64,000 bases of DNA from Vicinamibacteraceae bacterium (lineage in GTDB: Bacteria > Planctomycetota > Phycisphaerae > Phycisphaerales > UBA5793): NCBI GenBank assembly GCA_011525805.1, contig WYBR01000138.1, forward strand, positions 1 to 64,000. Reading direction: 5' to 3'. Below the pieces are notes generated by a model that saw only the letters and a list, made by a program, of their open reading frames with translations, had not been told where the DNA came from and searched no databases. Every line of letters starts with the position of its first letter. Positions within the stretch are counted from its first letter, which is position 1. This document shows, piece by piece, positions 1 to 64,000 of this stretch. The position numbers and the translations under genes are program-made.

Positions 1-1017
1 GTGGAGTCCCTCGAGAAGATCCTCGGGGGCAAGGTCAGCGCCGCCGAACTCGCCAACGCCGCCGTCTGGTATCGGCGCGGCATTGACCGGATGAGTTCGC
101 TCGACGAGGCGTGGAAGCAGGCGCTGGCCGCGCTCGATCCGGCGCAACCGCTCGCTCAGGAGGTCATCGATGCTCTTGCGCCGGGGGCGGAGGATGCAGC
201 CGCCGCCATCGAGCAGTTCATGCACGGCTCGGGCATTCGGCGCTGCGACTTCTCGCCGGGGCGCGATCCGCGCGAGGTGTTCATCCCTCTCTACGCCGAC
301 GGGATGCGCGATGGCTTTCGTCTGCTCGCGCTCGAATCGCTGCGAACCGAAGCGGCGGGCGACGGCCCTGCGGCTGCGGCGGCGCTGAGCGCGGCGATCC
401 GCATGGCAACCCACCTCTCCGATGACCGCGTCCTCGTCAGTTCTCTCATCGCGCACGGCGGGTTTCGCCTCGCGCTTCAGACGGCCCACGCTCAGGACGG
501 ACGCGCGCCCTTCGCGCCCAAGCCGCTGGCCGAGTTGAGCGCTGCGCTGCGCCAGTGCGGAGCGGGCGATCCCTTCGGCTACATCGCCGCCGCCGCCGAG
601 TCGCGGCAAGCCGTCCGCGCCAGACTTCTCGAATGGGTGATCCTGACGGACCGGCCGGCGCTGAGCAAGCCGCTCGACGCCTGGCTGGCGGGAATCGACG
701 CCGACGGTCTCGCGTACCTATTGGCGATGCAGGACCAGATGGAGTATGGCTACCAGCCGCGCGAACCGTTCCACCGCGCCGGCGCAGAGCGGCTGAGCGA
801 GTCGCTGCTGGCAGAGACGATCGACCTCGCCGCGATCGACGCGCCGGCCTTCGCCGATCTCATCAAACAGCGCCGCGCTGAAGAGTACACTCTTCCGGAA
901 ACGATTGTCATTCTCGGAGCATCAGAGCGCATGGCCTCCGCCCGCCGCGACCTCTGGGAAGCGCTGCAATGGCTCCGCCGCCGCGAGGCGGCGATGGTCC
1001 GGCCGGATGAACCATGA
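1..1017 (+). CDS. Secreted-protein paralogue A, 5' end outside window
   Basis: This is the C-terminal 338 residues of a larger protein. The reading frame is open from base 1, and the first residues align with the middle of the paralogue at 3184-5208 (SLEKILGGKV against ELLEGITQGQV), so the true start lies upstream of the window. Landmarks shared with the next two genes are NAAVWYRRGI, RRCDFS, a GMRDGF block, a DDRVLVSSL block, a DPFGY block and the ending ETIDLAAIDAPAFADL. It is alpha-helical in appearance and I recognise no known family or catalytic motif. It sits 46 nt before the second paralogue in the same direction, which suggests a tandemly duplicated operon. Function unknown. Confidence 0.8.
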   Translation: MESLEKILGGKVSAAELANAAVWYRRGIDRMSSLDEAWKQALAALDPAQPLAQEVIDALAPGAEDAAAAIEQFMHGSGIRRCDFSPGRDPREVFIPLYADGMRDGFRLLALESLRTEAAGDGPAAAAALSAAIRMATHLSDDRVLVSSLIAHGGFRLALQTAHAQDGRAPFAPKPLAELSAALRQCGAGDPFGYIAAAAESRQAVRARLLEWVILTDRPALSKPLDAWLAGIDADGLAYLLAMQDQMEYGYQPREPFHRAGAERLSESLLAETIDLAAIDAPAFADLIKQRRAEEYTLPETIVILGASERMASARRDLWEALQWLRRREAAMVRPDEP

Positions 1018-1063
1018 CGCGACGGTGCGCCGAATGCAGATCCACGGCAAGAGAGAGGTTCGC

Positions 1064-3187
1064 ATGAAGAAGCGTGACTTTGCCCGGCGGTGCTCACGGT
1101 ACATCTGGCTGATCGCAGCAGCGGCTGTCACCCTCTCGACCGGCATCGCGCACGCACAGCACGGCGACACCAGCAACGCGGCGACGTGGTACCAGCGCGC
1201 GTGGGAGCAGCAGTGGCGCATCACCAACGAAGAGTGGTTTGCACTCGACGCCTTTCGCACTCAGGGGGGCAAGCCTTCCGAGGAAGTGCGGGCCGTGCTT
1301 CGCAAGATCGCCCCGTTGCTCGATGACGCCCGCCGGGCGACCAACCTCGGCTTTGCGGACTTCAGCGTCCTGCCCGGCGATCCTGAAGGCCACCGCGTCG
1401 AGCACACGAGCAAACTGCGAAGCATCATCCGCTGGATCGACGCCGACGTCAAGGCGAAGATCGCGGACGGCGACACGATGGGCGCGGCCTCGCAGATGGC
1501 GTCGATGTACCGGCTCATCGCCCACGCCGGCGACGGCCGCACGATGGTCAGTTCGCTCATCTCAGCCGCGATGATCAACACCGTTGAATCGACGCTTGAC
1601 TTTGCGATGGAGGATCGCGCCCTCGGGCAGGCGGAACTTGCGACCGTCCTCGGCGCCATGGAGGCGCTCGACCAGCGCGACCCCTTTCAGGTCGTCAACG
1701 GCATCGCCTGGGAGCAGGCGGCATTGCAGCAACTTATGCAGGAGTACCAGCAGTCCGGCGTCGATCCGAGCGTCGAGGGACTTCTGAAACTGACCGGATT
1801 CACACCCGAAGGCGTTTCGGGCATCGAGGATTTCAGTCCGGCGCAGATGCTGCAGGAGGTCACTGCCTACCACGACCTGCTCGGCCAGTTCATCACCATC
1901 CACGAGAGCGATGATCCGCAGTGGGCGGCGCAGGAGATTGAGCGGTTGAAGGCGGCTGCGGCGAACGGTGAACTGGGGCCGCTCTGCACGGCAACCGTGC
2001 CAGTGATGACGCGCGTGTACGAGGCGCGGGTTCATTGGCAGGCAACACTCGACGGCCGCAAGGCGCAACTCAAGGGCCTGCTCCAAGGCGAAGTTGACGA
2101 GTTGGATCTGGCCAACGCCGCGGCGTACTACCGGCGCGGCATCGCCCTGCTCCACGCGATCGAAGCGCCGTGGGAGGAGGTCATGGATCGTCTGCGCGCG
2201 CCGGACCGGATCGAGCCGGACACTCCCGAGGCGCGAGTCTATGAAGAGGAGCGCCGTGTGATTGACGCCGCGCTCGCCCAGTTCACACAAGGCTCGCTCA
2301 TCCGGCGGTGCGATTTCTCGACGAGGCGAATGGATGAGGAGCACTTCATTCCGGACTATGCGCCGGGAATGCACCTCGGATTCCTGGTTCTGCTTGCAGA
2401 GGCTATGACGCTCGACGAGGCCGGGCGCGATGATGAGGCGCTGGCGCATCTCGCCACCTGCTTTCGCGTCGTGCATCACCTTGGATCGGATGGTCTGCTG
2501 CTCTCGGCCGTGGAGGCTCACGAGGCGTTTGTGAACGCCCGGCGGATCGCGCAGCAGTTGATTGATTCCGAGAATCCGGGCGTAGGCGCCAAGGCCCTCG
2601 ACCCCGAGCGTCTCGCCGAACTCGCCGCCGCCATCCGCCGCACCGGGCCGCGCGACCCCTTCGGCTATGAAGCCGCGATGCAGCAGATCAACGTCAAAGC
2701 CGATCGCTACCTCCTCGGGCGAGTCGCCTTTGAGTTTGATGAGTGGCGCGAGGATGCGGTGATCTCCCCGATGCACGCGGCCGCGGCGAAGCGGGCGCGT
2801 GAGTGGCTGCAGGGGCTTGGCCCCGCCGAACGGTGGTATCTCTTCGGCCTCATCATGCTCAACGACGATCCGGACATCGGCACAGACAGGCGGGTCCGCA
2901 GCCGCGCGGGGCGATACCGCCGTCCGACGATTGCAACCATCACCGATCTCGCCGAGATCGACGCCGAGATGCTTCCCAGGGTCTGCCGCACCGGCCGCTT
3001 TGAAGACCTGACGCTGCCGCCGGTGGAACAACTGCTCGATGTGTCCGCTCGCCAGGAGCGAGCCCGGCTCGATCAGCGGGAAGGGGCGAAGTTTGCGGAA
3101 TCCATCACCGCGATTGGGCGATCCCTCATGCCCCATACGATTCAACTTGTGCGGCACTCAACGCACGAGTGGGAGGAACGTCGTTGA
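1064..3187 (+). CDS. Secreted-protein paralogue B (unknown function)
   Basis: A 707-aa protein. The ATG at 1064 follows a GAGAGAGG purine run and opens a clear signal peptide (basic MKKRDFARR, a hydrophobic IAAAAVTLSTGIA stretch, then AHAQ), so export is likely. The mature part contains two related halves. Each begins with NAA-WY-R and ends near a DPF motif (RDPFQ at about residue 212, RDPFG near residue 535), and the second half carries RRCDFS. The same organisation is seen in the genes on either side. No enzyme motif is visible. The stop codon overlaps the start of paralogue C, so the two are probably co-translated. This copy is more diverged from A and C in its C-terminal third. Confidence 0.85.
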   Translation: MKKRDFARRCSRYIWLIAAAAVTLSTGIAHAQHGDTSNAATWYQRAWEQQWRITNEEWFALDAFRTQGGKPSEEVRAVLRKIAPLLDDARRATNLGFADFSVLPGDPEGHRVEHTSKLRSIIRWIDADVKAKIADGDTMGAASQMASMYRLIAHAGDGRTMVSSLISAAMINTVESTLDFAMEDRALGQAELATVLGAMEALDQRDPFQVVNGIAWEQAALQQLMQEYQQSGVDPSVEGLLKLTGFTPEGVSGIEDFSPAQMLQEVTAYHDLLGQFITIHESDDPQWAAQEIERLKAAAANGELGPLCTATVPVMTRVYEARVHWQATLDGRKAQLKGLLQGEVDELDLANAAAYYRRGIALLHAIEAPWEEVMDRLRAPDRIEPDTPEARVYEEERRVIDAALAQFTQGSLIRRCDFSTRRMDEEHFIPDYAPGMHLGFLVLLAEAMTLDEAGRDDEALAHLATCFRVVHHLGSDGLLLSAVEAHEAFVNARRIAQQLIDSENPGVGAKALDPERLAELAAAIRRTGPRDPFGYEAAMQQINVKADRYLLGRVAFEFDEWREDAVISPMHAAAAKRAREWLQGLGPAERWYLFGLIMLNDDPDIGTDRRVRSRAGRYRRPTIATITDLAEIDAEMLPRVCRTGRFEDLTLPPVEQLLDVSARQERARLDQREGAKFAESITAIGRSLMPHTIQLVRHSTHEWEERR

Positions 3188-5208
3188 GACTCCACACCTT
3201 GTCCCGTTCTTTCGTCCACAGCATCGCCGCGGTGTTGCTGCTCCTCGTAGCGCTGCCCGGCCCCTTCGCCCGCGCCCAGGGCGATCAGTCGCGCAACGCG
3301 GCGGCGTGGTACCAGCGCGCCTTTGCCGAACTCGAACGGTTCACCCCCGAGGAGATGGAACTCATCGAGCAGTATCGCAGCGGCGGCGCGACGGCGCCGT
3401 CGCCCGAGGTCCGGGCGCTCATCAACCGCGCGGCCCCGATCATCGACAACGCGCTGCGCGCCTCGGCTCAGGGATACAGCGATTTCGGCCTCGACTATTC
3501 GCAGGGCTTCGACCTGCTGCTGCCGCACCTGGGCAAGATGCGCTCGATCGCGCGGCTCATGCAGGCGGACTCGATGATGCGGCTGGGCGACGGCGACGGG
3601 GCCGGCGCGGCGGAGCGCATCGCGGCGATGTACCGACTTGCCGACCACACCGGCGACGATCACATCCTCATCAGTTCCCTCGTCAGCCGCGCCGTCTTCG
3701 AGGTCGCGGACACCTCCGCCCAGATGGGCTTCGACCACGGCGCGTTCGATCCGGCGACCGCCATGGTGCTCCTGCGATCGACGCAGAGTTTCGACCAGCG
3801 CGATCCCTTCCAGATGCTCGAATCGATCATGATGGAGCAGACGCTGGCGGTCAACATGATCCGCGACCACTTCATGGGCGATGACCCGCAGAAGCGGTCG
3901 GCGATTCTCGAGGGACTGGCGCGCGAGGGAGGACTCGACGACGAGTTCGCCGCCTTGTCGCGCGAGTCGCTCGAAACGGAACTGGATCGGTACAGCGCGC
4001 TGATGAACCGCTACGCCGAGATCTGGGCGGGCGACGATCCTGAAGTGGTCCGGTCCCAGATCAAGCAGTTAGAGGAGGAACTTGAAAGAGGCGCGCATGG
4101 ACTCATGGCGCAACTGCTCATGCCGGCGCTGGGCCGTGCGTACGACCTCGGCCTCCAGAGTCGCGAAAGACTCCACGACCGCATCGAACTACTCGAAGGC
4201 ATCACGCAGGGGCAGGTCGACGTCCAGACGCTGACGAACGCCGCCGTCTGGTATCGGCGCGGCATCGAGCGGCTCGGCGATCTCGACGAATCGTGGATTG
4301 AGGCGATGAAGTCCTTCGACCCGCGCGGCGAAGCGTCATCCATCGTGATCGAGCAACTGACGCACGCCGGGGCGGCGGCGCAGGAGGCGATCGACCTGTT
4401 CGTGCAGGGGTCGAACATGCGCCGCTGCGACTTTTCCGTCGGCCGCAACGCGCTCGAATCGTTCATCCCGACGTACGGCGACGGGATGCGCGATGCGTTC
4501 ATCCTGCTGAGCCTCGAGGCGGTGCGGCGCGCGGCGCTGGAGGATGAGGCGGGGGCGAGCGCGATGCTCGCGGCCGCATTCCGCATGGCCGGGCATCTCG
4601 CTGACGATCGCCTGCTCGTCAGTTCGCTCGTGACGCGCGACGGTTTCCTGCTGGCGTCGACAACGGCGGCGGCGATCGACCGGCGGCGCCGCTTTGACGA
4701 GCCGTCCCGCCAGGCGCTGGCCGCGGCGATTCGGCGCAACGGCACGAGCGATCCCTTCGGCTTCGTCGAGGCCGCGATGGCGACCCGGGAGAATATCGTC
4801 AAGAGCATCGTCCAGTGGGGCGAGCCGAAGGAGCGCGAGGCGCGGGAGGCGCGGCTCGGGGCGTGGCTCAAGACGCTCGACGCCGACGAACTGCTCTACG
4901 TCCAGGCGATGCTCGACGTGATCAACTTCGACCTCACGCCGCGCGAGCCGTTCAATCGCGCCGATGCGGTGCGCCTGCGGGAGTTTCTGCTCGCGGAGAC
5001 GATGGACCTGGCGGCGATCGATGCGCCGGCGTTCGCCGAGCTGCTCCGCGCCGGGCGAGGGGATGAGTTTGCGATTCCCGAGACGGCGCAGATCATCGGG
5101 GCGGCGGCCCGCATGGCCGGCGCTCGGCGGGACCAGTGGGCGACGATCGCGTGGGCGCAGGAGCGCGAGGGAGGGGAGGCGGAGTCGGGCGCGGCGGGCG
5201 ACAAGTGA
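3184..5208 (+). CDS. Secreted-protein paralogue C (unknown function)
   Basis: A 674-aa protein. I chose the TTG at 3184, which overlaps the preceding TGA stop (TTGA) and lies 6 nt after a GGGAGGA ribosome-binding site at 3171-3177. An in-frame GTG at 3169 is the alternative but would place that site inside the gene. Residues 1-31 form a signal peptide ending ARAQ. Two homologous halves follow: NAAAWYQRAF with a QRDPFQ block, then NAAVWYRRGI, RRCDFS, GMRDAFILLSLEA, a DDRLLVSSLV block and DPFGF. The C-terminal half is the closest relative of paralogue A. No known domain or catalytic residues are recognised, so the role is unknown. Confidence 0.85.
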   Translation: MRLHTLSRSFVHSIAAVLLLLVALPGPFARAQGDQSRNAAAWYQRAFAELERFTPEEMELIEQYRSGGATAPSPEVRALINRAAPIIDNALRASAQGYSDFGLDYSQGFDLLLPHLGKMRSIARLMQADSMMRLGDGDGAGAAERIAAMYRLADHTGDDHILISSLVSRAVFEVADTSAQMGFDHGAFDPATAMVLLRSTQSFDQRDPFQMLESIMMEQTLAVNMIRDHFMGDDPQKRSAILEGLAREGGLDDEFAALSRESLETELDRYSALMNRYAEIWAGDDPEVVRSQIKQLEEELERGAHGLMAQLLMPALGRAYDLGLQSRERLHDRIELLEGITQGQVDVQTLTNAAVWYRRGIERLGDLDESWIEAMKSFDPRGEASSIVIEQLTHAGAAAQEAIDLFVQGSNMRRCDFSVGRNALESFIPTYGDGMRDAFILLSLEAVRRAALEDEAGASAMLAAAFRMAGHLADDRLLVSSLVTRDGFLLASTTAAAIDRRRRFDEPSRQALAAAIRRNGTSDPFGFVEAAMATRENIVKSIVQWGEPKEREAREARLGAWLKTLDADELLYVQAMLDVINFDLTPREPFNRADAVRLREFLLAETMDLAAIDAPAFAELLRAGRGDEFAIPETAQIIGAAARMAGARRDQWATIAWAQEREGGEAESGAAGDK

Positions 5209-5244
5209 TGCGGGCGGTCGCGAAGCCGCAAGCGGCTCAAGCCC

Positions 5245-5250
5245 TACCAT
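5245..5250 (+). promoter_or_regulatory. Candidate -10 box (TACCAT) for truA
   Basis: TACCAT ends 7 nt before the truA ATG, and no Shine-Dalgarno sequence is visible. The spacing matches other genes in this window with a -10-like box just before the start codon, which would give a leaderless or nearly leaderless mRNA. No good -35 is seen. This is the weakest member of that set. Confidence 0.3.
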
Positions 5251-5257
5251 CTCCGCG

Positions 5258-6109
5258 ATGCCGCGGCGTTTCCGCCTGACAGTCCGTTACGACGGGTTCG
5301 AGTTTCACGGGTGGCAGAAGCAGGGCGCCGAGGAGCAGCCGCTGCGCACGGCGCAGGGGGTGCTCGAATCGGCCGTCGGCCGCGCCGTGCGCCGGCCCGT
5401 GACGCTCATCGGCGCCAGCCGCACCGACGCGGGGGTTCACGCGCTCGGCCAGATCGCGGCCTTCACGGCCGAGACGACCATTCCGACGGAGCGCCTGCAC
5501 CACGCGATCAATCGCTACCTGCCCGAGGACATCGCCGTGGTCGCGGCCCGCGAGGTCGAGCCGGGCTTTGACCCGATCGCCATGGCCCTGCGCAAGGCGT
5601 ACCGCTACACGATCCACAACGCCAGCGTGCGGCCGGTCTTCGAGCGGCATCGCGTGTACCACTGCTGGCACGCGCTGGACGAGCGCGCGATGCGCGAAGC
5701 GGCGCAGCATCTCGTGGGCACGCACGACTTCGCCTCCTTCGCCAATGCCCACCACGGCCGCGAATCGACGGTGCGGACGATCTTCGGTTGCGAAGTCAGC
5801 CGGCGGGGCGAGCGGATCACGATGGACATCTGCGGCTCGGGCTTCCTCTACCACATGGTGCGCATCATCATCGGTACGCTCGTCGAGGTCGGCCGTGGGG
5901 CGATTGGGGTGGAGGATGTGCCGCGCATCCTCGCCGCGCGCGACCGCGCGCAGGCGGGACCGACGCTTGAAGCCGCGGGGCTGTGCCTCATGTGGATTCG
6001 ATATCCCGGAGATGAAGCGGGCGGCGACGCGAGGAGCGGCGCCGCGCCCTCAGGCGCGGCGGATCGCGAGCCAGGGCTGGCCGTTGACGACGGGGCGATT
6101 GACGCGTGA
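5258..6109 (+). CDS. truA: tRNA pseudouridine(38-40) synthase TruA
   Basis: A 283-aa protein of normal family length. TruA isomerises uridines 38, 39 and 40 in the anticodon stem-loop of many tRNAs. The start is the ATG opening MPRRFRLTVRYDGFEFHGWQ, the conserved N-terminal strand of the family. The catalytic aspartate is Asp57 in GASRTDAGVHALGQ. The later conserved block FLYHMVRIIIGTLVEVGRG is present in the C-terminal half. The final 60 nt overlap the convergent methyltransferase gene on the other strand, so the last 20 or so residues are extra to the family core and rich in Gly, Ala and Asp. Confidence 0.96.
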   Translation: MPRRFRLTVRYDGFEFHGWQKQGAEEQPLRTAQGVLESAVGRAVRRPVTLIGASRTDAGVHALGQIAAFTAETTIPTERLHHAINRYLPEDIAVVAAREVEPGFDPIAMALRKAYRYTIHNASVRPVFERHRVYHCWHALDERAMREAAQHLVGTHDFASFANAHHGRESTVRTIFGCEVSRRGERITMDICGSGFLYHMVRIIIGTLVEVGRGAIGVEDVPRILAARDRAQAGPTLEAAGLCLMWIRYPGDEAGGDARSGAAPSGAADREPGLAVDDGAIDA

Positions 6110-6694
6110 GACGGCCAGGCCGCGCTCGCGGCAGGCGCGGGCGATCCATGTGTAACTGTGCCGAATCATGCCGGACTGGTCCGACTCGTGGCTTCGACCG
6201 ACCCATCCGACGCCGGTGTAGTCATCGTTGCGGTACCAGTGGGCCGGGCGGTAACTGGCGAGGAGGACGGCGTCGGGGACGCCCGTCTTCGCCACGCCGT
6301 CGAGCATCGCGGCGATCTGCGACTTGTCGGCGTGGGTCCAGACGCTGCGCGCGATGAAGTGAGTGAAGGGTGTGTTGAAGACGGTGAAGTCGAAGCGGTC
6401 GTTGTGGTCGAAGCGCGGGCGGCGGATGCGAATGACTTCGGGGTCAATGACGTGCGCGAGGCCATAGGCCAGCATCTCGCGGTTGGGTTCAATGCCGCAG
6501 TAGTGTCCGCTGTCGAGCAGGGGGATGATCCACCGTCCGCCGCGCAGGCAGCCGCAGCCGATGTCGAGGACGGTGCTCTCGGGGCGCAGGCCGAAGTCGA
6601 GCAGGGCGGCGAGTTGCTCGCGGCCGACGGTGTCGAAGACCTCCGGCGGCCCGCCGAGGAACTGCTGCTCTTGTGGGGACGGCGATTCGCTCAT
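6050..6694 (-). CDS. Class I SAM-dependent methyltransferase-like protein
   Basis: A 214-aa protein with a Rossmann-type SAM-binding region: motif I LDIGCGC (residues 43-49), followed by RGGRWIIPLLD and an acidic motif II residue in YCGIEPN (Glu69). The central part is rich in aromatic and charged residues (FDFTVFNTPFTHF, HWYRNDDYTGVGWVG), as in small uncharacterised methyltransferases. The substrate cannot be told from sequence. Its 3' end overlaps truA tail-to-tail by 60 nt. It lies 42 nt downstream of uvrB on the same strand and could be read through from it. Confidence 0.8.
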   Translation of the reverse strand: MSESPSPQEQQFLGGPPEVFDTVGREQLAALLDFGLRPESTVLDIGCGCLRGGRWIIPLLDSGHYCGIEPNREMLAYGLAHVIDPEVIRIRRPRFDHNDRFDFTVFNTPFTHFIARSVWTHADKSQIAAMLDGVAKTGVPDAVLLASYRPAHWYRNDDYTGVGWVGRSHESDQSGMIRHSYTWIARACRERGLAVSRVNRPVVNGQPWLAIRRA

Positions 6695-6736
6695 GGGACG
6701 GGCAGACGGTAGAGGCGAGGCGCTGCGGCTTCAACC

Positions 6737-8851
6737 TCATGCCCGATGGCGCTTGCGGCGCTTGTGGGGCTTGGCGACGCCGGGGGGGGCTTCGCCGGGC
6801 TGACGGCCGGGGGCGGCGGAGCGGCGATCGAGGTCCGAGCGCCTCACCTTGCCATCCTCTCCCGACTGCCGCAGCGACCGGATCTGGTCGCGCAGAGTCG
6901 CGGCCTTCTCGAAGTCGAGGCGCTGCGCCGCTTCGAGCATCTCCTTCTCGAGTTCGGCGATGAGTTCGACGCGTTCGTACTCAGGCTCGGCCTGAGTGAT
7001 CGCTTCGCGCACGGTGCGGTTGGCGCGGACTTCGAGTTCGATGCCGCGGCGGATCGCCTTGACGATCTGCGTGGGCGTGATGCCGTGCTCGGCGTTGAAG
7101 GCCAGTTGCTTCTCGCGGCGCCGGCTCGTCTCCTCGATCGCCTCGTTCATTGCGGGCGTGACGCGGTCGGCGTACATCACCACCTGCGCGTTGACGTTGC
7201 GGGCGCAGCGGCCGATCTGCTGGATGAGGCTGGTGGCGCTGCGGAGGAAGCCCTCCTTGTCGGCGTCGAGGATCGCCACGAGGGACACTTCGGGGAGGTC
7301 GAGGCCTTCGCGCAGGAGATTCACCCCCACGAGCACGGAGAACTCGCCCTCGCGCAGCGCGCGGAGGATCTCCCAGCGGTCGAGCGTCTCGATGTCGCTG
7401 TGCAGGTAGCGCGTCGCCAGGCCTTTCTCGGTGAGGTAGCGCGTCAGGTCTTCGCAGAGGCGCTTGGTCAGGGCGGTGACGATGATGCGCTCGTGACGCG
7501 CGGCGATGGCCTGGCAGCGCGCGATGAGGTCGGGAATCTGGCCGTCGGCGGGCAGCACCGTAATCGGCGGATCAACGAGACCCGTGGGGCGGATGACCTG
7601 CTCGGCGATGAGCCCGCCGCTCTTTTCCAGTTCATAGGGAGCGGGGGTGGCGCTGACGTAGACGACGCGCGGGACCATCCGCTCAAACTCGTCGAAGCGC
7701 AGCGGGCGATTGTCCAGCGCGCTGGGCAGGCGAAAGCCGTGATCGACGAGCACCTGCTTGCGCGCCTTGTCGCCGTTGAACATGGCGCGGACCTGCGGGA
7801 TGGTCACGTGCGACTCGTCGATGAGCAGCAGCCAGTCGCCCTTCTCGCGGCCCGGTACATGGTTGAAGTAATCGAGCAGTGTGTAGGGCGTCTCGCCGGG
7901 CCCGCGGCCGTCGAAGAAGCGCGAGTAGTTTTCGATGCCCGAGCAGTAGCCGACTTCCTCGATCATCTCAAGGTCGTACTTCGTGCGGGCGAGGAGGCGC
8001 TGGGCTTCGAGGAGTTTGCCCTCGTGGCGCAACTGCATGACGCGGGCGTCGAGTTCCTCGCGGATGGACTGGAGGGCGTGGTGCAACTGGTCCTCGGGCA
8101 TGACATACTGGACGGCGGGAGTGACGAAGTAGCGATCGACGTCGGCGATGAGTTCGCCGCTCGTCTGGTCGATGACCTGGAGCGTCTCGATCTCGTCGCC
8201 GAAGAGTTCGATGCGCAGGGCGTGGGTTTCGTTGGCGGGGTGGACTTCGATGACGTCGCCGCGGGCGCGGAAGGTGCCGCGGGCGCGTTCGAACTCGTTG
8301 CGCTGATACTGCATGTCGGTCAGGCCGAGCATGAACTCGCGCCGGTCGAGCACGCCGCCCTTCTGGAGGTGCATGACCTTGCGCTTGAACTCCTCGGGCG
8401 AGCCAAGGCCGAAGATGCACGAGACGGACGCGACGACGATGACATCATCGCGGCTGACGAGGTGGCTGGTGGCGGCGAGGCGGAGGCGGTCGAGGTCGTC
8501 GTTGCGCGAGGCGTCCTTCTCGATGTAGATGTCGCGCTGGGGGATGTAGGCCTCGGGCTGGTAGAAGTCGTAGTAACTGACGAAGTAGGAGACGGCGTTG
8601 CGCGGGAAGAGTTCCTTCATCTCCTCGTAGAGTTGGGCGGCGAGAGTCTTGTTGTGGCTGAGGATGAGGGTGGGCTTGCGGAGGCGCGCGATGACGTTGG
8701 CCATCGTGAAGGTCTTGCCGGTGCCGGTGGCGCCGAGGAGGCAGATGTGCCTTTGCCCGCTCTGGAGCGCGTGCGCGATCGTGTCTATGGCGGCCGGCTG
8801 GTCGCCGACTGGCTGGTAGGGCGCGACAACCTCGAAGGGGCGCGAGGACAT
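6737..8851 (-). CDS. uvrB: UvrABC excision nuclease subunit B
   Basis: A 704-aa protein of the expected size. UvrB is the helicase-like damage-verification subunit of nucleotide excision repair; it is loaded by UvrA and recruits UvrC. The start at 8851 gives MSSRPFEVVAPYQPVGDQP, the standard N-terminus. Visible features are Walker A GATGTGKT (40-47), the DNA-clamping hairpin region YYDFYQPEAYIP, a DESH motif II, the conserved LREGLDLPEV block and a C-terminal UVR domain (ELEKEMLEAAQRLDFEKAA) used for UvrC contact. The tail after the UVR domain is short and basic (PHKRRKRHRA). No Shine-Dalgarno precedes the ATG; a TACAAT box lies 6 nt upstream. Confidence 0.98.
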   Translation of the reverse strand: MSSRPFEVVAPYQPVGDQPAAIDTIAHALQSGQRHICLLGATGTGKTFTMANVIARLRKPTLILSHNKTLAAQLYEEMKELFPRNAVSYFVSYYDFYQPEAYIPQRDIYIEKDASRNDDLDRLRLAATSHLVSRDDVIVVASVSCIFGLGSPEEFKRKVMHLQKGGVLDRREFMLGLTDMQYQRNEFERARGTFRARGDVIEVHPANETHALRIELFGDEIETLQVIDQTSGELIADVDRYFVTPAVQYVMPEDQLHHALQSIREELDARVMQLRHEGKLLEAQRLLARTKYDLEMIEEVGYCSGIENYSRFFDGRGPGETPYTLLDYFNHVPGREKGDWLLLIDESHVTIPQVRAMFNGDKARKQVLVDHGFRLPSALDNRPLRFDEFERMVPRVVYVSATPAPYELEKSGGLIAEQVIRPTGLVDPPITVLPADGQIPDLIARCQAIAARHERIIVTALTKRLCEDLTRYLTEKGLATRYLHSDIETLDRWEILRALREGEFSVLVGVNLLREGLDLPEVSLVAILDADKEGFLRSATSLIQQIGRCARNVNAQVVMYADRVTPAMNEAIEETSRRREKQLAFNAEHGITPTQIVKAIRRGIELEVRANRTVREAITQAEPEYERVELIAELEKEMLEAAQRLDFEKAATLRDQIRSLRQSGEDGKVRRSDLDRRSAAPGRQPGEAPPGVAKPHKRRKRHRA

Positions 8852-8857
8852 GGAGCG

Positions 8858-8863
8858 ATTGTA
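8858..8863 (-). promoter_or_regulatory. Candidate -10 box (TACAAT) just before uvrB
   Basis: On the minus strand TACAAT is followed by CGCTCC and then the uvrB ATG, a 6-nt spacing identical to that at the FHA kinase gene (41955-41960). Transcription would begin at or within a base or two of the ATG, implying a leaderless message. No strong -35 or SOS (LexA) box was seen. Confidence 0.45.
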
Positions 8864-8871
8864 TTCGAGAG

Positions 8872-8924
8872 GCGCGTTGTGAACGTCGGGCGCAATCGCG
8901 CCGCGGGGACGCGGCGGCTCGCGG
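8872..8924. repeat. 53-bp direct repeat, copy 1
   Basis: This 53-bp segment recurs at 9017-9069 with a handful of mismatches. Both copies share the core GGACGCGGCGGCTCGCGG at their right end. It lies in the intergenic region between the uvrB start and the end of the thioredoxin-like gene. A related core is found inside the DAHP synthase gene at 42534-42631. Confidence 0.8.
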
Positions 8925-8983
8925 CGTCGTCCTCGACGCGCGGGTTCGTGCGATGTGCAACGGCGCGTGCGCGCTTCATGCGA

Positions 8984-9020
8984 TATCAAAAAGCGCGTAC
9001 GCACTTTCGTGCGTACGCGC
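8984..9020 (-). terminator. Intrinsic terminator of the thioredoxin-like gene
   Basis: A perfect 12-bp inverted repeat (GCGCGTACGCAC at 8993-9004 with its complement at 9009-9020) encloses a 4-nt loop. Read on the minus strand, the stem is followed by TTTTTGATA, a classic rho-independent terminator placed about 50 nt after the stop codon of the gene at 9073-10371. The hairpin overlaps the first bases of repeat copy 2. Confidence 0.8.
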
Positions 9021-9069
9021 GTTGTGGATGTCGGGCGCGAACGCGCCGCGAGGACGCGGCGGCTCGCGG
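9017..9069. repeat. 53-bp direct repeat, copy 2
   Basis: Second copy of the repeat at 8872-8924. The 24 nt at 9044-9067 are exactly matched, in reverse complement, by 42534-42557 inside the class II DAHP synthase gene, showing that the repeat family is dispersed and not just a local duplication. Confidence 0.8.
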
Positions 9070-9072
9070 TTT

Positions 9073-10371
9073 TCAGCCTTCCGCGCCTTCCGCGGCGGGT
9101 TCGACGGGCGGCGCCGGGACGGGCAGGCCCGCCTCGCGCAGCAGCGCGTCGATGAGATCGGTCTTCTCCTTGAGGGGTCGGGCGGGATGCAGGCCGCCGT
9201 GCTTCACCTTGCCGTCGGCGCCGATGATGGCGACATGCGGGATGCCGCGCACGCCGTACTCGGGGTTGAAGACATCTTCGGCCGAGAAGACGACGGTCCA
9301 GGTGATGTCTCGCGACTTCATGTAGGAGGCCATGAGCGCGTATTCCTTGTCGGGATCGCCGGTGGTGTCGATGCGCTTCTCCTCGGCCTCGCTGTCATAG
9401 TGGGCGTTCTGGATGCTGGTGACGCCGATGATGCGGACGGGGTATCCCTTGTAGTGCTCGACAAGTTCGCGCACCTTGGGGAAGGAAGCGACGCACGGGC
9501 CGCACCACGTCGCCCAGAAGTCCAGGACGACGACCTCGCCCTTGCAGTCGCCGAGTCTCGTCACGCTCGGATCGCTCGACCAGTTGATGGTGAGTTCCGG
9601 CGCCGGGTGGCCGATGAGTTCGCCGCGGGCGAAGGCGCCGTTGAGGTAGGCGGCGATGCCGTTGTAGGACTTGGCGAGGCGCTCGTCAGTCGCGTTGGCG
9701 GCGGCGCCGGAGGCGAGCGTCGCCATCGTCTCGCGGATGCGCTTCTGCTCGGCGGGGTTGTCGGGGTTCGCGGCCTTGTAGAGCGTCAGGTAGCCGATGT
9801 AGCCGCGCGCGAGTTTGTCGGCGTACTCGGGCTTGAGGAGGCGTTCGAGACCGAGGATTTCCTTGCGGGACTGCTCAATGACGGCGGGGGTGAGGTTGCC
9901 CACCATCGAGAGGAGGTTGTTGGCCAGTCCGGTCTTGATCGCCTCGTCGAGGGCCGGATGGCCGAGCATCTTGCGAAGCATGTCGATGCGGGTGTCGTCA
10001 TCCTGGGCGGCGCGGTAGTCGAAGGTGAACATCGCAATGCGCGAGACGGCGCCTTCGACGTCGCTCTTGTTCTGGAGGGAGCGAAGGCGGTCCTGGGCGG
10101 CGCCCCACGCCTTGGTGTACTGGAGCATGGGCGTGCGCGACATCATGCCGGCGAGTTGCAGGCCGGTCATTTCCGAGACGTTGAGGTCGCCCAGGGCCTC
10201 GTCGGCGATGCGGCGGTACTCGTCGACGTTGGCCGGCCGCGGGTTCATGCCCGCCTCGAAGGCCTTGATGGCGGCGTCGATCTGCTCATCGGTCGGAGGC
10301 GCCGCGTGGAGCAGACCCGCTGCGCAGGTCAGCGCAGCGGCAGCGAACAGACTCGTGGTGATCCGGATCAT
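9073..10371 (-). CDS. Secreted TlpA/thioredoxin-fold protein with helical N-terminal region
   Basis: A 432-aa protein. The ATG at 10371 follows a strong AGGAGA ribosome-binding site and opens a signal peptide (about residues 1-23, ending LLHAA). Residues 25-245 are a helical region with no recognised family. Residues 250-410 form a thioredoxin fold of the TlpA/ResA type: FWATWCGPC with Cys290 and Cys293, the RVIGVTSIQ strand and a cis-proline in GIPHVAII. Such proteins reduce or exchange disulfides outside the cytoplasm, for example in cytochrome maturation. The acidic Pro/Glu tail is dispensable-looking. It is transcribed alone and ends at a strong hairpin terminator. Confidence 0.88.
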   Translation of the reverse strand: MIRITTSLFAAAALTCAAGLLHAAPPTDEQIDAAIKAFEAGMNPRPANVDEYRRIADEALGDLNVSEMTGLQLAGMMSRTPMLQYTKAWGAAQDRLRSLQNKSDVEGAVSRIAMFTFDYRAAQDDDTRIDMLRKMLGHPALDEAIKTGLANNLLSMVGNLTPAVIEQSRKEILGLERLLKPEYADKLARGYIGYLTLYKAANPDNPAEQKRIRETMATLASGAAANATDERLAKSYNGIAAYLNGAFARGELIGHPAPELTINWSSDPSVTRLGDCKGEVVVLDFWATWCGPCVASFPKVRELVEHYKGYPVRIIGVTSIQNAHYDSEAEEKRIDTTGDPDKEYALMASYMKSRDITWTVVFSAEDVFNPEYGVRGIPHVAIIGADGKVKHGGLHPARPLKEKTDLIDALLREAGLPVPAPPVEPAAEGAEG

Positions 10372-10575
10372 GACTCTTCTCCTGATAGGCCCCAGTGGGG
10401 CAAGGGTGGGAAGGTACGCTCGGGACGAGCAGGCCGTCGGGGCGACGGGCTGAAGAACGCTACGCCTCCCGGAGGGGAAATTCATGCCTCCGCCGGACCG
10501 GGGCCGAAGATTATCTGACGGCCGGCTGCCCGGTCGCTCCCCGTCCAGACACTGAACCATTGCATGGAGGCCGGA

Positions 10576-11118
10576 ATGGCTCAGCACCCGCAGGAACCGT
10601 CTACGAGTCAGCCCACGGTGATCGGCGGCAACTGCCGCCTCGTCGGCGAACTGTTCCTGGAAGGCAGCGCCATCATTCACGGCCAGATCGAGGGCCAGAT
10701 CGAGGTCACGGAGACGCTGGAAATCGGCGAGGGCGGGCTGGTGAGCGGCACCGTGCGGGCCGGCGCCATGGCGGTGCATGGCCGGGTCGAGGGGGAGGTC
10801 TACTGCACGGATGCGCTGCACCTCGGTTCGACGGCGAACCTCACGGGGGACGTGTTTGCGGCGGCGTTCTCGGCGGAGGAGGGGGCGGTCTGCCGCGGGC
10901 AGGTCGTCATCGGCCAGCAGGCGGCGGAGGCGGGGCGCGCGGCCCGGGGATCGGGCCGCGACGCGATGGCCGACGCGGCGGCCGAGGAGCAGGTTGTGGC
11001 GGGGCACATCGAGCAGGGCGCGCCGACTTCGGTGAGCACGAGTCCCAACGCCGCCAAGTCGCTGCTGCGCCGCCGGCCGAGCATTCTCTCGACGGGGCCG
11101 CGCAGCGCGGCCGGCTGA
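10576..11118 (+). CDS. Bactofilin family cytoskeletal protein
   Basis: A 180-aa protein. Bactofilins polymerise through a short right-handed beta-helix and scaffold cell-envelope processes. The beta-helical core runs from about residue 15 to 115 and shows the typical six-residue rungs (GNCRLVGELFLEGSAIIHGQ, then VEGEVYCTDALHLGS). The C-terminal part is low complexity and probably disordered. The start at 10576 (MAQHPQEP) is preferred because GGAGG lies 5 nt upstream; an in-frame ATG at 10564 would add four residues. A second bactofilin begins 25 nt downstream, so the pair is probably an operon. Confidence 0.9.
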   Translation: MAQHPQEPSTSQPTVIGGNCRLVGELFLEGSAIIHGQIEGQIEVTETLEIGEGGLVSGTVRAGAMAVHGRVEGEVYCTDALHLGSTANLTGDVFAAAFSAEEGAVCRGQVVIGQQAAEAGRAARGSGRDAMADAAAEEQVVAGHIEQGAPTSVSTSPNAAKSLLRRRPSILSTGPRSAAG

Positions 11119-11143
11119 CGCCGTCGTCGTCGGCGGCGGATGG

Positions 11144-11644
11144 ATGCACATGCTGGCAGGATTCGGTCGATCGCGTCGGGAGGCGGAGGATGGCCGCGGG
11201 CGCGGCGCGTCGCCGGGACCGGTGCGCGAGGTGCGAGCCGCGGCCGCGCCAGCGCCGTCGGCGATGCGGGCGGTGCGCTGCCCCTTCTGCGAAGCGCCCT
11301 TCGAGGTGTCGAGCCGGGCGATCAACGCGCGCTGCCCGAAATGCACGAAACCGATGCGCTTCGAGGACGCCGAACTCAACGGCTTCTGCAACCAGAACGT
11401 GACCACGATGGGGACGGTGCGCATCGGCCGCAAGGGCGTGGTGCGCGGCCGTATCGAGTGCGGGTCGCTGGTCGTGAGCGGGCAACTCGACGGCACCATC
11501 CGCATCAACGGGTGCTGCATCGTCCAGCCCCGCGGCGTGCTGCGCGGCGAGATCGCGGCGCGGTCGATGTTGATCGAGCGCGGCGGCTCGTTCGAGGGAA
11601 CGGTGGAGATCGGCGGCGGCGCCGCGGCGCGCCCGGCGGCGTGA
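11144..11644 (+). CDS. Zinc-ribbon/bactofilin fusion protein
   Basis: A 166-aa protein. After a basic, disordered start there is a four-cysteine zinc ribbon (CPFC at 46-49, CPKC at 64-67), then a bactofilin beta-helix (about 85-160) with repeated G-V rungs such as RKGVVRGRIECGSLVVSGQ. Bactofilins normally lack metal-binding modules, so this looks like a variant subunit that may cap or anchor polymers of the adjacent bactofilin; that role is inference. The first ATG is used; a second in-frame ATG lies two codons downstream. It follows the first bactofilin by 25 nt. Confidence 0.87.
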   Translation: MHMLAGFGRSRREAEDGRGRGASPGPVREVRAAAAPAPSAMRAVRCPFCEAPFEVSSRAINARCPKCTKPMRFEDAELNGFCNQNVTTMGTVRIGRKGVVRGRIECGSLVVSGQLDGTIRINGCCIVQPRGVLRGEIAARSMLIERGGSFEGTVEIGGGAAARPAA

Positions 11645-11737
11645 GATCAGCGCCACCGCGCATGAACGGATGCGAAGACGCAAGCGACTCACGCGCCGAA
11701 GACCACCGAGCGTCTCAAGCCTCACGCCCATAACGCA

Positions 11738-11768
11738 ACCACCCGCGTTCGTCATGAACGCGGGTGGT
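11738..11768. terminator. Bidirectional hairpin between convergent genes
   Basis: A perfect 13-bp inverted repeat (ACCACCCGCGTTC at 11738-11750 with its complement at 11756-11768) has a 5-nt loop, GTCAT. It lies between the convergent bactofilin operon and the basic protein gene. There is no T-run on either side, so it is a terminator-like stem and not a canonical rho-independent terminator. A similar stem is present at 48721-48749. Confidence 0.6.
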
Positions 11769-11813
11769 CGAGAATCGACAGGTCATCCGTGACCTGATGG
11801 AAGCGCGAGGCGC

Positions 11814-12470
11814 TCAGGCGGCGCGGCGGCTGTAGCGGCGGGTGCCGTAGCGGTTGCCGGTGCCGACGAGGCGGAGGCCCGTGGTGCGGCCGGTGCGGCG
11901 GCTGCGGGTCTTGTTCGTGCGGCGGGTCTTGCCCTTGTAGGTGCGGGTGGTCTTGCCGGTCTTGCGCGTGGTGTTGCCCGTGCCGTAGCCATAGCCGGAG
12001 CCATAGCCGAAGCCGTAGTTGTTCCACGTGCCGTTGCTCGTCCAGTAGCCGGGGCATCCCTTGACGGGCTTGAAGTTGCCGCGGACGTTGGGATTGAAGC
12101 CGGCGGGCTTGTGGAAGCACTTGTTGAAGCAGTTGCTGACGTGCCAGCAGATCTGGTTGGTCGTCCAGTTGTAGCACTGGGCGGGGGTGATCCAGCCCTG
12201 CTGAAGGGCGTACTGGATCATCTGCGGCCAGATCGTGTTCTCGGTCTTGCGGCAGTTGGTGCTGTTGGTCTTGCAGTTGAAGGAGGGGAACCAGAAGGTC
12301 TTGCCGTTGAACTTGGTGTTGAACGCGTAGCCGTTCTTCTTGAGGTTGTTCCAGACGAAGGTGGTCGTCTTGCGGCAGTTGCCGGCGATGTTCTCGACGA
12401 CGCTGTAGGGCGTCTTGCCGTTCTGAACGTTCGTCTTGAAGGTGCGGCCAAAGTTGTACGTCTTGCTCAT
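11814..12470 (-). CDS. Asn/Lys/Arg-rich, almost acid-free putative nucleic-acid-binding protein
   Basis: A 218-aa protein preceded by a clear AGGAG site. It has two glutamates (26 and 77) and no aspartate, so it is extremely basic. Residues 18-65 look like a winged helix: PYSVVENIA, NCRKTTTFVWNNLKKNGYAF, then a hairpin NTKFNGKTFWF. A second NCRKT element starts at residue 72 (NCRKTENTIWPQMIQYALQ), suggesting an internal duplication. Eight cysteines lie between residues 32 and 139. A Tyr/Gly stretch (152-165) leads to a 53-residue tail of Arg, Lys, Thr and Gly. Codon choice (AAC, AAG, ACC, TTC) is strongly biased, as in highly expressed genes. I recognise no family; a nucleoid or RNA-binding role is inference. 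Confidence 0.82.
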   Translation of the reverse strand: MSKTYNFGRTFKTNVQNGKTPYSVVENIAGNCRKTTTFVWNNLKKNGYAFNTKFNGKTFWFPSFNCKTNSTNCRKTENTIWPQMIQYALQQGWITPAQCYNWTTNQICWHVSNCFNKCFHKPAGFNPNVRGNFKPVKGCPGYWTSNGTWNNYGFGYGSGYGYGTGNTTRKTGKTTRTYKGKTRRTNKTRSRRTGRTTGLRLVGTGNRYGTRRYSRRAA

Positions 12471-12874
12471 GATGACTCCTCAGTCATGCGGCACGGGTCG
12501 GAGTATTCGACCATTGGTGTGCCTGGTTTGCGAATGTCCGGAGGACTGTCGCGGATTCGGATCACCCGTCGGCGTGCGGCAAGCGCGTGGGCTCGTCGTG
12601 CGGCCTTGTCGATCCATCCATCCCCTTGACGGCCAGTCTGCTCCCGACGCCAATGAACCCTTGATTCCTGCGGCCACGGCCGCAACGCAAGTGCTTATCG
12701 ACCGCCGGGGGAGGCAAAATCACTCAAGTTGGAAAACTTGTGCAAAGCGTCCGGTAAGGGCGAGGCGCGATCAGGCCGCGCTTCGGCTCGTCGGGCGGCG
12801 CGCAATACGCTTGCCGGCAAGGCGTTGCGCGGCGCCGGCGAAGGCAGCGGGCGGTGAGCAGCGCCGCCGGCGGC
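12471..12874. other. 404-nt intergenic region, no gene seen
   Basis: No open frame with convincing protein character, tRNA or hairpin terminator is seen here. The left end carries the ribosome-binding site of the basic-protein gene and must hold its promoter, but no clear -10/-35 pair could be chosen. A short inverted repeat AAGTTGGAAAACTT lies at about 12726. Confidence 0.5.
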
Positions 12875-13549
12875 TCAGTCCGGCGCGTGGTACACCTCGA
12901 CGCTTCCATCCGCGCGGAAGATGCCCACGCGCGTCGGCCGCTGCGACCAGAGGTGGCGCGCGAGGTCTTCCGGGCGGATCCAGCGCTGCGGAATCTCCAT
13001 CTCCTCCTGCGCATAGCGCTCGAGGAAGCGGCAGACGGCGCGGCAGCAGAACAGGCCGACCGTCGTCGTCTCAAAGTCGATCCCTTCGGCCGTGCGCGTG
13101 AGGATCGCGGCCAAGCGCCCGGCACGCGCGCGGTCGAGGCGCCACTCGAAGATCGTTACGGCGATGTCTCCCGCGCCGTCGAAGCGCCAGGCGACGTAGT
13201 CGGCCGAGGTCGGGGCATTCTCGCTGAAGACGTCGCGGCGGCGCACGAGATCGTCGCGGTCGCGGCCGAACTGGCCGGCGGGATCCCAGAAGATCGTCTC
13301 CAGCGGCGGCCGGAGGAGGCGCAGGCCGGTGTGCGTGCCGTGGGTCCGGCCGTGGCAGATGAGCACCTGGAGGGCGGGGACGAGTTCATCAAAGGAGTCG
13401 GGGTCGGCCGAGACAGCGGGCCGCGACGCCCACTCTGCGGGAGCGGCGGGCGGCGCCGAAGCGCATCCGAGCATCGACGGGCCGAGCAGCAGCGCGACCA
13501 GCAGCCAGGCGCCGAGCGTTGCGGCGGCGTGTCGGAGGATGGTGAGCAT
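12875..13549 (-). CDS. Putative lipoprotein of unknown function
   Basis: A 224-aa protein with a lipoprotein signal: hydrophobic WLLVALLLGPSMLGC, with the lipobox cysteine at residue 29 followed by a Pro/Ala linker. The mature part starts near LQVLICHGRTHGTHTGL, contains an FGRDRDDLVRRRD segment and a two-cysteine GLFCCRAVCRF stretch, and ends in a basic/aromatic C-terminus. I do not recognise the family. It is divergent from the ECF sigma gene at 13661, sharing a 111-nt intergenic region, so the two may be coordinately expressed. Confidence 0.75.
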   Translation of the reverse strand: MLTILRHAAATLGAWLLVALLLGPSMLGCASAPPAAPAEWASRPAVSADPDSFDELVPALQVLICHGRTHGTHTGLRLLRPPLETIFWDPAGQFGRDRDDLVRRRDVFSENAPTSADYVAWRFDGAGDIAVTIFEWRLDRARAGRLAAILTRTAEGIDFETTTVGLFCCRAVCRFLERYAQEEMEIPQRWIRPEDLARHLWSQRPTRVGIFRADGSVEVYHAPD

Positions 13550-13660
13550 CGCACTCGGCTATGGTTACGGACAGGGATTATGGGTCGGGGCATGGTATGG
13601 CCTCGATCGGCCGTCGTGCAATACCGCCCCGTCCCGGACGTTGACCTTCGTGGATTCTGC

Positions 13661-14269
13661 ATGGCTGAGGCTCTGGACACCACGCTCCGGTCGGCATGCT
13701 GCGGTGACCAGGACGCCTGGCGGCGGATCGTTGATGAGTATGCGCCGCGCGTGTTCGGCCTGCTCAAGGCGCATTGCCGCGATGCGGAACTGGCCGAGGA
13801 GATCACGCAGAGCGTCTTCTGCACGCTGGCGGCGAAACTGACGGGAAACGAAGGGTATGTCGAGCAGGGCAAGTTCGAAGCGTGGGTCTTCCGCATCGCC
13901 GTCAACCGGCTGCGCGACGAGGTTCGCCGCCGACGGCGGCAGGCGGTCAACGCCGATCAATCCTCGCTCGACGGGAGAGCCGGCTCTCCTGCGATCGCGT
14001 CCGACGACGACTCGGAAGGCCGGCGTTCGCGAGCGCTGCGCGACGCCATCGAGCGGCTCTCGGCGGCGGACCGGCAGATCATCGAGTATCGCTACGTCGG
14101 CGGGCTCAGTTTCCGGCAGATGGCGGAGGTGCTCGGCGAGCCGCTCGGAACCGTGCTCGCCCGCCAGCACCGGGCGCTGCGCAAACTCCGCGACCTGCTC
14201 GACGGCGCCGCGCTCGAAGGGACGAACCGGATGCCCGGTGAGATGAAGAGATCGACCCATGACGCGTGA
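13661..14269 (+). CDS. ECF-type RNA polymerase sigma factor (module 1)
   Basis: A 202-aa sigma-70-family protein. Region 2 covers about residues 10-90: DAWRRIVDEYAPRVFGLL, the CRDAELAEEITQSVF block and FEAWVFRIAVNRLRDEVRRRRR (promoter-melting helix). Region 4 covers about 130-185 with the helix-turn-helix LSFRQMAEVLGEPLGTVLARQHRALRK in two parts. Start ATG at 13661. The stop overlaps the next gene by 11 nt, so translation is coupled to that membrane protein, the usual arrangement for a sigma factor and its controller. Target promoters cannot be predicted. Confidence 0.9.
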   Translation: MAEALDTTLRSACCGDQDAWRRIVDEYAPRVFGLLKAHCRDAELAEEITQSVFCTLAAKLTGNEGYVEQGKFEAWVFRIAVNRLRDEVRRRRRQAVNADQSSLDGRAGSPAIASDDDSEGRRSRALRDAIERLSAADRQIIEYRYVGGLSFRQMAEVLGEPLGTVLARQHRALRKLRDLLDGAALEGTNRMPGEMKRSTHDA

Positions 14270-14807
14270 ACGAAGCGAACAACCCGATCGCGATCCACGG
14301 CTCGAAGCGCTCGACGCCGAGTTGCAGCGCCACCTTGCGCCGGGGGCGGAGGCGCGGCTGGTGGCCGGGCGCGTCTTCGAGGCCAGCCGTGGGCGCCTGG
14401 CGCGCGCCGGCGAGCGTCGGCCGCTGCGACTTGTGCCTGTCGAGGATGAGGGCGCATCCATGCTGCCGTCGCGCTCCTCGTCGGCCTGGCCGGTGATGGC
14501 GGCGCTGGCGGCGATGGTCGTGCTCGCCACCGTCATCACGATGCTCTTCAGCGTGCAGTCGGCCCGCAACAACGAGATCGTCGCCGGCCCGGGCGCCGGG
14601 GCGGAAGTCGCCGCGGCGGCGGAGTACGTCGCGATCGACGGCGCCTTCGAGAGCGAGTTCACCCTCGCCACGAGCACGCTGCTGAGCGACATCACCGCCT
14701 CGGTCGATTCGCTCGTCACGACGGGGGACGAGTGGGCGTTCGGCTCGCTCTCGAACGAGTTGCAGATCGCGACGACGAGCCTGTGGGAAGAGATGGAGTC
14801 CTTCTGA
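14259..14807 (+). CDS. Small single-pass membrane protein, likely anti-sigma partner
   Basis: A 182-aa protein. A charged cytoplasmic N-terminus (about 75 residues, LEALDAELQRHLAPG region) precedes one transmembrane segment, PVMAALAAMVVLATVITMLF (about 77-97), and an extracytoplasmic acidic tail. It lacks the HxxxCxxC zinc motif of ZAS anti-sigma factors. The role as an anti-sigma protein is inferred from its 11-nt overlap with the ECF sigma gene and its one-pass topology. The tail shows repeated short Ser/Thr-Leu segments. Confidence 0.8.
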   Translation: MTRERSEQPDRDPRLEALDAELQRHLAPGAEARLVAGRVFEASRGRLARAGERRPLRLVPVEDEGASMLPSRSSSAWPVMAALAAMVVLATVITMLFSVQSARNNEIVAGPGAGAEVAAAAEYVAIDGAFESEFTLATSTLLSDITASVDSLVTTGDEWAFGSLSNELQIATTSLWEEMESF

Positions 14808-14856
14808 ACCTTGCCAGGCTCGCGACGGGCCGGGAGTGAACGACGTGGGGAATCGA

Positions 14857-15771
14857 ATGAACATGCGGCTGGCGTTGACGGGGCTTGCGGGGATGCTGGC
14901 GCTGAGTGTGATCGCGGCGGCGCAGGATCCGCCGGCGGAGGACGCGCCGCCGCCGCGCGAGGCGATGCGCCAGGAGCGGGGCGCGGGCGAGGTTCAGATC
15001 ACGCTGCGGCCTGTGGGGGAGGGGCGATTCGAGGTGTACATCAACGGCGAGCGCGTCGAGGGGCGGGCCGGGGAGCGCATCCTCCGCGCGCTTCAGGATC
15101 GGCCGCTCGAGCCGCGCCGTCCGGGCGGCGACGATGCCGCGCCGCCCGACCGGCCGATGCGCCGCGGAATGCAGGGCGAGGGCGGGCGGCCGGGCGGCCC
15201 GCCGGGAGCCATGGGAATGGACCGGCCTGAGAGCGACGCCATGCCGCCCCTGCGACAGGGCGTCGGACAGGTGTACACCGGGCAAGTGCCGGAACTGACG
15301 GATGAACTCGTGGCCGAGGTCCTCGCGGTGATCGCCGACTTCGACGAAGTGCTCCACGCCCGGCTGACCGCCGCGCTGGAGACCAACCCGGAAGTTGTTC
15401 GCGGCCGATTGCAGAACGACCTGCGCCGATGGATGGCGGCGGTCGAACTCAAGCGCAACGACCCCGAACTCTACGAACTCAACGTGAAGGATCGGCGACT
15501 CTCCCACGAGACGGCCCGCCTCGTTGGCGAGTGCCTCGCGGCGCGGCGGGCGGGCGACGCGGAGAAAGTTGAGTCCATCCGCGCCTCGCTCGAAACGCTG
15601 GTCGGCGAGCACTTCGACGTCCGCCAGAAGATGCGCGAGCGCGACCTGGCGCAACTCGAGCAGCGCCTCGAGTTCCTCCGCACGCAGGTGCAGCAGCGGC
15701 GCGAGCGGCGGCAGGAAGTCATCCGCCAGCACCTCCAGCAGTTGTTCGGCGGCCCCGCGGACGAGTTCTGA
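14857..15771 (+). CDS. Secreted coiled-coil protein following ECF module 1
   Basis: A 304-aa protein. The ATG at 14857 follows GGGGA by about 5 nt; an in-frame GTG at 14836 is an alternative. Residues 1-23 form a signal peptide (LALTGLAGMLALSVIAAAQ). Then comes an acidic/Pro region, a short beta segment (GEVQITLRPVGEGRFEVYING), a low-complexity Gly/Pro/Met/Arg linker (about 85-140), and a long helical C-terminal half ending in a coiled coil (LAQLEQRLEFLRTQVQQR). No family is recognised. It lies 49 nt after the presumed anti-sigma gene in the same direction and may be the periplasmic sensor or target of that module (inference). Confidence 0.8.
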   Translation: MNMRLALTGLAGMLALSVIAAAQDPPAEDAPPPREAMRQERGAGEVQITLRPVGEGRFEVYINGERVEGRAGERILRALQDRPLEPRRPGGDDAAPPDRPMRRGMQGEGGRPGGPPGAMGMDRPESDAMPPLRQGVGQVYTGQVPELTDELVAEVLAVIADFDEVLHARLTAALETNPEVVRGRLQNDLRRWMAAVELKRNDPELYELNVKDRRLSHETARLVGECLAARRAGDAEKVESIRASLETLVGEHFDVRQKMRERDLAQLEQRLEFLRTQVQQRRERRQEVIRQHLQQLFGGPADEF

Positions 15772-15806
15772 CGCCGCGTGCGGCTTCGCAACCAATCGAA
15801 GCGCAC

Positions 15807-15812
15807 TATGAT
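15807..15812 (+). promoter_or_regulatory. Candidate -10 box (TATGAT) for the permease gene
   Basis: TATGAT is followed 8 nt later by the ATG of the permease gene, leaving no room for a Shine-Dalgarno site. A weak TTCGCA lies 16 nt upstream as a possible -35. The short inverted repeat GCTTCG/CGAAGC overlaps it. The spacing supports a leaderless transcript. Confidence 0.4.
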
Positions 15813-15820
15813 CGCCTCGC

Positions 15821-16948
15821 ATGAGCGATCCTGCCGCGATGCCCGCCTCGATCTCCTGGCGCCCCGCGCGTCTGCGCCTCTGGATCGTCGGCGGCGCGGT
15901 GCTCGCGATGATTGCGATCGCGTGCGTCGGTTCGCTGCCGTGGACGCTGGGCGCGGCGGTGCATCCGCTCGATCCCGCCGGCCGCCCCCGGGCGCGCTTC
16001 GACATCCAGGCGCTGGATGTGAATCTCCTGCCGCCGCGCTGGAGCCGCCAGCCTGCGGATGACGCGACGCGCTATGCCGCGTTCGTCGAGCGAGCCGAGT
16101 CCGCGGCGAAGGAGGCGAACGTGGCGCCGGCCGTGCCGCGCTACTGGCTGGGCACCGATCCGCTGGGGCGCGATTTTCTCACGCGCCTGCTGCTCGGCGG
16201 CGCAATCAGCCTGGGCATCGGCGTCGCTGCCGCCACGATCTCAGTCCTCATCGGCACGCTCTGGGGGATGATTGCCGGATACGCCGGCGGCCGCACCGAC
16301 GCGATCATGATGCGCATCGTCGATGTTCTCTACGGCCTGCCGTACGTCCTGCTCGTCGTGCTGCTCGCCGTGGGGATGGACGGGCTGATTGAGTCGATCG
16401 AGGCGGAGGAGATCGGGCGGCAGGCCGAAGCGGTCGCCGCCGGCGCTTCGTTCACGCCCTCGTGGAAACTGACGTTCATACGCAACAACGGTTCGCTCAT
16501 CAACATGCTGACGTTGCTGATCGCCATCGGCGGCGTGAGTTGGCTCACGATGGCGCGCGTCATCCGCGGCCAGGTGCTCAGCCTCAAGGCGCAGCCCTTC
16601 ATGGAGGCGTGCCGGGCGATCGGCGTGCCCGTGCGCCTTCAGTTCACGCGGCATCTGTTGCCCAATCTCATGGGGCCGATCATCGTGTATGCGACGCTGA
16701 CAGTGCCGCAGGCGATTTTGCAGGAGTCGTTCCTGTCGTTTCTGGGCATCGGCATCCAGGCGCCGATGCCGAGTTGGGGCAACCTCGCGGCCGAAGGACT
16801 CACGCAACTCAACCCCGTCGAGTCGCGCTGGTGGCTGCTGCTGTTTCCGTGTCTGCTGCTGGCGCTGACGCTGCTGGCGCTGAACTTCATCGGCGAAGGC
16901 CTGCGCGAAGCGCTGGATCCGAAGCGAAGGACGATGTTGCAGGCGTAA
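15821..16948 (+). CDS. OppC/DppC-type peptide ABC transporter permease
   Basis: A 375-aa inner-membrane permease. The first transmembrane segment is IVGGAVLAMIAIACVG (about 23-40), followed by a long extracytoplasmic section and the family signature LGTDPLGRDFLTRLLLGG. The cytoplasmic EAA loop (MEACRAIGVPVRLQFTRHLLPN) that docks the ATPase is intact. About 45 residues are inserted between two core helices (GLIESIEAEEIGRQAEAV region). Oligopeptide permeases normally sit with OppA, B, D and F; none is next to this gene here, so its partners must be elsewhere. Start ATG lies 8 nt after a TATGAT box. Confidence 0.9.
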   Translation: MSDPAAMPASISWRPARLRLWIVGGAVLAMIAIACVGSLPWTLGAAVHPLDPAGRPRARFDIQALDVNLLPPRWSRQPADDATRYAAFVERAESAAKEANVAPAVPRYWLGTDPLGRDFLTRLLLGGAISLGIGVAAATISVLIGTLWGMIAGYAGGRTDAIMMRIVDVLYGLPYVLLVVLLAVGMDGLIESIEAEEIGRQAEAVAAGASFTPSWKLTFIRNNGSLINMLTLLIAIGGVSWLTMARVIRGQVLSLKAQPFMEACRAIGVPVRLQFTRHLLPNLMGPIIVYATLTVPQAILQESFLSFLGIGIQAPMPSWGNLAAEGLTQLNPVESRWWLLLFPCLLLALTLLALNFIGEGLREALDPKRRTMLQA

Positions 16949-16959
16949 GAGGGGCGGCG

Positions 16960-17811
16960 ATGCAGATCAATCGCGCTCGGTCGCCGCGCCGTGAAGCCTC
17001 GATCGTCGAAGACTACACCTGCCATCGCTGCGGCTACATCCTGCGCGGGTTGCGGGAAGACGGCGTCTGCCCCGAGTGCGGCGAGGCGGTTGCGGCCTCG
17101 CTCGATCCGAATCGCCTGGTGCGCGTCGAGCCGTCCGTTCTTCAGCGCGTCGAGTGGGGTCTGCTCGGCCTGATTGCCGCGCCGCTGCTGTCGATGCTCG
17201 GCTGGTGGATCGGCGCGGGCTTGAAGGTCGAAGGCGTCTGGCTGGCGCTCATCGCGACTTTGACGGCGTGGTTGCTCGGCTCTGTGGGTCTGGTGACGAT
17301 GTCCCCGCAGCCGCTGGACCTTCCGAGGTCGGCCGAGACATCGCGGCGCTGGGCCAGACGGCTGGCGCTGCTGACGGGCATCGCCATCGCGGTGACCACG
17401 CTGACGCCCGATGTGGCCGTCATCCCCAAGGCTCTGGCGCGAGTGGCGTCGATGACGCTGGGAACCTCGCTGGCATGGATGACGCTCTCGTACGCCGCGT
17501 TTCTGGCGCGGGGCGTGGATCGGCCCGACCTTGCTCACAATTTCGAAGGGACGATGCCGTGGATGGTGATCCTGGCGATCGGCGTCTACTTCGCCTCCGT
17601 GGCGATGATCGTCTTTGCCACGCTGCGCCAGATCAAGGGACCTTCGTCGGGTGATGCGGAGTGCCTGGTGATTGCGATCGCCTTCCTCCCGGTGGCGATC
17701 GGGTCAATTGCCGGCGCGGTGCTCGTGATCGCCGCGTGGGTGCTCCTCATCCGACTCGCCTGGGCATTGCATCGCGTAGTGGAGCAGGCGACGCTGCTGC
17801 ACGGGAAGTGA
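16960..17811 (+). CDS. Zinc-ribbon multi-pass membrane protein 1
   Basis: A 283-aa protein. The N-terminus carries a zinc ribbon (Cys21, Cys24, Cys37, Cys40; CHRCGYILRGL then VCPECG), followed by about seven hydrophobic segments, for example VEWGLLGLIAAPLLSMLGWWI and VAIGSIAGAVLVIAAWVLLI. The CGYILRGL type of ribbon is common in Phycisphaerae membrane proteins of unknown role. It begins 11 nt after the permease gene and is probably co-transcribed. A second gene of the same kind lies at 18049. Function unknown. Confidence 0.85.
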   Translation: MQINRARSPRREASIVEDYTCHRCGYILRGLREDGVCPECGEAVAASLDPNRLVRVEPSVLQRVEWGLLGLIAAPLLSMLGWWIGAGLKVEGVWLALIATLTAWLLGSVGLVTMSPQPLDLPRSAETSRRWARRLALLTGIAIAVTTLTPDVAVIPKALARVASMTLGTSLAWMTLSYAAFLARGVDRPDLAHNFEGTMPWMVILAIGVYFASVAMIVFATLRQIKGPSSGDAECLVIAIAFLPVAIGSIAGAVLVIAAWVLLIRLAWALHRVVEQATLLHGK

Positions 17812-17834
17812 AGCAAGCGCTCGAGACCAGGCCG

Positions 17835-17914
17835 AAGCGCCAGCGAGGATGGATCGACGAAGTTGAGGCGCGTGGCGTTCGTGGCGCTTCGCTCCGTATT
17901 CCTCGCTGGCGCTT
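17835..17914. repeat. Inverted repeat of the AGCGCCAGCGAGGA type
   Basis: A perfect 15-bp inverted repeat: 17835-17849 pairs with 17900-17914. The arm (GAAGCGCCAGCGAGGA in context) recurs in altered form at 18902-18921 and 27876-27895, so this is a dispersed REP-like element. It lies in the 5' region of the second zinc-ribbon gene, which argues against the longest possible start of that gene. Confidence 0.7.
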
Positions 17915-18048
17915 GGGGCTGGTTGGACTCCTTCTCACTCGCGTATCGGGCGATCGCCGACGTTGTTCCCTCCATACGGCCGGCCTTTCATTCATACGTG
18001 AAGCCCGCACCGCACACTCCTGCCGCACGCTTCGGCGATCCTTTCCGG

Positions 18049-18864
18049 GTGGGAGGAGTGACGTGTATCAAGTGCGGGTACATTCTCCGCGGCCTGCGTA
18101 TGGACGGCCGCTGCCCGGAATGCGGTGGCGCGATTCGCGACTCGCTCGAACAGTACCGCCTCCGCCATGCCCATCCATTCCGACTCCGACTCGTGCATTG
18201 CGGCGTGATCGGAATCTCGTTGTGGCCGGCCGTCGTCGTCGGACTATGCATGCTCGCGGGCAATGTGACCTCAACGAGCCTTGCGCAGCAGGCTATGGTC
18301 GGAATCGGTGTCTGGTTCGTGTTGGCCGTGCTGTTGGCCACAGTTCGCCCAGCGCGGTCGGCCGAAGCATATCCACTGGAGCAACCGCGGCAGGCCGCTC
18401 GCACGAGAATCGCGGTTGCCCTCGCATCAGTGGGAGCAATGTGGCTCTCTTACCAATTGGATTCACTGACTCTCTTAGTCGCTGCCGTTGTCGTTGGAGT
18501 GGCGTCCGTGCTTTCACTCGGGTGGACGCTGCTGGATTACGCATGCAGTATCTCTCGAGTGTGCTCGGCATCCGTCCTTGCGGCGCAATTCAGTCAGCTG
18601 GCGCCGTGGTACAAGGCCTTTGCGATCACATCGACGATAGCGTCAGTCGGGTTCGCAATGGGAGAGATGGCGAGCGTGTCGGACGTTTACCTGCTGGCCA
18701 TACTCACCGTGCCGCTGTCGCTTCTCGCCATACCGGTTGGGATACTCGCTGGGGTATCAGGCTTCGTCCTCACGATCATGGTTCCAGTGCGCAGTCTCAT
18801 GCTGGCAATGGTGCTTCACCGGGCAATCACTGATGCGATCGCGCTCCGTGACGCGCCGGATTGA
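18049..18864 (+). CDS. Zinc-ribbon multi-pass membrane protein 2
   Basis: About 271 aa. A zinc ribbon (CIKCGYILRGL, then RCPECGG) opens the protein and is followed by several hydrophobic helices such as LVHCGVIGISLWPAVVVGL and LAILTVPLSLLAIPVGILAG. It is paralogous in layout to the gene at 16960. The start is uncertain: GTG at 18049 or 18058 puts the ribbon at the N-terminus as in the neighbour, while a frame open back to 17863 would cross the palindromic repeat. Base composition is visibly less GC-rich and codon use less biased than in adjacent genes. Function unknown. Confidence 0.75.
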   Translation: MGGVTCIKCGYILRGLRMDGRCPECGGAIRDSLEQYRLRHAHPFRLRLVHCGVIGISLWPAVVVGLCMLAGNVTSTSLAQQAMVGIGVWFVLAVLLATVRPARSAEAYPLEQPRQAARTRIAVALASVGAMWLSYQLDSLTLLVAAVVVGVASVLSLGWTLLDYACSISRVCSASVLAAQFSQLAPWYKAFAITSTIASVGFAMGEMASVSDVYLLAILTVPLSLLAIPVGILAGVSGFVLTIMVPVRSLMLAMVLHRAITDAIALRDAPD

Positions 18865-18868
18865 GTAG

Positions 18869-20281
<1,413 letters not shown>

Positions 20282-20383
20282 GGCGCTTTCGCCACGCTTC
20301 GCCCAGCGAGGTGCTGCATGGCGCCGCACGCGGGCGCGGTTGCACGTTCGCCATCGATCTCCACCCAAGGCGGCGGCGATCGA

Positions 20384-20443
20384 TGCCACCCCCGCTCTTG
20401 CGCGGGTGGCACTGCACGCTCGCCGCTTTGAGCGAGCGTGCAG
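20384..20443. terminator. Two adjacent hairpins between convergent eno and PDZ genes
   Basis: Stem 1 pairs 20384-20395 with 20400-20411 (one mismatch). Stem 2 is a perfect 12-bp repeat, CTGCACGCTCGC at 20412-20423 with its complement at 20432-20443, and an 8-nt loop. They lie between the stop codons of two convergent genes and may terminate both. There is no T-run, and they may also belong to the dispersed palindrome class. Confidence 0.5.
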
Positions 20444-20536
20444 AGCGAACGGCAAGCGCCCTCGCGTCCGACTCGCGTGCAAGCGGGAGAGCCTGCACCA
20501 CCGGCATGGAAAGTCGTCCAGCCGGCAGGCGGCGCT

Positions 20537-21670
20537 TCAGGGTCGATCGCCGGCGGCGGGGGTGACATCGTCCACGGGTTGCTTGTCGCTCACGAGGCGG
20601 GCGAGCATCGCTTCGAGGTTGGCGAGGCGCGCGTCCAGGGCCTCGAGGCGCAGTTCAATGACGCTCACTTCGATCTTCCCCTCGCCGGGGGCCGTGAACT
20701 GGAAGAGTTGGTGAAACTGCTCGCCCGGCGCGACGTAGTTGCGGAGAACCTGTCGCGGGAGGAGGACACCGCGGTCCATGCCCTTGTCGAAGCGGATGAC
20801 CGGGCGCTCGTCGGTCGGCAGGCCGAAGATGAAATCGCCCTGTTCGAAGGTGCGCTCGCTGACGGTGAAGGTGCGGTTCATGCCGCCGAGGATTTGGCCG
20901 CTCTGCGGAATGTCGGGGAAGAACTCCCGGATGACTTCGGCGCTTTCGAGGGGCTTGACGGCTTCGACGGTGACGGAGAGTTCAAGCGGCTGAGCGCGGC
21001 GGATGAGGCGCAGTTGCACCGGCTCGCCCTCCTGCTTGGCGGAGACGATTCGGCGGAGCGTCACGTCGGTGACGGGCGAGACGTTGTCCACGGCGGTGAT
21101 CACGTCGAACTGCTGCACGCCGGAGCGGAACGCGGGCATGTCCTCGACGACGCTGGTGATGAGCAGGGCGCCGTCGGGATCGAGATCGAGTTGGGCGGCG
21201 AGGGGAGGGGAAAGTGGCGAGGTGTAGACGCCGATGGCGACGCGCGGCGCGTTGGAGCCGACGTATTCGAGCCACGTCCCCGGCCGGACGGCTTCGATCT
21301 TCGAGCCTTCGCCGAGTTTGACCTGGAACTGGCGCTGGCGGCTTTCGTCGAAGATCATCAGGAAGTTGTCCGCCTGCCAGGCAACGCGGTCGGGGGGGAC
21401 GGGCTGGCCGTTGAGTTGAACGCGCAGGCCGTTGTCGTCGACGACGATGCTCAGCGAGCCGACGGACTGGAGCGTCGCCTCCCATCGACCCCTGGGCGGA
21501 TCGATGGTCCGGAGGTCCTGCGCGATGAAGATGGTCGCGGCGCCGGTGGTCGCGGTGGCCGTCGTGATGCGCTCGCCCGCGGCGTCATCCGCGGGCGGAG
21601 CGACGAACGCGCCGATGGCGGCAAGGGCCGCGGCGCCGACGGTGCTGCACATCAGGGAAAGGGCGTTCAT
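20537..21670 (-). CDS. Secreted PDZ-domain protein (ECF module 2)
   Basis: A 377-aa protein with GGAGG 6 nt before the ATG. The N-terminus (LMCSTVGAAALAAIGAFVA) is a signal peptide or anchor. Residues about 145-240 form a PDZ domain (GALLITSVVEDMPAFRSGVQQFDVITAVD, then TLRRIVSAKQEGEPVQLRLIR), which normally binds peptide C-termini. No protease domain accompanies it. The C-terminus is a short helical region (LEALDARLANLEAMLARL) likely to form a coiled coil. It is the third gene of a minus-strand operon after an ECF sigma factor and a one-pass membrane protein. Confidence 0.85.
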   Translation of the reverse strand: MNALSLMCSTVGAAALAAIGAFVAPPADDAAGERITTATATTGAATIFIAQDLRTIDPPRGRWEATLQSVGSLSIVVDDNGLRVQLNGQPVPPDRVAWQADNFLMIFDESRQRQFQVKLGEGSKIEAVRPGTWLEYVGSNAPRVAIGVYTSPLSPPLAAQLDLDPDGALLITSVVEDMPAFRSGVQQFDVITAVDNVSPVTDVTLRRIVSAKQEGEPVQLRLIRRAQPLELSVTVEAVKPLESAEVIREFFPDIPQSGQILGGMNRTFTVSERTFEQGDFIFGLPTDERPVIRFDKGMDRGVLLPRQVLRNYVAPGEQFHQLFQFTAPGEGKIEVSVIELRLEALDARLANLEAMLARLVSDKQPVDDVTPAAGDRP

Positions 21671-21724
21671 GTGAAACCTCCATTGCGGACCGCGGCGCGC
21701 CGAGGCGCCGGCCCGCGCGAATCG

Positions 21725-22339
21725 TCAATACAGAACCGACCGCGTGTTGACGGGGTTGCTCACGCGCACGGCGCCGGGGCGGCCGCTTTCGTCGGTTGAG
21801 AGTTCGAACAGGTCATTGACCACGGCGCGTTCGAGGAACTGCCGCATGTAGGTGACTTCGGTGCCCTGGCCGTCCGCGGTCGGCCGGGCCTCGATGAGAA
21901 GTTGAGGCAGTTCGCGGATGAAGCGGTTCTCGGCGGTGCTGCGCTCGATGTAGGCGGCGAGGGCGGCGTCAGCGCTGAGCGAGGCGGGCTGCACGGCGGG
22001 TCCGATCGGGCCGCTGTTGGGCAGAGGCAGCCGGCCGAACCAGGACCACGCGAGGACGAGCGCCGCCGCCGCGGCCCAGCCCGTCCATCCGGCAAAGCGA
22101 AGCGGCGCGGAAGCGGCCGGGGAGTGAACCGGGGCCGCGACCCGATCGGCGACGCTCAGTGCTTCATCGACGGCGAGAGCGAACGCATCGCGGTCGCGCT
22201 TCGCCGCTTCGAAGCGATCCCAGAGGGAAGCGTCGGCGGCGGCGAGGGCGAAGAGATCGCGCAGATCGTCCTGGCAGGACTCGCCGTCGAGAATGCGGGT
22301 GATGAGGATGTCTTCTCGAGATTCGATTTCGTCGGTCAT
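21725..22339 (-). CDS. One-pass membrane protein, likely anti-sigma factor (ECF module 2)
   Basis: A 204-aa protein. Its N-terminal 70 residues are acidic and helical (ESREDILITRILDGESCQDDLRDLFAL, an arrangement common in sigma-regulating cytoplasmic domains). A single hydrophobic segment follows (TGWAAAAALVLAWSWFG, about 90-106), then an extracytoplasmic part. No zinc-binding HxxxCxxC motif is present. Position between the ECF sigma gene (48 nt upstream) and a PDZ protein gene (54 nt downstream) suggests it controls the sigma factor; this is inference. Confidence 0.78.
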   Translation of the reverse strand: MTDEIESREDILITRILDGESCQDDLRDLFALAAADASLWDRFEAAKRDRDAFALAVDEALSVADRVAAPVHSPAASAPLRFAGWTGWAAAAALVLAWSWFGRLPLPNSGPIGPAVQPASLSADAALAAYIERSTAENRFIRELPQLLIEARPTADGQGTEVTYMRQFLERAVVNDLFELSTDESGRPGAVRVSNPVNTRSVLY

Positions 22340-22387
22340 GGCGTATGCCCCGTCAAAGCGCCGCCGCGGGGCGGGCGCTGGGTTGCT

Positions 22388-23026
22388 TCACTGGGCGATT
22401 CTCACGGCGCTTCCGGCGGCCCCTTGCCGGCGCTCCCGCTGAGCCTCTTCGTTCTCGACCTGCTCGCGGAGCATGCGCCTCGCCCTTACAAGACGTGTCT
22501 CCACGGTGGTTTCCGGCAGGTCCAGCATCTCCGCGACCTGTTTCTGAGACAATCCCCGCACCGCCCGAAGGAGCAGCGGCTCGCGATAGGCTGGGGGAAG
22601 GGTCTGGGCCGCCTCCATGAGGCGCCGGCCGCGTTCGAGCGCGGCGGCGTTTTCGCGCTGCGAAGCGGAGAGCCCGGCCCCAGCCCCGTCGATCGCGTCG
22701 AGATCCTCCGCCTCGCGGAAAAGGCGCATTCGGACCTTGCGCTTGCGCCCGGCGGAACGGGAAGTATTGATGGCGATGGTTCGCAGCCAGGGACGCAGGG
22801 CGCGGAGGTCGGTGAGGGTGTGAATCGAGCGAACCACGAGCAGCGCGACGTCCTGGAGCAGGTCCTCCAGATCGGCGTCGCGCGGCATGTGGGCGAGGAT
22901 GACCGCCGCCACCCAGCGGCGATGCTCGCGCCAGAGCGCATCAATCTCCCCCGCCGTCAGCGAGGCGGGCGGGCGCTCCGACGCGGAATCATCGGGCGGC
23001 GTCGGGCTTGATTCCATTCGCTCCAT
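22388..23026 (-). CDS. ECF-type RNA polymerase sigma factor (module 2)
   Basis: A 212-aa sigma-70-family protein. Region 2: LWREHRRWVAAVILAHMPRDADLEDLLQDVALLV and LRPWLRTIAINTSRSAGRKRKVR (about 30-105). Region 4: LPPAYREPLLLRAVRGLSQKQVAEMLDLPETTVETRLVRARRML (about 145-190), with the helix-turn-helix intact. The ATG at 23026 has GGAG 7 nt upstream; an ATG three codons later is also possible. It heads an operon with a presumed anti-sigma factor and a PDZ protein. Confidence 0.9.
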   Translation of the reverse strand: MERMESSPTPPDDSASERPPASLTAGEIDALWREHRRWVAAVILAHMPRDADLEDLLQDVALLVVRSIHTLTDLRALRPWLRTIAINTSRSAGRKRKVRMRLFREAEDLDAIDGAGAGLSASQRENAAALERGRRLMEAAQTLPPAYREPLLLRAVRGLSQKQVAEMLDLPETTVETRLVRARRMLREQVENEEAQRERRQGAAGSAVRIAQ

Positions 23027-23156
23027 GAGGACGCTCCAGCGGTCTCCTTCCGGCCGCAATCGATCGATTTCCTTGCGGATCGACCAACGTTCTCGGACTC
23101 ATGGAGTGTAGGGGCGCGGGGCGAGGCCTTGCGAAGCGGCGAGATCGCAATGCCGG

Positions 23157-24563
23157 TCAGCGCGATCTCAAGGCGGGTTGTCCGGCGAGGTCGGCCCGGC
23201 CGTCGCGGTCAAGGGCGATGCGCCCGCCGACGATGGTCATGACGGCCCGGCCGCGGACCTGCCAGCCCTCGAAGGGGGTGTTGCGCGACTTGCCGGGGAA
23301 GTCGGCGGCGCGGATGGTCCAGGCGGCCTCGGGGTCGATGACGGCGACGTCGGCCGGGGCGCCGACGCTGAGTGTGCCCAGGCGCCACGGGGCCGCGTCG
23401 AGGTTGCACAGCCGCGCGGGGTTGATGGTCATGAGTTCGATGAGGCGCGGCCAGTCGATGATGTGCGTCTCGACGAGCGCCTTGACGTAAAGCGCCAGGG
23501 CGGTTTCGAGGCCGACGATGCCGAAGGGCGCTTTGTCGAAGGGGAGGGCCTTGCGTTCGGCGGTGTGCGGCGCGTGATCGGTGGCGAGGATGGTGATCGT
23601 CCCGTCAGCCACGCCGCGTCGGACGGCCTGAACGTCGGCGCTGCCGCGAAGCGGCGGGTTCATCTTCGCCATTGTGTTGTAGCCCTCACACGCTTCGTCG
23701 GTGAGCAGGAGGTGATGGGGCGAAGCCTCGGCGGAGACGGGCTGACCTTCGGCCCGCGCGCGGCGGACGATCTCGACCGCGCCGGCCGTGGAGATGTGCT
23801 GAACGTGGTAGCGGCAGCCGATGCCGGCGTTGAGGCGAATGTCCCTCTCGATGACGAGTTCCTCGGCGACGGCGGGCCAGCCGATGAGGCCGAGTCGCGT
23901 GGCCGTCGGGCCGGCGTTCATCGCGGCGCCGTGGGTGAGCGTCGGCTCCTGGCAGTGCTGCATCAGCGCCAGGCCGGTCAGTTTGATCTGCGCCAGGGCG
24001 CGGCGCATGACCGCGGCGGACTCGACGACGTCGCCGTCGTCGCTGAAGCCGACCGCCCCGGCCCGGGCCATGAGGCGGATCTCGGCGAGTTCCTGGCCTT
24101 CGCGCCCGGCCGTGACGGCCCCGACGGCAAAGACGCGGCACGAGCCGTGCAGCGCCGCCTGACGGTTGATGAACTCGATCATCGTGCGGCTGTCGAGCGC
24201 GGGGCGGGTGTTGGGCATGCAGCACACCGTCGTGAAGCCGCCGTCGACCGCCGCGGCCGACCCGCTGGCGATCGTCTCTGCATCTTCCGCGCCAGGCTCG
24301 CGCAGGTGAACGTGCGGATCGATCAGGCCGGGGCAGACGATGCAGCCGGAGACGTCGATCACCTGCTCGTCTTCGTGCGGCGGAAGCGGCTGGCCGACAT
24401 GAGCGATGCGCGCCGACGTGCCCGGGCCGCGCGACTCATCGTGTTGGCGCGCCCCACGATTCGAAGACTCATCGTGGGCGTTGTCGACTACGACGTCGCC
24501 GAAGGAGTCGATTTCGTTGGCGGGGTCGATGATCCGGCCGTTGGTCAGGACGAGGCGTTTCAC
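23157..24563 (-). CDS. pyrC: Dihydroorotase, class I, with an unusual N-terminal insertion
   Basis: A 468-aa zinc amidohydrolase that closes carbamoyl-aspartate to dihydroorotate in pyrimidine synthesis. The start is the GTG at 24563 (VKRLVLTNGRIIDP). Metal-site motifs: GLIDPHVHLREPG, LMQHCQEPTLTHG, YHVQHISTAGAVE and ATDHAPHTAERK. Compared with the family, about 25 residues (AHDESSNRGARQHDESRGPGTSA) interrupt the first beta-domain between VVVDN and RIAHVG. That stretch is encoded by repeated and palindromic DNA (24433-24478). Because it lies in the small N-terminal sandwich away from the metal site, the enzyme may still work. Confidence 0.94.
   Translation of the reverse strand: MKRLVLTNGRIIDPANEIDSFGDVVVDNAHDESSNRGARQHDESRGPGTSARIAHVGQPLPPHEDEQVIDVSGCIVCPGLIDPHVHLREPGAEDAETIASGSAAAVDGGFTTVCCMPNTRPALDSRTMIEFINRQAALHGSCRVFAVGAVTAGREGQELAEIRLMARAGAVGFSDDGDVVESAAVMRRALAQIKLTGLALMQHCQEPTLTHGAAMNAGPTATRLGLIGWPAVAEELVIERDIRLNAGIGCRYHVQHISTAGAVEIVRRARAEGQPVSAEASPHHLLLTDEACEGYNTMAKMNPPLRGSADVQAVRRGVADGTITILATDHAPHTAERKALPFDKAPFGIVGLETALALYVKALVETHIIDWPRLIELMTINPARLCNLDAAPWRLGTLSVGAPADVAVIDPEAAWTIRAADFPGKSRNTPFEGWQVRGRAVMTIVGGRIALDRDGRADLAGQPALRSR
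24433..24478. repeat. Palindromic repeat inserted in frame in pyrC
   Basis: Direct repeats of GACTCATCGTG lie at 24433-24443 and 24466-24476. An inverted repeat CCCACGAT/ATCGTGGG (24453-24460 with 24471-24478) encloses TCGAAGACTC. The segment encodes the extra HDESSNRGARQHDES residues of dihydroorotase and looks like a small mobile palindrome captured in frame. Confidence 0.65.
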
Positions 24564-24724
24564 GGGGGCGCCGGCTCCGGTTGATCGGCGTGATGATAGG
24601 AGCCCCGCCGCGGCCGTCAGGTGCGGCTGTGGAGCCGGGGTGCAGTTGAGGATTATGGCGATCACTCCACCGCCGGGAGAATCGGCGTGAAGTCAGCCAT
24701 GTGCGCCGATCGCGCGATGCCTTT

Positions 24725-25016
24725 CGCCCCGAAGGGGCGCGCGAGTTTAGCCACGGGTGAAGCGAAGCGCGGGCGCAGGCCGCGCGAGCGGAACCCGTGG
24801 TCAGTGGTGCGCCCAACTTTCTTTCGCCCCGGCAGGGACGGAGGAGGCGCACGTCTCGCGTTGCGCACACGTCGAGAGATTAATTACGCGACTGCACTTC
24901 CATCGCCTCCATCGCCCCTGCCGGGGCGAGTTCATTTCAAGCGTGCTCACTTCCACGGGTTCCGCGATGCAAGCATCGCTCCACCCGTGGCTACACTCCG
25001 CGACCCCTCCGGGGTC
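24725..25016. repeat. Composite palindromic element E1 (TAGCC/GGCTA family)
   Basis: A 292-bp intergenic element between the pyrC start and the heptosyltransferase end. From left to right: hairpin CGCCCCGAAGGGGCG (24725-24739); arm TAGCCACGGGTG (24748-24759); its partner half ACCCGTGG (24793-24800); a 13-bp stem half at 24824-24836 matched at 24916-24928; an inner palindrome with CCACGGGT (24953-24960), GCGATGC/GCATCGC and ACCCGTGG; the right arm CACCCGTGGCTA (24982-24993), which is the exact complement of the left arm; and a closing hairpin GACCCCTCCGGGGTC (25002-25016). No coding capacity is seen. Very similar to E2 at 41998-42257. Confidence 0.85.
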
Positions 25017-25067
25017 AGATCCGGCACGTCCGCTGTCGAGCGCACATGCCATGATCCTGGACTACTC

Positions 25068-26123
25068 TCAGGCGCGGCTGCGGAGCATGTCATCGCAGGC
25101 CTGCACGACCTGGTCGACGGTCAGTCTCGTAATCCGCCGATCGGGCGCGATGACCTGCCGCTCGAGCGGATAGTCGATCGCGGCCCAGCGCGGGTCGGTC
25201 GGGCCGAAGAGCGTCACGATCGCCGGCATCGGCGCGTGCGGGCGCTCGGCAGCGCATGAGAATGCGGCGGCGGCGGCGATGTGGCGCGTGCCGGTGTCGT
25301 TGGTTACGACCAGGGTTGCCCGCGGCAGGATCGCCTTGAGCGAGCCGAGCGTAACGTCCTTCGCGGCGAGATCGACCGGTTGCGATCGCGCCGCCGAGAC
25401 GATCTCACGAACGAGGGATCGCTCCACCGGCGAACCGCTGATGAGCACGTTCAACCCGTGCGATTGCGCGAGATGATCGGCAAGCGCGGCGAATCGCACA
25501 GCCGGCCAGCGCTTCTCCGCTTTGCTCGCCCCGGGGTTGAGCAGGGCGAACTCGATGCCTTCGACAATTCCGGCCTTGTCGAGCAGCGCCCGGGCCGCCT
25601 GGGCCTGCGCCTCTGAGGGGCGAAGCATCATCCGCCGGTCCGACGAGTCGATGCCCAGCGAGCGCCCGAGGGCGAGGTAGTAGTCGATGGCGGAGATCGG
25701 CTCCTTCCACCCGCCGGACGTCGGACAGGGCGGGACGTTCGTGAGCAGCCAGCCGCGGGCGTCGCGGTTGTAGCCGATGCGGGTGGGGATGCGCGCCAGG
25801 CGCACCGTGGCGGCGAGTCGCCAACTGTTGGGCAGCAGGATCGCCGCGTCGAAGCCGTGCTCTGCGAGTCGCCGGCCTTCGCGCCACGGGCCGAGCAGCC
25901 CCGCCGGACGCCCGACGATCATCTCGTCGAGCAACCTGCCGCCGTCGAGCAACTCGTCCAGCCCCGGCCGCATGTAGCCGGCGAAGTGTGCCTCGCGCAG
26001 CCTTTCATGATGGCGCAGCGCGCCAAGCAGCGGCGTGGCCATTGTGGCATCGCCCACCCACGACGGCAGCACGACAAGAATGCGCCGCAGGCGCGACCAG
26101 TCGAGTGGTGCGGGATCGTTCAT
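25068..26123 (-). CDS. ADP-heptose:LPS heptosyltransferase-like glycosyltransferase (GT9)
   Basis: A 351-aa GT9-family protein. These cytoplasmic enzymes add heptose (or a related sugar) from an ADP-sugar to the inner core of lipopolysaccharide. The N-terminus ILVVLPSWVGDATMATPLLGALR matches the WaaF/WaaC opening (LPxxVGD). The C-terminal nucleotide-sugar site includes LLNPGASKAEKRWP, LISGSPVERSLVREI, VVTNDTGTRHIAAA and ALFGPTDPRW-like VTLFGPTDPRWAAI. Start ATG at 26123 overlaps the stop of the preceding 96-aa gene by 4 nt (ATGA), so translation is coupled. The exact sugar and acceptor are not determinable. Confidence 0.9.
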   Translation of the reverse strand: MNDPAPLDWSRLRRILVVLPSWVGDATMATPLLGALRHHERLREAHFAGYMRPGLDELLDGGRLLDEMIVGRPAGLLGPWREGRRLAEHGFDAAILLPNSWRLAATVRLARIPTRIGYNRDARGWLLTNVPPCPTSGGWKEPISAIDYYLALGRSLGIDSSDRRMMLRPSEAQAQAARALLDKAGIVEGIEFALLNPGASKAEKRWPAVRFAALADHLAQSHGLNVLISGSPVERSLVREIVSAARSQPVDLAAKDVTLGSLKAILPRATLVVTNDTGTRHIAAAAAFSCAAERPHAPMPAIVTLFGPTDPRWAAIDYPLERQVIAPDRRITRLTVDQVVQACDDMLRSRA

Positions 26124-26410
26124 GTCCGCGGCTCGCCCCAGAGCGTCTCCACGCCGAACTTGTGCCGATACCAATTCGTCGTCAGGCGGCGCAACTCCGC
26201 CGCAAAGCCGATGGCCACGATGCGGTCGGCCGCGAGCGTCGCCGTCACGCTCGAGGCATCGGCTTCGAGACTGAGAATCTTCACGCCCTGTCGCTCGGCG
26301 AGCGCCTCGGCCGTGGCGAGCACCATGCGCTGCACCATCTCGTGCTGAAGGGGGGTCCCCTCCAGCGCCGAAAGGGTGATGCGCGTCGCCGGGACCGCTG
26401 CGTCCGTCAT
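26120..26410 (-). CDS. Conserved small protein of unknown function (96 aa)
   Basis: A 96-aa protein locked between two genes by ATGA overlaps on both sides, which is good evidence that it is real. It appears to be a compact alpha/beta domain: LEGTPLQHEMVQRMVLATAEALAERQ (helix), VKILSLEADASSVTATLAADRIVAIGFAAEL (strands and helix), then RRLTTNWYRHKFGV. No signal peptide, membrane segment or metal motif. I do not recognise the family. The tight coupling suggests work with the heptosyltransferase or the propeller protein. Confidence 0.75.
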   Translation of the reverse strand: MTDAAVPATRITLSALEGTPLQHEMVQRMVLATAEALAERQGVKILSLEADASSVTATLAADRIVAIGFAAELRRLTTNWYRHKFGVETLWGEPRT

Positions 26411-27720
26411 GGCGTGGCCGGCTTCTCCTCCCGGCCGATGCAGTAGAGGTGTTCAGCGGTGCGGATGAGCAACTGCCCGCCGTCCGCCACGATGTTCGAT
26501 CGGCTCGGATAGGAGGCCATGTCGATCGTCGAGATGACGCGGAACTCGTCCCCGGCCGCGAGCACCACCACCAGCCCGTCGGCGTCGATCATGTAGATCT
26601 TCCCGTCGGCGCCGGTGGCCGAGGCGCGGATGAAGGTGTGCGTTTCGAGATCCGCCTCCCAGAGCGCCTCGCCGGTGATGGGGTTGAGGCAGGCCATGCG
26701 GCGGCGGCGCTTGCCGTCGGTCACATAGAGCCGACCTTCGTAGAGCAGCGGCGTCATCACGTCAGGCGTCGGCCTCTGCCAGACCCACTTCTCTTCCACC
26801 ACGTCTCCTTTCACCTGGAGCGCGTGCAGGGGGTTGCTCTGCGGCTGCACGACGTAGATGAATCCCTCGGGCCCGACGAGCGCGTTCGCCACCGCGCGAT
26901 AGTTGCGCCGCTTGCCGGGGTTGAGGTTCGACCAGCGCCACAGTTCCTTACCCGTCGCCGGGTCGTGCGAAGTCAGGCAGTCGGCGCCGAAGATGAGGAT
27001 CTCCTCGCGATCGCCGTTCACGAAGGGCAGGGGAGAGGTGTAGGCCTGCTCCGATTCGCCCTCGGCCTCATCTTCGCGCACGTGGCGCCAGATCGTCTCG
27101 CCGGTCTTCGGATCGAGCGCGAGAAGGAAGGACTCGCCGGTGCGGAGGACCTGCACGTAGAGCCGGCCATCGTAGAGCAGCGGACTCGATGCGTAGCCCC
27201 AGTCGATGTGCAGCGGGCCGAACTCCGCGGCGAGATCCCTGGCCCAGAGTTCCTCGCCCTCGAAGTCGTACGCGACCAGCCGGCCGCTGCCGAAGAGGAA
27301 GCACGCCAGGCCGAGCGAGGCGTCGGCGACGGGGGAGCACTCAGCCATCGAGTTTTCGTGCCCGCGGCGGCGGTCGTCGCGCCCCGGGCCGTTGGGCCGC
27401 TGCCAGAGGACTTCGCCCGTGGCGCGGTCGAGGCAGATCGCCTGGAGGGTGAGGTCTTCAGCGCAGGCGGTGAGGAAGATGCGCCCGCCGGCGACGCTGG
27501 GCGTTCCCGCGCCGGGCCCGGGCAGGGCCGTCGCCCACGCGACGTTCTCCGTCGTGCTCCACTGCGTCGGCAGGCCGGTCTCCCGGGCCGACCCATTGAA
27601 GAACGGCCCGCGCCACTGAGACCACTGCTCGAGTTCCTGGGCCGGGGCCGCGGCGGAGAGTGCGAGCGCCGCAAGAAGCGGACCCGGCGCGGCGATCCGA
27701 CAGAGTTGACTGGTCCGCAT
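26407..27720 (-). CDS. Secreted PQQ-type beta-propeller protein
   Basis: A 437-aa protein. The ATG at 27720 has GAGG 5 nt upstream and opens a signal peptide (about 1-28, ending AAPAQ). The rest is a quinoprotein-like eight-bladed propeller with recurring blade motifs LDRATGEVLWQ, LDPKTGETIWR, HDPATGKELWR and LNPITGEALWE. Such outer-membrane or periplasmic propellers are abundant in planctomycetes, and most do not bind PQQ; no alcohol-dehydrogenase active-site motif is seen. It heads a three-gene coupled operon with the 96-aa protein and the heptosyltransferase. Confidence 0.9.
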   Translation of the reverse strand: MRTSQLCRIAAPGPLLAALALSAAAPAQELEQWSQWRGPFFNGSARETGLPTQWSTTENVAWATALPGPGAGTPSVAGGRIFLTACAEDLTLQAICLDRATGEVLWQRPNGPGRDDRRRGHENSMAECSPVADASLGLACFLFGSGRLVAYDFEGEELWARDLAAEFGPLHIDWGYASSPLLYDGRLYVQVLRTGESFLLALDPKTGETIWRHVREDEAEGESEQAYTSPLPFVNGDREEILIFGADCLTSHDPATGKELWRWSNLNPGKRRNYRAVANALVGPEGFIYVVQPQSNPLHALQVKGDVVEEKWVWQRPTPDVMTPLLYEGRLYVTDGKRRRRMACLNPITGEALWEADLETHTFIRASATGADGKIYMIDADGLVVVLAAGDEFRVISTIDMASYPSRSNIVADGGQLLIRTAEHLYCIGREEKPATP

Positions 27721-27875
27721 GAGGCCTCGATTCATTTGCAATGGGGGACGAATGAACCAGCGGGCCAACCCGTCGGGCGGGAACGGGCCGCAAACCTGCC
27801 TCTGAGTGTACCGCACAGACGGCCGCGAGTTCCCGCGGCCAACCCGCGCCGAGCGTACAACCGGCTCCGAAGCGA

Positions 27876-28285
27876 GCCCGAAGCGTGAGCGAGGATTGCG
27901 CCTCAACGAGCCGCGCTTGTAAGGAATCGGGCATCGAAGCTGGCAGCGCGCCTCCCTCCCCCGGCTCTGCGGGGGAGGGCGGGGGTGGGGGCGCCTTGTC
28001 GCAACGCGACACGGACGAGCCGCGCGTGTGAGCAAGCGGCACACGGCGTACGAAAGTCCAACGCCGCTACTTCAGGGGCGCGGCTCGTTTGCAAACCGAA
28101 CCGCACACCGGGCACACGTCATTCGCGTTCGAAAGGCTGTTGATGCGCCGGAGTGGTGAGCCGACGGGAGTTGAACCGAGCCCCACGCGTCAGCACGGGT
28201 GTTGGGAGTGCGCCGGGGCGAAGGCTGGTGGTCGGCGAAGACCCTCCCTCACGGTCGGGGCTCGGATCATCGCAGCGCGATGATC
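27876..28285. repeat. Cluster of REP-like palindromes in a 636-nt intergenic region
   Basis: No gene is supported between 27721 and 28356. The region holds a copy of the 17835-type arm (27876-27895), a 10-bp GC-rich hairpin (27954-27963 with 27970-27979, loop GCTCTG), ACGAGCCGCGC at 27906-27916 and 28015-28025 with its inverse at 28078-28088, and a GATCATCGC/GCGATGATC stem near 28265-28285. These are dispersed, probably mobile palindromes accumulated between two minus-strand operons. A tRNA reading of 28140-28200 was rejected. Confidence 0.65.
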
Positions 28286-28356
28286 AGAACCGCCCCGTCC
28301 GCCAACGCCCTTCCACCAGGATGTGGGCCATCGCCTTTGCGGCAACGGCTCCGCCC

Positions 28357-31300
28357 TCACTCCTGCCGCAAGGCATCGAGCAGGTGGCCGCGGAGGGCGA
28401 GGCGGGTGGCGAGGGTGACCCAGAAGAGGCCGCAAGCCAGCACGAGCCCGATGATGAGGAGGGTGGTCGCGGCCGAGCCGGCGGTGGCGGACTGCTGGAT
28501 GGCGGGCCAGACGGCTGCGATGGCCGCCGCGACGCCGCATGCGACGCCGAGGAGCAGCAGCAGGCCGTGCTCGAGGAGCAGCAGGCGTCGCAGGGCTTTG
28601 GGAGTGAATCCGACGGCGATGAGCAGCGCCAGTTCGCCGCGCCGGTCGCTCACGTTGCGCAGGACGACCATCGCCAATCCCGCCGTGCCGATGATCAGCC
28701 CGAGTCCGCCGAGAACCTGAAAGACGGCGAGGTAGGTGTTCTGGACGGCGTTGAACTCGGCGAGCCGCCGGACGGTCGAGACCACTTCAAGGCCGACGTC
28801 TTCGAGGCTCCTGGTGAGTGCGGCCGCGACGGTCTCGGCGCGCTGAGGCGCGGCGTCGATGAGGAGCATTCCATGCCCGGATTGCGAAGGGAAGTGCCGC
28901 TCGAAGTCGCGTTCGCTGATGATGAGGCTGCCCTGGAGGATGGAGTTGGAGAGGGCGCCGACGAGTTGGAGGCCGACGCGCTCGCCGCGGTCGCTCTCGT
29001 ACCAGATGATGTCGCCGAGGCCCTTGTGCATCGCCCACATCATCGAGGCCTGGTCGACGATGGCGGGGACGATCTGCTCTGTGGTTTGGGGCTTGGGGCT
29101 TGGGGGTCGGGGGTTTGTGTCCGAGGCGCTGGACTCATGATCGGGAGCGGTCAGTTCCAGCCACGGATCGTGGCGCGCGTCGCGCTCAAGCATGGCGGCG
29201 AAGGCGAAGGCGCGGCGGGCGCTCAGCGCGCGTGGATCGACGCCGAGGATGCGCGGCTGCTGGGCGCGATTGAGATTGAGGCAACTCGCCTCGTCGCCGC
29301 CGCGCACGCGCAGGGGCACGAAGGACACGTCGGCGAGCAATTCCGCGTCGAGGTTGAGCGTCTGGCGAGCCGCCGGATCGTTGAGATCGACGAGCAGCGG
29401 GATGGAGGATTGCGCGAGAAGCGCAAAGCCGCCGGTGCCGGAGTCGCGCCGGCCGGGCTCGGGCGTGCCAAGGCGGTTCATCCCGACGGCGACGACGAGG
29501 AAGCAGCCGCAGGCGAGCAGGGCGATGCAGGCGGTGGAGCGTCCGGGGCGGCGGGCGGCGCTTTGCGCCGCGAGGCGCCACGCGCTGAGCGCCGCCTCGC
29601 GGCCCGGCCTGAGCATCCGCGCGAGGAGGAGGCGGACCGCGAGTATGCCGAAGATGAGCAGCAGCGCCCCGCCGGCGAAGAAGGCCGCGACAGCGCCGCC
29701 GCGATCGGCCTGCGCCCCGAGCGCCAGCGCGATCCCCGCGCCGATGAGCGACGTTGCCGCACCGATCGGCGCCAGCCGGCCGCGCTTGCGGCGGCCCGCG
29801 AGGTCGGTCGATCCCAGTTCGCCCTGGAGCAGTCGCAATGTGCGTTCGCGGAGGAGCGTGCGCGCGGCGAAGTGCATGGCGGTCATTGCGGCGGCGAGGG
29901 CGAGCGCGGCGCCGAGGCCGATCGACATCGGCGAGATGTGCGGTTGCAGCGCCGCGCCGGCTACAGCTCTGCTCCAGATGGATGAGAGGGCGCCGAGCAG
30001 CAGCGCGCTGTAGGCCACGCCGAGAGCAGAGCCGACGATCGTGCCGGCCACGGCTACGAGCAGCGCCTCGCGCGCCAGCCAGCCGCGGACCGTGTTGGGC
30101 GTCCAGCCGACGGCGAGGACCGTGCCCACCTGCCGCGCCCGCCGGTTGACCGCAAAGGCGAAGAGCAGCCCGGCGAGCAGCGCGGCTGAGGCGATCAGAA
30201 AGAGGCTCAGGCCGATGAACAGGCCGCCGAAGTCCGTCGTCGGATTCGCCGCCGCCAGCGCCGCTTCACGCACCGGAGCGAAGGAGAAGCCGAACGAGGC
30301 GGGATCGAGGCGCCGCATGAGTGACTCGGCCGAAAGCGGCGAATCCGGCGGCACGCGAATGGCCGTGAGATCGCCGAAGCGGTTCGCCCAGAGTTTTTGC
30401 GCGGCGGCGAGGGTGATAAACGCCTTGGGCGCGCCGCGGAACTCGTCCCAGTACGCCTCGTCCTTGTCGCGGATGCGCTCGAGGTTGATGGGAATGCCGG
30501 GGTTCCAGTCGCGGCAGTCGGCGCTGTCGCTCAGGCCGGGAATGTCGGGCATGAGATCGGGGTCGGCCGCGGGTCCGGTCTGGTCGATGACACCGGCGAC
30601 GCGGAAGGTGGCGCTTCGCTGAGCGAGCATCCGCCCCGCTTCGAGCGCGAAGTACGTCAACTCGACGGTGTCGCCAACGACCGCCTGGAGGTCGTCCGCC
30701 GCCCAGCGAGTGAGGACGACTTCGTCGTCGCCCAGCGAGTCCGGCACGATGGCGCGCCACGGCTCCGGCAGCGGCGACTCGCCTGAGAGCGACCCGATGC
30801 CGGCGACGGTCGAGTAGGGCGTCGCCCGCTCGCCAAGGCGCATCTCGTTGACGAAGTAGGTCAGCACGCCGAGGGCGCGCGGCTCGATTTCCGCCGCGGC
30901 GCGGACGATCGGCGCATCGAAGAAGACGCGCGGCGTGCGCCACTCGACCAGGCTGTCCGCGCGGCTGTCGCGCTGCTCGAGGCCGAGGTCTGCGGCGGTC
31001 CAGACCGCCTTGACGTGCTCATCGAGCGATGGGCCTGGCGGCTCGTCGGCGGCTCCACTGAACGCCGCGAGGAGCAGGTTCGCCCGCCCGGGCTGCTCCG
31101 CCTGCCGCGCCAGCCAGTCGAGTGGCACGAAGAGGTTGAAGGGGGGCGTCTGGTCGGCGGTGAGACTGAAGCGGCCGAACTGAGCATCGCCCGCGACGCC
31201 TGCGACAGTGAGGCGCAGCGCGAGCACCGCATCATCCGTCGCAGCGAAGGTGAGATCGCGCGAGAGGGTCGAAGGGCGGCTGACGCGAAGAACGATCGTC

Positions 31301-31749
31301 TCGCCGGGGCCGACGGCGAGTTGCGCTGCGAGGCGTTCGCTCAGCAGCGCTTCGCCGTCGCGCAGCGCCGGGAGTGTGTCCGACCGCGGCGCCATGCTGA
31401 AGAAGCGAGCCTCGACCCCGCAGACGACGACGTTGAGCGCCCGGCGCGAGCGATCGGTGGTGGAGGCGATGCCCTGGAGTTGCAGCGCCGGCGCGAGGCG
31501 AAGCGCCGGGTCGCGCTGTTCGATCATCTCCGCCAGTTCGCGGCGCACGAATCGATCGCCGGTGATCATGGCGGACTCGACAGCACCGAGGCGCGCCAGG
31601 GCGGCGCTTCGCAGCGTCTGTCGCACCGAGTCGCCGACGATCAGGGCGCCGACAAGGACCATTGCGGCGAGGACGATGCCCGCGAACGTTCCGGAGAGCG
31701 CGCGGCGGTCGTGCATCGCGCTGCGCCACACCAGTCGCCAGATGGTCAT
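28357..31749 (-). CDS. Large FtsX/MacB-type ABC transporter permease
   Basis: A 1130-aa inner-membrane protein. The N-terminal transmembrane helix (LSGTFAGIVLAAMVLVGALIVGDSVR) is followed by a long extracytoplasmic domain. A first FtsX core (GLFIGLSLFLIASAALLAGLLFAFAV, then VGTVLAVGWTPNTVRGWL) is followed by further helices, a second periplasmic domain and a second FtsX core (LAVFQVLGGLGLIIGTAGLAMVVLRNV, ELALLIAVGFTPKALRRLLLLEHG). The double-core layout is typical of lipoprotein-release or peptide-export permeases (MacB/LolCE superfamily). It overlaps the cognate ATPase gene by 4 nt. The substrate is unknown. Confidence 0.88.
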   Translation of the reverse strand: MTIWRLVWRSAMHDRRALSGTFAGIVLAAMVLVGALIVGDSVRQTLRSAALARLGAVESAMITGDRFVRRELAEMIEQRDPALRLAPALQLQGIASTTDRSRRALNVVVCGVEARFFSMAPRSDTLPALRDGEALLSERLAAQLAVGPGETIVLRVSRPSTLSRDLTFAATDDAVLALRLTVAGVAGDAQFGRFSLTADQTPPFNLFVPLDWLARQAEQPGRANLLLAAFSGAADEPPGPSLDEHVKAVWTAADLGLEQRDSRADSLVEWRTPRVFFDAPIVRAAAEIEPRALGVLTYFVNEMRLGERATPYSTVAGIGSLSGESPLPEPWRAIVPDSLGDDEVVLTRWAADDLQAVVGDTVELTYFALEAGRMLAQRSATFRVAGVIDQTGPAADPDLMPDIPGLSDSADCRDWNPGIPINLERIRDKDEAYWDEFRGAPKAFITLAAAQKLWANRFGDLTAIRVPPDSPLSAESLMRRLDPASFGFSFAPVREAALAAANPTTDFGGLFIGLSLFLIASAALLAGLLFAFAVNRRARQVGTVLAVGWTPNTVRGWLAREALLVAVAGTIVGSALGVAYSALLLGALSSIWSRAVAGAALQPHISPMSIGLGAALALAAAMTAMHFAARTLLRERTLRLLQGELGSTDLAGRRKRGRLAPIGAATSLIGAGIALALGAQADRGGAVAAFFAGGALLLIFGILAVRLLLARMLRPGREAALSAWRLAAQSAARRPGRSTACIALLACGCFLVVAVGMNRLGTPEPGRRDSGTGGFALLAQSSIPLLVDLNDPAARQTLNLDAELLADVSFVPLRVRGGDEASCLNLNRAQQPRILGVDPRALSARRAFAFAAMLERDARHDPWLELTAPDHESSASDTNPRPPSPKPQTTEQIVPAIVDQASMMWAMHKGLGDIIWYESDRGERVGLQLVGALSNSILQGSLIISERDFERHFPSQSGHGMLLIDAAPQRAETVAAALTRSLEDVGLEVVSTVRRLAEFNAVQNTYLAVFQVLGGLGLIIGTAGLAMVVLRNVSDRRGELALLIAVGFTPKALRRLLLLEHGLLLLLGVACGVAAAIAAVWPAIQQSATAGSAATTLLIIGLVLACGLFWVTLATRLALRGHLLDALRQE

Positions 31750-32465
31750 CGCACCGCCCCCGGCGCGGCGCCCTCGATGAGGCGGCCGGCGCGCAGGTTC
31801 AGCGTCCGGTCCATCTTCTCCGCGAGCGCCGCCGCGTGGGTGACGACGATGAGCGCCGCTCGCTTCTCGCGGCTCAGGCGCGCGAGAATCTCCCACACCT
31901 CCTCGGCCGAGGCGGCGTCGAGCGAGCCGGTCGGCTCATCGGCGAGGATGACGTCGGGCCCGTTGATGAGCGCGCGGACGACGGCGATGCGCTGGCACTC
32001 GCCGCCGGAGAGTTGCCCCGGCCGGTGGTGGAGGCGGTCGGCGAGGCCCACTTCGGCGAGCAGATCTCTCGCCCGCTGCGCCGCCGTGGCCCCCCGGCCG
32101 GCGGCGCCGGGCGCGAGCGTCGGAATGAGCACGTTCTCCAGCGCCGTACACTGCGGCAGGAGGTGGTGCATCTGGAAGATGAAGCCGAAGCGGTCGCGCC
32201 GCAGCGCTGCGCTCCGCGCCGGCGGGAGCGAGTCGATGCGCTGCCCGCCGAGGCGGATTTCGCCGCTCGTGGGCGCATCGAGCGTGCCGATGAGATTGAG
32301 CAGCGTGCTCTTGCCCGAGCCGGAAGGGCCGACGATCGCGATCGACTCGCCGCGATCGACGGTGAGCGAAACGTCGTCGAGAATCGTCAGCGTCGGCGAG
32401 CCTGCGGCGCCTTCGTAGCGCTTGACGAGATGATCGGCGCGCAGGAGCGGCTCGGAAGCGGTCAC
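31746..32465 (-). CDS. ABC transporter ATP-binding protein (LolD/MacB type)
   Basis: A 239-aa ATPase. Walker [11 protein letters not shown]-loop FIFQMHHLLPQ, signature LSGGE (with E where LSGGQ is usual), Walker B VILADEPTGSLD and the switch histidine in VVTHAAALAE are all present. The start is the GTG at 32465. No strong ribosome-binding site is visible. Its stop overlaps the start of the FtsX permease (ATGA), so the two form one exporter. This family powers lipoprotein sorting or export of small molecules by mechanotransmission and not classic import. Confidence 0.92.
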   Translation of the reverse strand: MTASEPLLRADHLVKRYEGAAGSPTLTILDDVSLTVDRGESIAIVGPSGSGKSTLLNLIGTLDAPTSGEIRLGGQRIDSLPPARSAALRRDRFGFIFQMHHLLPQCTALENVLIPTLAPGAAGRGATAAQRARDLLAEVGLADRLHHRPGQLSGGECQRIAVVRALINGPDVILADEPTGSLDAASAEEVWEILARLSREKRAALIVVTHAAALAEKMDRTLNLRAGRLIEGAAPGAVR

Positions 32466-32523
32466 GGCCGGCACTCGTTCGCGTGATGAAGGGGGGAGCG
32501 GGCCACGACCCAAGCGTATGCCG

Positions 32524-33819
32524 TCATCGCGGCGAAACGCCTGCGGCGGCGGAGGCGAGCGGCCGGCCGTGCGGCAGCGGGTCGGGAATGTCGGCGAAGT
32601 CGCGCGCCGCGGCGAAAAGGGGGTCGAAGTCCTTCTCCACGTTGCCGATGAGGCAGTCGGTCAGGTCGCGGCGGAACTCGGGATGGGCGCGGAGGAAGTC
32701 GCCGAAACTGAACTGCGTGTCGTAGAAGGCGTAGACGAGGCGGCGCATCGCCTCGATGCCGCTGCGGAACTTCTCGCCGTACTCCGCGAAGCGGGCGGCG
32801 GAAAACTCGCCGGCGCTCAGCGCGTGGTGAACCGCGTCGCCGGCCATCACGCCCGAGTAAAGTGCCAGGAACACCCCGCTGGAAAACACCGGATCGAGAA
32901 AGCCGAAGGCGTCGCCCACCAGCAGCAAGCCGTCGGCCGCGCAGTGCCTGGAGCGATACGAGTAGTCTCCCGTTACGCGGTACTCGCCCTGCTGCGTCGC
33001 GCCGGCGAGGTGCGTCCTGATCCACGGCTGGATGGCGACTTCGCGCTCGAACATGCCGCGCAGATCAAGGTCGCCGTCGCGGTAGAGATAGTCCTTCTCG
33101 CAGACGATGCCGACGCTGACGACGTCATCGGGCAGGGGGATGTACCAGAACCATCCCTTGCCGGGGAGGTAAGCGACAGTCGTGGCGCCCTCGTCGATGC
33201 CGGGGTCGCGCTTCGCGCCCTTGTAATAGGTCCACAGGGCGATCTTGCGCAGTTTCGGATCGCTGATGCGCCAGCCGAGTTGCTGGGCGGCGAAGGAGTC
33301 GCGTCCCGTGGCGTCGAGCGTCATCGAACCGCGGAACTCGATCTCGCTGCCCTGCTCATCCGCCGCGATGACGCCGGCGATCGACCCTCCTTCGCGAATC
33401 AGCCGCCGCGCGGCGAGACCCAGGCGCACCTCCGCGCCCTTGTCCCGCGCGTTGTCGAGGAGAATCTGGTCGAAGGCGCTGCGCACGACCTGCCACGTCC
33501 GCGCGCAGTCATGGTCGATGTGCTGTCGGAAGTAGAAAGGGACAGTCTGTGTGCCGTCGAGGGCGACGAACTGGACACTGTGTTTCTGGACCGTGCAGGG
33601 GGCCCGATCGATCTTTTCGACCAGACCGAGGCGTTGAAGCGGAAACCACGCGTAGGGAATGATGGATTCGCCGATGCGGTAGCGCGGAAAGGCGGCACGG
33701 TCGATGATGATGACGCGGCGGCCATGCTCCGCGAGAATCGCGCCCGCGGAGGCGCCGGCGGGACCTGCGCCGATGATGACGGCTTCGCATTCGACGACGC
33801 CGGGCCGGGCGGAGGTCAT
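32524..33819 (-). CDS. Halogenase/geranylgeranyl-reductase-like FAD-dependent oxidoreductase
   Basis: A 431-aa flavoprotein. FAD is bound through GAGPAG (residues 17-22), a DATGRDS block and GDAFGFLDPVFSSG (302-315). A WFWYIP sequence at 223-228 fits the WxWxIP pattern of flavin-dependent halogenases, and RIGESIIP (48-55) resembles the start of the halogenase cofactor region. Whether the catalytic lysine is conserved cannot be decided without an alignment, so oxidase, reductase and halogenase roles remain open. It is translationally coupled to the chorismate-lyase-like gene upstream (4-nt ATGA overlap), suggesting a shared aromatic substrate. Confidence 0.85.
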   Translation of the reverse strand: MTSARPGVVECEAVIIGAGPAGASAGAILAEHGRRVIIIDRAAFPRYRIGESIIPYAWFPLQRLGLVEKIDRAPCTVQKHSVQFVALDGTQTVPFYFRQHIDHDCARTWQVVRSAFDQILLDNARDKGAEVRLGLAARRLIREGGSIAGVIAADEQGSEIEFRGSMTLDATGRDSFAAQQLGWRISDPKLRKIALWTYYKGAKRDPGIDEGATTVAYLPGKGWFWYIPLPDDVVSVGIVCEKDYLYRDGDLDLRGMFEREVAIQPWIRTHLAGATQQGEYRVTGDYSYRSRHCAADGLLLVGDAFGFLDPVFSSGVFLALYSGVMAGDAVHHALSAGEFSAARFAEYGEKFRSGIEAMRRLVYAFYDTQFSFGDFLRAHPEFRRDLTDCLIGNVEKDFDPLFAAARDFADIPDPLPHGRPLASAAAGVSPR

Positions 33820-34385
33820 GGCGAATCGCTCGATTCAATCGGGGGGAGGATCTCAACGACTTCAGCCAGGGTGCGCTCGCCTCCGTCGTAAAGCAGCGTG
33901 TGCCGGCCGTAGAGGGTGGTGTCGCGCCGCAGCGCAAAGACCGATCGCGTCGTGGGGTCGCTGCGGAATCGGAAGAAGGCGCTGGGCCGGCACTGGTGTT
34001 CGACCTTGTGTTCGTGAAGGATGGCGCCGAGGGGTCGGCGGCACTCAATGATGCTGCGAACCGCCATTGGGGCGAAGGCGCTGAGGTCGATGCGGATGGC
34101 GCCGTACTCGACGGGCCGCTCGTCGGCGTCGCGCAGGAGGACGACCTGCCGCCGCAGCCATGAGCCGTCCCGACGCACTTCGAGCAGGCGCAGGCTGATC
34201 GGCCCACCGAAGCGGTCTTCGAGCGTGGTCGTCATGTCGCGGTCGTGAACGAGGAGGTCGCGGTAGGGAGGCGGCACGAGCGCGGCGTCCACCGGCTCGA
34301 CCGCGGGCATGGAGTCGCCGCGCTCGACGTAGAATTCGTCGAGGGGGAACATGAGGTCGGCGATGCGGTGCGTAAGCGGCGTCAT
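33816..34385 (-). CDS. Chorismate pyruvate-lyase-like protein
   Basis: A 189-aa protein of the UbiC/UTRA-like fold. Conserved blocks: YRDLLVHDRDMTTTLEDRFG (residues about 41-60), LRRQVVLLRDADERPVEYGAI (77-97), and CRRPLGAILHEHKVEHQCRPSAFF (114-137), where Arg, Gly and His/Glu residues line the product pocket in UbiC. Known members make 4-hydroxybenzoate from chorismate (cytoplasmic) for ubiquinone or pigment precursors. Here it is coupled to the halogenase-like flavoenzyme, so a 3- or 4-hydroxybenzoate-derived product is plausible. No prenyltransferase or methyltransferase of the ubiquinone pathway is adjacent. Confidence 0.72.
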   Translation of the reverse strand: MTPLTHRIADLMFPLDEFYVERGDSMPAVEPVDAALVPPPYRDLLVHDRDMTTTLEDRFGGPISLRLLEVRRDGSWLRRQVVLLRDADERPVEYGAIRIDLSAFAPMAVRSIIECRRPLGAILHEHKVEHQCRPSAFFRFRSDPTTRSVFALRRDTTLYGRHTLLYDGGERTLAEVVEILPPIESSDSP

Positions 34386-34506
34386 GCGTCGATCCGGGAA
34401 CCGTCGGGGGACGATCGGCGGCCAATGGTAGGAATCGCCCGGTGCAGCGTCCGCTCGCGGCTTCCACGTTCCGCGGCCGCCAGGCGGGCGGCGCAGCGCC
34501 CGCGTC

Positions 34507-34512
34507 TATACT
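34507..34512 (+). promoter_or_regulatory. Candidate -10 box (TATACT)
   Basis: TATACT lies 58 nt before the ATG of the peroxidase fusion gene at 34571, in the divergent region shared with the chorismate-lyase-like gene. No -35 consensus is visible. Tentative. Confidence 0.3.
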
Positions 34513-34570
34513 CCATCACCTCGCTCCACAGCCTGAGCGCTTCATGTCCCCTCGAACCCGGAGATGCATC

Positions 34571-36085
34571 ATGCAGTTGGCAGCCTTGGCGCAGCGTGTC
34601 GGCCGATCACCTCATCTGCTTTTCGCGCTGCTGGGCGCGGCGCTCGTGGCGCTTCACGCGCCGATGGCGACCGCCCAGGAAGGCGGAGGAGAAGCGCCGC
34701 CGGAGATCGGCACCCCGCCCATCCCGCCGACGCTCAACTTCACCATGAAGGGCATCGACGGCAAGGAGGTCAGACTCAGCAAACACCAGGGCAAGGTCAT
34801 TCTCATGGTGAACGTCGCCAGCCGCTGCGGCTACACGCCGCAGTACAAGGGCCTGCAACTTCTGCACGAGAAGTACCACGAGAAGGGCCTGGTCATCCTC
34901 GCCTTCCCGGCCAACAACTTCCGCAACCAGGAGCCGGGCACAAACGAGGAGATCAAGGACTTCTGCACGACCAACTACGACGTGAAGTTCCAACTCTTCG
35001 AGAAGGTCTCGGTCAAGGGCGAGGACATCTGCCCGCTCTACAAACTGCTGACCAGCAAAGAGAAGACCCCGGCGAGCGAGGGGGAGATCAACTGGAACTT
35101 CGAGAAGTTTCTGCTCGATCACAACGGCACGGTGGTGAAGCACTTTCGCAGCAAGGCGACGCCCGAACAGATCGAGCCGGAGATCGTGAAACTCCTGGGA
35201 GCGATGCCGGAGTCGGCGGGACGGATCGAAGCGCCGCAACTTGCCGACGCCGCTCCGCGCGATCTGCCGGGCCTGCACAACGTCGTCGCCTACCACGAGG
35301 GGTACTGGTCGGGCAGCGCCCCCGACGGCGCGACGGGTTTCGAAACGCTCGCCGCGCTGGGAGTGAAAACGATCATCAGCGTGGACGGCGCGGCGCCCGA
35401 TGTCGAGACCGCTCGCGCGCGGGGCCTCCGCTACATCCACCTGCCGATCGGGTACAACGGCGTGAGCGAGGAGCGCCAAGTCGAACTCGCCCGCGCCACG
35501 CGCGACGCCCTGGCCCAGGGACCCGTCTACATCCATTGCCACCACGGGCGGCACCGCAGCGCCGGGGCCGCCGGCGCCGTCGCCGTCAGCCTCGGCTGGC
35601 TCACGCCTGATGGGGCCGTCGAGCGCATGAAAGTCTCCGGCACGGCGGCGAACTACACCGGCCTCTACGCCTGCGTTGCACACTCAGCGCCGCTGGACGC
35701 CTCCGTCATCGACGCTGTCAACGCTGACTTCGCCGAGGTGTCGCGCCCCGTCGGCTTCGTGAAGGGCATGGTCGAAGTCGAACTCGTCGCCGACAACCTC
35801 GAGGCAATCGAGAAGGCGGGTTGGACGACGCCGCGCGAGCATCCCGACCTCGTGCCCGCGGCCGAGGCGGGGCGGATGGTCGATCTCTTCCGCGTTCTCG
35901 CCGAGGGCCGCCGCGCCAGGGATGAATCGGCCGAGTTCCGGGCGATGCTCGTCGAGAGCATTAACATCGCGCAGCAGATCGAGGATTTCCTCGTCGCTAC
36001 GACCGCTTCGCGCGCCCAACTCACCGAGCAGTTCCAACGCCTCACCGCCGCCTGCAACGCCTGCCACGCCCAATATCGAGATTGA
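34571..36085 (+). CDS. Secreted glutathione peroxidase / tyrosine phosphatase / CxxCH heme-motif fusion
   Basis: A 504-aa single open frame with GGAG 7 nt before the ATG. Residues 1-36 form a signal peptide. Residues 52-212 are a glutathione/thiol peroxidase domain with the complete tetrad: Cys86 in NVASRCGYTP, Gln120 in NNFRNQEPG, and Trp175 and Asn176 in INWNF. Residues 235-375 resemble a dual-specificity phosphatase, with active site HCHHGRHRS (Cys323, Arg329; C-x5-R). The C-terminal helical region (about 395-504) ends in CNACH (495-499), a covalent heme c motif placed as in cytochrome c-prime. I know of no characterised protein with these three parts. The substrate of the phosphatase part is unknown. 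Confidence 0.88.
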   Translation: MQLAALAQRVGRSPHLLFALLGAALVALHAPMATAQEGGGEAPPEIGTPPIPPTLNFTMKGIDGKEVRLSKHQGKVILMVNVASRCGYTPQYKGLQLLHEKYHEKGLVILAFPANNFRNQEPGTNEEIKDFCTTNYDVKFQLFEKVSVKGEDICPLYKLLTSKEKTPASEGEINWNFEKFLLDHNGTVVKHFRSKATPEQIEPEIVKLLGAMPESAGRIEAPQLADAAPRDLPGLHNVVAYHEGYWSGSAPDGATGFETLAALGVKTIISVDGAAPDVETARARGLRYIHLPIGYNGVSEERQVELARATRDALAQGPVYIHCHHGRHRSAGAAGAVAVSLGWLTPDGAVERMKVSGTAANYTGLYACVAHSAPLDASVIDAVNADFAEVSRPVGFVKGMVEVELVADNLEAIEKAGWTTPREHPDLVPAAEAGRMVDLFRVLAEGRRARDESAEFRAMLVESINIAQQIEDFLVATTASRAQLTEQFQRLTAACNACHAQYRD

Positions 36086-36156
36086 CCGCGGTCAGGGTGG
36101 ATGAGAATCTTCCAGCAAAGCGGCCGGATTCCGACACCGCCGCCGCCATTCTGCTG

Positions 36157-36162
36157 TACAAT
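36157..36162 (+). promoter_or_regulatory. Candidate -10 box (TACAAT)
   Basis: TACAAT lies 56 nt upstream of the ATG at 36219, which has a perfect GGAGGA site (36208-36213). This is the same hexamer as before uvrB, the FHA kinase and the second enoyl-CoA hydratase, but here with a normal leader. No -35 consensus is seen. Confidence 0.4.
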
Positions 36163-36218
36163 GCCGACACGATCGGGCCGCCGGGGCCGCGGTCCGCCGC
36201 CGTTCTCGGAGGATCATC

Positions 36219-37487
36219 ATGCCGCGTTCATTCACTGCATCCGGCGTGTCCATCCTGCTCATCGCAGGTGCGATTGTCGCGCCCGCTTCGACTGTCTTTG
36301 CCCAGCGCGGCTCGCCTTCTGTGCGGACCTCGGAGCGCGTCGAGGCGATGGCGCTGCCCGTCGATCCGATCCGCCCGATCGCCGAGCGCGCTCTGCCGCC
36401 GCGCTTCGATCCGCAGGGACCGCGGCCGGTCATCATGCTCACGGGGTACTGGCCGCCGACGAACGAGGCAGTGCGCCGCTTCAGCGCCGATCCCGCCAAG
36501 AACCCGCAGGGCTGGATCGGATCGAACTGGGAGGGGCGGGGCTACGACGTTTACGCCTACTTCCCCGAGTTCAACCCGCCCAACTGCAACAACTGCGGGC
36601 GGGGCTTTGGCGACCTCGAGGTGGACTACCAGGACACGTCGGCGGACTGGTGGAAGTTCGTCGCGCGGCACAAGCCCATCGCCATCATCACCTTCAGCCG
36701 CGGCGCGATCAACCTGTCGTGGGAAGTGGAGATGAACCAGTACAACCGGGCGCAGTGGATCAACGACTACCTGCCGCCGTACCAGCCGACGCCGGTCCCG
36801 CCGGATTCATCCGTGCCGCCGGGGCACCTGCGCCTCTCGAAACTGCCGGTGCAGGAGATCGTCGATGCGATCAACCAGTCGGGGCTGGGGCTGAACGGGT
36901 TCATCTGCTACAGCGGCGACGGCGGGGGATTCCTCTCCGAGTTCATCGCCTACCACGGCGTGTGGTACCAGGGCCTCAACGCCTCGCCGGCCAGCCCGGA
37001 GTGGTGCGTCTCGGCCGGGCACGTTCACGTCGGCGGCTCGATCACCTGGCCCGTGGCCGAGCAGGCGGCGCAGATCACGCTGCGCACCGTGATGGACCAC
37101 GTCGATGCGGTGCTCGCTCGCACGGTGGTGCAGGAGGACATCGGCTATGGCGGTCCGGGCAGCGCGAAACTCGCCGTCGCGGGCGATGAACTGCGCGAAG
37201 GCGGCGTGGCCGACCTGCTGCTCTACGATGCGCCGGCGAACGCGCGCTTCGTGATTCTCGGCTCGCGGCGGTTCGACCCGCGGAACTACATGGGCGGGGT
37301 CGTGGTACCCCTGCCGCCGAGCGTGATGCACGAGGGCGTGACGGATGAGAACGGGCGCTACCTGCGCAGCGGCATCGCCGGCGGCCGCGGGCGCTTTGAT
37401 TTCTACGTTCAGGCGATTGTCCACGACCCCTCGCAGCCGCAGGAGCGCGGTTTCTCGAACGCGGTGCGGATGGAGTTTTTTCCGTGA
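36219..37487 (+). CDS. Secreted pyroglutamyl-peptidase-like protein
   Basis: A 422-aa protein. Residues 1-29 form a signal peptide (STVFAQ). Residues about 68-280 resemble pyrrolidone carboxypeptidase (peptidase C15): VIMLTGYWPPTNEAVRRF at the start, then GLNGFICYSGDGGGFLSEFIAYHG, and SAGHVHVGG near the end. In C15 enzymes the catalytic cysteine lies in a TAGTYVCN-type motif; by eye that position here is Ser240 (GGGFLSEF), with His268 or His270 as the possible catalytic histidine. Residues 280-422 form a beta-rich tail (NYMGGVVVPLPPSV, NGRYLRSGIAGGRGRFDFYVQ). Activity is therefore doubtful. Start ATG follows GGAGGA by 5 nt. Confidence 0.7.
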   Translation: MPRSFTASGVSILLIAGAIVAPASTVFAQRGSPSVRTSERVEAMALPVDPIRPIAERALPPRFDPQGPRPVIMLTGYWPPTNEAVRRFSADPAKNPQGWIGSNWEGRGYDVYAYFPEFNPPNCNNCGRGFGDLEVDYQDTSADWWKFVARHKPIAIITFSRGAINLSWEVEMNQYNRAQWINDYLPPYQPTPVPPDSSVPPGHLRLSKLPVQEIVDAINQSGLGLNGFICYSGDGGGFLSEFIAYHGVWYQGLNASPASPEWCVSAGHVHVGGSITWPVAEQAAQITLRTVMDHVDAVLARTVVQEDIGYGGPGSAKLAVAGDELREGGVADLLLYDAPANARFVILGSRRFDPRNYMGGVVVPLPPSVMHEGVTDENGRYLRSGIAGGRGRFDFYVQAIVHDPSQPQERGFSNAVRMEFFP

Positions 37488-37664
37488 AGACGTGGTGAGT
37501 CGCTCTGATTGGCGCGACGCGCAGCGCCGGAGTTGTGAGACGAACGCTCAATAGCCGTCGGCGGCAGCCGACGATTTCAGCGAGATCAGTCAAGACTCGC
37601 TGGCTCCCTTGGGCTGCCATGACTCGGTCGACTCACGAGACTCTCGGGATAGGATCCTCATGAC

Positions 37665-38102
37665 GTGGCGCGCCGACTTACCATCAAACCCTCCACTCAG
37701 CCGGCCATCACGGTCACTCGCCGCGCCGTTCGATCTTCCAAGCTCGTTTATGTGATCTGTACACCAAACCCGCGAAAGTACCCGCAGAAGCGATCTCGCA
37801 TCATTTACATCGGGACAACAGAGAAGGGTGTACATCGTGTGGCGGCGAGCATGTCACACAAGGCCATAGAGTTTCTCGAATCGTGGGGGGTGCGCCAACT
37901 GGATGTTTACATCGTAACCTGTCCGCCACGACCGGGCACTCAGTCGTGGCTCCGGCTTGAGCGCGACTTGCTGATCGCATTCAAGTTCATCTATGGTCGT
38001 GTCCCCGAGGCGAACAAGACCGGAAAGAACTTTACGCCGGATCGGTTGTCGGGCTTGTTCCAATGGTCGCGTCTCGTGAAGGTGTTGGCCTCTTTCGGGT
38101 GA
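37665..38102 (+). CDS. Orphan GIY-YIG-like domain protein
   Basis: A 145-aa protein starting at a GTG. It shows the order of GIY-YIG nuclease features: first strand with VYV at 28-30 (in place of GIY), RIIYIGTT with YIG at 48-50, Arg58, Glu99 in LRLERDLL and Asn117 in PEANKTGKN. Arg, Glu and Asn are the catalytic residues of this nuclease fold, so activity is possible. There is no UvrC, homing-endonuclease or restriction partner nearby. GC content looks lower than that of its neighbours, which may indicate acquisition. Start choice is weak because the AGGA site is distant. Confidence 0.65.
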   Translation: MARRLTIKPSTQPAITVTRRAVRSSKLVYVICTPNPRKYPQKRSRIIYIGTTEKGVHRVAASMSHKAIEFLESWGVRQLDVYIVTCPPRPGTQSWLRLERDLLIAFKFIYGRVPEANKTGKNFTPDRLSGLFQWSRLVKVLASFG

Positions 38103-38303
38103 ACAACGGAGCAGCTGACGCTGGCGCGTCCCCGCCTGCCACATTGGCAGACGTCACATCCCCGCTGACCGCCGCTGCAGGGTGCGAACCATTTCGATCT
38201 CAATCCAGTAGACTTCGTTCAGGCACAGCGCTTGCAATCCCAATGATGAATGACGCCTCGCGCTGGGCCGGGCGTCGAGGCTGCACACGGAGGTGTTCCC
38301 GCG

Positions 38304-38987
38304 ATGCTTTTCAACCCGATGTACTGGATCTTTCTCGGCCCGGCGTTGCTGCTGGGGATCTGGGCGCAGATCAAGGTCAAGTCGGCCTACGCGCAGATGA
38401 GCCGGGTTCCCGCACGCAGCGGCGTGACCGGCGCGCAGGCGGCGGCGCGCCTTCTCCGCGACGCCGGCTGCACTGATGTTGGAATTGAAGTCAGCCATGG
38501 CTGGCTGAGCGATCACTACGACCCGCGGCACAAGGTGCTTCGTCTGAGCCGCGAGGTCTATGCCGGGCGGTCGATCGCCGCGGTGGGCATTGCCGCCCAC
38601 GAAGCGGGGCACGCGATTCAGGATGCCCGGCGCTACGCGCCCCTCGTGGTGCGCAACGCGATCGTGCCCGTCGCGGGCCTGGGCAGCAATCTTGCAATCG
38701 TCCTGATCGTGCTCGGGGTGATTCTCGCGATCACGCAACTGGCCTGGGTCGGAGTGATCCTCTTCGCCTCGGTCGTGGCCTTTCAACTCGTCAATCTGCC
38801 CGTGGAGTTTGACGCCAGCCGGCGGGCGCGCGATGAACTTGTCCGCACCGGGGTCGTTTCGGTGCAGGAGGATGCAGCGGTGGCGAAGGTGCTCAACGCC
38901 GCGGCGCTGACGTACGTCGCCGCAACGCTCACGGCCATCCTGCAACTCATCTACTTCATCTCCCTCGTGTCGGGGCGGCGCGACTAG
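38304..38987 (+). CDS. YugP-family membrane zinc metallopeptidase
   Basis: A 227-aa protein. A first transmembrane helix (MYWIFLGPALLLGIWAQI) is followed by the zinc-protease motif HEAGH at 99-103 and a likely third ligand in LPVEFDASRRA. Three further hydrophobic helices (IVPVAGLGSNLAIVLIVLGVIL and following, ending ILQLIYFISLVSG) anchor it in the inner membrane. Members of this peptidase family (DUF2268/YugP-like, neutral zinc protease) are of unknown substrate. GGAGG precedes the ATG by about 9 nt. It lies 9 nt before the next gene. Confidence 0.9.
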   Translation: MLFNPMYWIFLGPALLLGIWAQIKVKSAYAQMSRVPARSGVTGAQAAARLLRDAGCTDVGIEVSHGWLSDHYDPRHKVLRLSREVYAGRSIAAVGIAAHEAGHAIQDARRYAPLVVRNAIVPVAGLGSNLAIVLIVLGVILAITQLAWVGVILFASVVAFQLVNLPVEFDASRRARDELVRTGVVSVQEDAAVAKVLNAAALTYVAATLTAILQLIYFISLVSGRRD

Positions 38988-38996
38988 CATCACGGC

Positions 38997-40091
38997 ATGA
39001 GTGAACCACGCTCATGCTGCCGGCGCTCGCGGATGGTTATTCGATGCGTCCTCGCCGCGCTGGCGCTGCTGCTGGCGTATCTGCTGTTCTGGCCCATCGA
39101 GGCCGATCCGCTCGCGTGGGAGCCGCCGGCGCCGCTTGCGGTTTCGCGCGCGGCCGATTCCGATCTCTCAGCGGTGCAGTATCTCGGCGTCGGCGCCGGC
39201 GTCGGCCCCGAGGACGTCGCCATTGATGCGAGCGGCCGCCTCTACGCCGGTATGCTCGACGGCCGCATCATGCGCTTCGACCACGACGGCAGCGGCGCCG
39301 AACTCTTCGCCGATACCGGCGGCCGGCCCCTCGGCCTGGACTTCGACGGCGATGGCAACCTCATCGTCGCCGACGCGATCAAAGGACTGCTGCGCATCGA
39401 TCCGGCCGGCGCGATCACGGTTCTCGCGACGGAGCACGACGGCGTGCCCTTCCGATTCACCGATGACGTCGATGTCGCGCCGAGCGGGATGATCTACTTC
39501 TCCGACGCCTCGTGGAAACGCGGCCTGCACGATTACCCGATCGACTTCATCGAGCAGCGCGGCTACGGGCGACTGCTGCGCTATGACCCGGAGAAGCAAA
39601 CGACGAAACTGCTGATGGCGAATCTCAACTTCGCCAACGGAGTCGCGGTCAGCCCCGACGAGACCTTTGTGCTCGTCGTCGAGACGGCGCGCTACTGCAT
39701 ACACCGCGCCTGGTTGAGCGGGCCGCGGGCGGGCGAGTCGGAGATCTTCATCGACAACCTGCCGGGGTTTCCCGATGGCGTGTCGTGCAACGGCGTCGAT
39801 CGATTCTGGGTGGCGATCGTCTCGCCGCGCTCGCCGGTGATGGACTTCGCGCATCCCCGGCCGTGGCTCAAGCGGGCGATGCTGCGCCTGCCGCGCTCGC
39901 TGCTGCCGGCGCCGAAGCACGACGGGCACGTGATCGGCCTCGACCTCGACGGCCGGATCGTCACGACGCTGCGCGATCCGACGGGGCAGCGGTTCTCACT
40001 CATCACCAGTGTCGAGGAGCACGAGGGGATGCTCTATCTCGGCAGCCTGACGCGCGAAGCGTTTGCCCGCATCGCCCGGCCGGACCGGTGA
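38997..40091 (+). CDS. SMP-30/strictosidine-synthase-like membrane-anchored beta-propeller
   Basis: A 364-aa protein. One N-terminal membrane segment (about 14-34, VIRCVLAALALLLAYLLFW) anchors a six-bladed propeller on the extracytoplasmic side. Propeller motifs: VGPEDVAIDASGRLYAGMLDGRIMRF, PLGLDFDGDGNLIVADAIKGLLRI, and NGVAVSPDETFVLVVETARYCIHR, the strictosidine-synthase-like block, plus PGFPDGVSCNGVDRFWVAIVSPR. In related animal APMAP and paraoxonase-like proteins this is a Ca-dependent hydrolase. No substrate is predictable. It follows the YugP-like gene by 9 nt, so it is probably in one operon. Confidence 0.88.
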   Translation: MSEPRSCCRRSRMVIRCVLAALALLLAYLLFWPIEADPLAWEPPAPLAVSRAADSDLSAVQYLGVGAGVGPEDVAIDASGRLYAGMLDGRIMRFDHDGSGAELFADTGGRPLGLDFDGDGNLIVADAIKGLLRIDPAGAITVLATEHDGVPFRFTDDVDVAPSGMIYFSDASWKRGLHDYPIDFIEQRGYGRLLRYDPEKQTTKLLMANLNFANGVAVSPDETFVLVVETARYCIHRAWLSGPRAGESEIFIDNLPGFPDGVSCNGVDRFWVAIVSPRSPVMDFAHPRPWLKRAMLRLPRSLLPAPKHDGHVIGLDLDGRIVTTLRDPTGQRFSLITSVEEHEGMLYLGSLTREAFARIARPDR

Positions 40092-40190
40092 AGGGCTAGG
40101 TGGAATGAGCGTGCCTCCCGCGCCTCGCAGCGACGCATGAACGGCCGGCGCCGCCGTTCCACCAGGACCGGTGCTCCAGCGGCGCGGAGT

Positions 40191-41948
40191 TCAATCGAGA
40201 TCGAAAGGCGTCTCCGGCGTGGCCGGCTGATCCAAATCAGCGGCGCCGGGCGGCGGGGGTTGCATCTCCTCGGCCGGCTCGGCGCTCTTCAACGCCGCCC
40301 CGCCCGAGGGCGTTACCGTCTCGGACGGATCGATCGCGCCGGCGGCGTCGGTCGAGAGGCGGATCGAGAACGTCGTCCCTTCGCCCTCGGTCGATTCGAA
40401 CCAGATTCGCCCGCGATGCTCCTCGACAATCTTGCGGGTGACCGCCAGGCCGAGGCCAGTGCCGCGCAGCCCTTTGCTGGAGTGGAACGGCAGCCAGACG
40501 CGGGCGTGCTCCGCCTCGGGGATGCCCGGCCCGTTGTCGCTCACGTGTATGAGGACGGCGTCCTCGAGCATGCTGTATTCGCAGCGCAGGGTGATGATGC
40601 CGGTGCTGGGCTCGACGGCCTCGATCGAGTTGATGAGCAGGTTCATCAGGGCCTGATGCATCATGTTGGGATCGAGGGGGATTGGGGGCATGTCGGGATC
40701 GAAGTCGGCCATGAGCACGATGCCGCGGCGGTCGCACTGCGGCTGGACGAGCGCGATGACGTCGGCGAGGAGGGTCGAGAGTTTGGTCAGTTCGATCTCG
40801 ACCTGGCGCTGCTTGGAGTAGGTGAGCATGTTCATGGTGAGCGCGTAGATGCGGTCGAGGTTGCGCGAGAGGATGTCCCAGCCGCCCTGCGCGAGGGCGA
40901 GGTCCTGTTTCTTGAGGGCGCGGCCGACGACGTCCGCCCCGCCGCGCAGACCCTGGAGGATGTTCTTGATGGAATGCGAGAGCGAGGCGACGGTCTCGCC
41001 GACGGCCGCAAGGCGGGCGCTCTGCAACTGCTGCTCGTAGAGCCCGACGTTGGAGAGCGCCAGGCCGACGTGCTGGCCGATCGCCGTCAGGAGGCGCAAC
41101 TGGCTGTCGCTGAAGGTGTAGTTCTTGAGCGAGGTGTCGATGTGGATCACGCCGTAGGTCCGCTCGTGGTAGCGGATGGGCACGCAGATGGCCGAGCGGA
41201 TGCCGAAATTGCGTACCGAGTCTCCGGCGGAGAAGCGCCGGTCCTTCATGGCGTTGGAGGAGAGCACCCCTTCGCCGCGGCCCAGGACGTGGGAGACGAT
41301 GGTGCGGCTGACGTGAATCTGCCCCTCATCGGGATTTCGGGGCGGCGTGCGGTACTTCACGACCGCAGGCTCGGGCTTCTCCTCGGGACGCTCCTGGAGG
41401 AGGATGAAGCCGCGCTCCGGCTCAAACTCGTCGAAGATCAGTTCCATGACCAGTTCGAGCAGGCTTTCGCGGTCGAGGCTCTGCGTGGTGATGCGCGTCA
41501 GTTCGTAGATGATGCGCAGGTGCTCCTGCGCCGCTGCGGCGGGATCGGGCACGGCCATGATCATCGAATCTTCGTTGGACTCGAAGCGCTGCTCGACGAC
41601 GGCGTCCATGAGGTCGTCCTGAAGGGCGCGGACGGGGTTGTTCGCCCCGCCGTAACGCCGCGAGCCGAAGACGAAGACCGTGGACCCCGCGCGGATGAGA
41701 TCGCCCAGGCGCAGCCGCACGCGGTTGGAGCCGATGCGCCGGCCGTTGACGTAGGTTCCGTTCGCCGAGCCGAGGTCGCGCACAAACCACTCGCCGTCGT
41801 CGGGGGTGAGTTCGGCATGTCGGCGCGAGCAGGTCTGGTCGCTGATCTTGAGCGCCTCGCTGGAGCGGCCGATGAGTTGCGGCTCCCAGTCGGGCACGTC
41901 GAAGCGCTTGCCCCTGTCCGGCCCGTCGATGATCTTGAGTACGAGCAT
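40191..41948 (-). CDS. FHA-GAF sensor histidine kinase
   Basis: A 585-aa protein. Residues 1-95 are an FHA phosphothreonine-binding domain (GRSSEA at 27-32, SRRH at 41-44, SANGT at 61-65). Residues about 145-305 are a GAF sensor domain (RSAICVPIRYHERTYGVIHID). Residues 310-390 are the dimerisation domain with the phospho-acceptor His325 (SLSHSIKN). The HATPase domain has NSIEA, DNGPGIP and GTGLGLAV blocks. The tail is Pro/Glu/Asp-rich. No membrane segment is present, so it is cytoplasmic, and no response-regulator gene lies beside it. The ATG has no Shine-Dalgarno, but TACAAT lies 6 nt upstream. Confidence 0.93.
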   Translation of the reverse strand: MLVLKIIDGPDRGKRFDVPDWEPQLIGRSSEALKISDQTCSRRHAELTPDDGEWFVRDLGSANGTYVNGRRIGSNRVRLRLGDLIRAGSTVFVFGSRRYGGANNPVRALQDDLMDAVVEQRFESNEDSMIMAVPDPAAAAQEHLRIIYELTRITTQSLDRESLLELVMELIFDEFEPERGFILLQERPEEKPEPAVVKYRTPPRNPDEGQIHVSRTIVSHVLGRGEGVLSSNAMKDRRFSAGDSVRNFGIRSAICVPIRYHERTYGVIHIDTSLKNYTFSDSQLRLLTAIGQHVGLALSNVGLYEQQLQSARLAAVGETVASLSHSIKNILQGLRGGADVVGRALKKQDLALAQGGWDILSRNLDRIYALTMNMLTYSKQRQVEIELTKLSTLLADVIALVQPQCDRRGIVLMADFDPDMPPIPLDPNMMHQALMNLLINSIEAVEPSTGIITLRCEYSMLEDAVLIHVSDNGPGIPEAEHARVWLPFHSSKGLRGTGLGLAVTRKIVEEHRGRIWFESTEGEGTTFSIRLSTDAAGAIDPSETVTPSGGAALKSAEPAEEMQPPPPGAADLDQPATPETPFDLD

Positions 41949-41954
41949 CGGGGG

Positions 41955-41960
41955 ATTGTA
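41955..41960 (-). promoter_or_regulatory. Candidate -10 box (TACAAT) just before the FHA kinase
   Basis: On the minus strand TACAAT is followed by CCCCCG and then the ATG, the same hexamer and 6-nt spacing as at uvrB. A start site about 7 nt after the box would fall on the ATG, which suggests a leaderless mRNA. No -35 consensus was found. Confidence 0.45.
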
Positions 41961-41997
41961 GAGGAAAGGAGATGGGGAAGTGAGTGACGCGAGGCTT

Positions 41998-42257
41998 CGC
42001 TCCGAAGGAGCGCCGGAATGTAGCCACGGGTGGAGCATCGCGAAGCAAGTGGAACCCGTGGTCATGGATCGGTAGAGCGGTTCCGCCCCGACGGGGCGGC
42101 GGAGGCGCGAGTCACGCGATAACGGAGATCGACCCTGGCGCAATCGGGTGATTCCTTCGCCCCTCCGGGGCGAGATTTCGCTTTGATACGCTTTCCACGG
42201 GTTCCGTGATGCTCTGCATCACTCCACCCGTGGCTACATTCCGCGACCCCTTCGGGG
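41998..42257. repeat. Composite palindromic element E2 (TAGCC/GGCTA family)
   Basis: A 260-bp intergenic element closely similar to E1. Hairpin CGCTCCGAAGGAGCG (41998-42012); left arm TAGCCACGGGTGG (42021-42033); GGAACCCGTGG (42051-42061); hairpins CCGCCCCGACGGGGCGG (42083-42099) and CGCCCCTCCGGGGCG (42158-42172); CCACGGGTTCC and GTGATGC/GCATCAC (42206-42222); right arm CCACCCGTGGCTA (42224-42236), the exact complement of the left arm; closing hairpin CCCCTTCGGGG (42247-42257). It lies between the end of DAHP synthase and the promoter of the FHA kinase. Confidence 0.85.
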
Positions 42258-42278
42258 CCGACTTCTAGAAAGAGTGGT

Positions 42279-43712
42279 CTACGCGCTCGCCAGCCTTCGT
42301 GCGATCAGGAACGACATCTCCAGCGACTGTTCGTAGTTGAGACGTGGGTCGCACATGGTGCGGTAGTTGGCATCGAGATCGGCTTCGCTCAGGCCGCGGG
42401 CGCCGCCGGTGCATTCGGTGACGTGGTCGCCGGTCAACTCAAAGTGGACGCCGCCGAGATACGTGCCCGCCTTCGCGTGCAGGTCGAAGGAGGCGTCGAG
42501 TTCGCCGAGGATGTCGGCGAAGTCGCGGGTCTTGCGAGCCGCCGCGTCCTCGCGGCGGATCGCGTCCGACGTCCCTGTGCCCGCGCCGAGGACGTCGCGG
42601 CTCGCGGCGCCGCCGACGTCGCGGCTCACGGCTTTCGTATTCCCGTGCATCGGATCGCAGACCCACAGCACGCGGCGATCGGTGCGGTTCACCGCCTCGA
42701 GCAGCGGCGGCAGGCAGCGCTGCACGCTCGCCAATCCCATCCTGTGAATGAGCACGAGGCGGCCGGGTTCGTTGGCCGGATTCAGCCGATCGATCAGCGC
42801 CAGCACGTCATCAGGAGTAGCGCTTGTCCCGAGTTTGACGCCGATAGGATTGCGCACGCCGCGGAAGAACTCGACGTGCGCGCCGTCCAGGGCGCGGCAG
42901 CGGTCGCCGATCCACGGCAGGTGGGCGGTAAGGTTGTAATGTCCCTGGCGCCGCGGAACCGTACGCGTGCCCGCGCTTTCGTAGAGCAGGTGCAGCCCCT
43001 CGTGGCTCGTGAAGAACTCGACGCGCGTGAGGTCGTCGATCGCCTGGCCGGCGATCGTCTCCATGAAGCGGACCGAGTCGGAGAGGCGCCTCACCATCGA
43101 GTGGTACTCCTCGTGGAGCGCCGCGTTGTCGCAGAAGGCCAGTTCCCAGTATTCGGGATGGTGCAGGTCGGCAAAGCCCGCGTCGATGAGCGAGCGGATG
43201 AAGTTGAGCGTGAGCGCGGCGTGCTGGTAGCAGCGGACCATGAGATGCGGATTGGGCCGGCGGGCCTCGGGCGTGAACTCGATCGAGTTGATGAGATCGC
43301 CGAAGTAACTCGGCAGCGTGAGGCTGCGGCCGTCGGGGCCGGTTCGCGTCTCCGTCGCGCTGGAGCGCGGCTTGGCGTACTGGCCCGCGAAGCGGCCGAT
43401 GCGCGTGATCGGCTTGCGGGCGCCCTGCACGAGCACCAGGCTCATCTGGAGAAGAATCTTGAGTTTGTTGGTGATGACGTCGGGCGTGCAGTCGGCCAGC
43501 GACTCGGCGCAGTCGCCGCCCTGGAGGATGAAGCGCCGGCCCTGCTGCGCCTCGGCGAGTTCGCCCTTGAGGCGCTCGATCTCCCAACTGGTCACCAGCG
43601 GGGGAAAGGAGCGCAGGCGGGCCACGGCCGTCTCGACCGCCCGCGCGTCGTCGTAGGCCGGCTGATGCAGCGCGGGACGCGACTTCCAGGATTCAACCGA
43701 CCAGTCCGACAC
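42279..43712 (-). CDS. Class II 3-deoxy-7-phosphoheptulonate (DAHP) synthase with an internal insertion
   Basis: A 477-aa enzyme joining phosphoenolpyruvate and erythrose 4-phosphate, the first step of the shikimate pathway. Start: GTG at 43712 (VSDWSVESWKSRPALHQPAY) with GGAG 5 nt upstream. Signature blocks: LQGGDCAE (63-70), KPITRIGRFAGQYAKPRS, FFTSHEGLHLLYE, VKLGTSATPDDVL, VCDPMHGNT (351-359) and GGVHFELTGDHVTECTGG (420-437), covering the metal and substrate residues. Between HGNT and KTRDF, where the family has about six residues, there are about 33 (residues 360-393, with two SRDV repeats), encoded by repetitive DNA at 42534-42631. Confidence 0.94.
   Translation of the reverse strand: MSDWSVESWKSRPALHQPAYDDARAVETAVARLRSFPPLVTSWEIERLKGELAEAQQGRRFILQGGDCAESLADCTPDVITNKLKILLQMSLVLVQGARKPITRIGRFAGQYAKPRSSATETRTGPDGRSLTLPSYFGDLINSIEFTPEARRPNPHLMVRCYQHAALTLNFIRSLIDAGFADLHHPEYWELAFCDNAALHEEYHSMVRRLSDSVRFMETIAGQAIDDLTRVEFFTSHEGLHLLYESAGTRTVPRRQGHYNLTAHLPWIGDRCRALDGAHVEFFRGVRNPIGVKLGTSATPDDVLALIDRLNPANEPGRLVLIHRMGLASVQRCLPPLLEAVNRTDRRVLWVCDPMHGNTKAVSRDVGGAASRDVLGAGTGTSDAIRREDAAARKTRDFADILGELDASFDLHAKAGTYLGGVHFELTGDHVTECTGGARGLSEADLDANYRTMCDPRLNYEQSLEMSFLIARRLASA
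42534..42631. repeat. Dispersed repeat inserted in frame in the DAHP synthase gene
   Basis: The 24 nt at 42534-42557 are the exact reverse complement of 9044-9067 in the uvrB-side repeat. Further right are two 17-nt direct copies of GACGTCGCGGCTCGCGG (42591-42607 and 42615-42631, one mismatch), and 42588-42607 resembles 9050-9069 with two changes. The segment forms inverted repeats with itself and encodes the extra residues of the enzyme. Confidence 0.75.
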
Positions 43713-43830
43713 GGCAACTCCGTCCGATAGAGCAGCAGGGGCGGTTCGACAAGAGGCAATCGTACGCGCCCGGTTGCGGCCCTGACGCTGGGGAGCGATC
43801 CGGGGTGCAGTCCATTCTTCGGGTGCATTC

Positions 43831-43968
43831 GGGGTGCCGTGGTCAAGCGACGCTTTGGGAGCGCGGGCCACGCGAGTGCAGTCGCGACGATCGAATCAGG
43901 TTGATCGTTCGTCCGCACAATGGCGTGGCCCTCCGGTCGCAAAGCCTCCCTCCGGACCACGGCACCCC
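43831..43968. repeat. 138-nt palindromic element E4 upstream of the PhoH-like gene
   Basis: Outer arms GGGGTGCCGTGGTC (43831-43844) and GACCACGGCACCCC (43955-43968) are exact complements. Inner complementary segments include GGGCCACGC with GCGTGGCCC. No coding capacity is supported in 43713-44060. The arrangement (outer arms, inner stems) recalls E1-E3 but the TAGCC/GGCTA ends are absent. It lies 26 nt before a TACAAT box and could form a structured RNA if transcribed. Confidence 0.6.
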
Positions 43969-43993
43969 CGCGCTGTTTTCTATCGGCCTCTCA

Positions 43994-43999
43994 TACAAT
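43994..43999 (+). promoter_or_regulatory. Candidate -10 box (TACAAT) for the PhoH-like gene
   Basis: TACAAT lies 61 nt upstream of the proposed TTG start at 44061, which has AAGGAG 8 nt before it. It is the same hexamer used before several other genes in the window. A -35 consensus is not visible. Confidence 0.4.
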
Positions 44000-44060
44000 C
44001 GACTGGCCGCCGGCGGAACTTCGGCCGATGTGTGCAGGAGCAGGAGAAGGAGCGTTTGCC

Positions 44061-45491
44061 TTGAAGAAGTCCTCCGGCGTCATTGCCCAGCCCGCGGCGC
44101 AGTCCCCCGCCGCCGCCGCGTCGAAGGTCAAGCACTTCGTGATCGACACCAACGTCGTGCTGCACAACCCCAAGAGCCTCTTCATGTTCGACGACAACGA
44201 AGTGGTCATCCCCTTCGCCGTCCTCGAAGAACTCGACCTTCTCAAGCGCGGCAACGACGACATCGGCCGCAACGCGCGCGAAGTCATCCGCCAACTCGAC
44301 ATCTTGCGCGGGCGCGGCCGGCTCATGGATGGCGTGCAGTGGAACGAGCGGGGCGGGATGATCCGCGTCGCCCTCGATTCCAATGAACTCGCCCCGCACC
44401 TGCGCACCGACAGCCCCGACAACCGCATCATCTCGATCGCCTGGGCGCTGAGCCGGGAGGGCAAGCGCACCGTCTTCGTCTCCAAGGACATCAACGCGCG
44501 CCTCAAGGCCGACGCGATCGGCCTGACCGCCGAGGACTTCGAGAGCGAGAAGGTGGATGCGGCGAGCCTCTACACAGGGTACTGTACGCTCGACGTGCCC
44601 GGCGAGATCATCGATGAACTTTACACCGAGCGGCAGGTCGTTCTGGATCGCATCGAGCCGCACCTGCTCGTGGATGCCGAGGGCCAGAGCGGCGCGATCC
44701 ATATTCACGCCAACGAGTTCGTCCTCCTGCGCGACCTCGCCGACCAGTCGCACACGGGCCTGGCGCGGCGCCTCGCGGACACGAACCACATCATCCCTAT
44801 CACGGGCCCGCGCCGGCCGACCTTCGGCGTGATGGCGCGCAACCTCCAGCAGACGATGGCGCTGGACCTGCTGCTCGACGACGACGTGCAACTCGTCACG
44901 CTGCTGGGCACGGCGGGGACGGGCAAGACGCTCCTGGCGCTGGCCGCCGGCATGACCAAGGTCTTCAACGAGGAGCGCTACGACAAACTGCTCGTGGCCC
45001 GGCCGATCATGCCGCTGGGGCGCGACATCGGTTATCTGCCCGGCGACAAGGATGAGAAGTTGACGGCGTGGATGCAGCCGATCTTCGACAACCTGTCCTT
45101 CCTGCTGAGCAACCGCGGCACGCGCTTCGACGCCGCCGAGAGCCACTCGACCGAGCAGCGCGTGCAGAAACTGATGGCCGAGGGCAAACTCGTCATGGAG
45201 CCGCTGACCTACATCCGCGGCCGTTCGATCCCGCACCAGTTCATGATCGTCGATGAGGCGCAGAACCTCACGCCGCACGAGGTGAAGACGATCGCCTCGC
45301 GCGTGGGCGAGGGGACGAAGATCGTGCTGACGGGCGACGTGGGCCAGATCGACAATCCGTACCTCGATGCCGAGAGCAACGGCCTGAGTTACCTTGTTGA
45401 GCGTCTCAAGTACGAGGGGATCGTGGGCCACGTCACGCTGGCCAAGAGCGAGCGCAGCGACCTGGCGCGACTGGTGGCGGAGACGCTGTAG
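44061..45491 (+). CDS. PIN domain / PhoH-type ATPase
   Basis: A 476-aa protein. Residues about 18-160 are a PIN RNase domain (HFVIDTNVVLHNP, then FAVLEELDLLK, DNRIISIAWAL and KDINARLKADAIGL carrying the acidic metal ligands). Residues about 245-470 are a PhoH ATPase: Walker A LGTAGTGKTLLALA, LVARPIMPLGRDIGYLPG and Walker B FMIVDEAQNLTPHE. PIN-PhoH (YlaK/PhoH2) proteins are RNA helicase/RNase enzymes linked to stress. The TTG at 44061 has AAGGAG 8 nt upstream; an in-frame ATG at 44028 has no such site. It ends 44 nt from a convergent gene. Confidence 0.92.
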   Translation: MKKSSGVIAQPAAQSPAAAASKVKHFVIDTNVVLHNPKSLFMFDDNEVVIPFAVLEELDLLKRGNDDIGRNAREVIRQLDILRGRGRLMDGVQWNERGGMIRVALDSNELAPHLRTDSPDNRIISIAWALSREGKRTVFVSKDINARLKADAIGLTAEDFESEKVDAASLYTGYCTLDVPGEIIDELYTERQVVLDRIEPHLLVDAEGQSGAIHIHANEFVLLRDLADQSHTGLARRLADTNHIIPITGPRRPTFGVMARNLQQTMALDLLLDDDVQLVTLLGTAGTGKTLLALAAGMTKVFNEERYDKLLVARPIMPLGRDIGYLPGDKDEKLTAWMQPIFDNLSFLLSNRGTRFDAAESHSTEQRVQKLMAEGKLVMEPLTYIRGRSIPHQFMIVDEAQNLTPHEVKTIASRVGEGTKIVLTGDVGQIDNPYLDAESNGLSYLVERLKYEGIVGHVTLAKSERSDLARLVAETL

Positions 45492-45534
45492 ACGGGGGCA
45501 TCGTACTGCGAGCGGAGAGCGGGCCGCGAGGGAA

Positions 45535-46668
45535 TTACTGCCCCGACTCCCAGAACACCATCCACAGCGCGCGGCCGTTCACCGGCTCGTTGGCGGTCTG
45601 TTGGATGTGATCGGGCACGTCGTAGATCGCGTGGACCCAGAGGAGGTCGCCGGCGGTGAAGGTCGGTCCGTTGCTGCCCGGCATGGCGACGGAACTCTGC
45701 ATCGCGCCCATGTCGAAATGCCCGGCGTGGGTGTGCCAGGTCGTCGGCGGCTGGTCCGGCTCATTGCAGCGATGGCCCGCGGGCTGGTTCTGCGGCGGAT
45801 AGGTAGGGGTCGCCGTGAAGAGAATGTCCTCGTTGCGCATCAGGCGCATCCACGATGCGTGATCCTGAAGAAACGGAATGGCCGCAACAATGCGGCCGGA
45901 AACGCCGGATGGGATTTCCCATTCCGGCCCGATCTTCTCGGATTCCTGCCCCGAGGGCAGGCAGAAGTCATGGCCGCAGTACACGGCGCTGACCCATGAG
46001 ACGTTTACATCGTGATACTCCTGCTCGACATCGAGATCAAAGACGAGCGTAAACCGCAGGTAGGCGGCATCGAACAGGTGGATGGCGATGTCCGCCGGAT
46101 TGGCCCAGAGCCAGTTGGACGCCGTTACCGTGTCGTCCGGATCAAACACCATCGCGTAATCCTGGTTCCCACCGATGTTTCGGAAGTCGTAAGAAGTCAG
46201 TTCGTGCCCGGCCGCGACGGGCCAGACGCGATTGCAGGGATCCTTTGCCGGTCGGCCGTTCATCTTGAGGACGCAGCGATCAACGAGGCGTCGATGCTCG
46301 TCATCGGAGGAGTAATCACTCGTCGGAACGGTTTCGTACTCCGGATGAGGGCCGAACATCAGGCGGACGTCCTTGACCCCTCTGAACCAAACGTAGTCGC
46401 CGATCTCTTCATCATCCAAGAGCAATTGGCGAATCGAGAAGAGAGAGGTTTGACCGGAAACCTGCCCGAGGCTTGCGAGGTGCGTCGGCGAATCCTCATG
46501 GAACATCCGGGCAATCTGTTGACTCGGTTCAAGATCGAAGCCGGCGATCCAGACGAAGACGTCCCTCTCCCGCACATTCTGGGCGTCCGCGGACCGTGTG
46601 CCTGCCGCGCAGAACGCCGCCACTACGACCGTGACCGCGACGAGTCGACCCATCACTTTGAGATTCAC
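45535..46668 (-). CDS. Secreted protein of unknown function
   Basis: A 377-aa protein starting at GTG 46668 after GGAAGGAAA. The signal peptide is LVAVTVVVAAFCAAGTRSADAQ. The mature protein is acidic and aromatic-rich with several cysteine pairs (RCVLKMNGRPAKDPCNRVW, VYCGHDFCLP) and a WHTHAGHFDMG segment with histidines that could bind metal. No domain is recognised. Its C-terminus (ALWMVFWESGQ) is strongly aromatic. It is divergent from the HAF-repeat gene at 46812 with 143 nt between starts, and GC content is lower than the window average. Confidence 0.75.
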   Translation of the reverse strand: MNLKVMGRLVAVTVVVAAFCAAGTRSADAQNVRERDVFVWIAGFDLEPSQQIARMFHEDSPTHLASLGQVSGQTSLFSIRQLLLDDEEIGDYVWFRGVKDVRLMFGPHPEYETVPTSDYSSDDEHRRLVDRCVLKMNGRPAKDPCNRVWPVAAGHELTSYDFRNIGGNQDYAMVFDPDDTVTASNWLWANPADIAIHLFDAAYLRFTLVFDLDVEQEYHDVNVSWVSAVYCGHDFCLPSGQESEKIGPEWEIPSGVSGRIVAAIPFLQDHASWMRLMRNEDILFTATPTYPPQNQPAGHRCNEPDQPPTTWHTHAGHFDMGAMQSSVAMPGSNGPTFTAGDLLWVHAIYDVPDHIQQTANEPVNGRALWMVFWESGQ

Positions 46669-46811
46669 GGTTTCCTTCCTTTCCGAGCGGGGCGCTTTCC
46701 CTTCGGCGCTTCGCACTATCATCGGACAACGAGGAATATCCTTCGAGCCCTACTGGTTTTGCCCGAGGGAGTAGATTGCACTCCATGGCGTGCCTGAAGG
46801 GAAGGCAACCG

Positions 46812-48134
46812 ATGACTCCGCTAGGAGAACGGGCTGGTCGGCAGATTATTGGGGTGATGTGCATGGTCGCCTTGACCACTCCGGTTATGGCTCAGCGCTA
46901 TCGGCTCATAGAGGTCGGAACGCTTCCGGGACATGGGAACGCATATCCGGTAGCGATCAATGATGGGGGACAGGTGCTTGGGTATGCACTGCCCGTCACG
47001 ACGGCGTTCGTTTGGATGGACGGACAGTTCCGCGTGTTGCCCTTCCTGAACCCCCAGGATCCCAGTTCCATTCCACACGATTTGAACAACCGGGGCGACG
47101 CGGTCGGCTGGTCGCGCGCGCTGGCGCAAGGCCATGCCGTCCTTTGGCCGGCGGAGGGGGGGATCATCGACCTTGATCCGCCGGGCGCTAACGACAGCCA
47201 CGCAAGCGCACTGAATGAGGACCGGCTTGTCGTCGGCTTCGCGCGCAACTGGAGCTCCTTCACTTGGGAGAGCGGGAAGTGGACCGACTTCTATGACGCC
47301 GGCTGGCGCTCGATGAACAATCTCGGCCAGATGGTCGGCGTCAAGGATGGAAACGCCGTGATCTGGGAGAACGGCGAGTTGCACACGCTTGCGAATCTTC
47401 TGCCCAACGGGCAGAGCGGAGCGCGGGAGATCAGTGAATCGGGACGTTTCATTTCGGGTTCAACGACGTTGCCGGGCGACCTGTGGATTCCCGTCCTCTG
47501 GGACAACCGCCGCATCATCGTGCTCGGCGTGCTCCAGCCCGGTCTCGGCGGCTCGTCGGGCGGAACCAATGAATCGGGCGAAGTGGTCGGCACGGCCTCG
47601 ATTCAGACCGGACCGTTTCGAGAGGAACGGGGATTTATCTGGCAACGGCACGTGATGCACGATGTGAACGATCTGCTCCCTGACGGCGTGAGCGACGAAT
47701 GGCTCGTCATCGCCGGCCGCGACATCAATGAGTCGGGGCAACTGCTCATGCACGCCTATGCGCGCTCGCGCGACCTGCGATTGCCCGTCCGCCTCGACCC
47801 CGTCGATGAAGGCCTGACGGTGTGGTCGTTCGCGCCCAACGCGCCCGGCGCGGTCAACACGCTCGAAGTGATTCACGCCACGCCGCACGGGCGGGTCGTC
47901 TTCGTCGCGGGCACAGCCCGCGGCGAGGGGCGCAGCGTCCCGCAGTGTCCGGGCGCGACGGTTGAACTCGTCAACCCGCAGGTGATCGGCACGACTGTCG
48001 CCGACGCCGACGGCCGCGCGACGCTCGACCGCTTCATCCCCGCCGGCCTCGCCGGCAAGCGTTTCGTGGTGCAGGCGATCGACTGGAGCACGTGCCAGAC
48101 CAGCCCACCGGGGTTCATCCAGATTCAGCCGTAA
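46812..48134 (+). CDS. Secreted HAF-repeat protein
   Basis: A 440-aa protein. The ATG at 46812 follows an AAGGGAAGG stretch, and the signal peptide runs to VMAQ. The mature part is a series of HAF-type beta-propeller-like repeats in which a phrase such as AINDGGQVLGYA, DLNNRGDAVGWS, ALNEDRLVVGFA, SMNNLGQMVGV or EISESGRFISGS is followed by an aromatic strand (AFVWMDGQ, AVLWPAEGG, AVIWENGE). The last 100 residues form a separate beta-sandwich-like tail (VDEGLTVWSFAPNAPGAVNTLEV). The function of HAF proteins is unknown, and extracellular or outer-surface location is expected. Confidence 0.88.
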   Translation: MTPLGERAGRQIIGVMCMVALTTPVMAQRYRLIEVGTLPGHGNAYPVAINDGGQVLGYALPVTTAFVWMDGQFRVLPFLNPQDPSSIPHDLNNRGDAVGWSRALAQGHAVLWPAEGGIIDLDPPGANDSHASALNEDRLVVGFARNWSSFTWESGKWTDFYDAGWRSMNNLGQMVGVKDGNAVIWENGELHTLANLLPNGQSGAREISESGRFISGSTTLPGDLWIPVLWDNRRIIVLGVLQPGLGGSSGGTNESGEVVGTASIQTGPFREERGFIWQRHVMHDVNDLLPDGVSDEWLVIAGRDINESGQLLMHAYARSRDLRLPVRLDPVDEGLTVWSFAPNAPGAVNTLEVIHATPHGRVVFVAGTARGEGRSVPQCPGATVELVNPQVIGTTVADADGRATLDRFIPAGLAGKRFVVQAIDWSTCQTSPPGFIQIQP

Positions 48135-48219
48135 GGGCGTCTTTGACCCTGTTTGGCCGGGTCCGGCCCGAGTTTTTCCGGAATTCGCCTTTTTTCTAGG
48201 GTGAAGTGGCGGGTCGGGC

Positions 48220-48247
48220 TTGCTTCCTGCAGCGGAGACCCTATAAA
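48220..48247 (+). promoter_or_regulatory. Candidate promoter of the HU-like gene
   Basis: TTGCTT (48220-48225), a 16-nt spacer and TATAAA (48242-48247) lie 84 nt before the GTG start at 48332. This is one of the few -35/-10 pairs in the window close to the sigma-70 consensus, fitting a highly expressed DNA-binding protein. Confidence 0.5.
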
Positions 48248-48331
48248 AACCGACATGAAAGCCACGGGTGGAGGTTCAGGGTGAACCGCCAGCCCGGCTC
48301 CGTCCTTCTCTTTTTCAATGGAGAACCAGCA

Positions 48332-48679
48332 GTGGCCAAGAGCAAGAAGACCCCGTCGTACAAGTTCACCAAGGCCGACAAGCCCCGCAGCAAGGGCGAC
48401 ATCTACACAAACCTTGCGACGAACACGGGCCTGAGCCGCAAGCAGGTCGCGGGCGTCTTTGACGCGCTCGCGGCGATGGTCGGCAACGACCTGAGGAAGA
48501 ACGGGCCGCAGATCTTCACGCTGCCGGGCATGGCGAAGATCGTGGTGCAGCGCAAGCCCGCGACCAAGGCGCGCGAGGGGATCAACCCCTTCACCGGCCA
48601 GCCGACCATCTTCAAGGCCAAGCCGGCGCGCAACGTCGTCAAGGTCCGCCCGCTCAAGGCGCTCAAGGACATGGTCTGA
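48332..48679 (+). CDS. HU/IHF-family DNA-binding protein
   Basis: A 115-aa nucleoid protein. HU dimers bend and compact DNA. The start is the GTG at 48332, with GGAGA 7 nt upstream. A 25-residue basic extension (VAKSKKTPSYKFTKADKPRSK) precedes the HU fold: DIYTNLATNTGLSRKQVAGVFDALAAMV (helices), FTLPGMAKIVVQRKPATKAREGINPFTGQPTIFKAKPARN (DNA-binding arm with the G-INPFTG motif, normally GRNPQTG), then LKALKDMV. The lysine-rich N-terminal extension is longer than in E. coli HU and common in planctomycete members. It ends before a strong hairpin. Confidence 0.92.
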   Translation: MAKSKKTPSYKFTKADKPRSKGDIYTNLATNTGLSRKQVAGVFDALAAMVGNDLRKNGPQIFTLPGMAKIVVQRKPATKAREGINPFTGQPTIFKAKPARNVVKVRPLKALKDMV

Positions 48680-48720
48680 GCGATTCAGATCGAGTCGCGT
48701 CACTCAAGTGATTCCACGCC

Positions 48721-48749
48721 GAAGCCCACGTTCATTGAACGTGGGCTTC
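48721..48749. terminator. Bidirectional hairpin between convergent HU-like and fah genes
   Basis: GAAGCCCACGTTCA (48721-48734) is exactly complementary to TGAACGTGGGCTTC (48736-48749), forming a stem with a small loop. It lies between two stop codons facing each other. No T-run follows, as at 11738-11768. Confidence 0.65.
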
Positions 48750-48776
48750 GCGCGTTGAGCGCGCTGTGTGCGTTCC

Positions 48777-50093
48777 TCATGCCCCCGGCGCCCGCAGGAT
48801 CGTGCCGCGCACCTCGCCCAGCCCGATGCGCGGCAGGTCGGGGCGGGCGGAGTGGCCGGTCATGATGACCGTGTCGCCGTCGGCGAGGAAGCGGCGCTGC
48901 TCGCCCGTGGGCAGCGTCAGCGGCTGCGTGCCTTTCCAGCAGATCTCCAGCATCGAGCCGCGCGAGTCGGGCGTGGGGCCGCTCACCGTGCCCGAGGCGT
49001 AGAGGTCGCCGGGGCGCACGTTGCAGCCCGTGATCGTCTGGTGCGCCAACTGCTGGCACATGTTCCAGTACATCAGGCTGAAGTTGTTCCGCGTGACTGG
49101 GACGGGCGCGATGCCCTGCTCGCGCATCTTCGCGGATTGCAGGCGGACTTCGAGATTGAGATCGAAGTTCCAGTCCCACGCGCCGTCGAGGTACTTCTGC
49201 ACCGGCGGATCATCCGGGCCGCGCGGCGTGCGCACGCGATACGGGTCGAGCGCCTCGATCGGCACGACCCACGGGCTGATGGATGTGGCGAAGTTCTTGG
49301 CGGTGAAGGGGCCCAGCGGGACGTACTCCCACTTCTGAATGTCGCGGGCGCTCCAGTCGTTGACGAGCACGAGGCCGAAGATGTGCTCGTGCGCCTGGTT
49401 GACGTCGATCGGCCGGCCGAGCGCGTTGCCGGGGCCGGTGATGAAGCCGACTTCGAGTTCAAAGTCCAGCAGGCGGCAGGGGCCGAAGGTCGGCGTCGGT
49501 GCATCCTCGGGGTTCGTCTGGCCGCAGGGCCGATGAATGTCGGTTCCGGAGACGACGATGGAACTTGACCGCCCGTGGTAGCCGACGGGCAGGTGCTTCC
49601 AGTTGGGCAGGAGGGCGTTGGCGGGATCGCGGAACATCATGCCGACGTTGGTGGCGTGCTCCTTCGAGGAGTAGAAGTCGGTGTAGTCGCCAACCTCGAC
49701 GGGCAGGTGCATGACGGCCTGGTCCATCGGCACAAGGCAACGGGAGCGCAAGTCCGGGTTGTCGCGCAGTGCGGGGCTGGACTCGCGAAGCCAGCGGCTG
49801 ATGCGATGGCGCACGAGGGTCCACGTCTTGCGGCCGCGGTTCAGGAGCGGGTTGAGCGAGTGCTGCGCGAAGAGCGCCGGGCCGAGGTCCGCGAGGTCTG
49901 GGCACAACTCCGGCCAGACGATGGAGAGGTCGAGGACGTGTTGCCCGATCGCGACGCCGATGCGGTGCGCCCCGGGCGACTGCCCGCGCAGCGTGAAGAC
50001 GCCCAGCGGGAGGTTCTGGATTGGAAAGTCGCACGCAGAGTCGTTGGCGTCGTCGAGCCAGCAGCGCAGGCCGGGGTCGTTGGTCTCAATCAT
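48777..50093 (-). CDS. fahA: Fumarylacetoacetase
   Basis: A 438-aa hydrolase that splits fumarylacetoacetate into fumarate and acetoacetate, the last step of tyrosine/homogentisate breakdown. The N-terminal domain (SACDFPIQNLPLGVF) and C-terminal barrel are both present. Active-site blocks: VGDYTDFYSSKEHATNVG with the Asp metal ligand and catalytic His, LPVGYHGRSSSIVVSG, FELEVGFITGPGN and VNDWSARDIQKWEYVPLGPFTAKNFATSISPWVV. Length matches mammalian FAH. It lies 42 nt after the unknown gene at 50136 on the same strand; no homogentisate dioxygenase is in the window. Confidence 0.96.
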   Translation of the reverse strand: MIETNDPGLRCWLDDANDSACDFPIQNLPLGVFTLRGQSPGAHRIGVAIGQHVLDLSIVWPELCPDLADLGPALFAQHSLNPLLNRGRKTWTLVRHRISRWLRESSPALRDNPDLRSRCLVPMDQAVMHLPVEVGDYTDFYSSKEHATNVGMMFRDPANALLPNWKHLPVGYHGRSSSIVVSGTDIHRPCGQTNPEDAPTPTFGPCRLLDFELEVGFITGPGNALGRPIDVNQAHEHIFGLVLVNDWSARDIQKWEYVPLGPFTAKNFATSISPWVVPIEALDPYRVRTPRGPDDPPVQKYLDGAWDWNFDLNLEVRLQSAKMREQGIAPVPVTRNNFSLMYWNMCQQLAHQTITGCNVRPGDLYASGTVSGPTPDSRGSMLEICWKGTQPLTLPTGEQRRFLADGDTVIMTGHSARPDLPRIGLGEVRGTILRAPGA

Positions 50094-50135
50094 TTTGGTC
50101 GTCCGGAGAATCCAGGGTTGACGAACGGCCGCCCC

Positions 50136-51029
50136 TCACCGCCCGCCCCGCGCCCCGGAGGGAGCCGGCAGCAGGCCCATTGAGGCGAGATCCTCGACAG
50201 GCTCCGCGATCGAGCACGAGCCGAACGAAACGGCGAAACGACGGGCGCGGAGGATGTCCTCGACGCTGAGCACCCAATCGAGCACGCGGCACCGGTCGTC
50301 GGCGAAGGCCACGGCTTCGGGCGATTCGCTGCGCAGGACCGCGGCGACGGCCTCGGCGGGCGCTTCGCGCTTGAGGGCGACGGCCGCGGCGAGGAACACG
50401 TTGAGAAACCCGTGCATGCGGCAATTGAGCGGCGCATGAAGGTGGCGAAGAGGATGGTGCAGCCCTGCCGTCGCCTTGAAGGGCACCTGCGCCTCGCGGC
50501 AGGCAAGAATGAACTTCGCTACCTGATCGACGCTCGGAAAGAGGTCGGCGGTAACGCCGCCGGTGCGGATCTTGGCGCCGTGCCGGGTGCCCGCGAGCGC
50601 GGTGAGCAGTCCGCGGAAGTCCTCCTCGATCGGAACTTCGAAGTAGGCGGTTACCCCGTCTTCAACGGTCTCAAGGGCGTCGAGACAGGACTCAAGATGG
50701 GCCGGGGAGGAAACCCGAATCTCAAGCGATGGAACGTCAAAGCGGCCGGCCGTCTCGTCGAGGAACCCGGTGATGGAATCGAGGTCGCGTTCGAGCGGGT
50801 CGCCGGCCAGGACGGAAAGGCGCCAGTGCTGGTCGGGGACGTTCTCCGACTCGCGGGCGAGTTCGCCGAGGCGTGCGACGGGGCAGACGAATCGCCCAAG
50901 GATCCATGCCTGCGGCGCCGCCGACCAGCGCTGGTATTCGGCCGCAGCCTCGCCCATCGGGAGCGCGGCGGGGGGGAAGAGGCCGGCGTAGTCGATCAAC
51001 TCCGACATCAGGGCGTGAAACGGACTCAT
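50136..51029 (-). CDS. Conserved unknown protein next to fumarylacetoacetase
   Basis: A 297-aa cytoplasmic protein. The ATG at 51029 (MSPFHALMSELIDYAGLFPP) has GAAGG close upstream. Recognisable blocks include DYAGLFPPAALPMGEAAAEYQRW, WILGRFVCPVARLGELA, AKIRTGGVTADLFPS and FKATAGLHHPLRH, which together suggest an alpha/beta barrel. The last block, with two histidines, could be a catalytic or metal site. I recognise no named family. The 42-nt gap to fahA suggests a role in tyrosine degradation or a linked step. Confidence 0.75.
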   Translation of the reverse strand: MSPFHALMSELIDYAGLFPPAALPMGEAAAEYQRWSAAPQAWILGRFVCPVARLGELARESENVPDQHWRLSVLAGDPLERDLDSITGFLDETAGRFDVPSLEIRVSSPAHLESCLDALETVEDGVTAYFEVPIEEDFRGLLTALAGTRHGAKIRTGGVTADLFPSVDQVAKFILACREAQVPFKATAGLHHPLRHLHAPLNCRMHGFLNVFLAAAVALKREAPAEAVAAVLRSESPEAVAFADDRCRVLDWVLSVEDILRARRFAVSFGSCSIAEPVEDLASMGLLPAPSGARGGR

Positions 51030-51209
51030 GCCTTCAACGGTACACTGGAGTGAGCAGCCCGTCGAACGGATATGATCAATTTTGCCCCAACCGTTCGCCG
51101 AGGCGCCGCGACAATCGGCCGGGGGCGACTCCCAATAGGTGATTGGGCGGTCCCGGACTGCTGCGGGGAGCGGTGAGCGGACGATCGGACATCGACGGAG
51201 AGTGCGGGC

Positions 51210-52643
51210 GTGCGAGTTTTCATCATCATCGGCGTGACGCTGCTGGTCCTGGTCGGCTTGGGCGCGCTGCTCGGGCCCGCGGCCGTGAGCCGCATCCGCG
51301 AGGCGATGCCCAAGCCGCAGGGCACGGTCGTGCGCCTGCTGAATCCCGAGCGGGGCACGCTGATTGAAACGATCAAGGCGCCCGGCGAGATCGAGCCGCG
51401 AACGAAGGTGGAGATCAGCGCCCGGCTGTCGGCGCGGATCACGGCCCTTCCGTTCGAGGAGGGGTCGGAAGTGACCAAGGGCGACCCGACGGCCACGCCG
51501 CCGGTTGAGCCGTCGCTGCTCGTGAAACTCGACTCGACGGACCGCGAGGCGAGCCTGCGCGCGGCGGAGGCGAGGCGAGCGGCCGACGCCGCTTCCATCG
51601 AGGTTCAGCGCGCCCGCATCGAAGGCACGCGCGCCTCGATCGAAGGGACGCGGGCCTCGCTCCGCCAGGCGGAGATCGAGCACCAGCGCAACCTCGACCT
51701 GCTCTCCACGCGCGACATCGCGCAGTCGGTCGTGGATCAGTCGGACGCGCGCGTCAAGGAATTCAGCGCCAACCTGGCGTCGCAGGAGCAGACCCTCAAG
51801 GGAGATGAACTGAATCTGAAGGTGATGGAGTTCAACCTGCTCGCCGCCGATGCCGCCATCGAGCAGGCCCGTGATGAACTGAGTTACACGACGATCTACT
51901 CGCCGATCGACGGCACGGTGACGCGCCTGAACGCGGAAGTCGGCGAACTCGTCGTGACGGGCACGATGAACAACCCGGGCACGGTGATCATCGAGGTGGC
52001 GGACCTGAGCGTCATGCTCCTGATCGCGCAGGTGGACGAAGCGTCGGTGGGAGGCGTCGAAGTCGGCCAGCCCGCGGCCGTGCGCATCAACGCTTACCCC
52101 GGCCGCGTCTTCCGGGGAACCGTCCAGGCGATCGCCCTGTCGCACGACCGCGCGACCGATGGCTCGAAATACTACAAGACGGAGATCCTCCTCGACACCG
52201 AGGGGATGCGCATCTACTCCGGCCTGACCGCCGACGTGGAAATCGAGACGCGGCGCCACGAGGAGGCGATCATGGTTCCCAGCCAGGCGGTGCTCGCCCG
52301 GCCCGTGGACGATCTGCCGCTGAGCATCCGCGAGAACAACCCCGACGTGGACATGACCAAGAGCGTCGCCACGGTCGTCTATCGCTTCATCGACGGCAAG
52401 TCGGTCGTGACGCCCGTCACCATCGGGCCGAGCGACGCGGCCGACACGGTGATCCTCTCGGGAGTGAGCGAGGATGATCGCGTGATCGTCGGGCCGTACC
52501 GGGTGTTCGAGACGCTCCGGCACGACCAGGACGTCAAGGACGAGAAGGTCGTCGAGCAGGAGAAACTCGACAAGCAGCGCAAGGACGAGGCCGAGAAGGC
52601 GGAGAAGGCCGAGGCGGACAAGAAGGCGGCGTCCACGCCCTGA
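51210..52643 (+). CDS. MacA-type periplasmic adaptor (membrane fusion) protein
   Basis: A 477-aa inner-membrane-anchored adaptor. GTG start at 51210; one N-terminal transmembrane segment ([20 protein letters not shown]). Then a split lipoyl domain ([19 protein letters not shown] and [18 protein letters not shown]), a long coiled-coil hairpin (about 110-210, with a [15 protein letters not shown] repeat), a beta-barrel domain ([21 protein letters not shown]) and a membrane-proximal domain. The tail ([24 protein letters not shown]) is highly charged. It links the MacB-type pump to a TolC channel; all three follow in order. Confidence 0.92.
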
Positions 52644-52656
52644 GACGCGAGCGCGC

Positions 52657-53472
52657 ATGATCATCCGGCTGCGAAACGTGACGAAGATCTACAAGATGGG
52701 CGCCGAGCGCATCAGCGCGATGGCCGGCGTCGATCTCGACGTCGCCGCCAACGAGTGGGTCGCCATCATGGGGCCGTCCGGCTCGGGCAAGAGCACAATG
52801 ATGAACATCATCGGCTGCCTCGACCGCCCGACGAGCGGGACCTACGAACTGGATGGCCGACTCGTGAGCCGCATGTCCGCCGCCGCGCTGGCCCGCATGC
52901 GCAATGAAGGCATCGGTTTTGTCTTCCAGTCTTTTGAACTCATGGCGAGGCAGACGGCGCTCAAGAACGTCGAACTCCCCCTCGTCTACTCGAAGTCGGG
53001 CTGGTTCAAGCGGCGGCGGCGCGCCAAGGCGGCGCTGGAGCGCGTGGGTCTGGGCGACCGCATGACGCACAAGCCCAATCAACTCTCCGGCGGGCAGAAG
53101 CAGCGCGTGGCGATCGCCCGCGCCCTCGTCGCCGAGCCGTCGATCCTCCTCGCCGACGAGCCCACGGGCAACCTCGACACTCGCACCACCGCGGAGATTC
53201 TCGGCCTCTTCGCGCAACTTCACCGCGAGGGGCAGACGATCATCATGGTCACTCACGAAGAGGACGTCGCCCAGCACGCCAGCCGAATCGTGCGCATGCG
53301 CGACGGTCGCATCCACTCCGATCTTCCCACCGAGCAGGACGAAACGAACCGCACGGCGGTTTTGCTGCACCGTTCGACCCACCGGACGTCAGGCCGGGAG
53401 GCGGAGGCGGAAGGCGGCGACGGCGTCGTCGCGCACGTCGCCCGCCGCGACTCGATCGAGGCGCGATCATGA
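52657..53472 (+). CDS. MacB-type ABC transporter ATPase subunit
   Basis: A 271-aa ATPase. Walker [10 protein letters not shown] (39-47), Q-loop FVFQSFELM, signature [10 protein letters not shown], Walker [13 protein letters not shown] and H-loop MVTHEED are complete. The last 50 residues ([25 protein letters not shown] onward) are a charged extension absent from LolD/MacB ATPase domains and may contact partners. It begins 13 nt after the adaptor gene and overlaps the permease by 4 nt (ATGA). Confidence 0.94.
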
Positions 53473-54731
53473 CGGTGCTCCTCTGGCCCATCACGGTGCT
53501 TCGCCTGCTCCTTCAGAGCATGGCCCTGGCGACGGGGCAGATCTGGACGAACAAACTTCGCTCCATCCTGACCACGCTGGGAATCATCATCGGAGTGGCC
53601 GCGGTGACGGCCGTGATCGCGGCGCTCACCGGCCTGAAGACGTTTGTTCTCGACGAGTTTCAGACGCTCGGCACGAACAAGATCTTCATGTGGCCCGACC
53701 GGCCCGACACGGGGCGATTCGCCACGGCCTCGTGGCGCGTCATCCGCTTCCGGCCCGAGCACTTCGACGGCTGGAGGACGGAGTGCTCCAGCGTCGCCGC
53801 GCTTACGCGCATGCAGGAGATCCGAGGCTCGGTCCGTTTCGGCGATCGCGTGCTGGAAAGCGCGCAGGTCACGGGAATCGAGCCGGACTGGCACACCATC
53901 GAGAACCGCTTCGTGACGATCGGCCGGCCCTTCAGCGAAGGAGACCAGAGCCGCTTCGAGCAGGTCTGCATCATCTCGACCAAGGCGCGGGACGACCTGC
54001 AGATGGACCGCGACTGCACCGGTCAGTCCATCCTCGTCAACAACCGGCGCTTCACCGTCGTCGGGCTGGTCGAGCCCAACCCGGAATCCGCCTTCGGCTT
54101 CGGCGACTCGAGTTCCCGCGCGGAGATCTACATTCCGTTCAGCACGGCCTGGAGAATGAACGAAGGCTGGATGCAGGCGGTCGGCGCCAGCCGCTCTCCG
54201 GAGGTCTCCGAGGACGCGATCGCGGAACTCCGCGCCCTGCTGCGCAAGAACCGGCGGCTGCTGCCCGACGATCCCGACACGTTCGAGGTCGAGGCGGTGC
54301 AGCGGGCGGTGGACCAGTTCAAGCGCATGTCGGCCTCGATCTCGATCGTGGCGTTCGGCATCGTGGCGATCTCGCTCATCGTCGGAGGCATCGGCATCAT
54401 GAACATCATGCTCGTCTCCGTGTCGGAACGGACGAGGGAGATCGGCCTGCGCAAGGCGGTCGGCGCGCGCCCGGCGGCGGTCCTGCTCCAGTTTCTCGTG
54501 GAAGCCGTGACGCTGTGCTTCTTCGGCGGGCTGGTGGGGCTGGGATTCGGGCAGGCGGCGACGATGCTGCTGGCGCAGATTCCCAACTCCGGGCTGGGCA
54601 AGGCGTACATTCCCGCGTGGGCGATGGCGATGTCTTTCGGTTTCGCCGCGCTCGTCGGCGTGGTTTTCGGGATGTTTCCGGCCATCAAGGCCGCACGGCT
54701 CGACCCCATCGAGGCTCTCCGTCATGAATGA
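53469..54731 (+). CDS. MacB-type ABC transporter permease
   Basis: A 420-aa inner-membrane subunit with four transmembrane helices: one at the N-terminus ([26 protein letters not shown]) and three at the C-terminus ([67 protein letters not shown]). The periplasmic domain between them includes [15 protein letters not shown] and the TNKIF region typical of MacB. The conserved ending [19 protein letters not shown] is exact for the family. Separate ATPase and permease genes form the complete MacB equivalent. Confidence 0.95.
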
Positions 54732-56415
54732 ATCAACGGGTGGATGGCGCCGGGCGCGCGGCATGGCGGCGCTCGGCGCATGCGCTCTGCTCATCACCGG
54801 ATGCGAGGGCGTGCTCAGCGAAGGCTCGCGCGTCTCGATTGATCCTCAGCGCCTGCGCGACGTTCAGCCGCTTGGTCTGGCCGATCGCGCCCGATCGACG
54901 CAGACGCCCGACGAGGCACGTGAGGAGTTTCTCAAGTCTGCGCCCGGGCTGCGGCGCACGGCGGAAGAGGCCGGGCGCGTTGAACTCTCCATCGAGCAGA
55001 GCCGGGCTGACGCGCTCGCCAACAACCTCGATCTGGCCGTGCAACTTCTTGAACCCACCATCGCGCGGGAGACCATCACGCAGGAGGAGGCCCGTTTCGA
55101 GGCGGTCTTCTTCGGCAACGCCCGCCAGTCGCGCTTCGATCAGCCGACAGACACGGCCCTGAGCGGCTCGAATGTCGAGTCGCTCGGCGGCGACGCGGGT
55201 CTTCGCATCCCCCTGCGCACCGGCGGCGCCATCACCATCGACCTGCCTTTCAACCGCACTGAGACGGACAACCTCTTTTCGACCCTCAATCCATCCTACT
55301 CGACCGATCTCTCCCTCTCGCTCAGCCAGCCCCTGCTGCGCAACGCCGGCGTGCGGACGAACACCCACGCGATCCGCGTGGCACAGTACCAGTCGCTCAT
55401 TAGCGAGGCGCGGACGAAACTGGAGGTGATCCGCGTGATCGCGGACGTCGACCGCGTCTACTGGCGCCTCTACGCCGCGCAGCGCGAACTGGAGGTGCGC
55501 AAGCAGGAGTACGACCTGGCGGTGGCGCAACTGGAGCGGGCTCGGCGCCGCGTGGCCAAGGGCGACGCCGCCGAGGTCGAGATCACCCGGGCCGAAGCGG
55601 GCGTGGCGCAGCGCGTCGAGGCGATCATCCTCGCCGAGAACGCCGTCCGCGACGCTGAACGCCTCCTCAAGCGCATCCTCAACCGGCCGGACCTCGGGAT
55701 GGAGACGGCGACGATCGTCGAACTCTCCACCGCCCCGAACCCGATGCGCTACGAACTCGACGCGATCGACCTCGCCGATGCGGCGCTGGCGACGCGGATG
55801 GAGATGCTCGAACTCGAACTGCTCATCGCGCAGGACGTGAGCAGCATCGACTTCGCCCGCAACCAGAAACTGCCCCTCGTGACGCTCGACTATCGCTACA
55901 ACATCAACGGCCTGGGCAGCGTGTGGAATGACTCGCTCGACCTGATGCTCGACCGGAGTTTCGAGGATCACGTAGTGGGGCTGAGCGTCGAGGTTCCGCT
56001 GGGCAACAACGCCGCGAAGAGCCGCTTCAACCAGGCGATCTACACCCGCCTGCAGCGCCTCGCGACCAGGGACCAGCGCCGCGCCCAGATCATCAACGAG
56101 GTCTTCAACGCCCTCGACCAACTGGAGGCGAACTGGCAGCGCGTGCTCGCCAGCGCCCGCAGCGCGCTGCTTGAGGCCCGCGTGCTCGAGGCTGAGCAGC
56201 GGCAGTTCGACCTCGGCCTGCGCACGAGCACGGACGTGCTCGACGCGCAGGCTCGGTACGCGAACGCCCGCAGCGCCGAGATTCGCGCGCTCGCGGAGTA
56301 CCAGATCGCCCAGGTGGACCTCGCCTTTGCCACCGGCATGCTCCTGGGCGCGTCAAAGGTGCGCTGGGAGCCGGCCGCGCCCGATCTCCGAACCGGCGCC
56401 GACGCCGTGAACTGA
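54724..56415 (+). CDS. TolC-like outer-membrane efflux lipoprotein
   Basis: A 563-aa outer-membrane channel. The N-terminus has a lipoprotein signal (AALGACALLITGC, with the cysteine at about residue 26). Long helices and strands follow the TolC/OMF pattern (NNLDLAVQLLEPTIARE; SQPLLRNAGVRTNTHAIRVAQYQSLI; AQARYANARSAEIRALAEYQIAQVDLAFATG at the end of the second repeat). It overlaps the permease gene by 8 nt, so it is co-translated with the MacAB-type pump. Together they form a tripartite exporter whose substrate is unknown. Confidence 0.92.
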   Translation: MNESTGGWRRARGMAALGACALLITGCEGVLSEGSRVSIDPQRLRDVQPLGLADRARSTQTPDEAREEFLKSAPGLRRTAEEAGRVELSIEQSRADALANNLDLAVQLLEPTIARETITQEEARFEAVFFGNARQSRFDQPTDTALSGSNVESLGGDAGLRIPLRTGGAITIDLPFNRTETDNLFSTLNPSYSTDLSLSLSQPLLRNAGVRTNTHAIRVAQYQSLISEARTKLEVIRVIADVDRVYWRLYAAQRELEVRKQEYDLAVAQLERARRRVAKGDAAEVEITRAEAGVAQRVEAIILAENAVRDAERLLKRILNRPDLGMETATIVELSTAPNPMRYELDAIDLADAALATRMEMLELELLIAQDVSSIDFARNQKLPLVTLDYRYNINGLGSVWNDSLDLMLDRSFEDHVVGLSVEVPLGNNAAKSRFNQAIYTRLQRLATRDQRRAQIINEVFNALDQLEANWQRVLASARSALLEARVLEAEQRQFDLGLRTSTDVLDAQARYANARSAEIRALAEYQIAQVDLAFATGMLLGASKVRWEPAAPDLRTGADAVN

Positions 56416-56538
56416 GCCGCAGGGGGCGGGCGCATTCAGGCCGACACCCGATCCTCCGACCGGTGGCAGGAGGGATCGCCTTCTGATAGAGTGTCGCGGC
56501 AGAGAGTTTGCGAGCGACATCAGAAAGCGGGGGCGTCC

Positions 56539-57402
<864 letters not shown>

Positions 57403-57425
57403 TTCGGGAACGACGCAAGTTGCCG

Positions 57426-57454
57426 TAGACAAACCCGGACGATTTCGGTATCTT
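57426..57454 (+). promoter_or_regulatory. Candidate sigma-70-type promoter
   Basis: TAGACA (57426-57431), a 17-nt spacer and TATCTT (57449-57454) lie 40 nt upstream of the ATG at 57495, with GGAAAGGAAG as the ribosome-binding site. Five of six -35 bases match the consensus. It would drive the membrane-protein gene separately from the dehydrogenase. Confidence 0.5.
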
Positions 57455-57494
57455 GTTGCGCTCGAACGGGCCGCCCGGCCCGGAAAGGAAGCCA

Positions 57495-58322
57495 ATGAGA
57501 CCGACGCCGGTGTTGATCGCGGGCCTGATTGCGGCTGGACTCGGCGCCATTCTCTGGGGGGTGATCGGGTTCTACCTGCACCTCGAGATCGGCTGGATCG
57601 CGATCATCATCGGATCCGTGGTGGGCCTGGTCTGCGCGGCGGCCGCCAGAGAGGAGGCCGGAGTTGAGTCCGGCGCCATCGCCGCGGGATTGACAGTGGC
57701 CGCCATCGTCTTCGGCAAACTCGCGATGGCGTACGCCTTTACGCACCGGTACAGCGATCGCGACTACGCGCTCAGCGCGATTGCGGCTCAGATTGTGTAC
57801 GAGCACTCCCGCGAGGGGAAGTCATACCGCTTTCCGAAGGACGTTTCGCCGAGCGAAGCGGTCGGCCGGGATGAGCACCCCGCCGAACTCTGGCAGCAGG
57901 CCGAGACGCGCTGGTCGGCGCTCAGTTCGCAGGAGCAGTCAGACCTGCTGGCGTTCCCGGATCTCGCGAATCCTGAGTACATGACGTCCCTCGTGGCGGA
58001 CGAGGTGGTCGAAGAGTGGCGGGATGCGGGGCGTCAACTTCGCTGGCCGGGCGGCGCCGAGCCGGACTATCCGGAGCGCGCATCCGATTACCCGGCCGAC
58101 GTGTGGAAGGAAGCGCTCTCCCGATGGAAAGCCTTGAGTGACTCGGAGCGCCGCGCGCGAATCGACGACGAGGTCGCGTATCGCGAGTCGGTTTTGAAGG
58201 ACTTTCAATCGTCGGCATTCTGGATCGTGTTCAAGTCCACCTGGGGTGTGTTGGACATCGTCTTCGTCGGCGTCGGGCTCCTCGCGGCCTTCAAACTCGG
58301 CGGCGGACTCACCTCCGGCTGA
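57495..58322 (+). CDS. Membrane protein of unknown function
   Basis: A 275-aa protein. Two N-terminal hydrophobic helices (VLIAGLIAAGLGAILWGVIG and IAIIIGSVVGLVCAAAA), a third near GAIAAGLTVAAIVFGKLAMAYAF, a large charged central domain with repeated Trp/Leu-Ser motifs (WQQAETRWSALSSQEQ; WKEALSRWKALSDSER), and a C-terminal helix (GVLDIVFVGVGLLAAFKLG). The two W-x-x-A-x-x-R-W motifs indicate an internal repeat. Not recognised; it sits between two acyl-CoA enzymes but has its own promoter-like sequence. Confidence 0.75.
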   Translation: MRPTPVLIAGLIAAGLGAILWGVIGFYLHLEIGWIAIIIGSVVGLVCAAAAREEAGVESGAIAAGLTVAAIVFGKLAMAYAFTHRYSDRDYALSAIAAQIVYEHSREGKSYRFPKDVSPSEAVGRDEHPAELWQQAETRWSALSSQEQSDLLAFPDLANPEYMTSLVADEVVEEWRDAGRQLRWPGGAEPDYPERASDYPADVWKEALSRWKALSDSERRARIDDEVAYRESVLKDFQSSAFWIVFKSTWGVLDIVFVGVGLLAAFKLGGGLTSG

Positions 58323-58360
58323 AGCGCGCCAAGCCATCGTTGATAGAGAGATGGACCGCC

Positions 58361-59128
58361 ATGGGCGAGGCAACGATTCTTATCGATCGGTTCGGCGAAG
58401 TGCCGACGCTCACCCTCAACCGCCCCGCGCAGCGCAATGCGCTTTCGGTCGAGATGATGGAGGAGATGATCGCGGCGCTTGAGGCGGTGGCGCACCGCGA
58501 AGACGCGGCCGTGCTTCTGGTGCGCGGCGAGGGGCCGGCGTTCTGCGCGGGTTTTGACCTCGGCGCCGCGGTCGATCGGCCGGACATCATGGCCCGGTAC
58601 ATCGAGCAACTGGCGCAGATCACGCGGGTGCTGCGCCGCCTGCCGCAGGTCGTGGTTGCGGCGGTCCACGGGCCGGCTCTGGCCGGAGGGTGCGCCATCG
58701 TCGCCGCGTGCGACTTCGTCTTCGCCGGGCCCGAGGCGCAGTTCGGCTATCCCGTGCATCGGCTGGGCATCTCGCCGGCCGTCAACATCCCCGTCCTGCG
58801 GCAGGCGATCGGCGACGGGCCGGCGCGCGACGTGCTCCTGAGCGGGCGGCTCTTCGGGCCGATTGAGGCGCAGCGCCTCGGACTTGTGTCGCACGTCGTT
58901 GCCTCGACCGACGCCGTGCAGCGCGAGGCGGAGCAGTGGTGCGCCGCGCTGTGCGACAAGGGACGCGTCGCCCTGCGCGCCACGAAACAGTGGATCGGCG
59001 AGATCGACGGGTCGCTTGATGATGCGCCCTTCGACGCGGCGATGAAGGCGTCGGCGCACGGGGCCCGTCAGGAAGAAGCGGTGGAGATGTTGCGAGAGTC
59101 CTGGCGCCGGCGGCGTACGAAGGCGTGA
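58361..59128 (+). CDS. Enoyl-CoA hydratase/isomerase (crotonase) family protein 1
   Basis: A 255-aa crotonase-fold protein. Oxyanion-hole blocks FCAGFDLGAA and GPALAGGCAIVAACDFVFAG are present. However, by eye the two glutamates of classical enoyl-CoA hydratase (Glu144 in CEL and Glu164 in PEI of the rat enzyme) correspond to Ala in CAI and Val in PVH, so ordinary hydratase activity is doubtful; it could be an isomerase, a thioesterase-like or a CoA-binding member. The start is ATG 58361. It is followed by the E3 repeat and another crotonase gene. Confidence 0.88.
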   Translation: MGEATILIDRFGEVPTLTLNRPAQRNALSVEMMEEMIAALEAVAHREDAAVLLVRGEGPAFCAGFDLGAAVDRPDIMARYIEQLAQITRVLRRLPQVVVAAVHGPALAGGCAIVAACDFVFAGPEAQFGYPVHRLGISPAVNIPVLRQAIGDGPARDVLLSGRLFGPIEAQRLGLVSHVVASTDAVQREAEQWCAALCDKGRVALRATKQWIGEIDGSLDDAPFDAAMKASAHGARQEEAVEMLRESWRRRRTKA

Positions 59129-59210
59129 TCGGCGGGAGCCACGCCGATGGCTGGTCGTCGATCGTCGATCCGCCTCAGCAAACACTGCGACCCCGCGAGC
59201 GCACAGCCTT

Positions 59211-59469
59211 CAGACCGAAGGTCTGGTCGTCAGTAGCCGGGGGTGAAGCGAGTCTTTGAGCGCCACCCCCGGACAGCGTCGCGACCCGAAGTTCCTGGAC
59301 CCCGAAGGGGTCCTTGTCGTGGACGGCGGTTCCCGGACATCGAACGCGAGAGATACGATCGGCCTCTACTTCCACTCCTTCGGAGTGGAGGATGGGATTG
59401 CTGCATGTCGCGTTCCGGGGGTGGCGCTGCGCTTCACCCCCGGCTACTGACGAAGAGGCCTTCGGCCTC
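59211..59469. repeat. Composite palindromic element E3 (TAGCC/GGCTA family)
   Basis: A 259-bp intergenic element (within the gap 59129-59611) with the same plan as E1/E2 but different sequence. Hairpin CAGACCGAAGGTCTG (59211-59225); left arm TAGCCGGGGGTGAAGCG (59234-59250); inner arm CGCCACCCCCGGA (59261-59273); hairpins GGACCCCGAAGGGGTCC (59297-59313) and CACTCCTTCGGAGTG (59383-59397); inner arm TCCGGGGGTGGCG (59414-59426); right arm CGCTTCACCCCCGGCTA (59430-59446), the exact complement of the left arm; closing hairpin GAGGCCTTCGGCCTC (59455-59469). It separates two crotonase genes. Confidence 0.85.
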
Positions 59470-59597
59470 GGGGTTGCGCCACTCTGATGATCACTCTGCC
59501 GAGCACGATTGGAGGCTCCGATTGCCAGCGCGATGGTCAATCGGCACGCCGCCAGCGATCTTGATCTACCGTCGCGTTCGTAGTTGTTCACCCCGAC

Positions 59598-59603
59598 TAC
59601 AAT
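59598..59603 (+). promoter_or_regulatory. Candidate -10 box (TACAAT) just before crotonase 2
   Basis: TACAAT is followed 8 nt later by the ATG of the gene at 59612, with no Shine-Dalgarno between. Same hexamer and near-identical geometry as uvrB and the FHA kinase, implying a leaderless transcript. No clear -35. Confidence 0.45.
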
Positions 59604-59611
59604 GCCGGCGC

Positions 59612-60376
59612 ATGTCTGATCTGGCGAAGGTGATTCATTACGACGGGGGCGCGATCGCGGAAGTGCGCCTCAACCGGCCGGAGGCGCGCAACGCGCTGAG
59701 CAAGGCGCTGCTTGAGGCGGCCCGCGCTGCGCTCAGGCCCGTCGCGGCCTCGCCCGACGTCCGCGTCATTCTCATCAGCGGCGAAGGCAAGGCGTTCTGC
59801 GCCGGCATGGACCTCAAGGCCCTGCTCAACGATCCACCCGCCATGGGCGAGCTGCTGATGCTCATCAGCCTCCTGCTGCGCGAGATCCGCCGGGCGCCCC
59901 AGCCGACGATCGCCTGCGTGCGCGGCGCGGCGGTGGGGGGCGGGTGCGGGCTGATGTCGGTGTGCGACTTCGCGTTCAGCCACCCGGAAGCGCGCATTGG
60001 CTATCCGGAAGTGGATCTGGGCGTGTGCCCGGCCGTCGTCGCGCCGTGGCTGGTGCGCAAACTCGGCTCGGGCCGCGCGCGGCAGATCCTCCTCTCCGGC
60101 GGAACGATGACGGGAGAGCGGGCGCTTGAGGTCGGCCTTCTCACGCATCTCGCTGCGAGTGATTCGCTCGAGGCGGAGACCCTCGCGTTTGCCCAGTCGC
60201 TCGCGCGCGGCGGTCGCCAGGCGATGGCGGCCACCAAGACCTGGCTCAACGAACTCGACGGCTCGATGGCCGACGACGTGCTCGACAAGGCGGCGAGGAT
60301 CTCGGCGCAGATCGTGCAGGGCGAGGAAGCGCTGTCGCGACTGGCGCGGCTCTTTGCGCCGCCGACACGGGAATGA
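59612..60376 (+). CDS. Enoyl-CoA hydratase family protein 2 (methylglutaconyl-CoA hydratase-like)
   Basis: A 254-aa crotonase-fold enzyme. Blocks FCAGMDLKALL, GAAVGGGCGLMSVCDFAFSHPEAR and GYPEVDLGVCPAVVAPWLVRKLG are clear. The Glu equivalent to Glu164 of rat hydratase is present (PEV) while the Glu144 position is Gly (CGL). The CPAVVAPWLV block resembles LiuC/methylglutaconyl-CoA hydratases, so leucine-type acyl-CoA substrates are possible. Start ATG at 59612, 8 nt after a TACAAT box. Confidence 0.9.
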   Translation: MSDLAKVIHYDGGAIAEVRLNRPEARNALSKALLEAARAALRPVAASPDVRVILISGEGKAFCAGMDLKALLNDPPAMGELLMLISLLLREIRRAPQPTIACVRGAAVGGGCGLMSVCDFAFSHPEARIGYPEVDLGVCPAVVAPWLVRKLGSGRARQILLSGGTMTGERALEVGLLTHLAASDSLEAETLAFAQSLARGGRQAMAATKTWLNELDGSMADDVLDKAARISAQIVQGEEALSRLARLFAPPTRE

Positions 60377-60394
60377 GAGTCTCCGGGAGGGCGT

Positions 60395-61369
60395 ATGGTC
60401 AACGCGGCCAGACCTTCGCGCGATGCCGCCGGCGCATCGGGGTCTGACCCGATTCGCGTCGCCATCGCCGGCGAGGGACCGGCCGCCCGGTTCATTCAGG
60501 CGTCCCTCCCGGCCACTTGGTCGTGCCGGCCGCTGAGCGAGTGCGACGGCTGCTGGGGCGTTCACTTCTGGATCGAGGCCGGCGGGGAAGCGAGGCATGC
60601 TCAATTGGGCGCCCTCCGCTCGATCAGCGCCATGGCGGCCGAGGGCGACGTGATCATCTCCACCTCACCGATCCTCTCGATAGACGAGATCGGCCAGAGC
60701 GTCACCTGCGCCGAGCGCATCGTCCGGCTCGTGACCTGCTGGGTCGAGGCGGCGGGCTGGTGCGAGGTTGTCGCGGGCGAGCAGACGCTTCCGGCGGCTC
60801 TCTCCGCGGCGGAGCGAGTGGCGGCAGCCGCTGGGTGGCGCGTCTTCCGTGAGTTCGACGCCGGCCCCAGCGCCCTGACGCGGCTGTTCGGTTCCGTCGT
60901 CCTTGCGGCGTGGAACGCGGCGATGCGCAGCGGCCGGCCAGGCGAAGTGGATGAGTTGGCGCGCCAAGCGGGGCTGTCGTGGGGGCCGCTACGAGAGCTG
61001 GACCGCTTCGGCGTTGGCCGCGCGGCGGCGATCTTCGATCGCGGGCCGCAAGTCGCGGGCATCGAGACGGTGTTCGGGAGCGCGAGTTCGCCGGCGCCTT
61101 CGCTGGGGTTCGCCTCGAAATGCGGAACTGACCTTATTGCACCGGCGGAGATGATCGGGTATTTCATTGCCCGTGCGGCGGAAGCGTGTTTGTCAATGCG
61201 GCGTGAGGGCGTTGTCCGGGAGGCCCGCCTTCTTCGCCGCATCCTCGCGGCCTCGTTGGGACCGCGCTTCGCCCGCCGCGTGCTCAGCCGCCCGGAAGCG
61301 CGATATCCTGACGCGGTCGGATCGTCCGCCCGCGGGGCCGAACCAAGCCGGCCCGGACAACCGACCTGA
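60395..61369 (+). CDS. Degenerate 3-hydroxyacyl-CoA dehydrogenase-like protein
   Basis: A 324-aa protein. The N-terminus is a Rossmann-like VAIAGEGPAARFIQASL, and the order of blocks (VIISTSPILSIDEIGQ; then WCEVVAGEQT; AAWNAAMRSGRPGEVDELARQAGL; GPLRELDRFGVG) follows 3-hydroxyacyl-CoA dehydrogenases. The catalytic HFFNP motif is not present: the corresponding stretch reads LVTCWVEAAG. It is therefore unlikely to be an active dehydrogenase of the normal type. It lies 18 nt after crotonase 2 and 72 nt before the acyl-CoA dehydrogenase, so it is probably part of the same operon. Confidence 0.72.
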   Translation: MVNAARPSRDAAGASGSDPIRVAIAGEGPAARFIQASLPATWSCRPLSECDGCWGVHFWIEAGGEARHAQLGALRSISAMAAEGDVIISTSPILSIDEIGQSVTCAERIVRLVTCWVEAAGWCEVVAGEQTLPAALSAAERVAAAAGWRVFREFDAGPSALTRLFGSVVLAAWNAAMRSGRPGEVDELARQAGLSWGPLRELDRFGVGRAAAIFDRGPQVAGIETVFGSASSPAPSLGFASKCGTDLIAPAEMIGYFIARAAEACLSMRREGVVREARLLRRILAASLGPRFARRVLSRPEARYPDAVGSSARGAEPSRPGQPT

Positions 61370-61441
61370 CCTGACCGGGGCCGAAACTTCGGCCGGCCCC
61401 GAAGCCCACGCGAATCGAACCGGATCGACAAGGAGCACACG

Positions 61442-63379
61442 ATGGCCGGGAAATCTCTCAGCGACATGAAGGGACTCTCCGAGAAGGACCGCAAGCAGAT
61501 CAAGCAGGCGGAGGAGATGCTCGGCCCCGATCCCGACACCATGGGGCTGGTCAAGAATTTCTTCTGGGGGAACATCCGCGAGGAACTCGCCTTTCCGTAC
61601 CCGAGCGTCAGCGCCGAGGAGATGGCGCGGTGTGATCAACTCCTCGCCGAACTCGACGACTACCTTCGCAACGAGCATCCCTCGGTGCAGATCGACCAGG
61701 AGCAGGAGATTCCGCGCTGGTGCATCGACCGGCTGTTCAAGATCGGCGTGCTCGGGATGATCATTCCCCGCGAGTACGGCGGGGGCGGATTCGGCGTCAC
61801 CAGTTACAACCGCGCGCTGGAGCGCATCGGGCAGTCCTGCGGCTCAACGGCCGTGCTCGTCTCGGCCCACCAGTCCATCGGGTGCAAGGCCGTGGTCCTC
61901 TACGGCACGGAGGAGCAGAAGAAGAAGTGGCTGCCGCATCTCGCCAATGACATGCTCGCGGCCTTCTGCCTCTCCGAGCCAAACGTCGGCTGCGACGCCG
62001 GCGGACAGGAGACGACCTGCCGCCTGAGCGAAGACGGCACGCACTACATCCTCAACGGTGAGAAGAAGTGGGCGACCTCGGGCGCGCTCTCGGGCATGTT
62101 CACCGTCATGGCCAAGCAGCCTTTCACCGACCCGAAGTCCGGCAAGGTCAAGGAAAAAGTGACGGCCCTGATGGTCACCCCCGACATGCCCGGCGTAGAC
62201 ATCTTCAGCCGTAACCGCAGCAAGTGCTCGATCCGCGGAACGTGGCAGGCGCGCATCCGCTTCACCGACGTCAAGGTGCCTCGCGAGAATCTCCTGCACC
62301 AGGAGGGCCGCGGCCTTAACGTCGCGCTGACCTGCCTGAACTACGGCCGGTGCACGCTTTCGGCGGGGATGCTCGGCGGGGCCCGGGCGGCGTACCTCCA
62401 GGCCGGCAAGTGGGCCCAGACTCGCTACCAGTTCGAGCGCCCCATCGGCGACTTCGAACTCGTGCAGGAGTACCTGATGGAAATGGCGGCGTTCGTCTAC
62501 GCCTCCGACGCCGTCCTCTACCTCACCACCGGCATCCTCGATCGCGGCGACGACGATGTCATGCTCGAGACCGCCATCTGCAAACTCTTCTGCTCGGAGT
62601 GGGGCTTCCGCACCGTCGACCGCGCCGTGCAGGTCATGGGCGGCGAGTCGCAGATGACCGAGAACCACGTCGAGCGCATCTGGCGCGACAGCCGCATCAA
62701 CACCATCGTCGAAGGCGCCAACGAGGTCATGCACTCGTTCATCTTCGCGTACGGCAGCAAACAACTCGGCGAGTACCTCATCCGCGTCAAGGAGAACGCC
62801 CTCAAGCCCGGCTTCTGGGGTCCGGCGGCGCGTGTGGCGTCGGAGATGTTCCTCGGCCTGCGCCCGGCGGCGCCCGCCGTCACGCGGCTGAGCCCGCAAC
62901 TCGTGGAGTACCAGGCCCTCTTCGAAAACAACGTGCGCGAACTCTCCCACCAGGTCAAACTGATGATGAAGGAGCACGAGGAGCGCATCGTCTCCAACCA
63001 GACGATTCAGAAGCGCCTCAGCATGGTCGCGGTCTACCTCTACGCCAGCGCGGCGGTGCTCGGGCGCCTCGATCGGACGATCCGTTCGGGGCAGGACGGA
63101 GCCGAGGTGGAATACGAGAAGGCGGTCGCGGGGTACTTCCTCCGCCACGCCGACCTCCAGATCCGCAATGAGATCCGGGCGCTGCGCGACAACATCGACG
63201 AGCACCTGCGCGCCTCCATCGGGACGGTGCGCAAGTTCATTGACAGCCTGCCCAACGACCAGTTCGTGATCCCCGAGAAGTCCCCGAACGCCCGCGGCAC
63301 CGGGCGGCCGCTGGGACAGGACGGGATCAGGCAGTTCGGGAGCGGTTCGCTCGCCCTCGAATGGGCGCGGGACGCCTAG
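61442..63379 (+). CDS. Acyl-CoA dehydrogenase, VLCAD/ACAD9-like
   Basis: A 645-aa FAD enzyme that introduces the 2,3-double bond into acyl-CoA (first step of beta-oxidation). It has the N-terminal helical domain (LFKIGVLGMIIPREYGGGG, AFCLSEPNVGCDAG), the beta-domain (GEKKWATSGALSGMFTV) and the C-terminal helical domain (FERPIGDFELVQEYLMEMAA, VMGGESQMTENHVERIWRDSRI). The catalytic base is Glu424 in TIVEGANEVM. After residue 440 an extra domain of about 200 residues follows, as in very-long-chain and ACAD9-type enzymes that bind membranes. No signal peptide is seen. Confidence 0.94.
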   Translation: MAGKSLSDMKGLSEKDRKQIKQAEEMLGPDPDTMGLVKNFFWGNIREELAFPYPSVSAEEMARCDQLLAELDDYLRNEHPSVQIDQEQEIPRWCIDRLFKIGVLGMIIPREYGGGGFGVTSYNRALERIGQSCGSTAVLVSAHQSIGCKAVVLYGTEEQKKKWLPHLANDMLAAFCLSEPNVGCDAGGQETTCRLSEDGTHYILNGEKKWATSGALSGMFTVMAKQPFTDPKSGKVKEKVTALMVTPDMPGVDIFSRNRSKCSIRGTWQARIRFTDVKVPRENLLHQEGRGLNVALTCLNYGRCTLSAGMLGGARAAYLQAGKWAQTRYQFERPIGDFELVQEYLMEMAAFVYASDAVLYLTTGILDRGDDDVMLETAICKLFCSEWGFRTVDRAVQVMGGESQMTENHVERIWRDSRINTIVEGANEVMHSFIFAYGSKQLGEYLIRVKENALKPGFWGPAARVASEMFLGLRPAAPAVTRLSPQLVEYQALFENNVRELSHQVKLMMKEHEERIVSNQTIQKRLSMVAVYLYASAAVLGRLDRTIRSGQDGAEVEYEKAVAGYFLRHADLQIRNEIRALRDNIDEHLRASIGTVRKFIDSLPNDQFVIPEKSPNARGTGRPLGQDGIRQFGSGSLALEWARDA

Positions 63380-63440
63380 AGTAAACCGGCACGCGGCGCC
63401 TCGGGCGCGCCTCACTTCCTCAATCCGCAAGGAGGAGCAC

Positions 63441-64000
63441 ATGGTCTTCGAGCGCATGGCCAATCGGGGGCACGAGCGCGTTCTCTTCATCCAGAATCGC
63501 GCCGCGGGCCTGCGGGCCATCATCGCTATCCACAGCACGACGCTCGGCCCGGCGCTGGGCGGGGTGCGGCGCTGGCATTACGCGTCCGAAGAGGATGCGC
63601 TCGAAGACGTGTTGCGCCTCAGCGAGGCGATGACGTACAAGGCCGCGGCGGCGCACCTGCCCATGGGCGGCGGCAAGAGCGTGATCCTGCTTGACGCCGC
63701 GCTCGCCGAGCCGCGCGAGGTCGCGGCCAAGGCGATGGGACGCGCCGTCGACACGCTGCGCGGCGACTACATCGCCGCCGAGGACGTCGGCGTCAACGAG
63801 CAGTACATCGACTGGATGGGCGAGGAGACCCGCTTCGTCATGGGAGGCGAGAAGAAGTCGCGCGGCGGCGATCCCTCCCCCTACACCGCGCGCGGCGTCG
63901 TCAACGGCATGCGCGCCGCGATGCGCTTCCTCAATCAGGAACCCACTTTCAAGGACAAGCTCATCGCCATCCAGGGCATGGGCCACGTCGGATGGAACGT
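63441..64000 (+). CDS. Leucine-dehydrogenase-family amino acid dehydrogenase, 3' end outside window
   Basis: The first 186 residues of a Glu/Leu/Phe/Val dehydrogenase. The ATG at 63441 follows a perfect AAGGAGGA site (63429-63436). Family blocks are HSTTLGPALGGVRRW, EAMTYKAAAAHLPMGGGKSVI (substrate and catalytic lysines), AAEDVGVN and the beginning of the NAD-binding domain IQGMGHVGWN at the window edge. These enzymes oxidatively deaminate branched-chain amino acids, giving acyl-CoA precursors, which suits the adjacent acyl-CoA genes. The frame stays open to the last base, so the gene is cut by the window. Confidence 0.92.
   Translation, partial: MVFERMANRGHERVLFIQNRAAGLRAIIAIHSTTLGPALGGVRRWHYASEEDALEDVLRLSEAMTYKAAAAHLPMGGGKSVILLDAALAEPREVAAKAMGRAVDTLRGDYIAAEDVGVNEQYIDWMGEETRFVMGGEKKSRGGDPSPYTARGVVNGMRAAMRFLNQEPTFKDKLIAIQGMGHVGWN

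Follow-up and report, generated by a model that had tools for sequence, protein, structure and literature searches.

Bacterial H1-like proteins are described in reviews as consisting of the H1 tail only, to which eukaryotes added the globular winged helix (PMC6615755, PMC9769792); both reviews follow Kasinsky 2001 on this point. Chlamydial Hc1 and Hc2 and Pseudomonas AlgP are of this tail type, with basic tails of variable length that resemble the H1 C-terminal domain and with no winged-helix globular domain. In mycobacterial MDP1, the N-terminal part is histone-like and the tail H1-like, and this disordered tail is needed for DNA compaction (PMC5974015). Winged helices are also found in the chromosome organisers Rok of Bacillus, where the domain is C-terminal, and Sso10a of Sulfolobus, which is a coiled-coil dimer (PMC6212790, PMC4941522); the available parts of their descriptions do not mention an acid-free C-terminal tail.

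The gene analysed here lies in a 64,000-nucleotide stretch of planctomycete DNA (the window) and encodes a 218 amino acid protein that is predicted to combine both parts of H1. An H1-like nucleoid protein with a winged helix of its own would be new, because those of bacteria are described in the literature as having no globular domain. The nucleoid proteins of Planctomycetota are, to our knowledge, little studied, and the family adds a candidate chromosome organiser in that phylum. The likeness to linker histones H1/H5 (PF00538) comprises a globular part that is here a predicted winged helix, a long disordered basic C-terminal tail, and a very high pI, whereas the planctomycete family has an additional three-helix region and a conserved C-terminal motif, and its tails are rich in Thr, Ser, and Arg where those of H1/H5 are rich in Lys, Ala, and Pro. 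PF00538 gave no match at E ≤ 1 in 25 members and none at E ≤ 10 in the window genome, and no match to the histone fold (PF00808) was obtained in 24 genomes. The protein would work like H1 in plan and, judged by sequence, is not an H1 homologue. From Hc1, Hc2, and AlgP it differs by its predicted winged helix, and the curated families of their type were not matched (Pfam, 25 members; NCBIfam, window protein). With MDP1 it shares the joining of a folded DNA-binding domain, here a predicted one, to a disordered basic tail, but MDP1 is HU-type, whereas the 25 members had no match to the HU/IHF family PF00216, their predicted fold is a winged helix, and the genome carries separate HU genes.

The gene and its family

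The gene is read from the minus strand, starting at 12470 and ending with a stop codon at 11814-11816 (Table 1); the strand was absent from an earlier note made on this DNA. The unusual composition described there is correct: the protein has two Glu residues (positions 26 and 77), no Asp, and eight Cys, and its Asp plus Glu content of 0.9% compares with 5.1% in the next least acidic called gene of the window. A strong ribosome-binding site had also been claimed, and the Shine-Dalgarno sequence GAGGAG is indeed immediately 5' of the start. The frame is coding, as the protein is kept in other genera, with identity falling to about 22-30%.

Table 1. Features of the H1-like gene and its flanks, in window coordinates
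Feature	Position	Strand	Basis
Gene for the 218-aa H1-like protein with predicted winged helix, stop codon included	11814..12470	(-)	conserved single-copy family, coding-type codon bias, low synonymous divergence
Winged-helix domain (predicted), residues 8-62	12285..12449	(-)	AlphaFold2 (pLDDT about 80-93); fold matches
Helical region, candidate dimerisation domain, residues 70-118	12117..12263	(-)	AlphaFold2 (pLDDT about 73-89); weak Foldseek likeness to MecI/BlaI
Disordered Asn/Gly/Tyr-rich linker, residues 129-165	11976..12086	(-)	alignment and AlphaFold2; Tyr/Gly form only in window genome and G002
Basic disordered tail, Arg/Lys/Thr/Gly, no acidic residue, residues 166-218	11817..11975	(-)	AlphaFold2 and composition
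C-terminal motif TGLRLVG...RRYSRRAA, residues 197-218	11817..11882	(-)	alignment; counterpart of SYKFP...RRYRRAA in relatives
Conserved 5' element ATGACTGAGGAGTCAT	12472..12487	(-)	6-bp inverted repeat, Shine-Dalgarno GAGG between arms
Conserved upstream intergenic stretch	12471..12816	(-)	79% mean column identity, five species of genus
Terminator-like hairpin, 13-bp perfect inverted repeat, 5-nt loop	11738..11768	(-)	read directly from sequence

The earlier note had recognised no family, and database searches agree: the window protein had no match in Pfam, NCBIfam, or the PDB sequences and matched PHROGs at chance level only, and 25 homologues, scanned singly and as a profile, likewise gave only chance-level matches. 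The protein is thus the founding example of an undescribed family, absent from the databases searched. A secreted or structural family was rejected; the profile searches found none, and inspection of the 218-residue sequence by eye revealed no evident signal peptide. Phage origin was also rejected, as PHROGs gave no match above chance, there was none in phage records, IMG/VR, or BFVD, and the conserved chromosomal neighbours in f3 described below further speak against it.

Conservation in related genomes was found, in single copy. All six genomes of the window genome's own family have one copy, and a search with the core profile across 400 genomes sampled from the order (Phycisphaerales-type) detected one copy each in 31, 6 of them in f1, 1 in f4, 22 in f3, and 2 in f6. 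Samples drawn evenly from the class (397 genomes, searched with an earlier, narrower profile) and the phylum (392 genomes) contained no convincing member outside the order. Two weak genome matches, G036 and G164, were discarded because their reading frames show no such protein, and a third, G873, proved to be an unrelated helix-turn-helix protein. The 22 positive genomes in f3 are among 181 and represent 17 of its 45 genera, and the order as a whole can accordingly do without the gene. In f3, the gene order is PTPS enzyme, cyclophilin, and H1-like gene, followed on the other strand by ACT-domain and menaquinone genes; conservation of this neighbourhood argues for vertical descent within f3. 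In the tree, the f1 proteins group apart from those of f3, each set in a clade of its own, and one f6 member lies inside the f3 clade.

Predicted fold and basic tail

Two AlphaFold2 models were made, from 25 and 27 homologues, one of the window protein and the other of a central member of f3, aligned separately, and they have the same layout: one winged helix, a three-helix region, and then a disordered tail. In the window protein, the winged helix comprises helices 8-16, 21-32, and 36-45 and wing strands 49-54 and 57-62, with the conserved KFNG (53-56) at the turn of the wing, and the region that follows contains helices at 70-91, 96-99, and 104-118. Nearly all named top matches in Foldseek and VIA-align are winged-helix proteins, mostly DNA-binding; they include MecI/BlaI, ArsR, MarR, MntR, GntR, the winged-helix region of MYST, and Z-alpha. 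These scores are weak and none is significant alone (best Foldseek E 0.03, best VIA Z about 4-5), and the winged helix therefore rests mainly on the AlphaFold2 models. Linker histones are absent among the VIA-align matches listed, which is uninformative in either direction. The winged helix suggested by the earlier note is thus predicted by both models, but not its duplication, as a single winged helix is followed by helices and nothing but the NCRKT match brings the two halves of the protein into alignment (shuffle P 0.02).

The possible likeness of the helical region to a dimerisation domain derives from MecI/BlaI, in which a winged helix precedes helices that form a dimer domain; this Foldseek match has E 0.03, probability 0.6-0.9, and a large rmsd, and the Pfam family of MecI/BlaI was not matched at E ≤ 1 by the 25 members. 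MecI and BlaI differ further in that they have no basic tail and repress single operons.

The shared core of the members, about 120 residues, has a net charge of +11 to +18. The 53-residue acid-free tail that had been noted is present as described and is predicted to be disordered, with pLDDT under 50; across members, tails range from 32 to 139 residues, and over 27 members only one of 1,742 tail residues is acidic. The conserved C-terminal motif of the family is close to YKFPxxxxxRRYRRAA. One member, at L033:1300-2010 (+), has an additional long Arg/Lys/Thr tail before the winged helix and thus carries basic tails at both ends.

Other elements claimed from the single sequence fared less well on comparison. 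The two NCRKT copies do occur at residues 31-35 and 72-76, but as a motif they are lost in same-genus relatives, where the first copy is KYRKT, and the repeat is thus not ancestral; it is also weak, as a repeated 5-mer arises in 6% of shuffles (1% for residues 1-125). The Tyr/Gly hinge is limited to two genomes, that of the window and its closest relative (G002). Zinc binding was not borne out, and a zinc finger as a family trait was rejected: no Cys column is invariant over all members, and two members are without any Cys.

Codon usage and flanking DNA

Codon adaptation was calculated with 18 of the genome's ribosomal protein genes as the reference and was compared also with the 45 other called genes of the window. 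The index of the H1-like gene is 0.903, against at most 0.811 for the ribosomal protein genes and at most 0.768 for the window genes, and 2,000 synthetic genes encoding the same protein with ribosomal-protein codon usage peaked at 0.823. The earlier remark that codons are highly biased was therefore an understatement, as the value exceeds that of every ribosomal protein gene sampled. Within the genus, synonymous divergence amounts to 0.21-0.28, about half that of three neighbouring genes (0.33-0.61), whereas protein divergence is comparable to theirs. The excess of C-ending codons is kept in distant relatives whose neighbour genes have a GC3 of only 0.37-0.50; in a low-GC3 f3 relative, such codons make up 0.73 of the H1-like gene vs 0.26-0.43 of its neighbours. 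Selection on codons is a trait of the family, and expression is therefore probably high; the codon bias predicts that the protein is abundant in the cell.

The 5' element is constant across the genus except for one inserted T in two genomes. The conserved upstream stretch, which includes a conserved CCTCC, matches no Rfam family, and the consensus fold over five species of the genus has very little covariation, none of it convincing; a structured RNA leader was rejected on these two grounds. The stretch may possibly serve translational control, and pairing of the CCTCC with the Shine-Dalgarno loop was considered, on an alignment of five near-identical sequences. The hairpin is about 45 nt 3' of the stop, and a strong T run is absent.

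Possible roles of the protein

Our favoured reading, which we hold to be probable but by no means secure, is that of an abundant nucleoid-associated protein acting like linker histone H1, with its winged helix and polycationic tail. It retains from the chromatin-like proposal of the earlier note the predicted winged helix, the basic disordered tail, and the lack of a known family, but not the duplication, the NCRKT motif, or zinc. We infer that the ligand is DNA and that the protein dimerises and compacts DNA. The winged helix would contact DNA by way of its third helix and its KFNG wing, and the helical region would probably hold two copies together. The long Lys/Arg/Thr/Ser tail, being free of acidic residues, would neutralise phosphates of neighbouring DNA, and the protein would as a result bridge or compact DNA largely irrespective of sequence. 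The probable task of the conserved C-terminal YKFP...RRxRRAA segment is either to form a specific contact or to control turnover. HU genes occur in all genomes tested, with or without the H1-like gene; basic packaging is therefore not the task of this protein, which would work alongside HU. That it arrived independently at the linker-histone plan and ranks with the most abundant of the cell's DNA-bound proteins, in a lineage without detected core histones, is a bolder proposition to which we give somewhat less than an even chance. If true, both parts of H1 in one bacterial chain under strong selection for expression would constitute a convergent linker-histone analogue, allowing one to ask what the H1 architecture does to DNA without nucleosomes.

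The main rival is a lineage-specific RNA- or ribosome-associated protein, whose winged helix and tail would grip rRNA or other abundant RNA in the manner of ribosomal-protein extensions. Winged helices are present in some ribosomal proteins, an archaeal ribosomal chain is among the weak fold matches, and the charge and codon bias, which resemble those of ribosomal proteins, fit RNA or ribosome binding equally; the conserved leader could support autoregulation. However, the patchy occurrence, in 17 of 45 f3 genera, is unusual for a ribosomal component, and the gene is not part of a ribosomal operon, its f3 neighbours encoding a cyclophilin, an ACT-domain protein, and a menaquinone-pathway protein. 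We regard this role as unlikely.

Less probable still is a transcription regulator that recognises specific sequences, of the MecI/BlaI or MarR type but extended by a basic tail. The best Foldseek matches are indeed MecI/BlaI repressors, with their winged helix and helical dimer domain, but the codon bias far exceeds that of a normal regulator, acidic residues are almost absent from the core, the recognition helix of the predicted winged helix varies between members in the alignment, and no conserved divergent target gene lies alongside. A polyanion-granule protein (polyphosphate or similar), tethering granules to the nucleoid by its basic tail, is very improbable. Such a role is described for AlgP, a DNA-binding protein that carries an H1-like tail and associates with granules of polyphosphate (PMC9239181), but no link to polyphosphate genes was seen nearby, and the N-terminal domain of AlgP is described as alpha-helical and not as a winged helix.

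The window itself encodes an HU-family protein (PF00216) at 48332-48679 (+), with the N-terminal extension KSKKTPSYKFTKADKPRSKG and a codon adaptation of 0.80; its SYKF is similar to the motif that ends the H1-like proteins, which may be coincidence. Two f3 genomes (G016:C1:195182 and G399:C332:19824) have an HU-family gene about 5 kb from the H1-like gene. Elsewhere in the window, two adjacent putative bactofilin-like ORFs were noted by eye at 10564-11644 (+) from a repeated hydrophobic/Gly pattern, and at 13535-14804 (+) there is a gene for an ECF-type sigma factor (Pfam regions 2 and 4), followed by an unmatched ORF, possibly an anti-sigma factor.

Follow-up and report, generated by a model that had tools for sequence, protein, structure and literature searches.

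Three palindromic elements, E1 to E3, lie in intergenic DNA of the 64-kb window (the whole stretch analysed here), and they raise the question of whether they represent mobile DNA, of the RAYT/REP or the MITE-like kind, or a structured RNA family. E1 (nt 24725–25016) is found between genes for an amidohydrolase and a glycosyltransferase 9, E2 (nt 41998–42260) between an FHA-GAF-ATPase gene and a gene for class II DAHP synthase, and E3 (nt 59211–59469) between two enoyl-CoA hydratase genes. All three follow one plan, consisting of an outer hairpin, a 7-nt linker, a tag, a REP palindrome, a spacer, an inner hairpin and a centre, after which the mirror image follows. Each is an inverted pair of a single composite unit, i.e. 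a short hairpin, a 7-nt linker, NTAG and a long palindrome.

On the left side of E1 (plus strand) the outer hairpin (nt 24725–24739) is followed by a REP with a tag that has decayed to TTAG (nt 24747–24800) and by the inner hairpin (nt 24825–24840); the right side (minus strand) has an inner hairpin (nt 24913–24928), a REP of the form GTAGCCACGGGT...ACCCGTGG with the tag GTAG (nt 24953–24994) and an outer hairpin (nt 25002–25016). E2 carries GTAG on both sides, with an outer hairpin, REP and inner hairpin at nt 41998–42012, 42020–42061 and 42083–42099 of the plus strand, and an inner hairpin, REP and outer hairpin at nt 42158–42172, 42195–42237 and 42243–42260 of the minus strand. The corresponding parts of E3 are at nt 59211–59225, 59233–59272 and 59297–59313 (plus strand) and at nt 59372–59388, 59415–59447 and 59455–59469 (minus strand), where both REPs belong to a second family, GTAGCCGGGGGT.

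Folded as single-stranded DNA, E1, E2 and E3 gave z-scores of -9.1, -8.4 and -9.2 relative to dinucleotide shuffles, none of which equalled them; positions, anatomy and folding together confirm that these are real structured elements. When both strands of the complete 64 kb were scanned blind for a hairpin followed by 4–12 nt, NTAG and a palindrome of at least 7 bp, five matches came up, all inside E1–E3 and every one with a 7-nt linker, and nothing of this grammar elsewhere in the window. E1 and E2 had been described as nearly alike, which is too strong, as they are 77% identical over 258 aligned columns (E1/E3, 65%; E2/E3, 61%). The outer arms, said to be exact complements, are indeed mirrored and tagged, but the tags do not always agree (TTAG on the left of E1, GTAG on its right).

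More copies were looked for in the source genome, G000 (a member of the Phycisphaerales; 4.54 Mb, draft), where about 20 loci have REPs of the E1/E2 type and 4 have REPs of the E3 type, giving ~24 by our own count of distinct sites, and REP pairs occur across the order Phycisphaerales. In 147 distinct REP units, an outer stem CCACGGGT/ACCCGTGG (the invariance of which is imposed by the search pattern) is followed nearly always by a 3x3 GNA/GNA internal loop, and then by an inner stem that is highly variable in sequence and length. An alignment of 21 units (48 nt) revealed compensatory changes at five inner-stem pairs, which bears out the expectation of compensatory pairing; 96.8% of the inner-stem cells pair, and the covariation score lies beyond that of every shuffle. 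The tag reads GTAG in 106 of 109 Phycisphaerales units. Beyond it, the second (outer) hairpin commonly has the loops GAA, GGA, AAC or AGC, and conservation stops 4–6 nt past this hairpin, a place at which CT is enriched. The repeats of G000 have the properties by which GTAG REPs are defined (a short imperfect palindrome, an unpaired 5' GTAG and many intergenic copies), and E1–E3, being inverted pairs with the tags outside, have those of REPINs. A literature search with the REP consensus strings returned only unrelated papers, apparently holding primer sequences.

REPs of the E1/E2 type also lie on both sides, in inverted orientation, of the sole intact tnpA homologue in G000 (contig C101, nt 20002–20346). 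The inner hairpins of E1 and E2 correspond to hairpins lying between REP and tnpA, so the elements may be read as an autonomous unit (outer hairpin, NTAG-REP, inner hairpin, tnpA and the mirror image) minus the gene. In Phycisphaerales, GTAGCCACGGGT...ACCCGTGG flanks about 50 tnpA genes (72–86% identity), either singly or as a pair around the gene, and a stricter grammar scan found the unit on at least one side of 51 of 65 Phycisphaerales tnpA loci (both sides in 31). For comparison, the scan was positive at none of the 23 other Y1 genes in the genus and in 1 of 2560 Markov controls. No unit was detectable at L190, a subclass 1.2 gene in the genus. Linkers at the tnpA flanks measured 6–8 nt where 2–20 nt was allowed, in Phycisphaerales and in the set from other phyla (see below) alike. 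In the sister species G004 a paralogous tnpA is flanked by E3-type REPs in the same layout. Intact copies number one in G000 and 1–3 in the sister genomes. G001, G003 and G004 have the tnpA block at one syntenic locus, and G000 has it at a different place; the locus shared by three species suggests that the block is itself rarely mobile. A decayed second tnpA with an in-frame TAG stop (loci L026 / L005; G000 contig C41, nt 22343–22507) was seen adjoining a GTAGCCACGGGT REP.

The encoded protein has a Y1_Tnp domain with the HUH motif (HVH) and the catalytic tyrosine, and its closest named homologues are from Phycisphaerales. The motif of the TnpA group is Y---Q--HH (Y---Q--RH in the G000 copy), and the class 2 RAYT motif, Y---NP, is absent. 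TnpA matches the IS200/IS605 profile NF033573 (NCBIfam) and gave no match to the RAYT profile NF047646, for which the control, E. coli RayT, scored 179 bits. Class 2 was split from the TnpA group (support 100/99) in a tree with few references and long branches; IS605 references were placed inside subclass 1.2, a position that carries a long-branch warning and was not used. Two candidate sequences were dropped, a Salmonella plasmid piece considered as an IS200 reference, which adjoins an effector gene, and a Nostoc match, which is a short tnpA beside tnpB. An AlphaFold model of TnpA (pLDDT 89) has its best fold matches in ISDra2 (E 3.6e-10) and IS608, with a weaker match to the REP-bound RayT 4er8 (E 3.8e-5). 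A W-Q pair is invariant in the TnpA group; E. coli RayT has it too, the IS605 references lack it, and Q95 of RayT is one of its GTAG-contacting residues.

Subclass 1.2 of TnpA_Y1 was described by Quentin (2018, PMC6006769) as having the Y---Q--HH signature, low copy number, an IS200-like core and a C-terminal extension, all of which are common to the present group. By the same account, its members are generally without typical terminal structures and belong mainly to Cyanobacteria and Bacteroidetes, and where REPs are treated only class 2 and class 3 groups are mentioned; those found here, in contrast, belong to Planctomycetota, Verrucomicrobiota and Acidobacteriota, and have REPs. No report of REPs for subclass 1.2 transposases was found in the literature consulted. 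Judged from its sequence, the TnpA of G000 is a subclass 1.2, IS200-like Y1 transposase and not a class 2 RAYT. A RAYT (IS200-like) gene had been proposed as the partner of the elements, and of this proposal the Y1 gene with REP flanks stands while the class does not.

E1–E3 are very probably REPIN-like inverted pairs of a REP unit with two hairpins, which serves a subclass 1.2 Y1 HUH transposase as its substrate, with some copies nested in a DDE-type element. Where the DNA becomes single-stranded, as on the lagging-strand template, TnpA would bind the folded unit, take NTAG as a guide, cut with its tyrosine at the CT dinucleotide just beyond the outer hairpin, and move or copy the REP pair without target duplication. 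E1 and E2 would represent one tnpA-REP pair, and E3 a second, the transposase of which survives in the sister species. Binding, cleavage and mobilisation of the REP units by TnpA are what we infer from this arrangement.

The system is a new form of the partnership between REPs and a transposase, in which MITEs add a further, nested layer. It shares with the REPIN/BIME and REPtron systems of RAYTs (E. coli, Pseudomonas) the GTAG-tagged imperfect palindrome with in-stem mismatches, the inverted pairs with tags outside, and a low-copy Y1 gene between repeats. It differs in the Y---Q--HH transposase without a match to NF047646, in the addition of an inner hairpin and of an outer hairpin 6–8 nt before the tag, and in a tag that across phyla is NTAG. 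GTAG families 1–24 (Di Nocera 2013, PMC3733652) likewise have the GTAG tag, a 6–13 bp stem and HH dimers, with complementary loops in some families, and Planctomycetes are named among their hosts; the available part of that text describes no outer hairpin, a comparison made by description, and one of the R. baltica families may be identical to ours.

Insertion polymorphism between G000 and its sister species bears on the predicted mobility of the palindromes. The site orthologous to E1 is empty in G002, the E2 site is short in G003 and G004, and each of the four sister species has a short E3 site. Loss at three sites elsewhere, rather than gain in G000, would seem the less likely explanation, and E1–E3 would have arrived by transposition. 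An older insertion of the E type (C7) occupies the same place in G000, G003 and G004, which indicates activity of the family over a longer period. The prediction of a non-autonomous REP-type mobile family is thus upheld by the copies, the flanked Y1 gene, the covariation and the empty sites, though not as to the RAYT class.

For E1, the limits given above define only the core. The insertion itself is 430 bp (about nt 24638–25067), has decayed terminal inverted repeats (TIRs) of the GGTGTAGTCCA type, and is bordered by a 19-bp target duplication, TCAGGTGCGGCTGTGGAGC, the left copy of which (nt 24617–24635) matches the right (nt 25068–25086, overlapping the 3' end of the gene for glycosyltransferase 9) at 17/19 positions; the empty site in G002 has a single homologous stretch. 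Many copies in G000 have GGTGTAGTCCA ends, a length of mostly 430–490 bp and target duplications (TSDs) of mostly 8–9 bp (range 8 to 19), such as the 9-bp examples GATCATCGG, CGTTTCGTC, GCCGTCGAG and AGTGCCGTG. Exact duplications of at least 8 bp were present at 8 of 14 TIR-bounded elements, a result obtained in 0 of 2000 permutations. The GGTGTAGTCCA sequence contains GTAG and was considered as a RAYT-type end, but rejected because target duplications imply a staggered cut. Target duplications are not known to be produced by HUH Y1 enzymes, and the larger GGTGTAGTCCA-ended elements, including that with E1 at its core, would therefore have been moved in trans by a second transposase, of the DDE type. 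An autonomous element with these ends was not found in 301 Phycisphaerales genomes (draft assemblies). Of the alternatives originally offered, RAYT/REP or MITE-like, both apply, as for some copies, including E1, the REP pairs lie nested inside a TIR/TSD element.

The larger elements resemble MITEs in their GGTGTAGTCCA ends, their duplications and their non-coding, palindromic nature, and the outer element differs from these in carrying two different REP-pair families as cargo. It is improbable that E1–E3 are purely DDE-type MITEs, spread without any part played by the Y1 enzyme and containing REP units only as palindromic filler or as passengers. Such a view accounts for the TIRs and TSDs at most full-length G000 copies, and for the identical ends that surround both REP families and one unrelated palindrome (contig C37), with one recognisable end per copy in the E3 type. 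The ends are, however, a feature of G000 alone (13 exact matches there, and no more than one in any of 300 other genomes), whereas REP pairs are found order-wide and REP units track tnpA; nor were GGTGTAGTCCA ends or target duplications seen at E2 and E3, the exact limits of which could not be set. Two related structures were observed. In L036 (G000 contig C37, nt 11439–11813) a GGTGTAGTCCA element has been invaded by a palindromic element with CAGGGCGATCGCG... ends, and some 10 bp of its terminal repeat (GGGTGTAGTC) are duplicated by the invader. L148 (G002 contig C34, nt 1501–1899) is a 399-bp element with the variant ends GGTGGAGTCCGG/GGTGTTGTCCGG, perhaps a diverged outer TIR element, at which a clear target duplication was not seen.

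Homologues of TnpA with roughly 40–50% identity occur in Verrucomicrobiota, Acidobacteriota and others, where tnpA is flanked by a hairpin, 6–8 nt and a [T/A]TAGCC palindrome; 11 of 22 of these loci were positive in the grammar scan. At L267, L269 and L270 the flanking units match the Rfam family RF01687 (Acido-Lenti-1 RNA), inverted on the two sides, although on one side of the L267 gene the match falls below the gathering score, and verrucomicrobial tnpA flanks have sub-threshold matches at equivalent places. The genomes of L270, L267 and L269, chosen for having tnpA, contain 136, 104 and 53 matches, respectively, compared with 0 in 14 control genomes. RF01687 is catalogued as an sRNA of Acidobacteria and Lentisphaerae with unknown function, and a 2026 paper (PMC13298647) considers Acido-Lenti-1 to be possibly involved in protease regulation. 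Read on the other strand, its layout (a palindrome, GGCTA, a linker and a UUC-loop hairpin) is that of the units described here. Since its units flank subclass 1.2 tnpA, Acido-Lenti-1 is probably a transposase-linked DNA repeat, and its assignment to subclass 1.2 transposases finds good support in the position and pairing of these sequences. E1–E3 match no Rfam family at the gathering threshold, RF01687 included, and are tied to it by layout and homologous transposase, not by score.

That the elements form a family of structured RNAs, of terminator-like or regulatory nature and only incidentally associated with tnpA, is slightly less probable again than that they are pure MITEs. Strong folding and compensatory changes would suit an RNA, as would the filing of the homologous Acidobacteriota unit as an sRNA and its designation as 'probably RNA' by Weinberg (2010), but RNA genes would not readily explain inverted pairs with a constant span (of 35 pairs of neighbouring RF01687 units, 31 are arranged (-,+), at 181–243 bp), units that flank tnpA symmetrically, or polymorphism between sister species. 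No positive evidence was found for an RNA role, a part of the original prediction, and the Rfam searches of the window gave no match at gathering score. The least probable explanation, that the elements derive from an ordinary IS200 element as its ends or as copies with internal deletions, draws on the NCBIfam name and the ISDra2 and IS608 folds, but conflicts with the few intact tnpA copies per genome at a locus conserved in three sister species (i.e. not a multicopy mobile IS), with dispersed inverted REP pairs that far outnumber tnpA, and with two traits known from RAYTs, the GTAG-type tag and the W-Q pair.

If E1–E3 are REPIN-like substrates of TnpA, a likely substrate is provided for a transposase class for which we found none in the literature consulted, and the REP-transposase partnership would extend beyond RAYTs. 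It is likely that subclass 1.2 Y1 enzymes form a second REP-maintaining lineage, with a two-hairpin NTAG substrate in at least three phyla, and that Acido-Lenti-1 represents this repeat at the DNA level rather than an sRNA; genome annotation would then be using, as an Rfam 'sRNA', a transposase-linked repeat. Since paralogous tnpA-REP pairs exist inside a single genus, the recognition code can be put to the test.

Two repeats were also observed inside genes of the window. A short palindrome, CCCACGAT..ATCGTGGG, lies in the amidohydrolase gene (nt 24448–24481) and has dozens of matches in G000 and the sister genomes, forming an in-gene repeat family. The class II DAHP synthase gene contains a repeated, partly palindromic stretch (nt 42517–42630) with many partial matches across the genus, part of which is lacking from the sister genes.

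Follow-up and report, generated by a model that had tools for sequence, protein, structure and literature searches.

The window analysed here, a stretch of 64,000 nucleotides of contig WYBR01000138.1, carries on its forward strand a reading frame at positions 34571-36085 that is open throughout, with no internal stop or frameshift, and that encodes a protein of 504 amino acids. In order, the protein comprises a signal peptide, a glutathione peroxidase (GPx) domain, a dual-specificity-phosphatase (DSP) fold, and a C-terminal class II cytochrome ending in CNACH. The features are as follows.

34560..34573, + strand: ribosome-binding site and start codon, GGAGATGCATCATG, kept at the orthologous GPx start in the related genome G297
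34571..34678, + strand: signal peptide, residues 1-36, ending ...LLFALLGAALVALHAPMATAQ, by sequence inspection; relatives of the DSP-cytochrome c' module likewise start with signal peptides or lipoboxes
34733..35206, + strand: GPx domain, residues 55-212, Cys type with a 2-Cys pattern (C86, C132), from PF00255, yeast HYR1, Foldseek, and the tetrad
35207..35263, + strand: linker between GPx and DSP, near whose start the stand-alone G297 GPx terminates (ATG-TAG versus ATG-CCG)
35264..35680, + strand: DSP-like domain, residues 232-370, from the TpbA profile match (8e-11 with the module, 2e-10 with the domain alone) and an AF2 pLDDT of 93-99
35456..35458, + strand: Asn296, at the general-acid position (TpbA Asp105), from the HMM alignment and a spacing of 27 to the Cys
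35534..35560, + strand: P-loop HCHHGRHRS, residues 322-330, with nucleophile Cys323 and Arg329; C, H325, G326, H328, and R329 in 105/105 relatives
35672..35674, + strand: Cys368, a candidate for a second redox cysteine in the DSP domain, conserved in 75 of 105 relatives and in each of the four fusions
35732..36082, + strand: class II cytochrome (c'/b562-type) four-helix bundle, residues 388-504, from profile, AF2, and Foldseek
35768..35770, + strand: Met400, in the first helix, candidate sixth heme ligand, Met in 105/105
36053..36067, + strand: CNACH (495-499), predicted heme c attachment site; CxxCH in all 103 relatives whose end is intact

The start codon of the fusion gene is supported by the conservation of GGAGATGCATCATG at the G297 ortholog. 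An earlier note on this DNA had placed C86, Q120, W175, and N176, the HCHHGRHRS motif at 322-330, and CNACH at 495-499 in one open frame, and all are found exactly there. Directly downstream of the fusion gene (36219-37487, + strand) lies a gene for a 422-residue protein with a signal peptide, which is 84% identical in G297, where its synteny with the GPx is retained.

The GPx domain is recognized unequivocally from the single sequence. The GSHPx profile (PF00255) matches at 6.6e-38, with 129 bits against a cut-off of 27, and the fused GPx is the sole one over the cut-off in its genome. Comparison of the domain with yeast HYR1 gives 7e-38, and Foldseek matches it to GPx with an E-value of 2e-10. 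The tetrad C86/Q120/W175/N176 aligns with that of GPX4 and HYR1 and is kept in 13 of 13 planctomycete GPx sequences. Cys132, on which the earlier reading was silent, aligns with the 'FC' cysteine of HYR1, which is by motif the resolving Cys82. Hyr1/Orp1 uses Cys36 and Cys82, and oxidation is passed from Cys36 to Yap1 (PMC6545440). The tetrad, the peroxidatic Cys86, and the presence of Cys132 at the resolving position are features that the fused domain has in common with Hyr1/Gpx3/Orp1 and with bacterial Cys-GPx; unlike them, it is exported and joined to two further domains.

The single-sequence Pfam search leaves the other two domains open, since the matches to BLH_phosphatase (8.8e-5), Tc-R-P (1.3e-4), and Cytochrom_C_2 (4.6e-4) fall just under the curated cut-offs; PF01322 reaches 21.6 bits with the whole protein and 22.7 bits with the module, against a cut-off of 26.5. 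Family evidence settles both. In the PDB, a profile of the DSP-cytochrome c' module built from 24 members finds TpbA (8e-11) and cytochrome c' (4e-4), and PF01322 and PTP-SAK are matched by 24 of the 24 members, with a best PF01322 value of 2.3e-8. The idea that HMMs would assign all three domains held outright for the GPx; the phosphatase and heme regions, left open by the single sequence, were assigned by the family profiles. In Pfam, the single sequence fits BLH_phosphatase (the former DUF442) best, and the NCBIfam sulfur transferase model TIGR01244 matches at 0.005, so that the middle domain might be read as a DUF442/BLH-like sulfurtransferase handling persulfide beside the heme and the thiol peroxidase. 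We consider this quite improbable: the module profile puts the phosphatase TpbA far above DUF442 (8e-11 versus 1e-4), and an unbroken HCxxGxxRS P-loop that keeps its Arg is the mark of a phosphatase.

Structure prediction, from which three separate folds had been anticipated, is confident for two of them. The heme domain is modeled by AF2 as a four-helix bundle with a mean pLDDT of 94.7, and the DSP domain is equally well defined, but over the GPx the full-length model is poor (pLDDT 54-84), since few fused sequences are available. A PDB search with the full-length model has only GPx among the matches listed, and the DSP fold therefore rests on the profiles and on model confidence. With the heme domain, the sequence profile matches cytochrome c' at 4.5e-5, and in Foldseek the PDB folds ranked highest are those of cytochrome b562, of the cytochrome Kusta0087/Kusta0088 from the planctomycete Kuenenia, and of cytochrome c', with probabilities of 0.99-1.0, TM values of 0.50-0.69, and weak E-values (best 0.068). 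The four-helix bundle with a C-terminal CxxCH that defines class II is present in the fusion protein. The heme domain shares the bundle and the C-terminal CxxCHxx(Y/F/H)R with cytochrome c', c-556, b562, and Kusta0087/0088; unlike these cytochromes, it sits at the C-terminus of a phosphatase-like protein. Met400 may be a sixth heme ligand, as in c-556 and b562, in contrast to the open c'-type site, a proposal drawn solely from its invariance.

A whole-protein search of 294 Planctomycetota genomes returned two kinds of match, one over residues ~46-210 (GPx) and one over residues ~215-504 (DSP and cytochrome). The DSP-cytochrome c' half is a stand-alone, old, and widespread family, to which GPx is attached in one genus. 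It is found in 172 of 394 Planctomycetota genomes (~44%), nearly always in single copy, and a scan of genome contigs gives at least 497 relatives. The absence of GPx from nearly all of these indicates that the DSP-cytochrome c' pair does not need it. The three-part fusion of the earlier note consequently stands as a physical joining and falls as a three-part invention, the two-domain family being widespread and the GPx an addition in one genus. Two DSP-cytochrome c' copies occur in G100 (C25 and C110), the sole such case among the genomes listed.

Conservation was followed in 105 extracted sequences, which include a few same genes drawn twice from two collections; CxxCH was counted over the 103 with an intact C-terminal end. 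Besides Cys323, His325, Gly326, His328, and Arg329, the residues Met400 and Trp418 are invariant in all 105, and in the 24-member alignment the invariant positions are those of HC-x-H-G-x-H-R, of CxxCHxx-x-R, and of the Met and Trp. Chance occurrence of the motifs is excluded by C323 and R329 in every sequence and by CxxCH in every intact one. The proteins of the family carry N-terminal signal peptides, in many of which lipobox-like motifs can be seen by eye. Together, the GSHPx match, the family profiles, the conservation, and the four-helix model bear out three domains in one secreted chain, and we have very little doubt that the anatomy and conservation of this protein are secure. Every domain is known; the combination is undescribed in the literature searched, in keeping with the earlier statement that no characterised protein of this layout was known, and that literature, with subscription papers and preprints outside it, held no description of either a DSP-cytochrome c' or a GPx-DSP-cytochrome protein. 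In public records the family goes by 'dual specificity protein phosphatase' or by 'hypothetical' and nothing more specific; of two plasmid-borne copies, that of Aquisphaera giovannonii (WP_148599161.1) bears the first name and the other is entered as 'hypothetical protein'.

By sequence profile, the nearest solved structure to the DSP half is TpbA (PA3885), the periplasmic DSP of Pseudomonas aeruginosa. Both are exported DSPs with 27 residues from the general-acid position to the Cys, which in TpbA are D105 and C132 (PMC4409338). The acid-loop residues Asp105 and Asp108 of TpbA correspond to family positions 296 and 299, where the fusion protein has Asn296 and Ser299; TpbA, moreover, has no cytochrome or peroxidase domain, and its P-loop reads HCKHGNNR in place of GKHR. 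The fusion protein thus has the HCxxGxxR(S/T) P-loop in a DSP fold and lacks the general-acid Asp of the acid (WPD) loop. As acid-less exceptions are known (PMC9038691), the missing Asp bears on activity and not on fold membership. Asn296 is found throughout the fusion protein's genus, and Ser299 stands where most relatives carry Asp. Across the 105 sequences, position 296 is D in 53, N in 44, S in 5, A in 2, and H in 1, with roughly 20 switches along the family tree, whereas the Cys and Arg never vary. Phospho-hydrolysis, which had been taken as one of the linked activities, is uncertain for the fusion protein since the TpbA Asp105 position is Asn in the whole genus; Asn296 and Ser299 could mean a weak or dead phosphatase.

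The PFA-DSPs (AtPFA-DSP1, yeast Siw14; Pfam Y_phosphatase2), which like TpbA were absent from the earlier reading, share the P-loop HC-x-x-G-K-H-R-(S/T) with the DSP-cytochrome c' family. The GKHR of the DSP half is that of AtPFA-DSP1/Siw14, HC(K/N)RGKHRT (HCKRGKHRT being the PFA-DSP sequence compared), there is no WPD-loop general acid in either case (Asn119 in AtPFA-DSP1, Asn296 in the fusion protein), and the His beside the P-loop Arg is essential in AtPFA-DSP1 (His155) and invariant in the family (His328). AtPFA-DSP1 and Siw14 cleave inositol pyrophosphates without a general acid, and AtPFA-DSP1, which has an Asn in the acid loop, needs the His155 adjoining the P-loop Arg for catalysis (PMC9038691). 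The PFA-DSPs differ in being cytosolic and eukaryotic and in having no heme domain. Overall similarity of the DSP domain to them is weak (1xri 0.003, Siw14 0.17; the PFA-DSP query is identical to PDB 1xri over 92 residues), and at 14.2 bits against a curated Y_phosphatase2 cut-off of 27 the resemblance is limited to the P-loop and acid loop. These local motifs make an acid-independent, anhydride-type substrate plausible.

With Asn296 in the genus and Asn in 44 of the 105 relatives, and with some 20 changes at this position, one might suppose that the DSP fold in the fusion genus binds phospho-ligands without turnover and acts as their sensor, in coupling with the heme domain. We regard such a pseudo-phosphatase as unlikely, given that the nucleophile Cys and P-loop Arg are invariant, unlike those of typical pseudo-phosphatases, that the PFA-DSPs work without the acid (PMC9038691), and that TpbA D105A loses only 53% of catalytic efficiency (PMC4409338).

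Among the module loci, GPx is in frame with the module in only one genus, namely in the genome of this window, in G295 (UBA5793), and in G296 and G298 (KLAP200). Three of the four other species examined in the genus therefore carry the fusion in one open frame, at 61-65% identity to the fusion protein and with varied linker length; the neighborhood of the fused gene differs from that in all three. The source is a 138-contig draft assembly, in which an assembly or annotation artefact could have joined two genes, as the earlier note had allowed. The same domain order in G295, G296, and G298, whose assemblies are independent, and the lack of a stop or frameshift inside the frame leave this explanation a negligible chance, and assembly error is rejected.

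The fourth species, G297, is the exception. Its ortholog (L037, G297:C56, 1335-1600, - strand) is a stand-alone GPx, 89% identical over the domain, in a locus with the same ribosome site, start, and downstream genes as the fusion locus. The junction reads ATG-TAG-GAGTTGGC in G297 versus ATG-CCG-GAGTCGGC in the fusion gene, and homology runs about 8 bases beyond the GPx stop codon before it breaks. The DSP-cytochrome c' gene of G297 is at another locus, in a lipoprotein-like reading frame. A GPx ending at the junction suggests that the fusion was either lost in G297 or gained in the fusion lineage, or that it had more than one origin. The GPx tree does not unite the fused forms, as the G297 stand-alone GPx groups with the fusion protein (support 86/86), yet a single clade of fused forms is not rejected (AU p 0.21), and in the module tree such a clade is equally likely (AU p 0.535). 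The trees do not decide between one fusion and two. The GPx attachment is evolutionarily unstable, its parts being separate in G297.

These data bear on whether the domains cooperate at all. In a simple tethering, a periplasmic, peroxide-scavenging GPx would share its chain and signal peptide with an unrelated DSP-cytochrome c', each acting independently. Such an arrangement would suit the occurrence of GPx and DSP-cytochrome c' as separate genes in nearly all Planctomycetota, the parts standing apart in G297 with the GPx start and downstream genes unchanged, and the location of the fused genes at different loci, with a single fusion left undecided by the trees. It is less easily squared with the retention of the fusion in four species at 61-66% identity, with linkers that differ in length and frames free of decay, or with the retention of catalytic residues in both halves. 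We hold independent tethered activities to be a serious, if tentative, contender.

The likeliest single reading, to which we assign a probability of roughly 40%, is a redox-gated phosphatase. The exported protein would combine a Hyr1/Orp1-like 2-Cys thiol peroxidase, a DSP-fold phosphatase, and a covalent-heme four-helix bundle. The DSP half would be a cysteine phosphatase working outside the cytoplasm, in the periplasm, on a phosphoanhydride or phosphoester. Its GKHR P-loop is similar to that of phosphatases splitting phosphoanhydrides in polyanionic substrates. There the proton can come from the substrate itself, which would account for the frequent replacement of the general-acid Asp by Asn. 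The phosphatase may be under redox control, with the heme domain as a putative sensor of redox state or of a small ligand. In the fusion genus, the tethered peroxidase would clear peroxide beside the oxidisable Cys323, for which Cys368 is a candidate partner in a protective disulfide; alternatively, it might pass oxidation on to Cys323/Cys368 in the way that Orp1 oxidises Yap1. It is the Hyr1/Orp1-type Cys pair and the Yap1 relay that lead us to propose that a tethered GPx could guard or oxidise the phosphatase cysteine. Counting against this reading are the small number of known fusions, only four, the one species of the genus with its parts separate, and the lack of neighbors marking a pathway.

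More speculatively, and with considerable doubt on our part, the DSP-cytochrome c' proteins might be unrecognised exported heme-gated phosphatases in nearly half of Planctomycetota, in which the heme redox or ligand state would control hydrolysis of a phosphoanhydride or phospho-signal, with the fused Orp1-like peroxidase adding direct peroxide gating in one genus. The widespread and apparently unstudied family outweighs the GPx attachment in importance. A conserved, single-copy, exported phosphatase-heme protein in so many genomes points to a common unstudied periplasmic process. The natural fusion offers a ready test of redox control, since the family has members that carry the peroxidase and members that lack it, and both Asp and Asn occur at the general-acid position.

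Gene neighbors conserved across the DSP-cytochrome c' family were found in close relatives and not beyond them, so that no pathway can be named. At five loci (L095, L099, L109, L112, L114), some of which bear the labels Singulisphaera or Planctomycetia, the DSP-cytochrome c' gene is followed after 17-41 bases, on the same strand, by a small gene that looks rhodanese-like by eye. Finally, the contigs of L073, L085, L103, and L111 are titled Leptolyngbya, Chitinophaga, Limnohabitans, and Kuenenia, and their modules fall within planctomycete clades; these titles look like mis-assigned MAG names.
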